From Acanthococcus lagerstroemiae (Eukaryota > Arthropoda > Insecta > Hemiptera > Eriococcidae): a DNA stretch of 64,000 nt. Below the pieces are notes generated by a model. That model searched no databases. It was not told the DNA's origin and saw only the letters and a program-made list of their open reading frames with translations. Position 1 is the first letter of the stretch, and the number at the start of each line of letters is the position of its first letter. The position numbers and the translations under genes are program-made. Of the stretch, positions 1 to 64,000 are shown piece by piece. The stretch covers positions 320,993-384,992 of the forward strand of contig JAJSSI010000013.1 of NCBI GenBank assembly GCA_031841125.1. Reading direction: 5' to 3'.

Positions 1-1
1 C

Positions 2-187
2 AAGTCCAAGTTTGATCGCACGCTCTTTCACGCCGAAAAAGATTGTCAAAAAAAGTTTCGAGCTAATCAACGTACAGCGCATAACACTAACAATAATAAT
101 AATTCTCGTAACGAAAGCAAGGCGATTCATAACTTCACGTTAGAGGAGCTCCAGACAGAGATAGCTAACCTACAAAAAAACGAGTAG
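2..187 (+). CDS. Gag C-terminal tail of a Ty3-type LTR retrotransposon (5' end outside window)
   Basis: An open frame enters from the left edge and stops at TAG 185-187. The peptide is polar, with an Asn-rich stretch and a Phe-His...Cys pattern near its start that resembles the end of insect Ty3 Gag proteins. No CCHC knuckle is visible. The pol frame begins one base before this stop in the -1 register, and a slippery heptamer lies just upstream, so this is inferred to be the 3' end of gag. The identification rests on position and the frame relation to pol more than on residues. Confidence 0.65.
   Translation, partial: KSKFDRTLFHAEKDCQKKFRANQRTAHNTNNNNNSRNESKAIHNFTLEELQTEIANLQKNE
175..181 (+). 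promoter_or_regulatory. Programmed -1 frameshift slippery heptamer A_AAA_AAC (gag to pol)
   Basis: In the gag frame the codons read CAA AAA AAC GAG TAG, so the heptamer A AAA AAC sits in the X XXY YYZ phase used for -1 slippage, two codons before the gag stop. Slipping back one base enters the pol frame that stays open to about 1475. Phase, heptamer and stop spacing are seen directly. Function is inferred from retroviral and Ty3-type elements. I did not identify a downstream stimulatory structure. Confidence 0.7.
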
Positions 188-1475
188 TGCCCCCATTCGT
201 TGTTGTGCAGGTTCGATTTGGGAAAAACAAAGAAATTTCAGGAAGAGGTCTTTACGACCCCGCCGCTAATGCGTCCGCTATCAGTTATCAAGCGTTAAAA
301 AAGATAGAAAAACACGTTTTCTTCCCATTCAAATCAACCTACATTACCGCGAGTGGTGAGGGCTCTGTTATCGGCTTGACCGTCCTCTCGGTTACCATTC
401 ATGAAATCACTAGGTTAGTCATGCTCTTTGTCCTGGACTCACCCACTTTTACTTTCGATTTTCTTATCGGTCTCGATACCATACCGTTATTCGGTTTATC
501 GCTGAGTCATAAATTATTACTCACACAGCATAACGTAAGTTCGCACTCGAACAAAGGTACGTCTATTTTAAACGAAAGATCGGTTCCCGACGCCGCACCC
601 TCTATCAATAACGTAGATACTTTCTGGAACGATTATATGACTTACGAAATGTTTAAGAAAAAGGTCAGTCATTTAGATTTAACAAAAAAATGTACGATAC
701 GTAAATTAATCCAGAAAAACCAGAAAGCTTTCGGTAAAAGTAAATTCGATGTCGGTAACGTTACGAAACACAGTTGCTCGATAAAATTAAATTCTGATAC
801 CTACGTAATTAGAAGGCCGTATAGATGTACCTACGAGGATCAGGAGCAGATTAAAAGTCAATGTGCCGAGTTGTTGAAGAACGGTATAATTCGTTTTTCG
901 TCTTCCCCATATGCATCCCCCGTAACGATGCAATTCAAAAAAGAGGGCCTGTGCGCACAGAAAGTCAAGGAACGGATGTGCGTCGATTATCGTGCTTTGA
1001 ATAAAATGATTATTCCTGAAAATCAGCCGTTTCCGTTAATTGAGGAAATTCTGGCTAAAACTCGAAACTGTTCGTATTTCTCGGCGCTGGACATAAATGC
1101 TGCTTTCCATTCAATTCCGATCAAGGAAGAAGATAGGTACAAGACGGCGTTTATTACTCAGCACGGGCATTACGAATGGTGCAAAATGCCTTTCGGAATT
1201 AAAGTCGCACCGGCTATCTTTCAACGTATTCTAGCTACTGTCTTTCTTCAAAATAACTTTGATGCTTTCGCCGTTAACTACCTCGACGATATTCTCGTTT
1301 TTTCCCGTACTTTTGATGAGCATCTCGTTCACGTTCAACGTATCATCGACGCGATCGTTGAGGAGGGATTTCGACTAAATTTCAAAAAGTGTAATTTCGC
1401 CATGCAATCTATCCCTTACCTCGGTCATATCCTAGGGCCAAACTCTATTACTCTCCCAATGTATCTCCCAGGAAG
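181..1475 (+). pseudogene. pol: Ty3-type pol: protease and reverse transcriptase, truncated by internal deletion
   Basis: This is the pol frame entered by -1 slippage; a GTG at 187 is the first start-like codon. A retropepsin-like region comes first, but the usual Asp-Thr/Ser-Gly triad reads Asp-Pro-Ala; the second conserved block (hydrophobic-IGLD) follows. Next comes a typical Ty3 reverse transcriptase: the MCVDYRALNK block, the FSALDINAAFHSI block, the MPFGIKVAPAIFQR block and an intact YLDD active site at 1279-1290. Soon after the YLGHIL motif the frame runs into sequence that makes sense only in another register as integrase. RNase H and the integrase zinc finger and core are therefore missing. 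It cannot encode a full pol. The Asp-Pro-Ala triad also suggests an inactive protease. Confidence 0.85.
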
Positions 1476-1907
1476 AGTTGGGCTGTTCTGGCTGCGGAGT
1501 GCACTGAACAGTACAACTCTACGCCTCATAGCGTAACGAAATTTTCTCCTACCTATCTCCTAACCGGTCGTCACACCGACATTGTACCTGACTCCTTATT
1601 AGATCCTCCTAATCTGGCCGCTGACCGTTTAGCCGCTCTCAACAACTCAGTCAAAAACCACGAGTATAATAAAAGTAATTACGATAAAGTAAAATCTGAT
1701 ATAGAGCTCGACGTAGGAGATTTAGTTTACATTGACAACGGTAGTAAGTTAAACCGTAATAAGTTGGATAGAGTACGGATAGGTCCATTTAAAATCGCGA
1801 AAAGACTGTCCAAAAACGTATTTTTAGTTCACGTTGGGCGCGGCCCTCTTTGTAATAGAATATACCACGCTAGTAAAATGTTACTTTACGAAAAACAATG
1901 TAAATGA
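1476..1907 (+). pseudogene. Integrase C-terminal remnant of the same Ty3 element
   Basis: In the third forward frame, open from about 1476 to the TGA at 1905-1907, the translation matches the end of a Ty3 integrase. It has a Trp...Tyr-Asn-Ser-Thr-Pro-His block typical of the end of the catalytic core, then a TGRHTD motif, a Lys-rich linker, the GD-L-V-Y block and the GPFKI block of the SH3-like tail. It is joined to the RT in a different frame, which marks a deletion of roughly the RNase H and most of the integrase gene. The polypurine tract and 3' LTR follow at once, so no env gene is present here. Confidence 0.8.
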
Positions 1908-1958
1908 TGTCACAACCACTTTCCTTTTCTTCTCGCATCCTACGTTCCTTAAACGACT

Positions 1959-1971
1959 GGGGGGGGGGAGA
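1959..1971 (+). other. Polypurine tract of the Ty3 element
   Basis: A run of ten G followed by AGA ends directly at the LTR start TGTAAGATTC. Position and purine content fit the plus-strand primer of an LTR retrotransposon. Confidence 0.7.
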
Positions 1972-2300
1972 TGTAAGATTCACTCTCTCTGCTCGTTCTT
2001 TCTTTCCCTTATCTTCGTTTCGTTCATCCACTCCGCATGTTTAATCATGTTTTCTGTGCATCACCTTTGTATTCCAACAGACGACTTCGATTTCGTATTT
2101 CAACTGGGTTCCCAGTTTCTACTGCTTTCATGCTATGCACACGTTCTCTCTCTCGAGTTCAATTATTCGTTTAATATTTTCATATTTGTTTCCACGTTTT
2201 GCGTATACCGTTGAAACGGACTTTGTTCGAATTCGTTGTGAATAAACGCATTCTCAATCGTTTCACGGTTTACTCATTCCAAAAATCGTCTGATCTTACA
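1972..2300 (+). repeat. 3' LTR of the Ty3 element (329 bp)
   Basis: It begins TGTAAGATTC and ends GATCTTACA, an imperfect terminal inverted repeat with the TG...CA ends of LTRs, right after the polypurine tract. An AATAAA polyadenylation signal lies near 2241. The partner 5' LTR is outside the window, so neither LTR identity nor the target duplication can be checked. Confidence 0.75.
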
Positions 2301-2333
2301 TACATATGTCCTTTTCGTTCCTTTATCTAGGGG

Positions 2334-2444
2334 GCTCCTGGTCACCATGGCAAAGTGGAGGCTATGAAGCGGCTAGGGGGTTGATCCCTCTAGTAATAAG
2401 TAATAATTGTACCTCACCTGTAAGTTGCCATGGTTACCAGGAGC
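2334..2444. repeat. Imperfect inverted repeat, possible short MITE
   Basis: The 20-base arm at 2334-2353 (GCTCCTGGTCACCATGGCAA) pairs with 2425-2444 with one mismatch, enclosing 71 bases. A smaller inverted motif, CTAGGGGG...CCCTCTAG, sits inside at about 2373-2393. I found no clear target duplication. Confidence 0.55.
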
Positions 2445-2464
2445 TATTTTCCACGAAGGGAAAG

Positions 2465-2900
2465 TGAAAACGTTCTCTAAACATGACCCACTCCTGCACC
2501 ACTGTCCTCTCGACCACGACCCCTTTCTTCCCCAACTTATTCATTCCCTTCCCATCTATTACCCATACCTCCATAAGATCCTCGCCTACCACTCCCAGCT
2601 ACATCCATGCTCGCCCATCTTCACCCATCTCAACCCTCATCACTCTTTCTAATCCACCACCCCCATCTTCAGCTCTCTTCACCTACCATCCTTACTCCAT
2701 GCCGTTCTCACAAACCCCAAATCGCACCTCCTTCTCTTTTTTCATTAAGGACCTCCTCCCCTGAGGTAGGCTACCCTATAGAAAGGCGAGATTAAATGGC
2801 AGATTAGGTAACCCTCCAGGAGATTTTCCAGGGTGAGGCGAAGGCAGCGACGGCGTTTTGGTTTTCAATATATAGAGATATGTAGACATTATGTGCTCAG
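2465..2900 (+). repeat. Dispersed pyrimidine-rich repeat, tail part
   Basis: A C/T-rich body made of CACCAC and CTCCC variants is followed by a tail with GGTAGGCTACC at about 2765, a short GGCG-rich stretch and TATATAGAGATATG. The same body and tail order recurs near 25150-25980, 51108-52160 and 53878-54505. The hairpin head seen in other copies is missing. Small open frames here are proline- and serine-rich by-products of composition, not genes. Confidence 0.55.
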
Positions 2901-4580
2901 GACCGTAGAGAGAAAATCTGCACTGGGAGCCAAAGATCTATTACTGTACCTTCGTCACCACTTTTTGAGATCCTCGAAGCAAAAAAGGAAATGACCTACT
3001 AATGCGAGAAGAAATATTGGTTCCCTTATGCTGCCCCTCCTTCAATTTCCTCTGCATCTCGCACCATTCACCTCCCTAGTCCACTCTAAAAATGGTTCAC
3101 CTATCCCAGATACGGCATATATGACAGGAGCGAGGGAAGGAAATGGAGAGGTATAGCGTTATTATTGTACGTCCCACATGCCAGATCGTCTCTTTTTTGT
3201 AAGAAGTTTTTTTCCTGAAAGAGTTGTATGAGGGAGGTAAAAACAGGGAGCGAAGAAATGCCATGTAGTAGAGAAAGTGGTAAGAGACAGTACTGGGCGA
3301 TAGGAAGAAAAGCAGTGGTCTTAAAGAATAGAGAAGCGGGTGGATGTGGAGGTTTCATGTAGCCTCAGAAAAATTGGAGGAAATGGCCCGGGAGAAAGAA
3401 GAAACGAAAGTTGCTTTTCAAGTCTCTGCTGGAATTGCCTTACTTCTTGTCACTCTTTTATCTCATTATTGAGCAACTCAAAGAGGAAAAATGCAAGGGA
3501 GAGATATTGGTAACGAGAGGTGCCTATGGTTGAACAAAAAGAGACGGGCAGAAACAGAAGTAGACAGTTTTAAACTTAATGTTTCCCCTTCTTAAAAAGG
3601 GCAGAGGGGGAAAGAGGAACTAAAGGGAATGGAGTCGAGATAGAGCAAGAGGAGAGTGTGGGGAGCGCTACAGGCAGAGAGACACACGGTCGGACTGAGA
3701 AGGGTCTTAAATTTAACTTTATTCCTAGTACCCCAGGTACCAGATCGTTTTCTTTCGAAATACTTTCTCCTTTTACGGGGCGGGGGGGGGGGATAGACTG
3801 TGACCAAACGGGAGGAGGTCAGTAAGGGAAGTGAATGGACAGCGATGGAGTTGAAGTATTGCTTGGAAATCAAGACAAGTAAATTTCATCTTATTATATC
3901 GGCCTTTCCTTTATTCGTCGAGATAGAATCTTCTGGTGGCTTCAAACCTTCAAGCTCCACATATAGTTGAGACACAACCTACTCATCATCTTCTAGAAGC
4001 TTTCAAGTCCTGAGCTGTAAGCCATATGGTTCTTATAATCCATCGGATATTAGCTTAGATAAAAGATATACAATAAGAAAAATGAGAAACATGGCAGACA
4101 AGCAAGGCAACCGCCTCTAGGAGTGGAACCTTCTAGTTAAGCGAATGTACCTGTGTAGGCCAGTCTTATTGGATTTCTATAATTTGGTAGTTAGTTTAGG
4201 AAGCCTAAATCTCGATCCCCGGAAGGCCGAATTTTCGCATTTTGTGGCCCTTTGAAGAACCCGGGGCTGGGGTAAATTGCCCCTGTTGCCCCTCCCTCTC
4301 ATCAGGCCTGGATGTGCTTCTATGTTATACGACTTGCTGTGATTTTCCTTCTTCATCGATGAATTTAAGGAAAATAGCACGACTGACAGATCAGAATGGT
4401 CCATAAGCACCCCCCCTCCCCCTCCAAGAAACAATTTCACTGTTTGAGCAAAAATGTCTCGTCTCTTAAAAATGACGCAAAGGCCACCAAATTTTCACAT
4501 ATTTTATGTGGCCCAAGTGACGGTTAAAGCAGTCATTGCATCATTATTTTTATTGTTCATTACAGAGGAAGATATAATTT
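2900..4580. other. No gene found; purine-rich degenerate repeats
   Basis: The segment 3100-3880 is G/A-rich and contains two loosely similar parts (around 3180 and 3740) with a shared CCAGATCGT context. A G-run lies near 3780. Around 4250-4300 a GGGGTAAATTGCCCC-like motif resembles ends of small non-autonomous transposons seen elsewhere in the window. No coding pattern was recognised. Confidence 0.5.
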
Positions 4581-4581
4581 G

Positions 4582-4826
4582 GACGCTATTCAAGGAAAGG
4601 GAACCAACCAACATTTGGAAACAAAGTGAGTTATCATTGGAAAGAGCGTAAAAAGTAGAATTCTTCAAAATAAAGTCCTCGATTCAAGAACGTGTACTCA
4701 GGTTGAAAAAAGCTTATCAGTAAACGCTGTGTCATATATGGTTGCTACACACGAATCCTGAACTTCGAATCACGTGATCTCAAAAAGCGGATTTTGCTAG
4801 TTGGTTCCCTTTCGTTGAATAGCGTC
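4582..4826. repeat. 27-bp inverted repeat enclosing about 190 bp (MITE-like)
   Basis: Arm 4582-4608, starting GACGCTATTCAA, pairs with arm 4800-4826 with a single mismatch in 27 bases. Size and structure fit a MITE. The right arm lies only four bases before the 29-bp repeat that brackets the transposase gene, so it might instead be part of the terminus of that larger element. Confidence 0.55.
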
Positions 4827-5204
4827 TATTTGGGTATTTCTCCGAAAACATGTCTTTTTTGTAGCATGAATAAATGGGGGAAAAAAAATTGATTTTGCAA
4901 AATTTTTTGGGTTGCCTGATGAGTGTGCATGTAAAAGAGTATATTAACAACATTTTGCAAGCAGGAGTCCCCCCAGGGGGGAGTGGTCATCGAGTTATAT
5001 ACACGACTATGGAACAGGTAACCACAACGATGGAAATTTTCAGAATTTCAACCATGGCGACGGAAATTTCCAACCACGACTATGGAATTTACTTACTGAA
5101 ATGGTAATAATATCGCTTCAAACTGAAATTTTTGTAAAAGTAAAATAAAAATTGAGGTAACCCTTTAATTTTATCGAAATACAGAACATAAGAAACACTT
5201 TTAT

Positions 5205-5750
5205 TAATATCCAAAAGTAGGAAAATAACCAAAAACTTAACTAATTAATTGGCTCACAAGGTTTGGGAAACCATTTTCGTATTTAATTCATAAGCAGAGA
5301 AAAGAAACATTTTCAGTAATATCTAAGGGTAGGAAGATAACTTAGTGTGAGTAATTAATTGGCTCATAGTCTTTGTGAAACCATTTTCGTATTTAATTCA
5401 TAGGTAGAGAAAATATTTGACTTTATAGTCAATTATCCATATCACATGGAGTAAACTTGATAATACTAACTTAATGATGTATATATGAAAGTAACTTCTG
5501 TTCCTTTTGACATAGTAGTCAAAACGCCTAAACTAAAAAAAAAAAAAAAAATCTCATGGAGTAAACTTAATAATACTACATTAATAATACATGAAAAAGT
5601 AACTTCTGTTTCTTTTGACATAGTAGTCAAGACACATAAACTAGAAAAAAATCACATGGGGTAAACTTAATAATACTAAGTTAATAATATATGAAAGTAA
5701 CTTCTGTTTCTTTTGGCATAGTAGTCCAGACACATGAACTAAAAAAAAAA
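5205..5750. repeat. AT-rich tandem repeats beside the transposase gene
   Basis: Two related blocks at about 5213-5300 and 5330-5415 share the ACCATTTTCGTATTTAATTC context. Three further units start with GTAACTTCTG at 5491, 5599 and 5697 (period about 97-108), each containing TTTTGACATAGTAGTC and an A-run. They occupy the 3' flank of the minus-strand gene. No coding sense was found. Confidence 0.7.
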
Positions 5751-5752
5751 TA

Positions 5753-8700
5753 TCATATTTCCTTCTCGTGTACATTAAATTTTAATGCCCTCTGATACTT
5801 AACAGGCTCACACACCTTGTACAAAATTTGTTGTTTGGTACAATAAGTTTCATCAGGAACATTTGGGAAGCTGTAAACATATCCATCATACTGTCTCGTT
5901 CTCTTAACTCGCACAAACGTTACATAATAATGATCCTCTCCATCAATAGTCAATATTTTCCCTAGGAAATTTCGTGTACCTCCTCTTTCTGAAACTTTGA
6001 ATTGCACAACAATCCAGTCTCCTACATTCAGAGTTTCTTCAGTCTCGCCCAACGTTTCACTGATTTTCGGCTTGTTAGTCACATTTGAAATTTCATCAAT
6101 TTTTGGTTCATCCGTTACACCTGAAAAGAAATCATTTCATATCTCAGTTGAAATTCAATTGCTGTGCCACAGAAAATTATAGGGGAAAAAATTTTACAAA
6201 CTTAGATGCGGGCTTCGTTTATCAAGTTTCACACCCAAAGTTTCATCGATCTTCGGCTTGTCAGTCATATTTGAAATTACATCAATTTTTGGTCCATCAG
6301 ACACACCTGAAAAGGAATTGTTTCATATATCTCTGTTAAAATTCAATTGCTGTGCCACGGGAAATTATTGGGGAAAAAATTTTACAAACTTGGTTGCAGG
6401 CTTCGTGTGTTGGCTTTCACACCCAAATTTTCATCAGTCTCCGGCTTGTCAGTCACATTCGAAATTACATTAATTTTTGGTTCATCAGTCACACCTGAAA
6501 AGGAATTGTTTCATATCTATGTTAAAATTCAAAAATGGCTGTGCCACAGAAAATTATTCGGGAAAAAATTTTACAAACTTGGTTGCGGGCTTTGTTCGTT
6601 GTCTTTTTTTTTCTTTTCTGTGCCATAATATTCTTGCGCAATATGATAATGACTGCATTGTTGTGTGCGACACTCAAAACAAGACATACTATTGAAGTGC
6701 AGGAAGTCTGCTGTCTCCTCTTCAGCGATCCAGCGAACCTGATGACATTGCATTGTACCTAAAACAAGAAGCAGAAAAAGTTTAAAATTTCCATTCTCTG
6801 CTTCAGTCAAATGAAAATCAGTTTTTAGATAAGTTACCTTTAATCGTTGAGCATTTCTTCAAGTCTTTATTTGACTGCAATAGTTGATAGACCTCGTTCA
6901 TACTGTCTCTGGAAATTGGTACAAGTTTGATGTTTTTGATATTTTCGTACAAACAATTCATGAAGCTTTCAAAAGTTGCAACGTCCTGATTTGCGGCAAC
7001 TAGTCGATCGCAGGTATGTTTGAGCGTTGCGCCCACCCCATCACATGCCCCTTTACCGTGCCCACTTTCAGAGTAATTCCAAGTTAGGAATTCTAACTTG
7101 GGGAACAACGGTCTAATAATCTTGTGCATTATGAAAAACATGGTCTTATTACGGTACTGGGAACTAGGACTGTCACTTAGAAAGTGCAAGGTCTTCACAC
7201 CTAAAAGTTCGTTCAGAATAGGTTTCAAGTGAGAAAATATTGCAATCGGCTCATGACGTAAATCCTCTGTGAGCGTGCAGAAGCACTCTTTTCGATCTTT
7301 TGCATATATGACGCCGGTGTGTAGAGAGACTTGCTGTCGATTTCCACCGAAGTGAATAGATTGAATTTCGTCGGCGTATTTTAGTTGATAATTTTCAGCA
7401 AAATCAATATGAAGGAGCACCTCACCTTCTGCCGAATTTGTCTTCAGGTTGTCAATAGAAGTATACTGGTGGTGAATAAGGCCGACATGCCGAGCGAATG
7501 GAAGAATTTCTTCGAGAAGTTCTTGTGCCAATTCCAATTTAGAACAATACCGTCGGTGTTTTACAGTTCGACGATAATCTGATCGTCCACCTTGTCCTTT
7601 CTCAATGACAGACTCCCATTTATCACAATGAATGATATTATTTCCCTGAAACTCATCAAACAGGATTGTTTTCTCGGCACAGGCTTGACATTTGCGGAAA
7701 TAGCAGTCTTCCTTCGGAGGTGAGCAGCATACTTCATCATTGAGTAAGGCCATACTGTTCCCATTTTTCACCATATTCAGTTGCTTCAGTTGTGCGACCA
7801 TCAATTTCATATTTTTGTGTTTCTGGCATAGACACGTGTCTCTTTCGGTCACCTTTCTGGTCACAACCCAAAATGGACGTATTTTACAAAACATCGCATA
7901 GCTAATAACAACTTCACTAACTTCACAGAATTTCCGAAACAGGAACGTTAACGAATTATTCAAGTATCGCTTCTGTTTTTTAGATCCTTTTCGAGTAATG
8001 CACTCCTTTTTACCTGGAGCTAAGGTCGATACATCATCACGTTCATAAAATTCTCTGACGTGTTGCCGTATCAATGCGAATTTCTGGTGTCTTTTGCCCA
8101 CTGCTTCTTCTGTATCATCAGGGCAACGTTTACGTAGAAAGTAAAACGGTTTCGCGACAGTCATAAACCGATACTTCTTGACATGATCTAGCTGAAGTAC
8201 TGATAAGAACGTTTGGCGAGTATTCTGCGATGTAATTGATGAATATGACGTTTTCATATCTTCAACAATGGAGTCCGCTAGTAACAATTTTCGCTTCACT
8301 TCAGGAGATAACTTCTCGTTTCGAAGTTCACGGTTCAATTTTGATTTAGGAGAATCCGACTGATTATCCATCCTGTGCTGAAGACGCCGATATTTCGATC
8401 TATATCTTTCTACACGCAATTTCAGTTTTTCATTTTCAGCTTTTAGTCCAGACATTTGGTAACGTAATTTTGATACATTCCTTGAACGTATTTTCATTCC
8501 GGTTAAGTTCTGAACTGATAAAACTTCGGGTGGCTTTACCTTTTCCTTTTCCTCTTCTTTTCTGGTTTTCTGCTTTCGTTTTTGCTCTTTCCATTTCAGC
8601 CGAATTCTACGCGTTTCTCGCTTACTTCTTTTTGTCTTCGTTTCTGCCCGTTTTGCTGCATTTTTAGCGTATCTTGCACGTCGTTTCTTATTCTGTTCAG

Positions 8701-8806
8701 CCATAAAATGTGGATCTTTTCGGATTCTCGATCTTCTCTTTTTCTCTGCTTCACGCTTCCGACATAACGTTTCTATTTTTGACAGCGCCATACTGTTAAA
8801 CAACAA
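5753..8806 (-). CDS. Five-exon DDE-transposase-like protein (unassigned superfamily)
   Basis: Exon model on the minus strand: 8806-6838, 6758-6579, 6494-6390, 6306-6202, 6120-5753, every junction in phase 1, about 900 residues in all. The N-terminus is highly basic with a coiled-coil-like Lys/Glu segment and a leucine-heptad stretch. The middle has Cys-rich clusters (C-L-C-Q-K-H; C-Q-A-C). Likely catalytic blocks are HIDFAENY, FLSDSPSSQYRNK and ESGHGKGACDGVGA, giving Asp, Asp and Glu candidates on an RNase H-like core. Exon 2 has a Cys/His cluster ending C-SHYH. The last exon has a small beta-rich domain starting NVGDWIVVQF. I recognise a widespread metazoan transposon-linked family but cannot name the superfamily. 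No stop or frameshift interrupts it, so it may be recent or domesticated. The start may be the second Met (8791). Confidence 0.7.
6048..6607 (-). repeat. Three tandem exon-plus-intron units (~187 bp) in the transposase gene
   Basis: Units begin at about 6048, 6234 and 6422 and share both exon (Pro-Lys-Ile...Ile-Ser-Asn repeat peptide) and intron sequence, including a CTGAAAAGGAATTG acceptor side and a TTTTACAAACTTGG donor side. The two complete internal exons are 105 nt (35 codons) and phase 1 at both ends. The first and last exons share homologous edges. Duplication is by whole units, visible directly. Confidence 0.85.
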
Positions 8807-8809
8807 ATG

Positions 8810-10300
8810 AAAACAACTAGAAACAACGTATAATCTTTTCCGATATCACAATTCTACAGTTGTGGAAATCAGTTCCATGGTCGTGGTGAGAGAAATTGCC
8901 ATTCGCACGACTACGGACGAATAAAGTTCCCCACGACTATGGAAAAAAAACCATAAAATTATAAAACATCACTTTTATGATATGTTAACAATAAAAAAGT
9001 AAGTACTACAGAATAAGGTCTACTTACCAAATTATTGCAGCCCGTTTGTTGGAAGAAAATCTACAAATTCCTCAACTGTGAAGTGCTATTACGATGGAAC
9101 ATTTTTTTGTTGGAAACTCACATTTTAGCGCTAATTCTTGAATAGCTTTGGTCTTTTCCACTAAATACCTTGTCAAACTACCGGACCACGTTCTCATGAT
9201 ATCAACACACACCCTCATTTATTTTCAGACTGGATGAAAACATAGAACTGTTTTCTCGACTGATAAGAAATTAAACACGCCTAAAGCCCAAAAGTCCCTG
9301 GACGGATACTCGAAGTAGGCTAGTAGCGTATTACGCGTAAGGACCCGCGATCAATGTTGCCAGAGATATCCATCATAACAAAAAGAATAACAACTCATGC
9401 AGTTTAGCCACTGAAAGAACTTAATATTTCTGAAAATGCGAAGTAATGATGCCGATTCATGTGGTGGACACCCATGACTATGGAAATTTTGAGGAATTTC
9501 GTCGTGTTTTTAATTTTTTAATTTTTTTCAATGGAATATATGAGAAGCACTCATGGTTGCGTCAAATAGAAGTTTTCATTACCTTTTCAATGCAACTAGA
9601 AGTTTTGAATTTCAGTAAACCGTTCCTGAGATATCAAAGATGGACCATAAAAAGACATGTTTTCGGAGAAATACCCATTTAAGGAAGACGAATACAGATG
9701 AAGTATACGCTGAGTGGACAGTATGTAATAATTTACTTAACAAACAAAATGAGATAAAACATCTTACCTTATTTTACGGCAAATTTCACAGTTAACTATT
9801 GAAATACAAAACTCTCACGAAAATGAACTTTCAAGTCGAAGAGACGAGCGTACTTACACGACGAACTAGTTTTAACTATCATCAACTAAGGAATAACGTG
9901 AAACAGAAACCAAAACTGGTGCCGATATACGCCGGCATTGCGGAGTGTTCGTACTATCGTACAAATTCTGGGAAAAGGAGGCGACAATGTTCCGCCGCAG
10001 AATTGAGAAGAGCAGTTTTCATTTGAATTCTTCTACTGCGAGAGCTTTCGAATGTCCGTCTAGCGTCAATGAGATGAATTCTGCTAGCGTAAAGCGCCCT
10101 CGCGTCTTACTTACAAAAAAGTTACTGCCTCCGACCTCTCGCTTCGCGTATTCTGCCCTCGCTGCTAGCGTAATATGCACTTTTGATTGAAAAACGCGAC
10201 CGCACTTTGTCTTTACGCTAGCGTCTAGAAGATTTCACATTATTCAGCTAGCATTACAGCTAGACGCTAGCGTTCCGAGCAGAATTAAGGTGAATTCTGC
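8810..10300. other. No gene found; transposon flank and GCTAGCGT cluster
   Basis: 8870-8950 and 9460-9500 hold copies of the CACGACTATGG-type motif. From about 10060 to 10280 the palindrome-like GCTAGCG occurs repeatedly (10083, 10165, 10218, 10247 variant, 10265), some inside ACGCTAGCGT. Short plus-strand open frames here have no recognisable domain. Confidence 0.5.
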
Positions 10301-10305
10301 TACGT

Positions 10306-10872
10306 TTTGTCAATAGGGTAGTCCAATCCAAATAGACACGATACAATTTTTCGATGTTCAAATCACAAGGAAGGTATTTCCTCTCAGATTTTCCACAACA
10401 GTAATGGCTTTCTTTGAATTTCAATTTTGACATAAACGTACGAATATCATCCTTCTGTAAATTGTATCGTTGAACTGTAGTAGGTCGAGAACCACCATGT
10501 TGCTCACGTACGAATCCTTGTTCGTGAAAATGTCTAGCGATGAGTTGAAATCGATTTTTCGGAACGTGAAGTACTTCAGTCAGGGCTTGAACGCAAACCT
10601 GGACTTTTTCTTTTTGTTGATTGCGAACAAAATATTTAGCGGAGCATACAGCTGGCCTTGTGGCAGACGTAACCAAATCATTTTTTCATCTTCTAACCGG
10701 ATTTACTACCATATGCTTCAAAAGAAAGTCGTCCTGCCATTGCTGATCAGGATTTGAGTAGAACAGCTTGTGGAAGTAATACACGTCGAGAGCAGTGAGC
10801 ATATTGCATTTCAGATTCTTCTTTTTCGGATGGGTACAGTGCGGTCTAATCGGTGGAAAAGCTGGACTGTAT
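10306..10872 (-). pseudogene. N-terminal exon of a transposase-like protein with one nonsense codon
   Basis: An acceptor-like TTCAACAG precedes 10872. The frame then reads a Pro/His/Cys-rich start, a Tyr-Tyr-Phe-His-Lys-Leu-Phe-Tyr segment, a block ending in Val-Arg-Arg, a TGA at about 10688-10690, and the segment VCSAKYFVRNQ. It continues to KESHYCCGKSERKYLPCDLN. The K-ESHYC...YLP..LN signature is one I associate with the N-terminal part of a widespread arthropod transposon protein. The family name is not known to me. The TGA follows Arg codons, as a CGA-to-TGA change would give. The right-to-left reading loses similarity near 10306, so the gene is truncated. Confidence 0.5.
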
Positions 10873-11026
10873 CTGTTGAAAAAAATAATGCATATTGATT
10901 TCGATTTTGATTTATTAATCTATTCACCACCGAGCAGTTCAGAAAACAATACACCATACATACCTTTCCTTTTTCGCTTTATTCCTGGCCCAATCTTTCG
11001 GAAATCGTAACTTCTTACGAGATATA

Positions 11027-11176
11027 TGTTGTGTTCAAACCTGCTCCTTACACTGTCGATTGTATGTACACTATTAGATACCGGGGTTGAGACTGTCACA
11101 CGAGTTAGTTACTTAATATACGGCTTACAAGTAACATGAGTCTTCGTTCTTGCACGTATTCGTCGCCGAACTAACA
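11027..11176 (+). repeat. 5' LTR of the copia element
   Basis: It starts TGTTGTGTTCAAAC and ends CGAACTAACA. It is identical to 15473-15622. At 150 bp it is short for an LTR. The promoter is expected here, but I see no strong TATA box beyond TTAATATA. Confidence 0.93.
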
Positions 11177-11177
11177 G

Positions 11178-11194
11178 GGTTATGGGCCCAGTGC
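11178..11194 (+). other. Primer binding site matching internal initiator tRNA-Met
   Basis: GGTTATGGGCCCAGTGC follows the 5' LTR by one base. It closely resembles the Drosophila copia primer site, which pairs with the anticodon-stem region of a cleaved initiator tRNA-Met rather than with a tRNA 3' end. The resemblance is from memory of that element. Confidence 0.75.
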
Positions 11195-11323
11195 ATGTAA
11201 AAGTGTGCCGTGTTTTTACGTCTCCTTCATAGCACGTACGTTCGGGCTTGTTTCTGGTCTCACGCGTTTCTCTCCGATTTTACCTTGTTGTGGCCGTTTC
11301 CTGTTCGTGGAAATTCGTCGAAA

Positions 11324-13315
11324 ATGGAGCAATCGTCAGATGAATTTGTGTTTGGGATTCGTAAGTTCAACGGTGTCGATTACTCATCTTGGAAGTTTTG
11401 AGTCATCTCTCTCATAAAGACGAAGAAAGGGTACGAGGCGTTAAATTCTGAAAAGCCTCCAAATACCGCCACTGAAGACATTAAAAATAAATGGACAAAT
11501 GCGGACAACACTGCTCAGGCTGCCATAATCGCGTGCGTTTCTGATTCTCACCTATCGTATCTACAAGACGAGAGTATAAAATCAGCTAAAGACATGATAA
11601 GCAGACTTGATTCCGTTTTTGAAAAAAAGAGTATTTGCACTCGATTCATGCTACGTAAGAAATTATTTACTTTAAAAATCGGTGCTAGTGAATCTCTCAC
11701 AGATGCGTTCCGTAAATTCGACGATATTGTACGCCAGCTCGAATCCGCCGGTTCAACAATAGATCAGCTTGACGAAATTTGTCATTTATTTATGGCGTTA
11801 CCTGATAAGTACCGTGCGGCGATAACGGCATTAGAAACTTTGCCGGAAGAGCGCCTTACAATGGAATACGTGAAGGGTCGTCTATTGGACGAAGAAACGC
11901 GTACGAGTTCAGATGGTATTGCCGAGGACGATCTGACTGCATTTTACACCAATAAAAAAGTTCGTGGTGAGCCGATGCGTCAAGACTGTAGCCGTTTTAG
12001 TGATGACTACAAACGTTCAAATGATAACCGTGCCTGTGATCCGCCAACGTGTACATACTGTGGTAAAGATGGTCATACATTCAACCGGTGTTTTAAACGT
12101 AAGAAAGCCATTTCAAATCCGAGGACCAACAATGCCGAAGCTGATGAACCTGTGTTGTTTTTGACAGAAGCTGAGATCGACGACGGTGGTGCTTCTTGTA
12201 ATTTGGTTGAAGATGACGTTGTTTTTTATCTGGACAGTGGATGTACCGATCATATGGTCAATGATATTCGTTTACTCACGGATGCGGTTTTGGTCGAGTC
12301 CAGCGTCAAGGTTGCGGACAAAAATACCACTATGAAGGCGACTCACCGAGGTATTGTACATGTATCTTTCAATGGTAAGCAAATTCGAATAAGTGACGTA
12401 TTATATGTACCTGAATTAAGGAGTAATTTGCTCTCTGTTGCTGTAATGACCGATAATGGAATGAGTTTATTTTATGACGGTACTAATGTCATCATATCGA
12501 AAAACGGTAAATTTGTCGCTGAAGGTATAAAAATTGGTCGACTTTACAAAATTTCATTTAATAAAATTGACGCAGGTTCGTTTCTTTGTGATGGGAATTC
12601 CGTAGGTAACCTTTGGCATAGACGTTTTGGTCACATAAGTGACAAATACTTGTCCATGATTATTAAAAAAGGACTAGTCGATGGTTTAGACGGTATTAAC
12701 GATAGGTTCATCGATAATTCCAATTGCATTTCCTGCATAAAAAGCAAACAAGTCACGTTGCCGTTTAATGTGGTAGTTAAAAATCGTAGCTCGCGTTTGT
12801 TGGAATTAACACATTCAGATTTATGTAAAATAGAAAATTCAACTCACGATGGTAAATATTATATTTTAACTTTAGTAGATGATTATTCTCATTTTTGTAC
12901 CATTTACTTGTTGAGACATAAGAGCGAGACTTTCGATTGTATAAAGGAATATTTTAATCGCAGTGCCGCGGCGCTTAACTTGAAACCATCTGTTTTACGT
13001 TGTGATAGAGGCGGGGAGTATTCGAGTAACAAATTTAAGGAATGGATGAGTAATAAAGGTATTAAGATTCAATATACGATAGGCTATACCCCGCAGCATA
13101 ATGGTGTCGCTGAGCGAATTAATCGTAGCATTTGTGACAAAATTCGTGCTTTGTTGTTCGATTCTGGCTTACCTAAAGCATTTTGGGGAGAAGCTTGTCG
13201 TTATGCCGTTTTCTGTATGAATCGGTCTCCTACATATGCTCTCGATTTTCGTTGTACTCCGGCCGAGTTATTTCGTGGTAGGAAGCCGCGTGCCGATAAT
13301 TTAAAGGTTTTCTAG
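11324..13315 (+). CDS. copia Gag-protease-integrase part of the polyprotein (internal stops)
   Basis: ATG 11324 opens a frame that meets TGA at 11399-11401 (codon 26), then runs open to TAG 13313-13315. Gag carries the UBN2-type helical region typical of copia. A CCHC zinc knuckle (C-X2-C-X4-H-X4-C) lies near codon 243. The protease active site DSG is at codon 304 in the LDSGCTDHM block. Integrase shows the His-His-Cys-Cys finger (LWHRRFGH ... C-ISC) and the catalytic triad D499, D561, E597 with the canonical 35-residue second spacing. TGA 26 sits where an Arg codon is plausible. A single-base change would make a near full-length copia polyprotein nonfunctional, so this copy is either freshly dead or uses readthrough. 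I infer death. Confidence 0.9.
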
Positions 13316-15337
13316 TGCAAAGCTTTCAGGCTTTTGCATCCTCATGAACGTAAGAAACTTGATAGTCGTTCCGAGGAGTGTATTTTCATTGGTTACTACG
13401 ATTCTGGTTTTCGTCTATGGAGTATCTCCGATCGAAAAGTTAAACTCGCCAGGAACGTGCTATTTATGGAGCATAAAAAGGGCTCGGATTTATTTCAAAG
13501 TAAAAACTCTAATGGTGACAGGTATGCGTTGTTCGACTTAGATAGCGTCACTGCCCGCGATTGTGTCGTCCCTGCCGATTCGACGCCGGTCCAGAATGAC
13601 GAACCTGTTCTCGCGTCAGTTGAGCCAGCCCATGACGAGCCTATTCTCGTGTCGGCTGAACCTGCTGCTCAGAATGATGCGCCTATTCCCGAGCCTGTTG
13701 TACCTCGCCTTGGTGATAGGGTTCGTCGTCCTCCGCCTCACCTCAAAGAGTATGAAGTTAGTGTTAATAATGTCGAAGCTAACGTCTATGATATTCCTGA
13801 TAGAATGGCGGAAATCGAAGGTAGGGAGGATCGCGATTGCTGGTTAAACGCTGCCCAGTCTGAAATAGAGTCCATGAATAAGAACGAGGTTTGGACATTA
13901 ATAAGTCCTCCACCCAAAGTTGATATAATACATTGTCGTTGGGTTTTTAACATTAAACGTCATAGGGATGGTACGATTGATAGGTACCGTGCACGATTGT
14001 GCGCAAAAGGCTGCATGCAGAAAGGTGTTTTTCAATTTTCCGACGTTTACTCTCCGACTGCTAGCTTCGAGTCCATTAAAGCTTTATTGTCATCGATTTG
14101 TCAGTTCGATTTAGATGCCATTCAAATGGATGTCAAAGCCGCTTTTTTATATGGCAAACTTGACACTCCTGTGTACCTGTACCAACCTGAGGGATTCGAC
14201 GATGGTTCAGGCAGAATTTGTAAATTGACGAAATCGATTTATGGTTTGCGCCAGGCCAGCAAATGTTGGTACAAGCGATTCGATGGGTATATGCTCGACA
14301 TTGGTTTCGTGTGTAGTCGGGTCGAGCCTTGTTTGTATTACTCCTTCGATAAAGACACTGTGACATATATCTTATTATACGTTGACGATTTAATCATAGC
14401 TAGTTCATCGTACGATATTCTCAAAAATGTTCAAGGCCTACTAAGTAAGGAATTCGAAATGTCTAAGTCGGCTAGCTTGGACGATACTGTGTTCGTTGGT
14501 CTTAATATTTCGCGCGATCGTAATGCGCATACTATGAGAATTGATCAGATCGAATACGTTCGTCGTTTAGTGACTAAATATGGTATGGATGGTTCAAACG
14601 CCTGCAGTACACCTATGGAAGTTGGCCTATCGCTTTCTAGTTCGGGAACCGAGTGCCTAAGCGTCCCTTATCAGGAACTCATCGGTACACTAATGTTCCT
14701 CACTCGTGGCACTCGTCCGGACATATGTTTCGCAGTATCATATTTGAGTAGATTTCAGAGTAATTATGGTCAGGAGCATTGGAATGCTTTAAAACGTGTT
14801 CTTAGATATTTAAAGTCTACTATGGAAATTTGCCTTAACTTTAACAAGTCCAATAATCCTGGAGTTGATTCGCTATTATGCTTTGTGGACGCCGATTTCG
14901 CCAATGACGTGGAAGATAGAAAGTCTACTACTGGTTTTATATTTTTTCTTTTCAATAATCCGATTCATTGGTGTAGTGTAAAACAGTCTGTTGTAGCTCA
15001 GTCAACCACAGCCGCGGAGTATATTGCCCTAGGTACTAGTTTAGTAGATCTAGTTTGGATCCGTAATTTGTTGCTGGAATTAAGATTGATAAACGATAAT
15101 GCCGTAAGGGTCTTCGAGGATAATCTGAGTACTATCGCGATAACTCAATTCAGTAAAGAAAAAAGAACTAAAGCAGTCGACGTTAAATATCATCTTAGTC
15201 GTGATCTAGTCGGGAAAAATATAGTTCAAGTCGTTCATATAAGTTCAAATCATCAACTAGGTGATATTTTTACTAAATCCGTTTCTCACATTAGGTACGC
15301 TCACATTAGAGATAGAATATTTAATTTTAAGTTGTAA
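13316..15337 (+). CDS. copia reverse transcriptase and RNase H part of the polyprotein
   Basis: This continues in the same frame after TAG 13313-13315, ending at TAA 15335-15337. The first residues complete the conserved integrase-tail block CKAF...HPHERKKLD...CIFIGY, so the TAG interrupts a domain and is not a natural gene end. After an acidic, Pro-rich linker comes the RT: WVFNIKRHRDG, DVKAAFLYG, SIYGLRQASKCWYK and LYVDDLIIAS with catalytic YVDD at about 14378-14389. RNase H follows with DADFAND, STTAAEYIAL and EDNLSTIAI. The final block HQLGDIFTKS closes the protein. RT and RNase H look uninterrupted. Confidence 0.92.
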   Translation, partial: CKAFRLLHPHERKKLDSRSEECIFIGYYDSGFRLWSISDRKVKLARNVLFMEHKKGSDLFQSKNSNGDRYALFDLDSVTARDCVVPADSTPVQNDEPVLASVEPAHDEPILVSAEPAAQNDAPIPEPVVPRLGDRVRRPPPHLKEYEVSVNNVEANVYDIPDRMAEIEGREDRDCWLNAAQSEIESMNKNEVWTLISPPPKVDIIHCRWVFNIKRHRDGTIDRYRARLCAKGCMQKGVFQFSDVYSPTASFESIKALLSSICQFDLDAIQMDVKAAFLYGKLDTPVYLYQPEGFDDGSGRICKLTKSIYGLRQASKCWYKRFDGYMLDIGFVCSRVEPCLYYSFDKDTVTYILLYVDDLIIASSSYDILKNVQGLLSKEFEMSKSASLDDTVFVGLNISRDRNAHTMRIDQIEYVRRLVTKYGMDGSNACSTPMEVGLSLSSSGTECLSVPYQELIGTLMFLTRGTRPDICFAVSYLSRFQSNYGQEHWNALKRVLRYLKSTMEICLNFNKSNNPGVDSLLCFVDADFANDVEDRKSTTGFIFFLFNNPIHWCSVKQSVVAQSTTAAEYIALGTSLVDLVWIRNLLLELRLINDNAVRVFEDNLSTIAITQFSKEKRTKAVDVKYHLSRDLVGKNIVQVVHISSNHQLGDIFTKSVSHIRYAHIRDRIFNFKL

Positions 15338-15352
15338 CTCGTTTCCATGTTC

Positions 15353-15426
15353 AATGTGCACTGTGATTATTGACTGTTGTATGTTTAATTTTTTTTTAAT
15401 GTGCACTGTGATTATTGACTGTTGTA
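15353..15426 (+). repeat. Short direct repeat in the copia 3' untranslated region
   Basis: AATGTGCACTGTGATTATTG and the following bases occur at 15353 and again at 15398, separated by a T-run. The duplication lies between the pol stop and the polypurine tract. Confidence 0.8.
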
Positions 15427-15462
15427 CCTATTGTGATTTTAAATTTTATTAGTTGCTGGTTT

Positions 15463-15470
15463 GAGGGGGA
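15463..15470 (+). other. Polypurine tract of the copia element
   Basis: GAGGGGGA stands two bases before the 3' LTR start, the usual place for the plus-strand primer. Confidence 0.75.
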
Positions 15471-15472
15471 TC

Positions 15473-15622
15473 TGTTGTGTTCAAACCTGCTCCTTACACT
15501 GTCGATTGTATGTACACTATTAGATACCGGGGTTGAGACTGTCACACGAGTTAGTTACTTAATATACGGCTTACAAGTAACATGAGTCTTCGTTCTTGCA
15601 CGTATTCGTCGCCGAACTAACA
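15473..15622 (+). repeat. 3' LTR of the copia element
   Basis: It is identical over 150 bp to the 5' LTR and is followed by target duplication ATATA at 15623-15627. Confidence 0.93.
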
Positions 15623-15785
15623 ATATACTCTGCTTATAATTCTTCTTTTTACCTTCGTTCGGCATTTTTAAAGCTCAATCAAACAAACTTTGAACTTAAT
15701 TTGATTCGCAATGTGTTAAAATTGTATACAAACGTTGTACGACTAGTTATCAGGCATGGGACTTTGTATTGTAAACAAAAAAACC

Positions 15786-15988
15786 GCCTTGGTGCCAAAA
15801 TGAACGTTTTGCATTTCAAATGGTTCATTTCGACACCAAGGCATGTTTTTGAACACGTTTTTCTCCTACAGCGAGGCATTTTGAGATCGCGGCGACAGGT
15901 TCATCGGATAGCCTGTATCGAATAGTACCCGAAATGATACCTAACTCATTTTTGCCAAAAATGCAAAACGTTCACTTTGAGACCAAGC
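15786..15988. repeat. Inverted-repeat MITE-like structure (CCTTGGTG...)
   Basis: Arm 15786-15805 (GCCTTGGTGCCAAAATGAAC) pairs with 15823-15842 with few mismatches. A third related copy in the inverse sense lies at about 15961-15988 (GCAAAACGTTCACTTTGAGA). The three copies suggest nested or internally deleted MITEs. Confidence 0.5.
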
Positions 15989-15989
15989 T

Positions 15990-17960
15990 ACTCATATTAC
16001 TTATTTTATTCAGGAAAGTGGGGTAGAAAGTTTATTTTTTAATACTGAATAATTTACTGGTACTGTTCTGTAGCATGGCACTTTTTACAGCAATAACTAA
16101 TAACATGGATTTTTTTAGAACAGATTTTTGTTTATTCATTATTTCAGGAAAAATTATTTTGTACTTAATCCCTCCACCTCGACCTAAATTCCGAAATGGG
16201 TTAAATGTGCTGCAGGTGATGTAGACAAGTTATCTCCCAAATTTCAAAATTTTTCTCCTCTCTCCAGAGTGGCGGCAAGTGCCAGAGGGTGCAGTTTAAA
16301 ATGTTTTAATCAATCTGAAACTATTCTGTGATTTTTAAAAAATGGAAGAACTTACGCGGAGGGGGGGGGGGGTACATTGGAGTGGAGCAAGCAAGATGAA
16401 GTTCAGATTTAAATCCTGAAGAAGATGGACATTGTTAACCAAGTTGTATACATAAAAAATAGTAAGATTTTCTACAAAAATTAGTAGGTAGGTAGTCATC
16501 AGAAAGCCTGGAAGGTGAGCAAATTACTGAGATTTGTTGAGCTTCAGTGGGGCAAGTTAAGCCAAGCATGAGCCAAACCATTTTCAAAGTCTACAAGTAA
16601 TTTAGGATAAAAGTAAAACTAAGTTGTTGGAATATGCTAAAATTATTTTTATGTCGAGTTTTCAAAAACTCCGGTGCAGTTTATTTTTTTCTACTTCCCT
16701 CTTCTTTGAGATACACTTAAAACTTCACAGTATCATTGTCCAGGTTCTTCTTGCAAAGATAAACAGTGCCCAACCTATAAGTCAAATTTTTTATACCAAC
16801 CAAAATATTCTCAATGTGCTATCTATTTACTAATAACAGTTACCACCATAATATTGCAGACAGCGCCAACGAGTGAAAGCATTTGCGAGCAAAGCGAGTG
16901 AATGCTCCATAAAAGATGGCGAGCCGGACGGCGCGCGCTGCAAGCGCCTAGCCTCCAGGGGCGCTATAAGCGTCCCGAGAGAGGCTATTGCGCACTCATA
17001 TTCTGTGAGCACTGCAGCATACTTTTAACCAGTGTGAACTCACAAAAGAAAAGTGGGTAATCAGTCAAACAATTTTTTAAAACTTGGAATAACATAATTT
17101 AAGAAACACAGAATATTCTGACATCTTCAAATGAGATACACTACGAGATTAAAATCTTTTTTGATGGAACATTGGAATTCTGCAATCTTTTATTTACTTG
17201 TACACTATTATTTCTCAGAACGTATCTCTTTACTTAATGGGTTGGCCTATTTATCATTAAAGACTATGTAGGAATTACAATGACTGTCGTTAAAAACTTA
17301 ATTATATTAAACTGACGATTATAACAATTAGCAGTTGAGATTCCTACTGTTTCTTTATCCTATGGGCGTATTATGTTTAAATTAGGTACATACCTACAGT
17401 TACATTTTTAAAATTCATAATTTTCAGAAGTGTTCTACTGAATTTAGCCAGGAGGTGTTATCCACTCTCTGCTGGCTTAAAATCGTCATCGTTTGAGAAT
17501 ACGAGGTTCCAAATAATTTTCATATAATAATTGTTGGGTTGTTAGAACTTATCACACTTGTAATAATTCTGCCCCAGCAAAACCCGACAATCTTTTTTCT
17601 TTCTGACGGGATCTGGCTGATAGCAAAATATTCTTTTAAGATGTAAGTCCACAAATGTACTCAAATGCGCTCACTGAATATGGATGAAGCATTACTGACA
17701 CCTGTTTCTCATCCGCTGGTAGACACTCCTGCTTTTGAAGATAACCCCCCCCCCCGACAATTGGTCTTTCGTTCTGTCTTTTGATTTGTGCTTTATAATA
17801 GTCGGGTTCCTATAGTACAACTCCTTCGCTGACCTGATTTATTACGTTCATTCTTATTCTTCTTCATGATGATCCTGAAAAATAAAGGGGTATTCGAGTA
17901 GAATAATATACAAATGTCTAATTCCTTACAAAACAATCAAAAATCTCAGATGTGAAACAA
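15990..17960. other. No gene found
   Basis: AT-rich DNA. A GC-rich patch at about 16860-17000 contains GGCGCGCGCTGCAAGCGCC. A G-run lies near 16364 and a C-run near 17745. A small inverted pair (ATTGTTGGGTT / AACCCGACAAT) sits around 17530-17591. I recognise no coding or RNA feature. Confidence 0.5.
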
Positions 17961-17967
17961 AACTTAC

Positions 17968-19294
17968 GTAATGAAGTAATTTGACAAACGCATAACGAGA
18001 CTGTACATCAGTGGGGATACAAAAATATTTCTCACTGATCTCTTTTATATTAACGTGATCTAAGCTTGTGCTAGGGTTATAATATGAGAATCCAAGACGT
18101 GTGCGATCATTGTATTGAGGTAATACGACGAACGTGGTACTGTGTATAATGGCTCTACATCGTCCAGAAAGATTCCGTGCACATGGGTCTCATCATCATT
18201 AATCTTGAGGAAATAATGAATCATCATGAGTCGTTTGCCTTCTATTTGGCAAAATCTGTTTGCAGTGGAGTTATCGAAATAGAAATTATCCGTCTGATAC
18301 ACTTGAAACACTTGCGAGTCAGGGTTCGTATGAACAAGACGATGGAATAGGCCAATTTTCTTTTCAACTTTTTCATCGAATGTTAAAGAAACAGTCATTT
18401 CATGAATCCGACGCGCGACTTGAACGGCTGGATGATGAGCTGACTTGACCATTTCTCCAAGTTTAAGTTGTCTCAAGTAATTTTCGAAAGGGTATGCAGA
18501 AATATCGAACAGAGTTTTCCTGTATTTCTTGACAAAAGCGGCAAGGTGAATAATTACATGGATGTTATACGAGATATACTCAGGACCATACACTGACGCA
18601 AAATCTTGCAGAAACATCTGAAGTTGTTTCTCAGCATATTCAAGAACGTCATCATCATGAAGAACTTTCTCATCATTGAGTAATTGATAACCAACATGCA
18701 ACGCCATAAAATGTGTATATTGATGTTTTGGAAGTACTTTTTGAAGGACAACTGGGCCAACATATAGCAAAAACATCCGTAGCTCTTTAGCAAAGTAAAA
18801 CGATCAATCATCAAGAGGTCGTGGTTTTCGATTAAATTCTCTTGGACAGTATGCAACTAGATTCTTCAGCTTCGATGATAATAATTTTTTGAGCGCAGGC
18901 GTTAAACTGAATTTAGAGCTGCTATTAATCCAAAAATTCATAAGCAATTTCTTGAACACTCCTAACTCGACAACATGCATGGAATCCAAGGGTACTTGAT
19001 CAAGTGGACAAAAGTCAGGGATTTTCAATAGAACATTGCCTCGTTGATAGATTGGATCGTGCTTAGTGCGCAAGGATGAAGGGCTGACATTTGGAAAACA
19101 TACGCACTTCTGAAGATAAGTCCCTTCTGTAGTACAAATATAACATCCATTCTTTGAATTGAAATACGGGGTGCTGAAGACGAAACTACGCGCTGGGCTG
19201 TCGAAAATACCCATATACAAATGGATTTTATACTGTTTTCCTTTTATATGAAGGCCGTTTGAGTACATTTTGATTAGCTCGTCCGCAAAATTAT
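17968..19294 (-). pseudogene. EnSpm/CACTA-like transposase, copy 1 (C-terminal two thirds)
   Basis: A TTTTTAG acceptor precedes 19294. The exon reads a DNFADELIK start, a SPARSF block, a Cys-x2-Cys cluster (GCYICTTEG), DQVPLDSMHVVELG and NRKPRPLDD. It then meets TGA at 18806-18804 and continues in frame with LLYVGPVVLQ, YNIHVIIHLA and ISAYPFENYLRQLKLGE. A frame change near 18060 leads to IKEISEKYFCIP...VKLLH, ending at a GTAAGT donor after 17968. The NVH-IHL and PFENY blocks parallel the DUF4218 part of EnSpm transposases. Superfamily naming is inference. Exons for the N-terminus are missing beyond 19294. Confidence 0.65.
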
Positions 19295-19299
19295 CTAAA

Positions 19300-21325
19300 A
19301 ATTTTATTATTATTTTTTGGTTTTGACCCGATGAACATTTTCATGCTCGTAATTTAGCAGCACGAGTACTAAATTACGAACATTACTAATACAAAAACAA
19401 ACCTTTTGTATTTACATTGTGTGTGTTAGAATAGTTAGCAGTAATTATGATAATCCTAGCCCTGAAAACACTAATGGAAATTAGTGGTAAATATTATAAA
19501 ATACGAATAACACTTAGCTGTGATTTATTCTAGATTTATCCTATTTCAAGATAACTAGGCGTTCCTCATAATTTGTACTTTGTGGAGGATAAGAAACGCA
19601 TAACCTGGAAGATCAGCGCACGCATCCTGATTTGTCTGTTGGGTGCGTTGAATTTTTGAACTGATAGTAAACGTTACATCTTAGTAACGGTTATTTCGCG
19701 AAAAAGACAGTTTAGTTTTGCGGTGATTTTGGTTTCAGTTAATATATAACTACTTTATTGCAGGTTTGTATTTGTTAGTTATACATCCGCGTTACTTGGT
19801 AGCATTCCATTAACTGCATACTGATGCATTTCCCCGTAGAACATTTCACCGACAAAAGGCCTAAAAAACGTTGGCATCGCCAACGTTTCTCGTAGGTATT
19901 CTGGTGATTACACATATGAAAACAATGTTCAAATTCGGCGGTGCGCACGTTTTGGAACCGCTCATACGCAGATGTTACCAATATACCACGGAGTAGTAAG
20001 TCGGTGATTCGGATGTAGTGCCCACAATAATGTCGGTGTTGTAGATGGGTCACTGATATTTTGCCGCTGTTTTACCCATACGTCTTTACCAACATTTCAC
20101 CGATATTTTACAAGTGTGCGGTTGCTAACATTACACCGACATTTTACCAACATTTTACTCACTTTTCACTCAGATTCCACATACATACTACACATGGGTA
20201 TGCGCATACAATATACTGATATCTAATGCAGATATGAGAAATGAATGTTACGATTAATTAGTGTGTATATATTTATTTATAATAACTATACTTAATACTG
20301 GTCGTAATTTAGCGTTCTTCGAGCCCCTGCAGCTGTATTTTCTGCTGGTCGCCATGTCCCCGGTTCCTGTTCCTGAACAGTTGACATTTGTCGTAGGTAC
20401 TGCTGATGACAGTTCTGGATTTCTTGAAACTTTCTTTTGAGTTGGTATTTTTTTTTTTTGGGGGGGGGGGGGCTGGATTTCTTACTGCTTTTACTATGGT
20501 ACCTCACGCGTGTTCCGTGGGTATTCTTCACCCACTCGTGAATGGTGTGGAGTGCGTCTCTGTGGCTTTCCAAAATGGACGATGAAAACTCTGCGAAGAA
20601 ATCAGTTCAGATAAACACATATTAGTCTCGGTTTCATTCAAAAATGGGATTTGTATAAAATTATGTACGTCGTTTTCTTCTTCTATTCCCGTTTATTTTC
20701 ATTCGCGGGGATCTTGTAGTGAAATCGAATTATGGAAGTGTGAGGACGAACAGGTTTTGGAATTTCACTATAGTAAAACCTCAGTCGCGCATAAAAAAAT
20801 CGTCTGAAATTGTTTCCACCACTTATGGCATCTCTTTGCTATACCCTATTTTGACACCTACATCTGATCTACTTATTTACATCTCGTAGTTCACTTTCCA
20901 ACACTGGTCTCAATAAGTGGCGGCCCAAGGTTGTGTTTCTGTGGCTCAAACCACTCTGTTATGAGCACAGAGCCTCGGAAAAAGCGCGTACAACTCAAAA
21001 ATTTATTTGAAGAAGGTCAAATAGCATTGACAAAGTACCGAAAGTAGTTTAGCCATCGGCGTTCTCAGCTCGGGCCGCCGCTGGTCTCAATATTATTTTT
21101 GTGATTTCTTCTATCACCGAAATACACTTGCCCAATTAAAATTAATGCACCTACTCTGATATTCAAAACTAAGCAACAATAGCAAGAAGAATTAAACACA
21201 ATCCGCCAGGGATCTGGCTCAAGCCTATAGTTACTTCCTCAACACTCCTGTCTCCTTGTTCATAAAATTGGTATGAAAATCCTACATTCAATTATATAGA
21301 GGTTATCTTCAAGCCTTTTTTATAA
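19300..21325. other. No gene found; subterminal-type motif array
   Basis: A perfect 10-bp stem (CGTAATTTAG ... CTAAATTACG) lies at about 19349-19379, next to CCCGATGAACATTTTC, a motif related to 26637-26652. From about 19835 to 20165 variants of ACATTTTACCGAC and ACCAACATTT recur. Inverse versions recur at 23160-23450. A 93-residue minus-strand open frame at 20573-20292 includes a Pro run from the C/G homopolymer and has no domain I recognise. Confidence 0.45.
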
Positions 21326-22545
21326 ATACTAGGGGGCTTCTCCCCCCAGCAGCTTCGTGGCCTAACCGCCGCCCTCATTCACTTCGCTTGCGCCGGCCTA
21401 ACTCGGCGCTACGCACCCCGCCACTCCACCTATTACTCAGTCTTTGTGTCAGTCCTCTTTGTTCCTCAATAGAGGCTTGCTAATACCTTCTTGACCTCTT
21501 CTACCTAACCAAACCCCTGCCCTAGCCTCATCTATGCTGCCCATCAGAACTCCCTCCACCACCATGACTGCCTTCACACGCCAAGGTGGCCTCTGCAACC
21601 ACAGCTCTCTCCCTATCACGACCTCCTACATTACCCTGGCCGGCCACCTCATCATGGTCCTCCCACTCACTATCTTTTTTCTCCCTCAGAACTTCTCACT
21701 TCACTTTTGACTCATAAGACCTATCATTTCTTCCTATTTTCGAAAGTTCACCACTTCATTTCTTTATCAGAAGTTCTACAATTTATTTCACAGACATTCC
21801 CTCGCACCAATTCTCCGCCACAAAGTTTGCCACATCATTCTTCAGAAATTCTGCTGTGTAGGTCCAGCACTACATTCCTTTTCCAGAAGATTTTCAGTTT
21901 CTTTCCCTTCTCAGAAGATCTACCATTTCGTTTCTCTCAAGACACCTGGTAGTTTGATTTTCTCTCCTAGAAGATCTGCCATTTCACTTCATTTTCAAAA
22001 GTTCTATGATTTATCCCATTATGGTTCCCCGCTTTGTTTTTCTCAGCAGGTATCGACTTAATTCCTCCCCAATAGGTTTACCCCCTTCTTCCATTCTCAA
22101 AAGCTCTACTAGCGCATATTCGTCTCAAAATATCCACCTTTACCTGTCAGAAGGTCTACCCCCTTCATTTTTTCTGGACAGATTTACGACTCCGTTTCTC
22201 TCAAATAGCTTTACCACTATTTTTCTTCCAAAAGTTCTACTACTCTTGATTTCTTTTCAGAGAATTTGGAATCTTACAACTTCATTTTTCTCTCAGGTTA
22301 TAGTATATGACTTAATTCTCATTTCGTGGGTTTACGACTTCATTTCTCTTTTAGAGGGTCTAAACATAACACTTTTCCTCGCAGAAGATTCACCGAATCA
22401 CTTCTTTTTTAAAAGCCTACTACTTTTTCCCCCCTTAAACTATATAGGACCGAATTCTCCTCTTCAGGGATTAACACTTCATTTATTTTTCAGAGCATTT
22501 ATTATTTCCCCAAACACGAACTGGGACTGGAACACAAAATAGTAC
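21325..22545 (+). repeat. Dispersed hairpin-headed repeat plus degenerate pyrimidine minisatellite
   Basis: The head starts ACTAGGGGGCTTCTCCCCCC and continues with GCAGCTTCGTGGC- and GGCGCTACGC-type stems, degenerate forms of the GC-TTC-GC hairpins seen at 53880. After CAGTCCTCTTTGTTCCTCAA comes a C-rich body. From about 21700 to 22500 there is a T/C-rich minisatellite with units like TTCATTTCTCTCTCAGAAG followed by TCTACCA. The same unit recurs at about 29220. Open frames of 81 and 178 residues here are compositional. Confidence 0.6.
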
Positions 22546-22549
22546 TATA

Positions 22550-23520
22550 CTAGGTATGTGGAATATAAGTTACGAGGGGCACAAGAAGTCCGGAAGTCGG
22601 ACGTTCTTTTTCGTTTATAACTCCTGAATATACTGAGAGGATCCCAGTACTCTTTCAAACTGAGACCCAGAATACGTTTGCTGCTCAGAATGAAATTATG
22701 TGCTAAAAACAGAGTTCTTCTCGATAAGTGTAAACTTATGTTGTTAGCCTATAGACGTACCTATTATACATGAATAAAGGTATGAATTATATCAAGGTGT
22801 CATTATGTATTTGGAAAACTATATGTGAATTCATTACCTACCTCAGGCATATTTGAAAATCCAGTGTTCCGATGGCGATAATAGTGCCTTTCGAAATACT
22901 ACCTCTGCCGGGTAAATAATATTGGCGTTTCCTGCTGCTTGATCCTGCATCAGTACTGGTACCATCCATTTTCATTGAATTTGTATCACTTCGAAAAATT
23001 CACAATAATACAACACAGCAGCAATCAACAACAGTGATGGAACAGAATCAACAAATAACTGAAAAATACAAATTTGAATGCGCACAGAAAACGGTTACAC
23101 GCGAGGACTAAAGGAATCGGTGATAAGTTGGCGATCCCGACAAAACCCTCATGTTCTGATCCGTAAAATGTTGGTAAAGTAGGTGAAAATCTTATTACAC
23201 GACATGTCGGTATAATGGGTGTAATAAAACCAGTTAACCGACGCAGCTTGTCGGTATTTCGTTGGCACTTCAGTTTTTGCACTCTCTTATGATGATGAAG
23301 GTATTTCGGAGATGATACCAACATCTTACCTCTATGAGTTCCATTACACCTATAAAATTCTTACTGTATTTATAGATTATTTGCTTTTGTATTAGTTCGT
23401 GGGCACTCGCTCACGCGTACCGCTGTTTTACCGATGTAAAAATGTTCAACGGGTCTCCTATGATTTACTGAGTATAATTATTTTGCGAGTAAAGTGCCGT
23501 GTTATTCTGGTTAGAATAGG
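22550..23520. other. No gene found; inverse ACCGAC/GTCGGT motif array
   Basis: Between about 23150 and 23450 motifs such as GTAAAATGTTGG, GTCGGTATAATGG and GTCGGTATTTCGTTGG occur, roughly the inverse of those at 19835-20165. This might be the other end of an element that spans 19.8-23.4 kb. No coding pattern was found. Confidence 0.4.
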
Positions 23521-23525
23521 TAAAT

Positions 23526-24949
23526 GTGTTGGATAATGGCGGAAAACCCAAAAAATCACGAAAATACTGGCTTCTGGGGCATGGTGATGTATCTTGTAGT
23601 TTTTACTATCAGCAAATGAGGAACGAACCCGACGAACCTGTGGTAAGTAAGCTTTTCCTACTATATGTAGGTAAATTTTCAGTTCAGGATGAACTCAAAT
23701 GTGTAGGTAAATTTAGTATTAATTTAAAGTAACATTTATTGCCGGATTAAAATCTGAATGATAAGGCCAGTTTCCTTTGAGTATTGTTAAAGCATGCTAC
23801 TTTCAACAGTGATGGTGCTGCGTCGAAAGACATCCCCTTTTATCTTTGATATACTAACTTATATCTTGAAGTGTGAATTCTGTGGCATCAGATCCAGTGT
23901 TTGGAGAGCCTATACTTCGGCCTTACTTACTGCATCACTTTTCGGCCTCTTCTGCGGCACTACCGTTCCTCCAGAAAACCTGAGCCCGAGGGAAGAAGTA
24001 CCCTCCCCTCTTCTTGGCGGCCCTGTGTAGGCCTGAACAAGTTTTGAAACGAATGCATTTCTGAATGCTAAATGGGGACCACCTGGTTGTACCTGACCAG
24101 TTTTGCACCTTTTTAAGGACCACTACTAGCCTGGAACGAAAACAGGACCATCATCTTTCCGTGGGCAGACTGTACCTGACTATTTGCACACGTTCCACCA
24201 TACTTTACAAATCCTTAAGTGGGTATCTGTTTAGTCTAGGTACCTACCTTATTCTATAGTTACACTTTGACTTTGCAGACTTCCATTTCATTTCCACTTT
24301 GTCCTACCTCCATTTCCACATCGGCTGTAATTGTTTTGCTAACTCTTCAATTTTAACTTTAGTTTCATGCCTGAATTAGACTTTCGTTAATGCTGTTACA
24401 CTTACTTTCAACTCTGACATTCAGTCTAATTTCCACGGTATACTACAACACCTATTTTTACTCAACATTTTTATTATTGACTTTTATTTAGTTAATGATC
24501 ACCTTGGCTGTCTTAGACTGGAACATTGATCTTGACTGTTTCCATTAAAAATCTGATTTAGGTATTTCCACTCTGAATTTGACCATTGCTTCAACTTCAC
24601 TCTGATTCATTTAGACTGCATTACTGCAGCTCTGATCACAATTTCAGAGCAGATTTTGACTTTAGATGAAGACTACGTATGTGTGATACATTTACTAAGA
24701 TGAATTGATCGTAATTATTCTGCAGGAAACCTAACTTTTGTTGAATACTATGAATATATGAAATTATTCATCACAATTTTGCAGGCTTCTACAAGTCAAC
24801 AACAGCATTGTGTAGTTCCAGTAAATCCAGTTGCAAATGTAAGCGACACTATTGATTCTTCCCATTTAGCTGAAAATGAAGATGAAGAGTTGTTGGTAGT
24901 GAGTCGAAAAAAACTGAAGATTTATTGTGTAAACAATATGATAATGTGA
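23526..24949 (+). CDS. Candidate two-exon N-terminal gene fragment, function unknown
   Basis: Exon 23526-23642 starts with ATG, encodes a Lys-rich segment with SRKYW and ends at GTG|GTAAGT. An exon at 24785-24949 begins after TTTTGCAG and keeps the same phase (0-0), giving a Ser/Gln-rich then acidic peptide. The spacing and splice signals are good, but the peptide is short and I recognise no domain. It could be the start of a CACTA-type gene, given that array motifs lie just upstream, or chance. Confidence 0.3.
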
Positions 24950-24951
24950 TA

Positions 24952-24988
24952 AATGCGGTAGGGGGCCTTATAAAACCCCTACCGCATT
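24952..24988. terminator. Perfect 13-bp hairpin
   Basis: AATGCGGTAGGGG and CCCCTACCGCATT form a perfect stem around an 11-base loop. It follows the candidate exon at 24949. It is listed as a structural element; a role in transcription termination or a MITE origin is only a guess. Confidence 0.3.
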
Positions 24989-25059
24989 AGGTAGATGATT
25001 ATGTGTATTATAATTTTGTTTAAGGTCTTATGAATTTCCTACCAAAATTTAGGTGTTCA

Positions 25060-25985
25060 GTTATACATACCCTAGTGCCAAGGGTGTAGCCAGAATGGTC
25101 TTGTCGGGAGGGCAAAAGAAATTCTAGGGGGAGTGGGGCAGTTAGATACTTATTGACCTTCCATACACGCGGATGCATAGGAGAGGAGTCATCATCAGCC
25201 CTCCTTCCTACAAGTCCGTCTCCAATACGATTCTCTAACATCACGGCAACTACCCTTCCCTCACATTCCTGCCACCAGCTCACCCCACCAAAGCCCCTTC
25301 TATCACTATTTCAATACTCATCACGACCCTCTTCATCCAACATGCATGTCACAATCAGCCTACACCACCATGACGCTTCAGAAATCCCGATCCTCTTCCC
25401 ACCATGGTGCTCTCTGCTAGTATAAGCCTGCTCCCTTCCGCAATAGGGCACCTCTCCTCAATCATAGGGCGCCTCTTGCACCACGACCTCTTTCTTCTGT
25501 ACAGCCATCCTTCGAGTCCCTGAAGCTCTCCCTGCTGCAATCCTCCTCGCCCACCATGGCCCTCTTCCTCCACTAGTTCTTCCTTACCACGGCCCTCCTA
25601 CCCCACTATGACTGCCCTCCACCATCAGGACTCCCTCACCCATTAGTACTCCCTCCCTCTGCAGCCTTCTCCCACCACAATTCCCTTCTCCAATCACACC
25701 ATTCCATACATGAATGCCCTCCCCCCAAGATATCTCTCACCCACCACAACCCTTTAACTCACCATGGCCTTCTCCTCTTTCCTCGCCCCCCACCCTGATC
25801 ATACTCCTCCTTCCAGGAACTTCCTCCCCTTACCATGAACCTCTTCCCTGGGGTAGGCTGGTAGGCTGCTATAACATCACAAGGGCAGAAAATTATGATT
25901 CCATACAAGACACCAAATGGCCCCTGCTAAGCCTCTGCCCCGCCACCTATTCTGAAGTACTGCGTGGGTTACCTTGATATTTATT
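25060..25985 (+). repeat. Dispersed pyrimidine-rich repeat copy
   Basis: A short AGGGTGTAGCCAGAATGG-type motif at about 25080 resembles the left end of the element at 29456. Then comes a C-rich body of CACCA/CTCCC variants, and a tail at about 25850 (GGGGTAGGCTGGTAGGCTG). No hairpin head is seen. Open frames are composition artefacts on both strands. Confidence 0.5.
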
Positions 25986-25989
25986 GCAA

Positions 25990-26590
25990 AATATTGGATT
26001 TATTTTTGTCGGCCCCGGGCTCACAACATTTTGGGGATTATTGGAATGAGTTTGACTCATATGTTTTCACTTTTCGCTTCAATCCTTTTATCTGTTATGT
26101 AGTTATAGATAATAATTCAGTTTTTTAATATTTTGTTACATTCCTTTTTAGCATAAAAATTGTAAAATTATTTCAGACACTAAATAAATTTTTTTGAATA
26201 TTTCATGGAGATCCAATTATTTTCAAGTATGATTCAAGGAGCTGGAAAAGTTTTTGAATGATAGCAGTGTAGCAGATAAAACCACTGCCAATTTTATCTC
26301 CAATGTTACTAATATTGTTCAGTGTACTGCTAAAGTTATCCAAAATAAGGATAAAATGCAGAATGTTTAGCAAGAGGAACACTAAGTTTATGAAAAATAC
26401 TACTAATCTTATCATTAATGCTGCTAAATTAATCCATGATACTGACAAATAGGTATATCTTTATTTCGAATAAACGCCGGGCGAGGTTATTCAGAAATAA
26501 GCAGTACATTAGCAGTGCAAAGTGTCCATGGGGATAACTCGCTGTACTTTTCAAATGGAGGAATACTGCTAATCAGGTTAAAATATGACT
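25990..26590. other. No gene found; repeat-rich end of the CACTA copy 3 region
   Basis: AT-rich DNA with repeated CTGCTAA/TTAGCAG words. GTCCATGGGG near 26528 and AATGTTCATCGGGG near 26638 resemble each other and the motif at 19332, suggesting one unnamed non-autonomous element family. Confidence 0.4.
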
Positions 26591-27936
26591 AAAAATTATC
26601 CGAACCACTGACAAATTTTTCATACTTTAGCAGTGAAATGTTCATCGGGGAAGTACCGTAGTACAGTGCGATTGGAAATACGGGATACTTCTCAAACTGG
26701 CCCAAGATTGGCCAAAAGGCGGTTCTGGATTTTTTGAAAACAGGAAGTCCATCAACGTTGAAAGATAGTTTCAGATCTTCATTTTCTGCATTAAATTTTG
26801 CGAGGCCATTCCGCATACATTTTTCGATGCCGAAATAAATGAATTGGCTACACTTTTTGGAGGCTGTGGGCTGATCATTACTATCGACAACTCTGCCAGG
26901 CCTGTCATCATCAAGATCATCGCTATCAGAACAGTCACGATTATCATCCTCAGAATCGACATCATTTGAATCAATATTCTTAATTTCAAACTCTGGGTAT
27001 GGACCAACAGCAGTTCGGAAATCACGAGGGAGAGCGTGAATATCGTGAGCATTCGTGTAGTTTCGCAGAACATTTAAAATTTTATTTTTTGCATTTCTTG
27101 ATAAACCGCAAATTATTAGTGTTTTAAACAGATCCCTGTTTCCTACGTAGTTGTTTTCGGCCATTTTTTCTGAAAGAATCCCATATAATAATTGTCATTT
27201 ATATACATGACTGTGACCGTAAAAATTGAAATGAAACAGAAAAATAATCCTTTTTATGCAGAAACTCACTACTGTCAGACTTAAAATCATTCTCTTCCTC
27301 TTCTCCTAGCATGTCCTCATTATTCTCGTCATTTTCATTATTAACGTCTTCAACAATTATTGACACTGAAATGGCAGATACACGGTAGAAGTTTATAAAT
27401 AGAGAAGAATTTCACACAGGACCGGATTTCTTTTTTGAGGAAGAAGAAGATCGTAAGACCTCTATAAAAATCTAAAATAAAAAAAATGGCCTACAATCCA
27501 ACAAAAATTCATAAAAAGGAGCCAGTTAGAGGTTTCATAATCACGAAATTTTCCTCCATAGAGATTTGGGTTCAAAAGAGGCTAAAAAGCTGAATCCGGT
27601 CCTGTCTAGACACATCAGAAGTCGGAAAAAGAATACGTAGGCCTGTTACCATTATGATACATCTCAATATCTTCATCCTCATCAATTAACCTCGAACTGG
27701 AAGGTGTACTACATACCAATATATTACCCTATGTAAAAAGTAAAATCACGAAGACACGATTAATAATAATGCTTTCAGAAACTTCATAGTAGAAGATTAA
27801 AGGCAATTTTTGCAAAATTTAACCTTTCATATAACTTACGTCATCATCATCACCATTTTCATCAGCAGCATCCTCAGCTTCTTGTTTTTTTAGCCATCGC
27901 CAATACGTAGTTCTCGAAACGTTCTTTTTTTACCAT
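26590..27936 (-). pseudogene. EnSpm/CACTA-like transposase, copy 3 (N-terminal exons)
   Basis: Exon candidates on the minus strand: about 27936-27840 (VSRTTYWRWLKKQ, then an acidic run, donor GAC|GTAAGT), 27708-27650, 27365-27270, and 27169 to about 26640. The last begins with an ATG-containing acidic peptide and reaches LSFNVDGLPVFKKS...FWPIL, the same block as VNIDGLQISKS...LWPIL in the 42.8-kb copy. Similarity ends near 26640 at a GAACATTTCACTGC motif, so the catalytic two thirds are missing. The first exon has a stop in the frame that reads VSRTTYW just upstream of it, probably an indel in the A-run after the ATG. Confidence 0.6.
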
Positions 27937-27939
27937 TTT

Positions 27940-29455
27940 CAAAAATAGTAGTGTACATTCTGAGAGAAACCATAAAAATTCAGAACTGTATCAGATGTTT
28001 GTTGTCGTTGGAAATCGCAAGGTGAGATTGTTCTAACCGTCTGTGGTTGTGAGGAGATTGGTAAACATTCGATTGCCTACAGCACTTGCAGAAGAAGAAC
28101 GAGAGTGAACGCCACACATGTATACAGGACTTGTGACAATGCATGCCCACACTGCGAAGTAAAGTAACCTAGCACCAATATGTGGACTCCAAAATTACAG
28201 TCTTAATTCCAATAACGAAGAAAACAGTAGGCTCAGCAATTGCCGTACATACAGCAGGGGGAAAAAGAAACCAAAACAAAGTGTGGATCTGCGATACTCC
28301 ACGTTACTTCTGGATGGCAGATAGAGTCAAACGAGAGTGAAAACCATTATGAACTATAAAGGAAGAGGACTCTCAACGGAGAGGAACTAGGATCAAAATA
28401 AACTCGAAGGGCTCTGCTAACTCAACAGGTGTGAACGTATGGAGACGTTGTTGGATCAGGATGGCAAATTCTAAGAAACACAACTACTTCCTCGGTGAAG
28501 AGGGCTAGGGGCGGATTGGGGCTCTAAAATACACCTGGTAAATCCGACTCACTCTGCGGCGCCTTTACCTATTTTCAATGTTACTAGAGCCGGCTACTTC
28601 GCATTCCTTCTCCCAACACAAAACCCGCCCGTCAACCTGTGACTCGCTTGTCTACGGCTTTCCTATCAACTTGGCGTCTTGATTTCAGCTGCTTTTTCCC
28701 GCAGGTCTTATTCTTTTGTGCTGTTAGCTAGATTTTTCTACGCAGAAGACACATACCAATATACAGCTAACTTCTCGGTGTTTAAATTGCATCTTATTCC
28801 ATTTCATTTTTTAAACTTTATTGTTACTCGCTCTCAAACATACTCTCCATTTGCCCATTACAGTAAATACGACTGGCAAAGAGGGACGATTAAAATTGAG
28901 GCACCAGCAATAAAATCAGTGTTAGACTTCCGTTTTCGTCCGTTTATTTCCCATCGTACCGCCAGATTTTCCTGTTTTTCCATTTAGGCTAACGTTAGCA
29001 GCTTTTGGCTGGGTATGCAATTAAATTAACACGCAATATTTCCAGAATGAAGATTGGTTCTTCGTTCTTACCTACCGCCGATTCCTAAAAATACTCGAGA
29101 ATTCCTCCAGTTATTCATGAAGAATGTTCCTAGTCGCGTTGAGAGATATTCCAAAGTTCTTTTGGGTACGTTATGAGCACCATTTATGTCTGGTTTACTA
29201 TACTCCCTTTCTCTCTCAAGTCTACCACTTCATTTCTCCCTCACAGGCTCAGCACTGCACAACAGAAATGAGTACGGAGATCTAATAATCTCTACTTGCT
29301 GATGCTACTTGCCTGATATTTTCATTTTTGTAAGGAAATTCGCCGCTCATATCAGTCCCGTTGCTACTCATCTGCGGTAAGGGGTGCTGACTGTTTACCA
29401 GGGGGGAGGGCCCTCAATGATATACGTAGTATATAATGTGAAAAATTCTACAAGA
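27940..29455. other. No gene found
   Basis: Mixed AT-rich DNA. The segment 29190-29250 carries the TCTACCACTTCATTTCTCCC unit of the pyrimidine minisatellite from 21.7-22.5 kb. A 102-residue frame at 28679 has no recognisable domain. Confidence 0.45.
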
Positions 29456-29726
29456 CAGTGGTGTAGCCAAAGGGGCAAAGGGGGAAAATGCCCCCTAAGG
29501 CCCCTGAAACTGAATGTGAAATATGTAAACATGGGCAGTTTATCGCATTTAAAACACGTTTTTTCGAAAAATTTTCGCTCAAACAGTAATTTTACCAACA
29601 TTTTTATAAAATGGTCCTCTAATATCGGCGATTCTTAAAAATACCTCAATTGTCGACTTTTTCTTTCTTGAAAATCTTACTTTTCACCCCTCCCCCCGGC
29701 TTGGGAAAATTCTGGCTAGGCCACTG
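29456..29726. mobile_element. Small non-autonomous DNA element with CAGTGG...CCACTG ends
   Basis: The left end CAGTGGTGTAGCCA and the inverse of the right end, CAGTGGCCTAGCCA, match at 12 of 14 bases. The interior has the GGGGCAAAGGGGG-type motif common in such elements. The flanking 8 bases (CTACAAGA and ATATAAAC) do not match convincingly, so I cannot show a target duplication. Confidence 0.5.
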
Positions 29727-30750
29727 ATATAAACCAAACATTCTGGGTGGGGGGCATAGCAAATTTACAGTGTTACAATAAAAATATTAAATTTGGCCCC
29801 CAAATTCATAGTCAAAACTGGTGATTCAACTTCCCGACAATCTATTGAGAAACAAATTGAATATATCGCGTGAAAAAAGATTACGACTTTTACAAATATC
29901 AAATTTTTGAACTCTTGGAAGTAAAAAAATTCGATTTCTGTGGACTTATCAAGTTATCAGTTCTCAAACAGCCATTCAGGCATTTAGGCATCGATATTCA
30001 ATGTGAACTGGATCGCGAGCCTACCCCGTGTTTGTGAATTGTAATGTGACGCAAGAAAAAGGCCTGTGGGTAATTCTTCATAAATGTTGATATTTCAGGT
30101 GTGTTTTTTCATGGAGGAAAGTGGGGGATATTTGAACTTTTTTTGATGGGAGACTTTGAGAGGCGTTCTGTATAACATATTGGTAAGATTGAGCCGACAG
30201 TGAATGGATTCTTAGACAAGAAGATGAAAAAGGAGAGCAGGCAAGAGAGGAAACTGAAAGAGAGATCTGTCCTCTTTCTGCATCTATACCTGCATACTAG
30301 AAACCTGATCAACGATGCAACCCTACATCTTCCTGGAAAGAACACTCCGGGTCTGAGGATGAGTAACCGCCACCTCTCCTTTTTAGGAAATCTCCACGCC
30401 TTGGTAATCAGCCAGTGGTCTCTCATATTTGCACTCCCTTGACAACTTATCTCACCATCCTACCTTCATTCTCAGCCGATCCAAAAACAAGCTATCTGCC
30501 TCCAATCCCCAATTCTTCTATTTGCGAACCCTACCTTCCTCTCCACCCACCTACTTGTTCGATGGTTCTTACAGCCGGATATACTAGCTGATTTACCCTC
30601 TGCCGCCACATCTCCCACCTCCCTTTCTCCACTCTCCTTCTTTGGCGCAGGAATCATCTTCCCTATTTTCCCATATCTCTACAAACTGGAGTAGGAGAAG
30701 GACGCTGGAAAAGACTGAAGGCTCAGTAATAAATGGAGAAAGAGGGAGGG

Positions 30751-30781
<31 letters not shown>

Positions 30782-31935
30782 AATGGGCATGCCTGTTCAC
30801 GCATCCAACTCTCTCCTCTGTATGAGCAACCTGCATCCACTCTTCATCTGCCATTCCCCCTTGCCATGCCTGCGCTTAGCACTATCATTCGATGGCTCCA
30901 GAAACTACCTTCTGGGCTGAGGTATGGTGCAGGAGAGATTGGGGAATCGCAGTACTGGAGGAAACAGGACAACCAGCTTCAAGTCTTCTTTGAAGGAACT
31001 AGATGGGAGAAGAGTGGATGAAGAGAAGAGTGTGGTGTGCAAATGGACAGAGATAGAGTCATAAGTAAAATTTTATTCGTGGTGCCCTGTCTGAATCGCT
31101 CTTCTTAGATTTCTTTCTTCTTTCAGAGTAAAGGTGGGGACTGCGGAGGATGAGAGTGATGAAGGGTAAGTCAGGGATGAAACAGAAGGAGATGCAGATT
31201 GGATTGAGAGAGAGAGATTGCGGTTATGCAGGTACATCTTCTGCATTGCAAATTTTTCTCTTATCCTAAGAAGAAACGATACGAAAAATCCAGCCAATGG
31301 GACAGAAGAAGATAAAACAGCCCTCTGTATACTAAAAACCCAGCAGATTCTACATTTCATCACCACGTGAAAAATCGCTCAAGAGTCTATCATCTCCCAT
31401 CCCTATACTGCCCCGCCTCATCCTCCAGGAAGAACACTCACAATGGTCTTAAAAGTGCAAACTGTTCTGTTTTCTTTGGTGATTTTAAAAACTCATCATC
31501 ATTCTCAGTGGCCAGATCCCTCTCCCTGCCGAGAAGAAAACAAAATTTATTTCCTTATTTTCTCTCAATCTACGAAAATCTGAACGTTACCACCTCTACC
31601 TTCTCTGGGGAAACTCCTTGTGGCCTGATACCTCTCATTCATCAACACGTCAATATTGGGTAATACCGGCACTGCTACCGCTATATTACTCGCGATGTTT
31701 CAAGATAAAATAAAATTTTAGTGGATGACAGGAGGGCAGAGTACAAATAAATAAAAAGGAATATAAGCAATAAATGAAGGCAATGGGAAAGATGATCGAA
31801 AAATCGACATATTAGCCAAAAGTGTGAGTAGAATTTGAACAAACAGATAGAAAATAGTCCTGGAATGGGTACAGATCCGATCCTATACAAGCCTAAAATT
31901 ATGTATAAGCACTAGATTTATAGTTATAATAGCGT
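29727..31935. other. No gene found; low-complexity and microsatellite DNA
   Basis: A GA microsatellite lies at about 30749-30778. From 30200 to 31370 purine- or pyrimidine-rich stretches generate several short open frames on both strands without domains. Confidence 0.5.
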
Positions 31936-31937
31936 AG

Positions 31938-32410
31938 TTATAAATATAATACAGTAATTAAACGTACCTTTGTAATGGCCGAAAGAAGAACAAAATAAAC
32001 TATAAACCAGGTAATACCAGTATATACACGATGGTACTTGGTGAAGTCAATAACCACTGGTTCTACCACAAAGGCCAAATGAACGATGAATGCTGCCGCT
32101 TGTCCTGCATCAGTCTCAGGTGACAGAATAAGGGCAAGCAGGCACGGATGTCCTCTTGGCGCGGAACCTGCTAATAAAACCAGAAATAACCGCCGTTGAC
32201 GTAAATGCGGGGATTCCCTCACCATGCCACCACTGTGCATTTTTTTTTTAAAAGTTGAGATGCAAGTTTGGTGGCATGGTGAGGAAATCCCCGCCATGGT
32301 TGTGTGGGTTGCATACCGCCATATTATTGTTACATTACCAATAGACAACAATTGTACCATTTTGTGACGCGTTTGTTGCAAAGCGGGGATTCCCTCGCCA
32401 TGCCACCACT
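31938..32410. other. Sequence fused to the broken copia integrase, with hairpin repeats
   Basis: The open minus-strand frame continues past the copia similarity, but the translation below 32410 has no copia motifs. The segment consists of the repeats described at 32207-32410 and unclassified AT-rich DNA. Confidence 0.5.
32207..32294. repeat. Hairpin MITE with GCGGGGATTCCCTC arms
   Basis: The arm from 32207 (GCGGGGATTCCCTCACCATG) pairs with the arm ending at 32294 (GGCATGGTGAGGAAATCCCC) with few changes, around a T-rich loop. A third copy in direct orientation lies at 32383-32410, at the edge where copia similarity ends. Confidence 0.65.
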
Positions 32411-34202
32411 TAAAGGTTAAAATAGCTCTGGCCCGTTCTACGATAGTACGGTTGTTACGTTCCGCGCAAGAATTAAGTTGAGGTGTGGCAGGGCAAACGT
32501 ATTCAATGAGAATATTATCTCTACAAAATGTTACGAACTTTCCATCAGTATATTCACCTCCGTTGTCGCATCTAATACGTTGAATTTTGTAATTAGTATA
32601 TGAATGAGCGAAATTTAAAAAATCTTTGAAAAATTCTAATGTGTCACTTTTATTTTTCATGCAGTAAGCCGCTTTAAATCCACTAAAATCGTCAATAAAT
32701 GTTAAAATAAATTTCTCTCCTTGCCTGCCTTTTACGTTAACTACAATTATATCTGTATGTATTAATTGCAATGGGCGAGAGCTGCGAGAATCATTACGTT
32801 CTGAAAAAGGTAGAACGGCTTGCTTACTCAAAATACTTACATGTTTCACATTTATCGCGCGAAAGTATGAAATTTTGACCTGTCAATTTTATCAATCTCT
32901 AAACCATTCACCATTTTATCTGACACTAATGTACTTAAACTTTGATAATTCACATGGCCGAACCGTTTATGCCACAACTGAATCTGTTTATCCTCATATT
33001 CGATAAAACAATTATTCGTCTGCCGTTGACTCGAAATATCCGGTAATTTAAAAATAATCGAATATAAATTTCCTTTCCTTCGTCCAAAAAAAATGGTCTC
33101 ACCTGTTGCGCCGTCGACTACAGAGACCTTGTCATCCGAAAATGCCACATATGACATTCGCTATTCGTTAATCGAGTGACTGATAACAAATTACTATGGA
33201 AATCATCTACTTATTACGTTTTTCATGACAAATTCGTTATCTTGAAATTTTACATCTAAGTCCCCATATAAATTACTAATTAATTTTATTTCCCGTTTCG
33301 AACAACTAACTTCTAACGGCGTTTCGAAATTTTCAGTATTCATCATAAACGGAAGAAATTGTTTCCCAATCATATGGTCACTAGCTCCGCTATCAAGGTA
33401 AAATAAACACTCGTTTTCAGGTAGGTAACTCATCGTTAGCTGTCATTAAAGCAACAGCAAAGAAAGCTCTCTTCAAATTAGGAGAACTAGGTACTACTTT
33501 TATTTTCCGACTTGTTCCTATTCCGACAGAAACGAGCAATATGACCCTCTTTATCACAAATAAAACATTTCACCTTAGGTCTACTATCGTCAAAATTCGT
33601 TATATTATTACTAACACTAGTATTACGACTGTTACCTTTAGAATAACATTTGGTGGCACTATGACCAACCTTGTTACATTTGTAACATACAACCTGTTTA
33701 CTACGTTGCTGCGAATTGTGTCTAGACCTCTAGACAAGAACGCGGCCGGCTCTTCATCTCGATATGTTTATCGGATCCTCCGTTCCTGTTTTTTTTTTGT
33801 TGTCGCCTCTTGAATAAATCTGCTTCTCAAGTTTGAATAGGTTCGTTCTGCCGTAGGTAATGCATCAAAATACGAAATAACGGAATCAAAAGTTTCTTGA
33901 AATGTGACAATTAAACATTCGATTTTGGCCTCTTCCGACATAGTTTTTCCCGACGATCCCAGCTGATTAACCATAAGCTTTCAAAATCGGCAATATGGTG
34001 TATAACTACCTGACTTGAATCATACCGCATATTCATTCAGCATCTGTATTTTTAACTGCATATGATTTCTCGTATTGTCTCGACAATAAACGCTTTTTAA
34101 TTCATCGATAATCTCTCTGGCCGTGAACACGTTTAAAATCAAATCTTTAAAACGCAATCCAAAAATCAAAATTTCGAAAATAAATGTTTTTAATGAATAC
34201 AA
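32411..34202 (-). pseudogene. Broken Ty1/copia element, copy 2 (Gag to integrase)
   Basis: On the minus strand: Gag helical segments (34202-34020 and 33974-33768), then two CCHC zinc knuckles, CYKC-NKVGHSATKC and CFICDKEGHIARFC, at about 33680 and 33560, the protease block YLDSGASDHM (within 33433-33203), the integrase finger block LWHKRFGHVNY (about 32960), and the integrase core with IHTDI, RCDNGGEY and CAERNNRTIVERARAI. Pieces are split by stops and frame changes. Integrase stops just after the catalytic Glu helix near 32411, and RT and RNase H are absent. No LTR was found. The two-knuckle Gag distinguishes it from the 11-kb copia. Confidence 0.8.
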
Positions 34203-34204
34203 AC

Positions 34205-34805
34205 TTGACTTACATAAGACATGGAACGCTTAGAATATAAAAATAATGTTTAAAAAGTTATAAAAGATGTTGAAAATGATGGTCCAGTTGATGCCAGTTT
34301 TTGAGGTGTTGAAAGGGTACGTTTTCTTGTATGGGAAGCATTCAGGACTGACCCCATTTTTCTAAACTTGGTTACCAACAGCACAATTGATGTTTTATTC
34401 GGCGGTGGAATATAAGTAAAATGTTTCTAAACTTTCTTTCCGTTTTCGCATAGGATAACAAGTAAAAATAATGTTCGATTATAAAAATTCGTTGTTCTGG
34501 ATTAAAAACCATTGTAAAAATTTTCAAGAACAATCCACCCCGACACACAGATGATTAATTAATGATAGGCCGACCAACAATATCTGCACTCAGACACTGT
34601 AAACAAATGTGCGTTCTGTAACGTAACAAACAGGTTTGGCTTGATGCTCCTAGTACACAGAGTTGCACGCGCATAAAATCAGGGTTGCGTTTTAAAAGAC
34701 ACATACCTACTGTAGAAAGAAAATGTAATCAGCAAACTGAAGGAGCTTGAAAGTTTTTGTCATATTTATGTCCTATTAGAACTGAAGAAAACTAGGAAGA
34801 AATGG
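34205..34805. other. No gene found
   Basis: AT-rich DNA without repeats or coding patterns that I can support. Confidence 0.4.
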
Positions 34806-34813
34806 ACGAAGGT

Positions 34814-34996
34814 CAGGGCCGAACCAATGGGGGGGATCTAGGGGTTCAACATCCCTCCCCCATTGGCCAAAAAAAACAATGGGTTGAGACGGGGAGGAAG
34901 GCGGATCTGTGACTGATTATACCCCTCCAAGAAATAATATAGTTATCTTAATCGCAACCGCCCCCCCCCCTTACTTAAATCCTAGGTACGGCCCTG
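34814..34996. mobile_element. hAT-type MITE, 183 bp
   Basis: Ends CAGGGCCGAACC and GGTACGGCCCTG are inverted with one mismatch in 12. The flanks ACGAAGGT (34806-34813) and AGGAAGGT (34997-35004) form an 8-bp target duplication with one difference. Size, CAGGG ends and 8-bp duplication fit hAT. Confidence 0.8.
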
Positions 34997-35004
34997 AGGA
35001 AGGT

Positions 35005-35990
35005 ACAAGAAGTTCCCCAATTGTCAGCCTTCAGTGCCGTTTGCAGATGTTGAGAGAGAAATGTCAATGCTGACAGTATTTTGTCACTATGAAAACCAAT
35101 CAGAAATCTCAATTTTTGATAAGGGACAATCGCATTCACAAATGGTAGTAATTACAGAGAGGTAGAATAAGACATTGAGACTGTCACCAGATATGTACCT
35201 AAATGATACAGGAGAGGAGCGGATTAGTAAAAGTTCAAACAAAAGAAAATAAAGTGCAGTGAATCACTTTTATCACAAAATTAGAGGCTTAAAATGAACA
35301 GAAACCATACAAAAATTGAAAATTGATAAAAAGAATAGTTATACGCATTTATATTTTTAAAAAGCGAAACCATTGCTCGAGCTAGATCTTCATTGAGTAT
35401 TGGTTCATTATTCCTGAAAGTAAGAAGTGAGCGGTATCTGAAGCTAGTATAAAAAGAAAACGACCAACAAACCAGAAGTTGTTGATAATGCCGTACCTAT
35501 TGTGATCTCACTTGAGCTTATCTGTCAAAGTTTTGATAGGTCCATTCATGTTGTTCAGAGCACAACTAGATTTTCTACCAGCAGTACAACTAGAGCTGCT
35601 CCTGAAACCATTATTTTAAAGATGAAGAAAGTTAAAATAATAAAAGGTCTTCTCTTCTTTTCGTTGGATATCTCATGATTTCTTACGAAAGGGGGTTTTA
35701 TTGCACAACTCGTTAACAGGTCTCCCCTAAAAATACCACTTTATATATAAAAGCAAATTTCAGTTTACTTGTCTCACGCTCACATCAACTCTTTGTAAAA
35801 ATACCTTCCATGAACTAGGGGTCGTTTGAATGTTTTCTTTAGAGTAATAGGTTGGTTAGGTGTGTCACTGTCCGTATTAATAAATCTGGTGTCTTCAGCA
35901 TCCACAACCCCAATTCGATCTGCAAAACCGGTTTTTACTTACATCATGAGTGACAAAAATTAAGAGTTAAGATATATAATAATAAATGGA
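35005..35990. other. No gene found
   Basis: AT-rich DNA. No repeat or coding pattern was recognised. Confidence 0.4.
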
Positions 35991-35995
35991 ATTAC

Positions 35996-36240
35996 CGTGC
36001 GAAAATATAATTTTTTTCACTGGAACTTTTGTCCATGTGCTATCATTTGGTTCCTCTTCTGCAATCGCTTTCTCTCTACCTTTGAAGATGGTCTGCACTG
36101 GTGGGTACCAGAATTCGATTAAATCTTTTCTCAGCCATTTCTTATGAATAACAACAGTGGGAGTTCGAAATTGGTTGCTAATGCATGGTGCCTCTTGCAC
36201 CAATACAAACTTGTACAGATAATCCCAATCTGTAGTCATT
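35996..36240 (-). CDS. Single exon of an unidentified, probably transposon-linked protein
   Basis: It is bounded by a TTTTTCAG-type acceptor before 36240 and CACG|GTAATT donor after 35996. The peptide starts MTTDWDYLYKFVLV and includes Pro-Thr-Val-Val-Ile, a Trp-Leu block, F-WYPP and an EEPNDSTW block. A pattern of W/YPP followed by P-x-x-x-W is one I associate with short N-terminal domains of insect transposon-linked proteins. Its position downstream of a CACTA C-terminal fragment on the same strand may be chance. Confidence 0.35.
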
Positions 36241-36273
36241 CTGAAAAACAAAATTCATTTCAATTGAGTCTAG

Positions 36274-36475
36274 AGCAGGGGTTCCCAACAAAAAATTTTC
36301 AAGTACCTCTGAAAAAATCGCTGTAATTTCAAGGACCCCTCATGTGTAAAACGCATTTAAATATACTTCAAATTTGCTAAAACTGTCAAATTTCTGACGA
36401 ACGAAACATTTTCGGATCAGCTCGCGGACCCCTAACTCATCCTCCGCGGACCCCCGGGGGTCCGCGGAGGATCAT
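36274..36475 (+). mobile_element. Truncated hAT-type MITE with a perfect GC palindrome
   Basis: The left end CAGGGGTTCCCAAC is typical of hAT MITEs. GGACCCCT and GCGGACCCC repeats follow. A perfect 30-bp palindrome at 36441-36470 (CCTCCGCGGACCCCC and its complement) is followed by an A-run. The expected right terminus ending in CCCCTG is missing, so no target duplication can be seen. Confidence 0.65.
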
Positions 36476-36498
36476 TATGTTAAAAAAAAAAAAAAAAA

Positions 36499-36577
36499 TA
36501 CAAATGAACACGAGGGCTACTTAGTCTGTCTCAGTCTGTCATAACATACAGACTGAGTTGCCCTCCTGTCATTTGTA
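36499..36577. repeat. Short hairpin element with TACAAATGA ends
   Basis: Arms beginning TACAAATGA and ending TCATTTGTA pair over about 30 bases with a few mismatches, with GAGGGC and AGTCTGT sub-blocks matching. It abuts the A-run of the preceding MITE. Confidence 0.6.
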
Positions 36578-36579
36578 TT

Positions 36580-37085
36580 TATTATTGAAAGTCTGTAACA
36601 TGCTGAAGGACAGGATTGAATTAATTACATTACTAAAGTTGGAACATCCTATTTTCACCTCACTATTTGACTTTCAGATTGTGGGAACAATTTTAAGGGG
36701 TGAACATTGTTATAGATACACAGGTATTAGGGTGTATTGAACCAATTTCTGGCCGTATTTCCTGCAAAAGCGAGGCTGTTTGGATACATGAAACTTTGTA
36801 TTAATTATAATTTATTAGCCTAAAATCACTTCCGACCAATGGGACCTTCTTTTTCGAAACACAAACGCATGAAGGTATATACTTACATATGAAACAACAG
36901 AGTAACCAATTTTTCTTTTTTTTAAACAAAAATAAAGAGAACTACAGGTCTCTTTGATCAGAACAATTACAATTCTTCATACTGAAGTTTGATTAAATGA
37001 TCAAGAATATATTTGACACAAGTTTTATGGAAAATTAACACGAAGCTCCTAATTCATAAATAGCAAATTAGCAATCTAGGAACTC
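36580..37085. other. No gene found
   Basis: AT-rich DNA with no supportable feature. Confidence 0.4.
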
Positions 37086-37087
37086 AC

Positions 37088-37330
37088 CAGTGAAGTAATT
37101 TCACCATGGTATAATGTTGAACATTATCATTTGGCGGTATGCAATAGAATTTTTCAGTAATATCCTTCACATGATAAGATTCTATTGGTATTGGATTTTC
37201 ATTCAGATTTAGTTGCGGAATCATTATTGCACCAAAATAACGAGAATCAGCTGGTACAGAATACAGGGAACCAATAGGTTTGTTTCTTTTACACGGATTT
37301 TGCCAGAATCTAAAATATGGATTATGACAG
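37088..37330 (-). pseudogene. EnSpm/CACTA-like transposase, copy 4 (C-terminal fragment)
   Basis: The peptide ends with GSLYSVPADSRYFG...SYHVKDITEKFYCIP and MVKLLHW. This parallels the EPLYTVPRSSYYLN and IKEISEKYFCIP...FVKLLH blocks of copy 1, so it is the same family. It is short. Upstream on the minus strand the frame continues into sequence without clear similarity. Confidence 0.55.
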
Positions 37331-37527
37331 ATTTTAAGTTGATTATGCACGGATTTTCCGTTCCAAAATCCAAAAAACCAGAATCCATCTAAAAAAAATC
37401 CAGTAAAACGAACAACAATTTTCAACTGGTGATTTTCGTTATCAATCTTGTTATCAATTTTAATGTTGACATTATTCTGAATTTTTGACAGTTGAATTTT
37501 AAACTATTTTAGTTTTTTTAAATTTAA

Positions 37528-37985
37528 ATGGATCACAATTTAAGAATTGATGAGTTATTTTCTTCTTCATCGTCTGAAGAGCCTTCAGATGATGAAGCAA
37601 GGTCTTCAGTAAGCTGGTTTTTACGAGAGGAAATGGAAATTATTGATGAAGGTAAGTATTGCACAGCTTTCAAATTTTCTGCACAATAAACCACTCATTA
37701 GTGTTCATTCTTACCAATTTGAATTTCAGATGAATTATATGTGGCGGTAATTTCATGTGTCAGGAAAGCGGCGCGTAGAAATGATCGTACAAGGATTAAC
37801 GATTATGTCAGTAAAGTGATTTCAAGATACTTAGACGATGACTTCATTATTGTAGAGAATAAAATCCTTTCAACGATCAGTTTTATTCATAGTTTTCGAA
37901 TAACAACAAAACATCATACCAAAGAAAACAAACGTAGATCGAAAAAACATTCGCCATTAGCTACTCGCGTTCTTAAATCAACAAC
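37528..37985 (+). pseudogene. Two-exon start of a Harbinger-like transposase, truncated by Ty3 DNA
   Basis: Exon 1 (37528-37651) starts with ATG, has a Ser/Glu-rich segment and ends GAAG|GTAAGT. The 78-bp intron ends TTTCAG. Exon 2 from 37730 joins in frame (phase 1) and encodes ELYVAVISCVRKAARR, then RINDYVSKVI and LDDDF. The Arg-rich tyrosine pattern followed by a DDF block resembles N-termini of PIF/Harbinger transposases; this naming is inference. Coding similarity is lost by about 37985, where Ty3 sequence in the opposite sense begins. Confidence 0.5.
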
Positions 37986-40495
37986 AACAACCGTAACCTC
38001 GCGGCCACCGGCTGCTCCTTGAGCGAATGTCCAATGACGTTCGCAACTGATTCGGTTGTTCACACAGCTGAATTCTCCACATTCGGCCCTCCTGCTCCGG
38101 AGGCGACCTCGCCGACCGATTCATCCGGGTCATCGAATTTTCGCCAGGTCCGAATTTGAGAGATGTGGACATCCATGAGGCCGATTTGCGATCCCTCATT
38201 ACGAAGGTCTTGAACTCGATAAATGTCTCCCGCGATGTTTTGGACAACTGCCAGGGGCCCGATGTACTTCGCTTGCCCCTTCAATGTGACTGGGCGACGC
38301 ACGGCAACGATTTCGCCGACTTGAAGTGTGTCTCCCAGGTAATGCCGACGGTCAAAGTTCTCCTTCATCTTTTCTTGACTGGCAGCGATATGTTCGCGCG
38401 CGATCTCGCGCATAACATCAAGGTCTTCGGCAGCTTCGACCTCTCAAGTAAGCTTAGGAAGCGACAAAACGATATGTCGTGGATAATAGCCGTGAACGAG
38501 CTCGAACGGCGTCCTTCCGGTGGAGCGATTCACTGAAATATTAATATTTCTTTCGATTTCTGGGAGAAATCGGTCCCAATTCTGCGCCGTTGCGTCGATC
38601 GATTCGGTAGCGTAGATGAGGATTTGGGCGTTGAGGATCCGATTTACCCTCTCAACCTGCCCATTCGCCCGTGGGTGGCGAGTTGTAACACGATGGGTAT
38701 TGATTGCCCGTTGCTGGCAAAATTCGATGAATTGCTTCGATGTAAAACATGAGCCACGGTCACTGACGATTGTATCCGGCAACCCAAACTTCATGAAAAA
38801 GCTTTTGAGACACCGCTCAACTTCATCCGTACTGGTGTTCGGAACTGCCCATAACTGGATAAATTTTGTGAAACTGTTGACGAGTACAAATACATGAGCG
38901 TTTCCTGCTTCTGTCTCTTCGAATGGACCAAGGTGATCTACATGTACCTTCTGAAGGGGTCGAGTAGGTGGTGCGATAGTTTTCAGCAAATCCTGTTCTT
39001 TCCCAGAATGGTTCTTCGCGAGCAGACATTCGAGGCATGCCTGAACATGGCAGCGGACGTAACGACGCAATCCGGGAAACCAAAATTTTTGTTTCAGGGC
39101 CGCAACTACTTTTTCTGTGCTGAAATGCCCCAATAAATCATGATGCTGGATGCAGAGCGATTTACGCATCGATTTCGGCACTACAAACAATTTTCTTCCC
39201 GTCTCCCGGTCATGCCGGTACAGAATTCCATTTACAACTTCAAATTCTGGACGGGAGATGATATTACCAACGACGGTTCGAATCTCCGGATCTTGATGTT
39301 GGTGGATTCGAACAATTTCCTCTTCCGAAACGACTCCAAACACCCCAATGTGTGTCCGTAGACACATATCAACCGGTGCTCGGCTGAGCGCGTCAACGTG
39401 TTGCATAAATTCACCCTTCCGATGATGAACAACAAAATCGTATTCTTGCAGCGCGAGTGCCCAGCGTGCGATTTGAGCATTGACTGTCTTGTGCGCGTTC
39501 AAGTGCAGTAGTGCTTGACAGTCAGTGATAACGATGAAATGAATACCCAACAAGAACTGCCTGAGTCGCGAAATTGACCAAACAATGGCCAGCAATTTGA
39601 GTTTTGATGAGTGGTAGCGGCTCTCTTCCTCCGTTGTCCGCTTGCTGACAGCATAGACGAGATGGAGTGGATCTGACGTAGTTTTCCGCTGAAACAGCAT
39701 GCCAGCGATCCCATGCTGAGAAGCGTCGGTGTGGAGCTCCGTGATTGCTCCCGGATCAAATAATTTCAAGACAGGCTCGCGAAGAAGTGCCTGTTTGATG
39801 TCAGCGAATGATGCTGCTTCTTTTTTGCCCCACAAAACTGGTCGATTTTTTTTTGTGAGCTCGGTTAGCGGTGCACTTCGTTGCGCAAAATGACGAATGA
39901 ACTGGCGAAAGAAACTCGTAAGTCCGATGAAACGGCGGACTTCATGGGCGTTAGTCGGTGTTGGAAACTTGGCAATCGCTTCCGTTTTACGTTTCCCAGG
40001 TTTGACGTGTCCATTGGCAATTTCAAAACCGAGAAACTCGATCTTATCATGTGCAAAGAAGCACTTTTCAGGCCGACAAGCCAGGTTAGCGTCACGAAGT
40101 TTAACAAAAACCTGCTTGAGACGTTCCAACATTTCGGGGAACGATTTAGCCGGAATGAGGATATCATCCATGTAGTTGAACGCAATACGATTTCGGAGAT
40201 CTCCTAGAACATGGCTCATTGTTCTAGAGAATTCGGCTGGAGCATTACATAAACCAAATGGCATTCGTGTGAACATACCACTGTCGTTTATCAATACAAA
40301 CGCCGTCTTTGGCTGGGATTCCTGATCGAGTGGAATCTGCAAGTATCCCAGGAATAGGTCAAGCACAGAGAACATAGTAGCTGATGATAACTCCGTGAGA
40401 TGATCATCAATATTTGGCATCGGGAAATTCATGCGACATTTCAGAATTTTCCTGATGGTTATAAAGAACATGCAACATGACACTACCCCACTCAA
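37985..40495 (-). pseudogene. pol: Ty3-type pol (RT-RNase H-integrase), 5'-truncated
   Basis: Read right to left, the frame starts inside RT: NFPMPNIDDHL, FSVLDL, RMPFGLCNAPAEF and an intact YMDD at 40163-40174. RNase H has HTDAS and TDCQALL, but its conserved Glu position reads Lys (SSKLKLLAIVW). DALSR ends the domain. Integrase has the His-His-Cys-Cys finger, VDHLGPF, SDRGSCF and NGQVERVNRI, the D, D, E triad. A TGA at 38446-38444 interrupts the tail, after which the SH3-like block (GDTLQVGEIVAVRR, YIGPLAVV) follows in the same frame. Gag, protease and the RT fingers are missing; the 5' cut lies near 40495, close to a MITE. No LTR is seen. Confidence 0.88.
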
Positions 40496-40557
40496 ATTGC
40501 ACAGGTGGAAGTATGTTTCATCCCCCCTCCCATCCCTTACTTCCGTCTTGTCGTAGC

Positions 40558-40957
40558 CACTGGCGTAGCGAAGAGCTTTTCCTGGGGGAGGGGGGGGGGG
40601 GCAAATTGTCCGATTTTTCCAACTCCTTCAAATTTCCAACTGTTTAAGAAAGAAAGAAAGAAAAAAAAAGAAAAAAAAAAGAAAGCTTTCGACTTGTCTG
40701 ATTTCGCCAACTGGCAAACGTTTTCGCCGATTTTGCCAACTCTACCTTAAAATTCCCAAATTTCCAACTGCCCCAGCAAAAAAAGCTTTCGACTTGTCCG
40801 ATTTTGCCAACTCTACCTTAAAATTTCCCAAATTTCCAACTGTCTAAGCAAAAAAAAAAAAAAAAAACTCGATTTTGCCAACTGGCAAACGTTTTTGCCG
40901 ATTCTGCCTACTCTACAAACTGCTTGGGGGGAGCGTCTTCCCATGGCTTCGCCCCTG
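40558..40957. mobile_element. hAT-type MITE, 400 bp, with internal tandem repeats
   Basis: Flanks GTCGTAGC (40550-40557) and GTTGTAGC (40958-40965) are an 8-bp duplication with one C/T difference. Ends CACTGGCG and CGCCCCTG are inverted with changes. The interior repeats GCTTTCGACTTGTC...GCCAACT and TTTCCAACTG units separated by A-runs, plus a GGGGGGGG run near 40590. Confidence 0.7.
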
Positions 40958-40965
40958 GTTGTAGC

Positions 40966-41527
40966 TATCGCTCAAAAACCAGTAATGTTTGTTGGAACAC
41001 ATCATAAATTGTAACTCAGTACGTTCTTCTATTGAGGAAACAGTGTAAGGTTGAGTAGGGTTCTGGTCTTCATGATGGAAATAATAGAAATAAATTATTA
41101 AATTTGATGATATAGACATTACTGAGAATTCTTTATTGGGGACAAACTTTGTGGTCCTTGACTAAAAATGCTGGCATGCAACGGAATTGAGATTCTTAGG
41201 TTTCAGCAATTCAACACAATATAAACTTTCAAGCAAACTGAAGAAGCCACGCATGGAGTGTTTGTCGTTAAGTAGCCATGTGGTTGTATATTAGTTAAGG
41301 GTTGGATAAAGGCCGTTGAGTGTTGAAAAAAAGGAGGAATATTTATGTGCATGATTTGTTACTAACATTTGCTAATTTCATGTGGCTTTTCCTTTACTAA
41401 CAATATTTGTGTTCAAGAAAAACATGATTGTAATGCAGAATATTTATTTTAAAGTTCTTTTTGACTTATCGATCCTCTATACTGTAATTTCTTTTGTTAC
41501 TTTCGACGGATCTGATTCTTTTGGAGA
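40966..41527. other. No gene found
   Basis: AT-rich DNA with no recognisable feature. Confidence 0.4.
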
Positions 41528-41535
41528 CTCTGTCC

Positions 41536-41689
41536 CATAGGCGCAAATAGGTGGGGGTTTAGCCCCCCCCCAAACTTCTAAATAGCCCCCCCCAACTCTG
41601 AGAAATTACCAAAGAAAATGATGCGGGGGTGGTGTTGCTCCATAATGAGGGGTTAAGCCCCCCAGTTCTGAGCTCTATTTGCGCTTCTG
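41536..41689. mobile_element. hAT-type MITE, 154 bp
   Basis: A perfect 8-bp target duplication CTCTGTCC lies at 41528-41535 and 41690-41697. Ends CATAGGCGCAAATAG and CTATTTGCGCTTCTG are inverted, 12 of 15 bases matching. Inside are GGGGGTTTAGCCCCCC and GGGGTTAAGCCCCCC hairpin-like blocks. Confidence 0.82.
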
Positions 41690-41699
41690 CTCTGTCCTT

Positions 41700-42540
41700 T
41701 CGACATTTTTTGCTGTTCAAAGTGAAGCCTAGTCCAGCAATCCATTACCCTGTTCTCCACTCCCAACCTTCAAATATCGGCTTAATGCCTGTTTCTTTCT
41801 GTCTACTTTTTCCTTCTCTCTCTTTTTTTATCTTTCTCTTTCACGATCAAAATCAACGCCTTTTCGGCATTTCCAGTTTCTCTTAGCGGTGAATCCCTCG
41901 TCTTTGAGGGAAGATCCACCTTCTGCCATCCCGACCAATAAAACCAACGTTTTCCAAATTCCACATCCACCCGAAAATCTAAAGTGATTAGCTGGGCTAG
42001 GATTCGCAAATGCTGCCCGTCTACGAGAGCTCTGGAGGATGGGCCTAGCCGGCTTCCAGATGCGAGTCTCGAGAGAAGAGCTGGTTGTTAGCAAAATGAA
42101 AAGTCAGAGTCAAAATGAGAACGGAAGTGTCTGAACAAGCCGGAATTCATGGTACCGTCGGTTGAAGTGATATAGTCGGACTATAGTCTTACGTTTCTTA
42201 TAGTATTCTGATACCAGTTGAGTTTGGTTAATCAAGTCGCGAAAGTTACTGATAATGTGTGGGCACAGCCACAAGTTGAACTACTAGTCGCCTTTGTTTT
42301 TCTTTCTTTTTTCGAGGGGACAGACCGACTTTTGTGGTTGTAGTGTGCATCTCCCTCTTTCGGTTAGGGGCTTGTTATAAATTTCCACGCTACAGACCGC
42401 CTTGCAGTTTTTCCCAGAGAGGGTGGTGGTGGCGGTTTGAACGTTTTTAATATACAGCAGTTACTATTATTACTACTACCACTACTTTTTCTGTTTTTCT
42501 TCTCACTTCAAATAGATTTGTTACGAGTCAGAACGCTGCA
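41700..42540. other. No gene found; upstream region of CACTA copy 2
   Basis: Pyrimidine-rich then mixed DNA, with a TTATTACTACTACC microsatellite-like stretch around 42465. Earlier exons of the transposase below may lie here but I could not define any. Confidence 0.4.
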
Positions 42541-42541
42541 G

Positions 42542-44501
42542 GTCTTCGTCAACGCTCTCGTGTTTTCTACCGTGGTAGATACATTTCCTATTCATGGTAC
42601 AACGAACTGAAGAACCGGGACCGAAAAACTCGGGCACTACCATCAAGTTCTGATACTGATGAAAATGTATCAGATTCTGCGGGCAGTATTTTTCCCGATT
42701 ATACTGAAACCAGAGAAGACTCGAAATCCGAGTCTTCTCTGCCTGTTAGCACAGGTGAAGAAAACACTCTTCCACAAGCTACTTCTTCACCTGAATCACA
42801 GGCACCCAGTACACGAGAGAGAGTTCATCAGATATAAAATCTGATCTCGTGTACTGGGCTGCATATAACAACATTTCAAACACGGCTCTCACGGGATTAT
42901 TAAAGACTATGAAAAAATACCCAGTTTTATACACTGCTAATTTGCCTAGTGATGGAAGGACCTTAATGAAAACACCACGTTCTGTTGCAGTACAAGAAAT
43001 GGGCAATGGTTATTACTTTTATTTCTCTTTGATATCAAATCTGCAAAGATTAGATGAGGGATATCTGCAACATTTAACTGATTGTAAGATCCAGATATCG
43101 GTGAATATTGATGGCCTTCAAATTTCAAAAAGTTCGACTAATGCGTTGTGGCCCATACTTTGGAAGATTGTAAATGTACCCCGCTGTAAAATTTTTGTTG
43201 CCGCTTTTATAGGCAAATGTAAGCCTGAGAGTTGCACCGACTACCTTAAAGACTTCGTTACTGAATGTGATGATTTAATAAAGAATGGTGTTCAGATAAA
43301 AGGGAAAAAATATGATTTCCGCTTACACTGCATTATTGCTGATGCACCCGCAGTCAGTTTCATGTTAAATACAGCGGGGCATACTGGATATAATTCATGT
43401 CGGCGATGTGAGGTTCCAGGTTTTCATGAAAAGGGACGAGTAACATTTTATATTCCTAAATCCGATCTCAAGCACCTGAAAATAAGATCAGGAGAATATT
43501 TTAATTCCATGAAGTACCCACTACTGCAGAAGGGCAGTACCCCATTAATGAAAATTCCTCAGTTTGATCCCATTAAAGACATACCTTATGACTACTTACA
43601 CTTGATCTGTCTCGGAATTATGCGGATAATTTTGAAATTATGGATATCTTCTAAACGCTGTCATAGGAAAACAGATTATTCCATATCTTATATTCAAACA
43701 TTACGCATATCTACGTCTTTGCAAAGGATTCGCAAACATTGTCCAATGGAATTTGAAAGGAAGTGTAGAAGCCTATTAGAACTTGCATACTGGAAAGGCA
43801 CGGAATATAGGTTATTACTGCTGTATGTGGGCATAGTTGTATTTAAAGGCATCATAAAAGAAAACGTTTACAAACATTTCATGTTGTTGCATTATGCTAC
43901 TCGTATTATGTGCAATCCAAAGTCACCTACAGGTTGCATACCAGAGGTTAGAAATTTAATCGAAAAATTTGTCCATGAGTACGGCGTCATTTATGGGAGA
44001 CACATGATTGTACATAATGTACATGCTTTGTTACATATTTCTGCCGATTTCGAGCGATTTGGTGTGCTCGATAATTTCAGCGCTTTTCCATTTGAAAGTT
44101 ACATGTATCAACTGAGGAGGTTAATTCGTTCGGGGTCGAACGCATTCCAACAAATAATTAATCGGCTAAAAGAACAGGAGGCTTTAGTGTTATCAGACTC
44201 AATAAACAGAGGGCGTATTCCTAGTCGAGTTTGTGGAGAACATTGCGAAGGACCTGTAATGGAAAATATGAATATGGGTGAATGGAGACAGTATAAAATG
44301 TTAGATCTGCAACACTTCACGATCAGCTGTAAGAGTGAAGCTGACTCTGTTGTCCAGTTGAAAAATGGTGACATTTTCCAAACCCAGAACGTATTAAAGA
44401 ACATCGAGTCCAGTGAAGTTTTTGTTATCGGAGTAAAGTTCCTGTGTGTAGCAGATTATTATAAGTACCCACTCCGTTCCTCTACAGTGGGAATCTGTTA
44501 A
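42542..44501 (+). pseudogene. EnSpm/CACTA-like transposase, copy 2 (nearly complete)
   Basis: An acceptor GCTGCAG precedes 42542. The first frame encodes a Ser/Glu-rich segment starting RQRSRVFYRGRY, to TAA at 42835-42837. The second frame, with SDLVYWAAYNN and open to 44501 (550 residues from ATG 42849), holds QISVNIDGLQISKS, ALWPIL, YNSCRRCEVPGF (a Cys-x2-Cys knuckle), IPYDYLHLICLGIMR, MEFERKCRSLLE, LLYVGIVVF, HNVHALLHIS and FSAFPFESYMYQLRR. The order and NVH...LLH / PFESY blocks parallel EnSpm DUF4218-type transposases, and the same family as copies 1, 3 and 4. The frame change at the join coincides with a fold-back structure (42805-42858). No terminal repeats were identified. Confidence 0.7.
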
Positions 44502-44504
44502 GAA

Positions 44505-44860
44505 ATTATTCCTTGCAAAATTGTATTTCCGTATATACACAGTTCGTGTCACGTCGAGAGTTCCAAACTAATACTAACTACAAGTACGAGAAATTGGTTA
44601 AGCTTAAACGTTACATCTGTTTCATTCGAGAGATAAGCAGGCACGAAACTGCTCAAATGGTAGATAAGACTACATATATACCAACATACCCCTTCCATAA
44701 AAAAAACAAAAAAAATAAAAAAAATTCTTATAGCTAGAATTCGATCAAAAAATAAAACGGTTCGAACAACGTACATATATGGTTATGACTAGAAAAAACA
44801 GGAAGGTAACAAAGTTTCTAGCAAGTCAGATAAAAAAAATTTTGTGGATGGCAAAAAACA
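44505..44860. other. No gene found
   Basis: AT-rich DNA between the CACTA copy and a copia remnant, with an AAAAAACAAAAAAAATAAAA stretch near 44700. Confidence 0.4.
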
Positions 44861-45003
44861 TTAAAATATCGATACGGCTTTTCTTAGCTCCGAGAACTTT
44901 TCCCAGCTCAGAGCCTTGGTTAGGATATCGGCCAGTTGATCTTTCGAATCAACTTTCTTTACCACAATTAACTCTTTTGCAACATAGTCGGCCACAAAGT
45001 TAA
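44861..45003 (-). pseudogene. copia RNase H C-terminal fragment
   Basis: The minus-strand peptide FVADYVAKELIVVKKV then DSKDQLADILTKAL and SELRKAVSIF is the standard end of a copia RNase H (compare HQLGDIFTKS in the 11-kb element). It is only about 47 residues. The satellite array begins immediately to its right and supplies the N-terminal residues of the open frame. Confidence 0.7.
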
Positions 45004-45049
45004 GGGCCGTTTCCCCAGCAGCGCCCATTTCAGATTCGAAGTTCAAAAT

Positions 45050-47060
45050 GTCAGGATCGTTAGTGCTACGTTAGTGCTGGTTAGTGCCGTAAAAATTTTC
45101 GTTAGTGCTTCACCCCTTCCATACTTTTTAAAAAATGAATTTGGGCGCTGCTGGGGAAACGGTGGCACCGCCCATGAGGCCTAGCTCATCGAAACAGTCA
45201 GGATCGTTAGTGCTACGTTAGTGCTGGTTAGTGCAGTACAAATTTTCGTTAGTGCTGCCCCCCTTCCATACTTTTTAAAAATTGAATTTGGGCGCTGCTG
45301 GGGAAACGATGGCACCGCCCATAAGGCCTAGCTCATCGAAACAGTCAGGATCGTTAGTGCTACGTTAGTGCTGGTTAGTGCCGTACAAATTTTCGTTAGT
45401 GCTGCCCCCCTTCCATACTTTTTAAAAAATTAAGTTGGGCGCTGCTGGGGAAACGGTGGCACCGCCCATGAGGCCTAGCTCTCCGAAACACTCAGGATCG
45501 TTAGTGCTACGTTAGTGCTACGTTAGTGCTGGTTAGTGCTGTGCAAATTTTCGTTAGTGCAACCCACCCACCCCCGCAGTCGACCACATCCACATTGTAG
45601 GGTACAAAATAAAAGGTACCGAAGACCGCATTCCTGAATCGAAGCTCAAAATGTCAGGATCATTAGTGCTACATTAGTGCTGGGCGAATTTTCGTAAGTG
45701 CAACCCGCCATCCCCTGCAGTCGTTCAATTCCACATTGTAGGGGACAAAATATAAGGGACCGAAGACTCCATTCCAGAATCGAAGCTCAACATGTCAGGA
45801 TCATTAGTGCTACGTTAGTGCTGGTTAGTGCTGGGCAACTTTTCCTTAGTGCAACACGTCAACCCCTGCAGTCCTTCACATCCACATTATAGGGGACAAA
45901 ATATAAGGGATCGAAGACGCCATTCTAGAATCGAAGCTCAAACTGTCAGGATCATGAGTGCTACGTTAGTGCTGGCTAGTGCCGTTCAAAATTTCGTTAG
46001 TGCAGCCCCCTTCCATACTTTAAAAAAAAAATTTGGGCCATGTTGGAGAAACGGTGGCACCGCCCATGCGGCCTCGCTCACCGAAACACTCGGAATCGTC
46101 AGTGCTACATTAGTGTTGGTTAGTGCTGTGCACATTTTCGTTAGTGCTGCCTCCCTCTCATACTTTTTAAAAAATGAATTTGGGCGCTGCTGAGGAAACG
46201 GTGGCACCGCCCATGAGGCCCAGCTCAACAAAACACTCAGGATCGTTAGTGCTGGTTAGTGCTGTGCAAATTTTCGTTAGTGCAACCCGCCATTCATCAC
46301 AGTCGTTCAATTCTACATTGTCGGGGACTAATATATGGGACTGAATACCCCATTCCAGAATCGAAACTGAAAATGTCAGGATCATGAGTGCTACGTTAGT
46401 GCTGGCTAGTGCCGTTCCAATTTTCGTTAGTGCAGCCCCCTTCCATACTTGAAAAAAAAACAAAATTTTGGGCGCTGCTGGAGAAACGGTGGCACTGCCC
46501 ATGAGGCCTCGCTCACCGAAACACTCGGAATCGTCAGTGCTACATTACTGCTGGTTAGTGCTGTGCAAATTTTCGTTAGTGCTGCCTCCCTCTCATACTT
46601 TTTAAAAACTGAATTTGGGCGCTGTTGGGGAAACGGTGGCACCGCCCATGAGGCCCAGCTCAACAAAACACTCAGGATCGTTAGCGCTGGTTAGTGCTGT
46701 GAAAATTTTCGTTAGTGCAACCCGCCCACCCCTGCAGTCGACCACATCCACATTGTAGGGGACAAAATATAAGGTACCGAAGACCCCACTCCAGAATCGA
46801 AGCTGAAAATGTCAGGATCATTAGTGCCACGTTCGTGCTGGCTAGTGCCTCGTGCTGGTTAGTGCCGTACAAATTTTCGTTAGTGCTGCCCCCTTCCATA
46901 CTTTTTAAAAAATGAATTTGGGCGCTGCTGGGGAAACGGTGGCACCGCCCATGAGGCCTAGCTCTGCGAAACACTCAGGATCGTTCGTGCGACGTTAGTG
47001 CTGTGCAAATTTTCGTTAGTGCAACCCACCCACCCCCGCAGTCGCTCACATCCGCAAATA
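45050..47060. repeat. Higher-order satellite array, about 146-bp units
   Basis: About 14 units start with variants of CAGGATCGTTAGTGC, at about 45053, 45199, 45345, 45491, 45653, 45797, 45946, 46099, 46235, 46375, 46524, 46671, 46810 and 46973. Each has an inner run of GTTAGTGC words. Two unit types mix: one with CCTTCCATACTTTTTAAAAA then GGCGCTGCTGGGGAAACGG and CACCGCCCATGAGG; the other with CCCTGCAGTCG then CACATTGTAGGGGACAAAAT. Short open frames reflect the repeated sequence. Confidence 0.88.
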
Positions 47061-48130
47061 CTTCCAAAGTAGTCGGGAATTTTTCTCGAAATATTTTTTA
47101 TTGGAAAATATTAGAGATTTTCTCGAAAGATTTCCAATAAAAATCTGATGAAATTTTCGGATATTTCTTTCCGTTTCTGGTGAAATTATCGGCCGCAGAG
47201 ATTACCGATAATTCTTTGGAAATCATCGGATTTTTTTCCACGAATAATTTTATGTTTATAACAGCGCCACACTGGACTCAGTAATGTTGCGTTTTATTAA
47301 CACGCAACGAACGGGCTTTTCCTAATGCTGAGTTTTAAACGGCATAATCTTGCGGAAATTATCGGAATTTTTTCCTAAAATTTCTGACAAAATTCCTTAA
47401 AAATCATCGGAGATGTTTATCGAAAAAATCGATGAAGTTACTTGGAGATCATCGAATATTTTTCCTAAAAATTGTTGATAAAATTCTCCAAAACCATTGT
47501 AGTTTTCCTTCAAATATTTCCATGATCGAGAAATCTTTTCGAAAAATTTCTTGAATGAAAATTTTTAAAGAAAACATTGGAAATGTTCGGATGAGATTCT
47601 TTGGACATTATTGGAATTTTTTCCTAAAAATTCCTCATGAAATTCTTTAAAGATCATCGATGATTGTTTCTGAAGATTTTCGATGAATCTCTTCGGAATA
47701 CATTTTTCCTGAAGGTTAGTGGTTTCGAATATTACCGGAATTTGTTTCCGAAGATTTCCAGTGAAATTCCTTAAAAATCCTCCGAGATTTTCACAAAAAA
47801 ATCTTCGATAAAATTCTTCGGAGAACATTTTTTCTGAACATTGTTGATACTTCAAAAATCATCGGAGTTTTCCCCTAATGAAATTCTTCAAAAATTATCG
47901 GAATATTGTCCCCAAGAATTTTGAAGAAATTCTCTGGGAAACACTGGGAATTTTGTCCAGAGATTTCCGATAAGATTCTTCGGTTCAGCATTAAACTCGT
48001 TAATAATGAAAAAAAATTGCAAAAACCTATGGATCTTTTTTCGAATCTTTCCGATGAAGTTCCTTCAAAATCATCGGAAAACTTTCCCAAAGATTTTCGA
48101 TGAAATTCCCAAATGTCCAAAAGTACGGTA
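47060..48130. repeat. Degenerate AT-rich tandem array (GATGAAATTC...AATCATCGGA)
   Basis: Words such as CCGATGAAATTC, TTCGGAAATCATCGG and TTTTTTCCTAAAAATT recur irregularly with a period of roughly 45-55 bases. The array starts where the 146-bp satellite ends and is much more diverged. Short open frames within it are artefacts. Confidence 0.65.
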
Positions 48131-49469
48131 TACAAAAACTGGAGTGACATTTGCGGTATCGAATTTTCACCTTTCTAACGTAAGTTTTTCTTTGAACTTT
48201 CTCAGAAAAATTGGAAATTCATATAAAAAGTATGAACGAAGACAACAAAACTTTAGATAGAATGGGTGTAGCTCCCAAAATTGGGAAACAATTTGAGAAC
48301 CCTGAAAAGAACCTGTAAAATGAATTTGGTGACAGCAGAAACCATTTAATCTCTCCTTTTGAAGATCGTTTTTTCAAAATTTCTTTACTTTTCCAGCCTC
48401 CCAAACTTGTCATTGAAATGTAGACCCACGGGAGGCGGCACAAATTCTGGAACTTCGGAGCACAATTAGCACAAATTACTATAAAATTTGTGCCGCTGAT
48501 TCCAACCCCCTACCCCATTTTAAGGGGGGTGGCGTGGAAATACACCCCTTCACAACAATGAACGAGTTCTTCAACTGATAATAACGCAGTGTTCACTGTT
48601 TCTTTTGTAATCATGTGGCGGGCACTTTTGTCAATCGTGTGTATACGCTCATATATTGTAATGTATAATCGGTGGCCGGACACACAAAGCGCCGCAAAAA
48701 ATCGCTCTGCCACCGACGATGCAGCGCCACGGAAAACCGGTGGCTCGCCACTCATTTTAGTGGCGGCCACTTGTCGTTGACGTGTGAACACTTTCAATTA
48801 TTAGTATATAAAATCAGTGTCTCCGCCACGCGTGGTCGCCACAAGTGGCTCTCCTGTGAATTGTGAATGTGCTTTGTGCTCTGAAGGCACACGTAGTCGC
48901 GCGCCGAAGGACCTTCATGTCGGGCAGTCGGAAACGCAGCTGGTCTCATCTCTGCTTATCAGTTACTTCTGTCTCCACCAGTCGGCTGGCGCTTTCCGTT
49001 TAGTCAGCGTTTAATATAGCACCACTACCTTATTCCCAATCTTGTGTGACTCATATGTCGGGACGAGAGACACTGAATTCAATACATACATCCCTGCCTT
49101 CTAAACGACAGACAAAATTAAAAAATAAGACAATGTGACTGTGGTTCAGTCTGACGTCCTTAGACCCGTTCAGTGTAAGCATATTTTGCACGAAATACGA
49201 AGAGTATGCTAGTTAAGTGGTATAGTGTATTTCCAATTCAGTGAATTTATTTATTACGTTTTTGATTTAAACTTCATTTCAAACCAGTGATTAACAGGGT
49301 AAGTGGACAAATAATTATTATAATAAATATTATAATCAACTTCATTTCTCATATCATCTGTATCGTCAACCTGCTGTGTATGCCCTGTTCTTCTAGGTAG
49401 CACTGCATCGTGCATACCCTGAAAAAAATCAAATATGTGTACGTGCTCAGAAAAGGGGGCACTTTCTCG
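48131..49469. other. No gene found
   Basis: The patch 48660-48860 is GC-rich with GCCAC/GTGGC words in both orientations (GGTGGCTCGCCAC, GTGGCGGCCAC) and a TATATAAAA near 48806; it may be a MITE or promoter. The rest is AT-rich without recognised features. Confidence 0.4.
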
Positions 49470-49477
49470 GTTCTAGT

Positions 49478-49657
49478 CAGTGGCGTATTTAAGAGGGTTC
49501 AGGGGGTCTGGAACCCCCTTGGCAACTTCAAAGTTTTTTAACTACTTGCGCCCCTTTCCCCATTCTACCACTCTGCCCTATCGCCCGTATTAATTATTTC
49601 TTTTTCAGTTTGGATCCCCCCCCCCATGCCCCTAATTTCATCTTGGATACGCCACTG
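49478..49657. mobile_element. hAT-type MITE, 180 bp
   Basis: A perfect 8-bp target duplication GTTCTAGT lies at 49470-49477 and 49658-49665. Ends CAGTGGCGTATTTAAG and CTTGGATACGCCACTG are inverted, with 14 of 16 bases pairing. The interior has GGGGGTCTGGAACCCCC. Confidence 0.88.
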
Positions 49658-50024
49658 GTTCTAGTTTTCGAGACAGCGATTTTAAGCGAGTAGGGTAAAA
49701 ATTGTCGATGTTGGGATTTTAATCGTTCCTCATAGAGAAAAAACGGCTCTGTCGAATGCCGTTTACCGTTTCTCGATTGGTGCCCGCGTTTTCGAGCTAT
49801 TCGGGTATTTTCGCTAACAGTAACTCACTATGTGATGTCAGGTGTGGGAGGTCTCTATTGAGTACGAGTACTGTATCCACCTGATCTGGAATTAGTATTG
49901 TTACTAGCTGACCGGCGCGCCTCCTAAGATGATTCTTCAAGATTAATTTGAATTACACAAAAATTACCCAACAGCTAACATGATTCTTCATGATTAATTT
50001 GAATTATTTAAAAAGTATTTCAAT

Positions 50025-50224
50025 TAGGGATTGGGAGCGGATCAGATCGGATCGCATGGGAGGAGTTGATGGTCCTTTTTTCGTGCACTAAAGAGCGGAT
50101 GGAGAGCGAATGAATTGTATTACACGTCTTCCAAAGAACGAATCGGATCCTATCAAGATTTATTACAGTTTGAAGATTTAATCGGATCGGATCGTATTCA
50201 AAAATAATGCACTCCCAATCCCTG
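50025..50224. mobile_element. hAT-type MITE, 200 bp
   Basis: A perfect 8-bp target duplication ATTTCAAT lies at 50017-50024 and 50225-50232. Ends TAGGGATTGGGAG and CTCCCAATCCCTG are inverted, with a T in place of the usual first C. GGATCAGATCGGATCG and ATCGGATCGGATCG blocks add subterminal repeats. Confidence 0.88.
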
Positions 50225-50232
50225 ATTTCAAT

Positions 50233-51105
50233 AATATGACCCCACGGCCTACGCTATGAAGACGCACGTTAGCGGATGCAGGGGTACGAGGATGATTTCG
50301 AGATCGCGATGCCTCGATGCTTCGAAGCGAGCGCAACAAAGAAGAGAGCGCTTTTAGAGAGAGATAGCCTGCCTGAGAATTAGTAATACATATTGATAGA
50401 TAGATTTTCACGTCGTCGTTCGAATGGTGTTCGGTCTGTTCGTTACTACGCAGCGTTTCACACGCAGACATACACGTGTGTGTGTGGGTGGGGGGGGGTG
50501 GTTTCACAACCGTAAGGATTCGCGCCTTTACCAGCCTGGTGAGCCTGCCTGTCAACACAAAGTCTACTGAAGAGCGTAAACAATACTTTTATGCACACAT
50601 TCGGCCGTTCGTGTCCACGAAATACCAGGATGTGTTATGGGATCCTGTGTAACTCATGAATGTAATTGAACGAGCTGAAAAATGTGAATTAAAGAATCTG
50701 TAGTCATTTTTCTTGGAAGTAGGTTTTCTGACTTTCGAACTTCAAAGCTGTGTATCTCAGCAGTTTTTGAAGCTAAGACGCTGGGACAGGTCTCATTTGG
50801 TAGGTATTTGACTCTTCTTTGCCCCTTGGCCTTCACTTCATACCAACTTGAGCGTTGTACTCAATTATTTACTCATAGAAGATGAAGAACCTACACAAAA
50901 CACTAAGGAAACTTCAACTCGTTTTTCTAGAAAGTAGGTTTTCGGATTATCCAACTTTAAAGCGCTATATCTGAGCCGTTTTTGGAGCTAAAATGCTGGG
51001 AAAGGTCTCATTCGAGAGGTATATCACTCCTCTTTGCTTTCCTGTTCTTAACTCCGTATCAACAAAGTGCCCCCTTTTCTCATGCACGTACACATATGTA
51101 AGTAA
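50233..51105. repeat. Diverged direct duplication; otherwise no gene
   Basis: Segments at about 50699-50845 and 50917-51062 are similar along their length (AAGTAGGTTTTC..., ...GCTGGGA-AGGTCTCATT, ...CTCTTTGC), about 216 bases apart. TG-rich and G-run DNA lies near 50475. No coding domain was recognised in the 126-residue frame at 50178-50558. Confidence 0.6.
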
Positions 51106-51107
51106 TA

Positions 51108-52160
51108 CTACGGGGCTTCGCCACCTGGTCGCTTTGCGGCCCAACCCCCCGCCTTACTCGCTTCGCTCATGCCCGCCTTCCTGGGTGCTTCGCGCCTCGT
51201 CCGACCACCACAGTCCTCAGTGTCCACGATCCCCTCGTTCACCGTGGTCGCTTTCCCGCGGCACAGTCAGACTTCAACAGTCGCAGACCTCCTCAGCCAA
51301 GGAACTCTTTCCCCACCACGGGCATAATCTCTTTCCAGAGCCCTTAATTCCCACCCAATGGTCATTTACCTCCACAGTATCTCTCTCTGCGAATCTGTTC
51401 CCTCTGGACATCCGGGCAGGCCCTCTCTCGCCTCGCCTCAACAATCATCGACTACCATCACTGCCCTCCACCACCAGGGCCTTAATCTCTTTACACTACC
51501 CTCTCTCCCATCCCATCACCTTCTCCGTCCACGGCTCCTCCCTCACATGACCCCCTCCCTTCATCCCTCTGATCATCTCCCATCCCTCCACCTAGTCCCT
51601 CCACGCCGCGATCACCCTCTTCCACCCCGAGTACCCTCCCCTATTAGGACCACATCACCCCAACCACCCCCTACCCTACTATGACCTTTATCTCTCTTCC
51701 CGTCCAACACCCCCGCCAATACCTCTTCACCCATCACTACACGCTCCCCAATTGCGGCCTTAATCCCTATCTACAGCCTTCTCCTTCCGCGGCTCTTCCC
51801 CTACGGCCACCTCGCTCCAACTCTCTCTATGATCCCCTGGTCCTCCACCCACGAATTCCCATCACCATTACTACTCCTACCCCATAAGAACCCTTCCCCT
51901 TCAGGACCCCCTCCCCGCCACCAGCCTATCCTGCACCATGCCTCCATTTCCCTCCCCGGCTCCATCTCTCACAAAGGACTTCCTACTCCACCAGGACCTC
52001 TTATTCACCATTTGCTCCCCCCACCCCACCATGGCCTTTATATTCCTCCATAGCCCCCGCACCCACCGTGGCTGGCTCCTCCCCATTCAGGAGCTCACTC
52101 CTCCACCATGAACCCCCTCCTTGGAGTAGGCTACCCATAGTGGAATGGGCAATTAGGACC
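51108..52160 (+). repeat. Hairpin-headed dispersed repeat copy D
   Basis: The head at 51108 (ACTACGGGGCTTCGCC) leads to GGTCGCTTTGCGGCC and GCTTCGCGCC stems. A long C-rich body of CACCA/CTCCC variants is followed by a tail at about 52110 (CCTTGGAGTAGGCTACCC). Open frames up to 185 residues are Pro/Ser/His-rich and compositional. Confidence 0.7.
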
Positions 52161-52164
52161 GTGC

Positions 52165-52570
52165 CGCGAAAGAGTCGCCATCTAGGTTGAACTAAAATAA
52201 AAGCGGGACACAACCAAACTATCAAATCAGCTCCCATTTGAAATATACAGGGCGACTTCGATAGTTTTTGATATTATCCAAATTCCTATAAAATTTGAGT
52301 TGACTTTAAATAGATTTTGATTAAAATCAATTTTCCTGGTCATAGACTACAAGTTAAAATATCGACATGTTAACACAGATTTCATTCTGAAGATGAGACT
52401 GATCTTTGCTCGCCATGTAAAAGGATAGGAGCAATAGATTATGTTCCCGTTCAAGTTTTTCTCATATGTTTTAGTATTAGTTCGTATGTGTGTGGCGATA
52501 CTAGCGTTTCTACATTCCTGCACGGTCCGAATAAAGAGGCAACATAGGCACACGGACTTTATCTGGGTTG
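52165..52570. other. No gene found
   Basis: AT-rich DNA between two copies of the hairpin-headed repeat. Confidence 0.4.
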
Positions 52571-53520
52571 GGGGCTAATTTGAGATCTACGGGATAGGGG
52601 GCTATATAGCCCACCCTGTAGCTACACCCGTGGTTGTGGGAAGAATGGTAGTTGGAAAGCTTCGTTAAGGTTGAAGTGGCGGAGAGGGGCGGGACTGTAA
52701 TGGAGGGTGAAGTAGTAATGCAGGGGGCTGTTTTGGATGACTGGTAGTCAAAGTGTTGGGGCCGTAGTCGGGCAGCAGGATGTGATCGAAGAGGACCGTT
52801 ATTGGTAGGTACGGTCGTGGTGTGGTGGGGGGTAGGGGGGCAGTGGAGAGAGTAGAAGGCTGTGATGAGTGACAGTGTGTGGGTTTGGGAGGGCAGTTGT
52901 GGTGGGGGAAGAGGATTGTGATATAGGAAAGGGTCTGGTGTGAGAAGAAGGTCAGGATGGGATGAGATGACTGTAGTGGAGGAGTTGGTCATGGTAGAGA
53001 GCGGGTCGTGATCAGAAAGGTACACTTGCGTGGAGGGAAGGGTTCGTAAAGGGAGAAGGCTGTAGTTGAGGACGGTGTTCGTGGTGGCGGAGGCCGTCCA
53101 TGAGGGTGGATTAGAGAGGGAGAAGGACCATGATGATAACTGGAGAGGGGTGAGGAAATTATGGTAGGTTGACTGAGGGAGAAGGAAGGCCGCGAGGGGG
53201 AAGAACGTGATGTTGAAGAGGGTCATGTTGAAGAAGGTCATGATGGGGAGGGAGCTTTGGAGGTAGGCGGCACCGTGTCGGGTGACGGCGGTCATGATTA
53301 TGGAAGAAGTTTTGTTGGGGTGGACTGATGAGGCTAGAGGATCAGTTTTGCCACAGGGGGTCAAAGATGTATCAGTAAGCTTCAATTGAGGGGAAAAAGA
53401 GGTCTGATACAGAATAACTAAGATACATAGTTGCGGGGCGAGGCGCGAAACACCGAGCTAGGTCAACACGAGTGAAGCGTGTGACGGCGGGGGGTTAGGC
53501 CGCGAAGCAGCCGCCTCCTA
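52570..53520 (-). repeat. Hairpin-headed dispersed repeat copy E (inverted)
   Basis: Read on the minus strand, the head near 53515 (GGCGGCTGCTTCGCGGCC) is followed by TAACCCCCCGCC, GGTGTTTCGCGCC and ATGTATCTTAGTTATTC, then the pyrimidine-rich body. The tail is less clear. The 291-residue minus-strand open frame is Thr/Ser/Pro-rich and arises from the body. Confidence 0.7.
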
Positions 53521-53876
53521 GTATATGAAAAACCTTAAACTCCGCCGCCGCCGCCTTCTCCGCCTTCCTCCTCCGGAAAAGAATTCCCACGGGTCTGAGA
53601 TCCAAGTCCTCACCTTTACCACTACCGCCTCCCTCTCATCTTCCTCCTGCTCCTCTTCCTCAACTGCTGGTTGCTTACCTTGCACCTTCATCGCCCCTTC
53701 GCCGGAAGGGGTAGCCTTACCGAAGAGGGTTCTTGGTGAAGGAGAGAGCTCCAGGTGTGAGAGGAGAGCAACGGTGGGGGAGGGGACCGCTGAAGAAGGA
53801 GAGGCATCTGGTGGGTAGGTAGCTGTGGTTGAGGGCCGCAAATCGGCCAGGGGGCAAAGCTGTCTAGTTATAATGA
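53521..53876 (-). repeat. Hairpin-headed dispersed repeat copy G (short, inverted)
   Basis: Head near 53870 (inverse of GGCCAGGGGGCAAAGCTGTC, with TTTGCCCCC and GATTTGCGGCC stems) and tail at 53521-53600 with GGCGGCGGCGGCGG and TTTTTCATATACTAG. At about 356 bp it shows head and tail in one short copy, so the long bodies elsewhere are expansions or this is an internally deleted form. Confidence 0.65.
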
Positions 53877-54505
53877 GACTTCGCCCCCCAGCCGCTTCGC
53901 GGCCCAATCTCCCGCCGTCACTTGCTTCGCTCGTGCCGATCTAGCTTGGCGCTTTGCGCCTCGCCCCGCAAGCCGCAACCATGTATCTTAGTTATTCAGT
54001 GTCAGACCTCTTTGTTCCTCAATGGAGGCTTACTGATAGATCCTTGACCTCCTCTAACAAAACCAAACACCTAGCCTTATCAGTCCCATCCAAACAAAAC
54101 TTCCCCCATCATCACGGCCGCTCTCACTTGGCACGGTGACCTCTACCTCCAAGCGCCCTCCCCATCACAACCCCCCTGTTCCTCGACCACGACCCTCTCC
54201 ATCATTGCGATTTCTCGAGCACGACCCTCTCCTTCATTGCGACTCTCCTCGCCCTTTACCGTAATTTCCTACCTCCCTCCCGTGGCCTTCCTCCTCGTCC
54301 TTTACCGCGTCCTTCCTCCCCCAAGCTCCCTCCTCCATCATGAACCCCCTCCCAAGGGTAGGCTACCCCTGGAGAAATGCGCAATTCAGGGGCAGGGTAG
54401 GAAACCCACAGTGGTTTTTTTTTCTCCCGAAGGCGGCGGTGGCGATGGCGGTGGAGACGGCGGATATTACTTTTTTAGTATATAGAGAGATAGAGAGACA
54501 TCACG
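53862..54505 (+). repeat. Hairpin-headed dispersed repeat copy F
   Basis: Head: GACTTCGCCCCCCAGCCGCT, including GCCGCTTCGCGGC and GGCGCTTTGCGCC perfect stems. Then ATGTATCTTAGTTATTCAGT, CCTCTTTGTTCCTCAATGGA, a C-rich body and the tail GGGTAGGCTACCCC, GGCGGCGGTGGCG and TAGTATATAGAGAGATAGAG. This copy shows all parts most clearly. It lies head-to-head with copy G. Confidence 0.75.
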
Positions 54506-54612
54506 GAGCATTTAATGAATGAAGTCCATGTCTCAGTCTTTACCCCTCCCCTATCTTCAAAAACGTCGTAAATAAATAATAACATTGAAATACCCATATT
54601 CGTTGTTTATAG

Positions 54613-55104
54613 ATGCCTCGTGCACCCGCCGTGTCTGACGAACTACTGCTTAGTTAATTGCAGAAGTATCTAGACCGAATTTTACCCGCTGGTGCATGTG
54701 CCAAACCATCAGCCGCCATATGGACAATTATTGCGAACGAACTAGACAACTTAATGACCAGTAAAAGTATTTACACAGTGGTCAAGGGAAATCGAAGGAA
54801 CATATTACCGAAATTGGGAGTTGTTGTAGAACCGACGGAAATCGAAGAAAATGCAGCGAGTTATGAGGAACAAAGCGATCATAGTTCCGTAACATCAGTG
54901 GAAGCAGACCTCCTCGAATTCAAAATAACACTGAGTGCAGAGGAGTGGAGAAATCTGTTAACAACAACAACATATAAAAGAGGAGATCGCCCCGGTAATC
55001 GACAATGCTATGTATTAAAACGACGAGAGTGGACAACTGTCATACACGATCACTTCTGGGAGCAGACTAAGCTGCCATGCGCTACTACATACAAATATGC
55101 AAAG
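54613..55104 (+). pseudogene. First exon of an unidentified (transposon-linked?) protein with a nonsense codon
   Basis: ATG 54613 opens a frame with TAA at 54655-54657, then stays open to a donor AAG|GTATGT after 55104. The peptide includes a LQKYLDRI start, VVKGNRRNILPKLG, an acidic Ser-rich linker, EFKITLSAEEWRNL, a QCYVLKRREWTTVIHDHFW block and LPCATTYKYAK. The eF..LS.eeW / W...fW..t.LPC pattern looks like a small folded N-terminal domain seen in insect transposon-linked proteins. The family is not named. Confidence 0.4.
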
Positions 55105-56305
55105 GTATGTTCATTCATTAGTTTGTATCACTAAATTTGCAGGGCACTTCACTTTTCACTCACCACACTACAGGAAGACCGTGGGAATACGGGCCTTCAT
55201 AATTGCGTATCTATACAGAATATCTGTAGATGATTCCATCCTTCCACCTTCTTTGTAAATGTGCCACTCAATCCCAAAGTTGCAAAAATTATTCTAAACT
55301 TTGAAAAAATAATTAACTACTCCGTAATGAAAATTGCACTCATCATGCAAACTCGACCGCGTCAATAGGGGAGGGGGAGACCTATAAGAACCCGTTCTGT
55401 GAACTAAAACTGTAGGTGAATATTACTAGTTGTAAGAGCAGGAAGTATACAGGTCCTCTTCAAAATGGAAGTTGAAATGTTATTATTTGTCCATATGTTA
55501 TGAGACAGCGCGCCGCTAGTTTACTAAAAAAAAAAAATTTATAGTCTCCACTGTGGTAGCCAGATTCCGTGACTCTCACTCACTCCACTGTCACGAACCT
55601 ATCGGAAAATCCTCTAACTTGTCTTTCCTTGCTTTTCCTTCTTTCCTAATCTTTTCCACCTACCGTTATTTTTCCTTGACTTCGTGACGTCACTTTTTCC
55701 CTAAAGGTAGACCGGTCGTCTATTCCTCGAGGAGAGTGTTTCGGAATCGGATGGAAGCGTGTTCTCTCTTTTCGTTTTTCGCTATTTGTGATCTTTAATA
55801 TATTCCGTGTTCTACTTTTATGTGAAGTTGTTCTTCGGGTTGTGCTCGTGAGTCGACTCAACGTTGTCTGAGCCCACTGCGCGCGTAGCTTCGCCGTTTT
55901 AGTAACTGTCACATAGTTAGTCCACGCCGTCCTCAGGTGACCGCGTGGCACGTGAATCTCTTTTCTACACGCCGACCGTCCAACTCGACCTCTCGCCGTA
56001 CTCAACGGTATCAATCCACCAAGGCGGATCAACGTACTTACACGTCGCTGCATCCCGGTTTGATTTCTCGTTTAGTTATAGTTTCCGGTTAGGATAAGAT
56101 CGGGCTACTAATTAAATGGGATCTTGCCATGCCTCGGTACCTCTCTCCCGTTGAGTTACCTCCTCACTACTGCGGGTAATCCTCAAGTCTAGAGCCGTCC
56201 TCCAACCCCCTGTGAAACTCATCGCTCGAGCTAGTCGTGAGCAACGCGGGTGTGGTGTTCTCCATCTCCCAAGTGCGTCAACCCATTTCTCGGTTACCAC
56301 ATATA
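55105..56305. other. No gene found; probable 5' LTR region of the SGNH-Ty3 element toward its right end
   Basis: 55105-55550 is unassigned AT-rich DNA. From about 55560 the composition shifts to the CpG-containing style of the element to the right. The 5' LTR should end just before the primer-site-like sequence at 56311. I could not find its left border, because no second LTR copy lies in the window. Confidence 0.4.
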
Positions 56306-56310
56306 ATTTG

Positions 56311-56330
56311 GCACCCAGAACGTGAGGCTT
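56311..56330 (+). other. Candidate primer binding site of the SGNH-Ty3 element
   Basis: TGGCACCCAGAACGTGAGGC follows ACATATAATT. It starts with TGG as tRNA 3'-CCA-complementary sites do, and resembles the lysine-tRNA type of site with changes. The tRNA is not certain, and the LTR end cannot be verified. Confidence 0.45.
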
Positions 56331-57506
56331 GTGTTATCCTTTCTTGTAGTGAATCCTACGGATACTCACGAATACGAAATTGTAAATCTGATATCGTGTT
56401 CGGCGAGCAACCGTCTCCTAAAAACCTAATTGTGTTACTCATTTCTTCTGAAGGTACCACCTAGTTCTATATCCGCGAGGTATCTCAATCACCTTCTCGT
56501 AAAGTTGTGTTTGTAGCATACGTCACGGACAGTTCAGGTTCAATCGAAAGTGTACAAACTTTATCTAAAATTCTCTTACAAGTTCAGACTTCCCAGCTAT
56601 AAAGTCTGTGGCGTCCAACTTCCCTGAATCAAAAATTCATGGAGTTAATTTCGTCCGAGGATTAACTTCAGATCAGGATTCTCTTCACTCGGATACTCTC
56701 TTTCTCTGTCGTTGCGCCTCTTCGTAACGTCAGACTCAAAATTCTTAAACTCTGTTCCGAAGTGTTAAATCGCCGCTTCGTAATACTCTTGATGTTTCTT
56801 CTTGCGATTTCTCTCTCTATTTTTCTTCATTCGTGAACTCTAAATTCTCTAATGAGAAGCCGAGATCGGGAAGATCCCATAATTAGGAACCCGATCAACG
56901 TCTATTTTCCGTAGTAATTTGTATTATCTTCTGTTTACGTTATACTCGTGTTTCGATTAATCGATCGTCTCGTCATCGTTGTTCATCGAGCCGTGTATCC
57001 AGCGGAACAGAAACGCCCTCTGGCGAAAGTGCCACGTCGATCTACCCGTGATAAGAAGGCGAAGCCAACATCTCCGGGAAGTGACTGCGCGATCACCGAG
57101 AGCCAAGCAGAACACCGAAAAACTGACTGGGACACCCAAAAGCCCAGAAAGTTCACGTGCGGTAAATCGAATTCGCCGACACGCGGTGCTCGAAACTCAA
57201 GTACTCGTATTATTTTCTTTTACCGTGTATTTTTGTTTTACAATCAATTATTTGATTCTCATTTCCGATTTTCATACTCGTGTATTTTTTTTTGAAAATC
57301 AGTATCCAAATTTACCCGACGAGACTCGTAATTATACGCTCGTCACCTCTAAATTCATTTTCCGATTCGTACTTATTTTGTTTGTTGTATCACGTAATTT
57401 CTCGTATTCATCAAACATTGTACGCCCCGCGTGCACTCTTTAATTTACTTCTCGAATTGGGTAAGTCAATATTCCAAATCTACCTTAAATAAACGATTAT
57501 TGTCTT
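56331..57506 (+). other. Leader region of the SGNH-Ty3 element, no gene recognised
   Basis: Pyrimidine-rich, CpG-containing DNA with stops in all frames at short intervals. The 154- and 115-residue frames around 56950-57440 have no recognisable domain. Confidence 0.4.
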
Positions 57507-57656
57507 ATGTCCCAATCCCAACCTGAGTCTGATAAGTCTTCGTATTCTCGTAATCCAAAGTCTCGAATCGTTATTCACGAAAATTTCGAAAAGCAGTTCG
57601 ACGAACTAGGAAACGAAATCCCGACTGACGAGAACGTTCTTCATTCCTCGCTTACT
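57507..57656 (+). CDS. Small open frame upstream of gag
   Basis: ATG 57507 encodes about 50 residues rich in Ser, Glu and Asp (SQSQPESDKSSYSRNPKSR) before running into the duplicated segment at 57656. It is not in the gag frame. It may be an original gag start separated by the insertion, or a short leader frame. No domain. Confidence 0.3.
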
Positions 57657-58290
57657 GTTGAGTGGTGTAAACCCCACCTTACCCTACTACACGCTCACGA
57701 CATATCCCCGTTCTCCTGCACCGTACTGGCTGTAACGGTTCAACTGTGGCTCGCTTGTACTTGCTACAAGGAGTTTCGTTATAACGGTTGATGTTGGGTA
57801 TCTAGACCAAGGGTGATAAATACGGCAGTATTTATCATGAGCTTATGGCATCTCAGAATCAGAAATTCTTCCTGCCAAAAGCTCAATCATGTTCCCCAGT
57901 CCTTACGTTTGGCAGGAAGAATTTCTGATTCTGAGATGCCACACGTTTACGCATGTTCCCAAGTTGTTTTTTTTTATTGGCAGGAAGAATTTCTGATTCT
58001 GAGATGCCAGTCTATTCTTCACGTTTTTGGGATCTCGGATGTTCTGGGTTCAACAAACACTCGAGCATCCACGCTGGGATTATTTGTGATACTCGTTCGC
58101 GTGGGAGGGGGTGTTGAGTGGTGTAAACCCCACCTTACCCTACTACACGCTCACGACATATCCCCGTTCTCCTGCACCGTACTGGCTGTAACGGTTCAAC
58201 TGTGGCTCGCTTGTACTTGCTACGAGGAGTTTCGTTATAACGGTTGATAAATACTGCCGTATTTATCACCCTTGGTCTAGATACCCAACA
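57656..58290. mobile_element. Fold-back insertion with 46-bp inverted arms and a 137-bp direct duplication
   Basis: Arms 57792-57837 and 58245-58290 are perfect 46-bp inverses, starting TGTTGGGTATCTAGACCAAG. Each arm contains its own hairpin, GATAAATAC/GTATTTATC. Direct copies 57656-57792 and 58112-58248 are 137 bp with one A/G difference (at a CpG). The second copy runs straight into the right arm. No conventional target duplication is visible. The structure ends six bases before the gag ATG. Confidence 0.8.
57846..58009. repeat. Three identical 32-bp units, one inverted
   Basis: 57846-57877 (TGGCATCTCAGAATCAGAAA...) occurs inverted at 57910-57941 and again at 57978-58009. The first two form a 96-bp hairpin element; the third is an extra end. 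The ends TGGCA/TGCCA are themselves inverted. Confidence 0.85.
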
Positions 58291-58296
58291 CTTACG

Positions 58297-59337
58297 ATGA
58301 CTACTCCAAAGCCAAATCCTACGATGGAGGAGATGATGAAACGCCTCCTCGAAAACCAAACCTCGAATCAGACTAATCTAGAGACAATGATCAACACTAG
58401 TCAAACAGAGCTTAAGGCTGAATTTAAGACCAGTCAAGCTGAACTCAAACGCGAATTAATGGCGAATCAATCGAAAACTGATTCGAGATTCGAACTGATC
58501 GAAGCAAAACTGGAACAGGAGAAAGTTTCAAACCAAGTCGAAATGAAACAACTCATGACCACGTTCCGCGAACAGATTCTCGACGAAATCCCTGATCAAA
58601 TTGAACACACGTTACGATCTCGACAGGTTGAACCGCATGAACGGTTGAATTCGACTTTCTCGATCCCTAACGCTCAATCTACCGGGATTACGGATCGCAG
58701 CTCACGAGTGTCCTTCGCAGATGGAACGAACCCGGCCAAGGAACTACGAACGCCGAATACACGTCAACCACCGGAGCGGAATCTAGTCCAACAATGATCT
58801 ACCCGAGTCAGTAATCGTACGTTACGTTCCAATTCTACTTCTCAATCGTTATTATCGACCACCATCACGAAGCTACCCTCGATGGCAAAAGACTTCGCCG
58901 ATTGCCCGATCTATCAGATCGACGACAAACAAACTCCACCGCAGTACGTCGATTGCCCGATCTATCAGATCGACGACAAACAAACTCCACCGCAGTACGT
59001 CGATCAATTTGAGACAACGATAGGCCGCTTTGTAGATGACGAGGAAAGAGCGGTGCGATTTCAGAATCATTTGACACAAGGTGGAAAGAAACTAACCTCA
59101 TTATATCGCACTGACATGACCTACGACGAACTCGTAAACACTTTTCTCGATAAAAATTGGTCCTCGAAAAAGAAGCATTTATACTATTCTGAATTCTTGA
59201 CCAAAGACTTTAGAAACGTTCCACACGAGAAGCTAATCGAGGAAGTGGAGAGATGGTATTACATCTTAAATGATACCACTTTCTTCCAGAATCCTGAAGA
59301 CCTTATTTCGGGAATTAGCTTCCCGTATGCCGTTTGA
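58297..59337 (+). pseudogene. Gag of the SGNH-Ty3 element (coiled coil plus capsid-like region)
   Basis: ATG 58297 starts MTTPKPNPTMEEMMKRLLEN, followed by a long Gln/Glu/Lys coiled coil. TGA at 58795-58797 interrupts the frame, which then stays open to 59337. After a 17-residue tandem duplication (58899-59000) comes a capsid-like helical region: QFETTIGRFVDDEERAVRF, TYDELVNTFLDKNW and KLIEEVERWYYIL. Near 59300 the reading moves by one base into the frame that carries SRMPFDLKTEIY, so a small indel is inferred. No CCHC knuckle is present. The TGA sits where CGA would read Arg. This is a decayed copy; coding is still easily read. Confidence 0.75.
58899..59000 (+). repeat. 51-bp in-frame tandem duplication within gag
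   Basis: Two exact 51-bp units (58899-58949 and 58950-59000) encode DCPIYQIDDKQTPPQYV twice. Identity between units implies a recent duplication. Confidence 0.95.
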
Positions 59338-60450
59338 CCTGAAAACGGAAATCTACCGAGATGATCCTGAAACGATCTCAGACACCGTGATGATCATCAG
59401 TCGCTGGCTTGAATTAAAACATAGCCTCAGCCAGAGTAAACCATCTCGAGAGACCCGTTCAACATCGCCACCGAGAACGAGTCGTCGAAACGTCAACGTC
59501 CTTGAATATCAACATCCAGATGAGGAACTTCACGAAGTCACTTCATCCAGTGAAGAACCAAACGTTACACCTCGCGAATTTCGTATACCGCTTAACGATC
59601 ACGAAGACGATCAGCCTGCAGTCCATACGATCGCGAAACCTAGTCTACCTGGTGTGTTGAAAAACGAGACTATCACGATTCTCGGAGACGTCGTCGCTGT
59701 GCAGCTAGCCAATGCACTACTCGGGACCAACCCGAAAACCTTTCTTCCGCGTCGAGCCGTCACATGTATGCAACATCTGACTCTCGAGAAACTCTGGAAA
59801 GAGATGCCGTCGCACTTCGACGAAGTGACAAGCACCGTAATTCTCGCTGTTGGAGTCAACGACTTGCAATAGTCCGACCTCGACCTACGATCTTTCCGAA
59901 CAAACTTTAAGACATTTGTGGAAGACTTAATTAACAAAGCGAGATGCCAGAAGATTATTTTTGTTGAGATGTTCCCGCCATACGGAGATCTTCCCGATGA
60001 TCTGTGGTCCCGTATTTGCTTTTATAACAAGATGCTGTGGGACCTCAGAGAAGCGATGAGTGGCCTAGCTTACGTCATGCGAATCTTTGACGTAATGGCC
60101 CGAACAGAACCGCCTCGACCATACATCGGCCTCCAGCGATGGAACCAATCCATCCCAAAAAAGAACCTGAGATTAAACTTCGACAGGTATCGTAAAATTG
60201 ACGCTCGCGGTTTCGCATGCCCATTCGCGTGGACTGATAAAGCTCATCCCGAAATCGTGAAAATATTCGATAACGAAGTACGACCGTGGATATCAAAGAA
60301 GAACGTATCCCCGTCACCAAACGAGCAAGACCGGACCATCGTTAGCATGATTAAACAGACGTGGAGCGCCAAGTACCGAAAAATGTGCTCGAACGGTATC
60401 ATCTACCTCGAAGTAGGGAATTACGTCCTAGCCGCCCTAACCCGTCGTCT
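59300..60450 (+). pseudogene. SGNH/GDSL hydrolase-like domain in the Ty3 polyprotein
   Basis: In the second forward frame, after the end of the capsid region and a Ser/Arg-rich linker, the blocks are: TITILGDVVAVQLANALL (block I, GD-Val at 59684-59692 where GDS is usual), VILAVGVNDLQ (GxND at 59852-59863), FVEDLINKARCQKIIFVEMF and PPYGD, FYNKMLWDLREAM, and GFACPFAWTDKAHPEIVKIF (Asp 60236-60238 and His 60245-60247, as in DxxH). Spacings of about 56 and 128 residues fit SGNH hydrolases. A TAG at 59870-59872 interrupts it. The nucleophile Ser is replaced by Val, so this copy is likely noncatalytic. Such a domain is known in CR1-type LINE ORF1, not, to my knowledge, as a normal Ty3 part. Alternative: an unrelated Rossmann-like fold. 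Confidence 0.65.
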
Positions 60451-62460
60451 ATCATCTCAAAGACAGCATTCGATCAGATGCGACAAGCTAATTCGGGAAT
60501 AGATTTTCCCACCCGACCAACGCATAACGGTGATCTCGTTAACGCCACCGGAGATCCTCTCGACGCCGAAATCGACGTGACGCTGCGGTTTACTTTTAAG
60601 AACGCCCCGCCACACGACATATTTGAGTATGATTTCACGATAGGGACGAATCTCGCTCCAGTATGCTTACTCGGACGTGATTTTATCAGCCACTTCCTCG
60701 CGATCATCAACATTGCGGAAAATCGAGTGACGATTCAAGCGCGGGGAGAAGTTTTCGAGATTCCAATCGAACATCGGCCACCACCGGTTGTCTCGTACAC
60801 TGGCCCATCAAAAGCCAGCAACCACGTTCCACCCGCCGATAATCCAGAGCATGTCCCGCAGTTACGTATCATCCCGTACCCGGGGCACGATGGCCGAATA
60901 TCTCCGGAGGAAGAACCCTACCCGGGGCATGTCAACGTTGTCCACCCGGGCATCAAATTTCCGAATGTTCCCGTCAGCCAACTAGAACCACCAGCGAAAT
61001 GGACTCCGGATCCAATGAAAATGGATGAATCGATCAGGCAGTTAATCGAGATGTTCCCTGACGTCTACAACAACCGTATCGGGAAGTTCAAGCCGTTTCG
61101 ATATTCATTTCATCTAAAGAATCCCGCTACAACGATCCGAGTCAAACCGTATCCTATTCCAAGGAGCGCTGAGAAATCCGTTGATGACATTATCCGCGAT
61201 TATCAGAAAGATGGAATCATCGTAGAATCGTATGCGCCCCACCGAAACAACCTAGTCTGCGTACCGAAGGCTAATGGAGAATGGCGCGTATGTGGAGACT
61301 ATCGTGAATTGAACAAGAACCTCATTCCACCGAACCACGAAGTACCCAAACTCGAAATTTTGAAAACACGTTTTACCGGTACAACGATCTACACGGCACT
61401 GGATATGAAAGCTGCATTCCTGCAAATCGAGCTCGCAGACAAATCATCAGCGTATACGACATTCGTACACAAAGGCCAACCCTGGCGATACACTCGATTG
61501 CCGTTTGGAACGACCGAGAGCCAGGCAGGGCTCTTGTCGGCACTAAACCAGACTCTGCGCGGAACAGAAGATTATACACAATGGTATGTCAACGACATCG
61601 TTATCGCGTCGAAAACGCCGGCCGAACATTTACAACACCTGCTCGAAGTCACGAAACGACTCCAGGCCGTGGGGTTCACGATCAACTCCAGCAAATGTAA
61701 ATTCGCACAACAAGAAATCCGCTTTCTAGGTTTCGAATTGAATTCGACGGGTATTCGCCCTAGTCATGAGAATACCCAGGGCATCTTAGACCACCCGACT
61801 CCACGTAACATTCCGGAAGTCCGCAGTTATTTGGGCGCGGTAAACTTTTTCCATGCCCATATCCCCGAATGCGCCCGAATTCAAGAACCGATCGCCCGCC
61901 TCCTGAAAGGGAATATACCTTTCACCTGGGGAAGTGAACAAACCCAGGCCAAACGTGATCTCGAAGAGAAATTGAAAGAACGCATACTGCATTATCATCC
62001 AGACTGGAGTCAGGATATTCATATCTTGGCGACTGGGGGCTTGAAAGGCCTTGCCGGAACGGTATTCCAGTTTGATGCCGAAGGAAATCCGATTCCGTTA
62101 GCGTTTGTGTCCCGTGCTCTTAGAGGAGCAGAAAGCCGTTACACCACCGGAGAACTTGACCTCCTCGCGGTTATCTACACCTTAAAGAGATGCTCCTATA
62201 TGACAGCTATGAGACCGGTAAAAATCCACACACGTCCGCTACCTCGTGAACTTCTCAAGGCGTCGCCATCACTGTCACCTAGACTCGTGAAATGGGCCTT
62301 AACACTGTCCCTGTACCAGACTGAATTCATGGGACTCCAATCACCGGTCACACGCCTCGCTAAATACCATCAAGGCTTACTGGATGAGGAGACCTCTGAA
62401 GAAACGACCAACCCGTTGAGTCCTACACCTATCGAGACTCCCCGGAAAACCGTGACATGA
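60361..62460 (+). pseudogene. pol: Protease, RT and RNase H of the SGNH-Ty3 element
   Basis: The open frame, ending at TGA 62458-62460, starts within the protease. The Asp-Thr-Gly triad is not found where SSIISKTAFDQM begins; a small deletion with a frame change at about 60440-60450 is inferred. The second protease block LLGRDFISHF is intact. RT shows VCGDYRELNKNLIP, YTALDMKAAFLQI and LPFGTTESQAGL. Its active site reads YVND (Asn codon 61591-61593). RNase H retains GELDLLAVIYTLK but the TDAS and TDH positions read TGG and THTR-like. The 700-residue frame is otherwise uninterrupted, so these are substitutions rather than large lesions. Confidence 0.85.
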
Positions 62461-63756
62461 CCCGACAATGGTGTCCACCACTTTGGGGCAAAACCTAGCC
62501 CAAACCTGTTAAAGACATTTCGTAATTTGCGACAGGCACAGGAAGCCGATGTCGAGCTTTACGACCTCTGTACGAAATTCCCGCACCAGTTCCGGATAGC
62601 AGATGGACTCGTTCAACGCCTGGGACGAGACAGAATCTGGCGCGTAATTGTACCTTTCCAGCTGCAAAAGGAGATATGTCAATACTACCACGTCTATTAT
62701 GGACATGTTGGGATCTCCAAAACCACGAACATCATTCTGCGAACGTTCACGTTCCCGAGCGTGAAATCCCTCGTGGAGAAAATTGTTTCATCTTGCCATA
62801 TCTGCGCAACTAGTAAAAATGCACCTACCAACGTCCGCCTCGAACCCGCACACATCCGAACTACGAGACCACGGGAAGTACTGTCGATCGACCATTTCGG
62901 CCCCATCTCGAAAGGCCGAGGGGGAGTCGATCGTATTCTTGTGGTTACCGATGCGTTCAGCGGCTTTACGAAACTTTATGCGGTGAAGAGCGCCGATACA
63001 AAATCTAGCATCCGTGCGCTGGAACGGTATATCGAGCAGGAAGGAAAACCTGAAACGATTCTCTCGGATAATGCATCGTGTTTCACGAGTCACGAGTGGA
63101 TCCAGCATTGGCAACGAAGGCAAATACGAATCCGTCATGTCTCGCCGCATTCACCGAATGCCAACGTCGCCGAAAGACGAATGGCCCGCATAGCTGAGTT
63201 AATACGAATGAACGTATCTCCCGAGAAGCAGGGAAAGTGGGCTGAACTGCTTCCAGACATTGAGAAAACAATCAACGAAGTGGAACTTCGTACGACAGGA
63301 TACCCTCCTGTAACGGTTCAACATTTAATTCCCGTCTCCGAACCGTTGGTCGATACTCTGAACCTCCCGACACCCGTCATCCAGGCCGACCAGGTGTATA
63401 CCCGAGTTTTTAATCGGCGCAAGGCAGATCAAGAATATCGTGATAATCGCCTGCACGAAAAGGGAAGAAAACTCTGACCTGGCGATTACGTATACGTCGC
63501 GACTTTTCCTGTCTCCTCGAAGCTACACAACATCTCGGCTAAACTCTGCCGGAAAGCCAGAGGACCTTTTCGCGTCGTCAGGGAGAAAACACCGAACTGC
63601 TACATTGTCCAAGATCTTGACGATGGTCATACCGAGACACAAAACGTCTGGAACCTAATCTTTCGGATGAGTCCTAACGAAAATCAGGGACCCGAGAATC
63701 TAAGTCGATCCACCGTTAAGACTCTTAATCCTAAAACGTCATCTCTCCCGAAATAG
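62461..63756 (+). pseudogene. Integrase of the SGNH-Ty3 element
   Basis: It continues in the pol frame after TGA 62458-62460 and is interrupted by TGA 63475-63477 before the final TAG 63754-63756. The zinc finger has the His...His...Cys-x2-Cys pattern (YYHVYYGHVG ... SSCHICATSK). The core has IDHFGPIS, LSDNASCF and NANVAERRMARI for the D, D, E triad. The tail block PGDYVYVATFP and CRKARGPFRVV, and DLDDGHTE, is the SH3-like end. Both TGAs fit C-to-T changes of CGA. The triad itself is intact. The last 240 bases of the window after 63756 are AT-rich; a 3' LTR, if any, lies outside. Confidence 0.87.
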
Positions 63757-64000
63757 TTCAAAAACCTTATGTGCTCCCGAGACTTCATTTCTTGATCTCT
63801 TCCCGTCCTTCCCGTACCCGGGGCACGACTGTCTTATTGTAAATATATATATAAATAATTGATACGTTAAAAATTGTATATAATGTATATAATGTATTTG
63901 TACATATCAATTTTCCACATATTTTTCTTTTCGTTTTTCTTATTTATAATCCTGTTTGTAAATATGTACAGTTCCATGGACATCAACCGGCAATATAAGC
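63757..64000. other. Downstream flank, no gene found
   Basis: AT-rich, with a TACCCGGGGCACGA motif at about 63815 that also occurs inside pol at 60876 and, changed, at 60922. No polypurine tract or LTR start can be shown before the window ends. Confidence 0.4.

What the first reader, a model, noticed from the sequence alone, without database searches (positions are those of the whole stretch)
59300..60450. SGNH/GDSL hydrolase-like domain inserted between capsid and protease of a Ty3-type element
Seen: after a capsid-like Gag region there is a block with TITILGD, AVGVND and TDKAH motifs, spaced like blocks I, III and V of SGNH hydrolases, and no zinc knuckle, followed by protease, RT and integrase. 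Known: SGNH/esterase domains occur in CR1-family LINE ORF1 and in Oskar, whose OSK domain also lacks the catalytic Ser. Inferred: a Ty3 lineage captured an SGNH fold as part of Gag-Pol, perhaps as an RNA- or lipid-binding module, with the Ser already lost (GDV). I am not aware of this architecture being standard in Ty3.
Basis: partly seen in the sequence, partly recalled or inferred. Interest (0 to 1): 0.9.

Follow-up and report, generated by a model that had tools for sequence, protein, structure and literature searches.

The report
Oskar-like domain inside retrotransposon Gag
A jumping element carries, where its RNA-packaging domain usually sits, a worn-out esterase-type domain that resembles part of Oskar, the insect germ-cell protein, which opens a new question about where that part of Oskar came from.

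Summary
The block is real and not a one-off. It is the middle of a young Ty3-type LTR element: its LTRs differ at 1 of 750 sites. The window copy is broken by stops, frameshifts and a 635-bp insertion. The genome holds 58 matches to the domain's C half, 26 of them in stop-free frames of 1000 aa or more, plus ten more distant retroelement frames found with the OSK profile. The domain is under strong purifying selection (median dN/dS 0.086). Profiles place it in the SGNH fold; with three lineages pooled, the best solved match is the OSK domain of Oskar (E 4e-4), then the CR1-LINE esterase (0.012). Nine copies pass Pfam's OSK cut-off. Best guess: a dead, mostly basic SGNH domain doing the RNA-binding work of the missing zinc knuckle. 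Whether OSK came from such Gag domains, the reverse, or both from an older source is open. The fold could not be modelled, and RNA binding is untested.

The parts
55552..56301 (+). 5' LTR (750 bp, TGTGG...CCACA); its partner lies past the window end, at 65538-66287 in extended window coordinates; CCAC on both flanks
56309..56324 (+). primer-binding-site-like stretch beginning TGGCACCC (role inferred; the tRNA was not identified)
57507..58797 (+). N-terminal Gag, split by the insertion; 58192-58797 is coiled-coil-like by eye
57656..58290 (+). 635-bp insertion in the Gag N-terminus with TGTTG...CAACA ends and 5-bp duplication CTTAC (57651-57655, 58291-58295)
58798..59638 (+). capsid-like region, frame change near 59270-59337; conserved in relatives, no Pfam or PDB match
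59639..59869 (+). N half of the SGNH/OSK-like domain (TITILGDVV ... VILAVGVNDLQ)
59870..59872 (+). in-frame TAG stop in the domain of this copy
59873..60310 (+). C half of the SGNH/OSK-like domain (FVEMFPPYGDL ... KIDARG ... TDKAHPE ... RPWI)
60311..62457 (+). protease (frame change near 60440), reverse transcriptase, RNase H
62461..63756 (+). integrase (stop at 63475-63477)
63871..64000 (+). start of an open frame of 398 aa that runs on to about 65064; no Pfam match

Best explanation
A Ty3-type LTR retrotransposon lineage carries, after its capsid-like region and fused in frame to protease-RT-integrase, a catalytically dead SGNH-type domain of the Oskar-OSK / LINE-esterase kind, where a zinc-knuckle nucleocapsid would usually be. 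Most likely it binds the element's RNA for packaging or RNP assembly, as the inactive OSK domain binds mRNA. Shown by computation: family of fold, place, wide distribution, purifying selection, no conserved His, no CCHC knuckle. Inferred: RNA binding, role in the particle, cleavage by the protease.
For: Capsid-like region, domain and PR/RT in this order in the close copies and the ~50% relatives. Pooled profile of three lineages: Oskar OSK 3.8e-4 and 4.2e-4, LINE esterase 0.012, SGNH hydrolases 0.02; 7 of 10 matches are SGNH proteins (that CE2 esterases have this fold is recalled). Pfam at E<=1: Lipase_GDSL_2 in 13 of 16 members (best 1.9e-6), OSK in 3 of 16 (best 7e-7). Over the OSK cut-off: L114, L118, seven retro-B/C frames. 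Whole-genome OSK search: 10 of 12 matches are retroelement frames: RT-, IN- or capsid-region matches in 9, and L154 by likeness to them. dN/dS median 0.086 over the 35 of 465 pairs with dS 0.1-1. No His among invariant or nearly invariant columns. No CCHC in 40 of 40 retro-A and 10 of 10 retro-B/C loci. pI 8.8-9.7 in 10 of 10 retro-A copies computed, 8.9-9.4 in 3 of 3 retro-B. 8 of 12 close copies lack the RT core yet keep the domain, as expected of a Gag part. OSK lacks hydrolytic residues and binds mRNA (PMC13389597, passage).
Against: RNA binding is untested. The LINE esterase binds acidic phospholipids and not oligo(A) RNA (PMC3905857, abstract passage). Retro-C L146 is not basic (pI 5.9). 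CCHC is not universal: 17 of 52 Ty3-like proteins, many partial, show it. Half-domain models were poor (pLDDT 50.8, 56.4). With retro-A alone the best PDB match is a CE2 xylan esterase (1e-3) and Oskar only 0.13. Single sequence L118 finds a lipase at 0.42 and no Oskar. A TesA-type profile is weak: best E 0.35, hhalign probability 5.9%. Capsid unproven. The DTG motif was not found in the retro-B loci.
Confidence: 0.6

Rival explanations
1. The domain is a lipid- or membrane-binding module that targets Gag to membranes, like the LINE ORF1 esterase, and not an RNA binder.
For: LINE esterase 4c1b is the second-best solved match (0.012); [quoted passage not shown] a basic surface suits either ligand.
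Against: The LINE esterase keeps its catalytic residues (PMC3905857, passages); here His is not conserved. OSK, the better match, is an RNA binder (PMC13389597, passage).
Confidence: 0.25
2. The domain is an active or recently active hydrolase that helps the particle cross membranes, as proposed for rotifer LTR elements with GDSL ORF3.
For: GDS is kept in 5 of 31 retro-A copies and in L146; rotifer Vesta elements carry GDSL ORF3 with intact residues (PMC5408684, passages).
Against: No conserved His in the family; block III Asn is lost in many copies; the domain lies inside Gag-Pol and not in an ORF3.
Confidence: 0.05
3. Not an SGNH domain: an unrelated lineage-specific nucleocapsid with chance motif matches.
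For: Window halves alone match nothing; poor models; the TesA-type profile is weak.
Against: Independent profiles agree: Pfam GDSL_2 and OSK, the PDB search, and whole-genome searches; 13 of 31 real copies against 8 of 6200 shuffles were listed by the TesA-type profile at E<=10.
Confidence: 0.06

Closest known systems
Oskar OSK domain (Pfam PF17182; PDB 5a4a, 5cd9)
   Same: SGNH-type, without working catalytic residues; best solved match of the pooled profile; nine retroelement copies over Pfam's cut-off
   Different: OSK belongs to a host germ-plasm protein with a LOTUS domain; here it is part of a retroelement polyprotein
CR1/L2/RTEX LINE ORF1 esterase (ZfL2-1, PDB 4c1b)
   Same: SGNH domain in a Gag-like position of a retroelement; next-best match
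   Different: LINE, not LTR; catalytic residues conserved and active (PMC3905857, passages)
Bdelloid rotifer Vesta1 LTR elements with GDSL ORF3
   Same: SGNH/GDSL domain in an LTR retrotransposon
   Different: separate ORF3 after pol with intact catalytic residues (PMC5408684, passages)
Ordinary Ty3/Gypsy elements (Metaviridae)
   Same: LTRs and PR-RT-RNase H-IN order
   Different: SGNH/OSK-like domain and no CCHC; apart from P0002 (57%), RT relatives are at most 35% identical

Membership tests
Ty3-type LTR retrotransposon | paired LTRs with target-site duplication | tested here: met
   750-bp LTRs with one mismatch, CCAC on both flanks
Ty3-type LTR retrotransposon | order PR-RT-RNase H-integrase | tested here: met
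   RT, RNase H and integrase in order; DTG protease motif before RT in P0002
Ty3-type LTR retrotransposon | Gag capsid fold | tested here: inconclusive
   no Pfam or PDB profile match
SGNH fold family | profile similarity to SGNH proteins | tested here: met
   GDSL_2 curated cut-off (32.9 bits) not reached by any match
SGNH fold family | three-dimensional SGNH fold | tested here: inconclusive
   only half-domain models of low confidence
Active SGNH hydrolase | catalytic Ser and His | tested here: not met
   Ser in 5 of 31 retro-A copies; no His conserved
OSK domain | score over the Pfam cut-off of 27 bits | tested here: met
   met by L114 and L118 and seven retro-B/C frames; not met by L153 and L155 (26.7, 26.3) nor by the window family
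Oskar protein | LOTUS domain in the same protein | not tested
   genome-wide LOTUS search did not complete
LINE ORF1 esterase | part of a LINE with endonuclease-RT | tested here: not met
   followed by Ty3-type RT and integrase, flanked by LTRs

The most novel reading that the evidence does not exclude
The OSK domain of the insect germ-plasm gene oskar came not directly from bacteria but from the Gag of a Ty3-type retrotransposon (or a shared LTR/LINE SGNH pool), taken in as an already dead, RNA-binding SGNH module.
Probability: 0.2. Interest if true: 0.95.

Novelty: new variant of a known kind. Interest (0 to 1): 0.85.

Why it matters
SGNH domains were known in LINE ORF1 and as ORF3 of rotifer LTR elements; a dead SGNH/OSK-like domain inside Ty3 Gag-Pol was not found in the ten paper searches made (open-licence PMC only). 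It gives a second, unrelated-looking use of the same dead fold where RNA is packaged. The origin of OSK is published as transfer from bacteria (PMC7250577, passages); a mobile source of OSK-like domains in the same genome makes a rival origin directly testable by phylogeny.

Tried and rejected
TDKAH as catalytic block V: rejected. One-off insertion: rejected. Half-domain structure models: too poor to search with; no fold search was made. Viral contig scans found no relative. The N half found no homologous protein. TesA-type profile, built from E. coli tesA, its relatives and plasmid arylesterases: weak. Tree of 29 rows: TesA-like bacteria apart from the rest (90/76); retroelement domains plus the host OSK-like gene together (92/83); Drosophila OSK and the LINE esterase on long branches, unresolved; bacterial sampling narrow. 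It does not tell the direction of transfer. My notebook's first PBS place (56609) and Gag start (57509) were wrong: the LTR ends at 56301, the PBS-like stretch is at 56309 and the ATG at 57507. The host gene on C2 as oskar: probable only; OSK is its best Pfam match (5.6e-6 and 2.4e-3 for two exons), but a PDB search with it did not list Oskar.

Full report
What is in the window. The finding lies inside an LTR retrotransposon on the + strand. The 5' LTR is 55552-56301; its partner lies beyond the window and differs at 1 of 750 sites, with CCAC on both flanks, so the insertion is young. Gag begins at ATG 57507 and is interrupted by a 635-bp insertion with a 5-bp duplication. The frame changes near 59270-59337, a TAG stops the domain at 59870-59872, the frame changes again near 60440, and stops lie at 62458-62460 and 63475-63477. 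Pfam finds RT (1.3e-21), RNase H and integrase.

The domain is not a one-off. The host assembly (658 Mb, unnamed) was searched with the C half: 58 matches, 26 of them in stop-free frames of at least 1000 aa. I examined 40 loci (20 given and 20 fetched); 31 of 40 have no stop in the 222-aa domain. In the close copies and the ~50% relatives the order is capsid-like region, domain, protease, then RT. Two database proteins of unnamed source (P0001, P0002) show the C half followed in frame by a DTG protease motif; they are 60% identical to the nearest copies here. Eight of the 12 close copies lack the RT core but keep the domain, protease and integrase.

Fold family. The window halves alone found no SGNH family. 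Sixteen intact copies did: at E<=1, Lipase_GDSL_2 in 13 of 16 (best 1.9e-6) and OSK in 3 of 16 (best 7e-7). A profile of them against the PDB gave 7 matches, 6 of them SGNH proteins: CE2 xylan esterase 1e-3, Oskar 0.13 and 0.15, CE2 endoglucanase E (two chains) 0.15, LINE esterase 0.36; the seventh is SAMD9. That CE2 domains have the SGNH fold is recalled. A whole-genome search with Lipase_GDSL_2 gave 17 matches below E 1, 16 of them copies already listed, none over the curated cut-off. The same search with OSK gave 12: ten in retroelement frames not seen before (L146-L155) and two elsewhere (L156, L157); eight are marked over the cut-off, seven of them retroelement frames and one the host gene L156. 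Of the ten, seven match the window's capsid-like region, eight its PR-RT piece (L146-L153) and one its integrase (L155); L154 matches none but is similar in sequence. The genome-wide OSK search did not list L114 or L118, although both pass on their own; that search scores only its best candidates. With the new lineages pooled (A4), Oskar is the best PDB match (3.8e-4, 4.2e-4), then the LINE esterase (0.012), SGNH hydrolases 8gkd/8gld (0.02) and CE2 (0.022); 7 of 10 matches are SGNH proteins. Against: a single sequence, L118, finds a lipase at 0.42 and no Oskar; a TesA-type profile is weak (best E 0.35; 13 of 31 real copies against 8 of 6200 shuffles listed; hhalign probability 5.9%).

Catalytic residues. 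Block I is GDV/GDI in the window family; across 31 stop-free copies GDS occurs in 5. K-x-D-x-x-G just upstream is in 31 of 31, and I take it as the remnant of block V with Gly for His (inference). No His is invariant or nearly so in A3. In retro-B and retro-C the likely block V tail reads SLSESG and NLSELG, with Ser or Asn for His (by eye). The domain is therefore most likely inactive, yet selected: median dN/dS 0.086 over the 35 of 465 pairs with dS between 0.1 and 1.

Mechanism. No CCHC knuckle occurs in 40 of 40 retro-A loci, 10 of 10 retro-B/C loci or the window element. The domain is basic in 10 of 10 retro-A copies computed and 3 of 3 retro-B, but not in retro-C L146 (pI 5.9). Its place next to capsid, its survival in RT-less copies and the RNA-binding role of the inactive OSK domain (PMC13389597, passages) make RNA binding the best guess. 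The LINE esterase binds acidic phospholipids and not oligo(A) RNA (PMC3905857, abstract passage), so membrane binding is the chief rival.

Relation to oskar. The genome has a gene with introns whose two exons match OSK in model order (48-85 at 5.6e-6, then 83-140 at 2.4e-3), probably oskar; LOTUS could not be tested. OSK is published as nested among bacterial GDSL proteins, with a few fungal sequences as the only other eukaryotic hits (PMC7250577, passages). My tree joins the retroelement domains and the host gene (92/83) apart from TesA-like bacteria (90/76), but branches are long and bacterial sampling is narrow. Direction is unresolved.

Literature. Ten answered searches of the open-licence PMC library listed no paper with this architecture that I recognised; I read passages of PMC5408684, PMC6431247, PMC3905857, PMC5718144, PMC7250577 and PMC13389597 and saw the rest as listings only. 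Subscription journals are not covered.

Noticed in passing
window 57656-58290: 635-bp insertion with TGTTG...CAACA ends, internal inverted repeats and a 137-bp direct repeat, 5-bp duplication CTTAC
   Followed up: partly
window 58896-58997: 51-bp tandem duplication in the capsid-like region (98% identical)
   Followed up: no
window 63871-64000 and on to about 65064 (L161:63-1256): open frame of 398 aa between integrase and the 3' LTR, with a C-x-C-x-C-H stretch and no Pfam match; possible ORF3, not obviously an envelope
   Followed up: partly
L095, L097, L100-L105: eight close copies keep capsid-like region, SGNH-like domain, protease and integrase but lack the RT core: an apparently non-autonomous group
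   Followed up: partly
L158 (G000:C2:42752000-42761500), minus strand: host gene with introns and OSK-like exons, probably oskar
   Followed up: partly
L134 (G000:C11:182059-182235): short frame matching Lipase_GDSL_2 positions 122-178 with an intact DGLHP block V, unlike the retroelement copies
   Followed up: no
window 11594-15337 and 38447-40495: a Copia-type element and another Ty3-type element by their Pfam domains
   Followed up: no
L109/L110 and L118/L120/L121: identical or nearly identical domain copies, suggesting recent spread of these subfamilies
   Followed up: no
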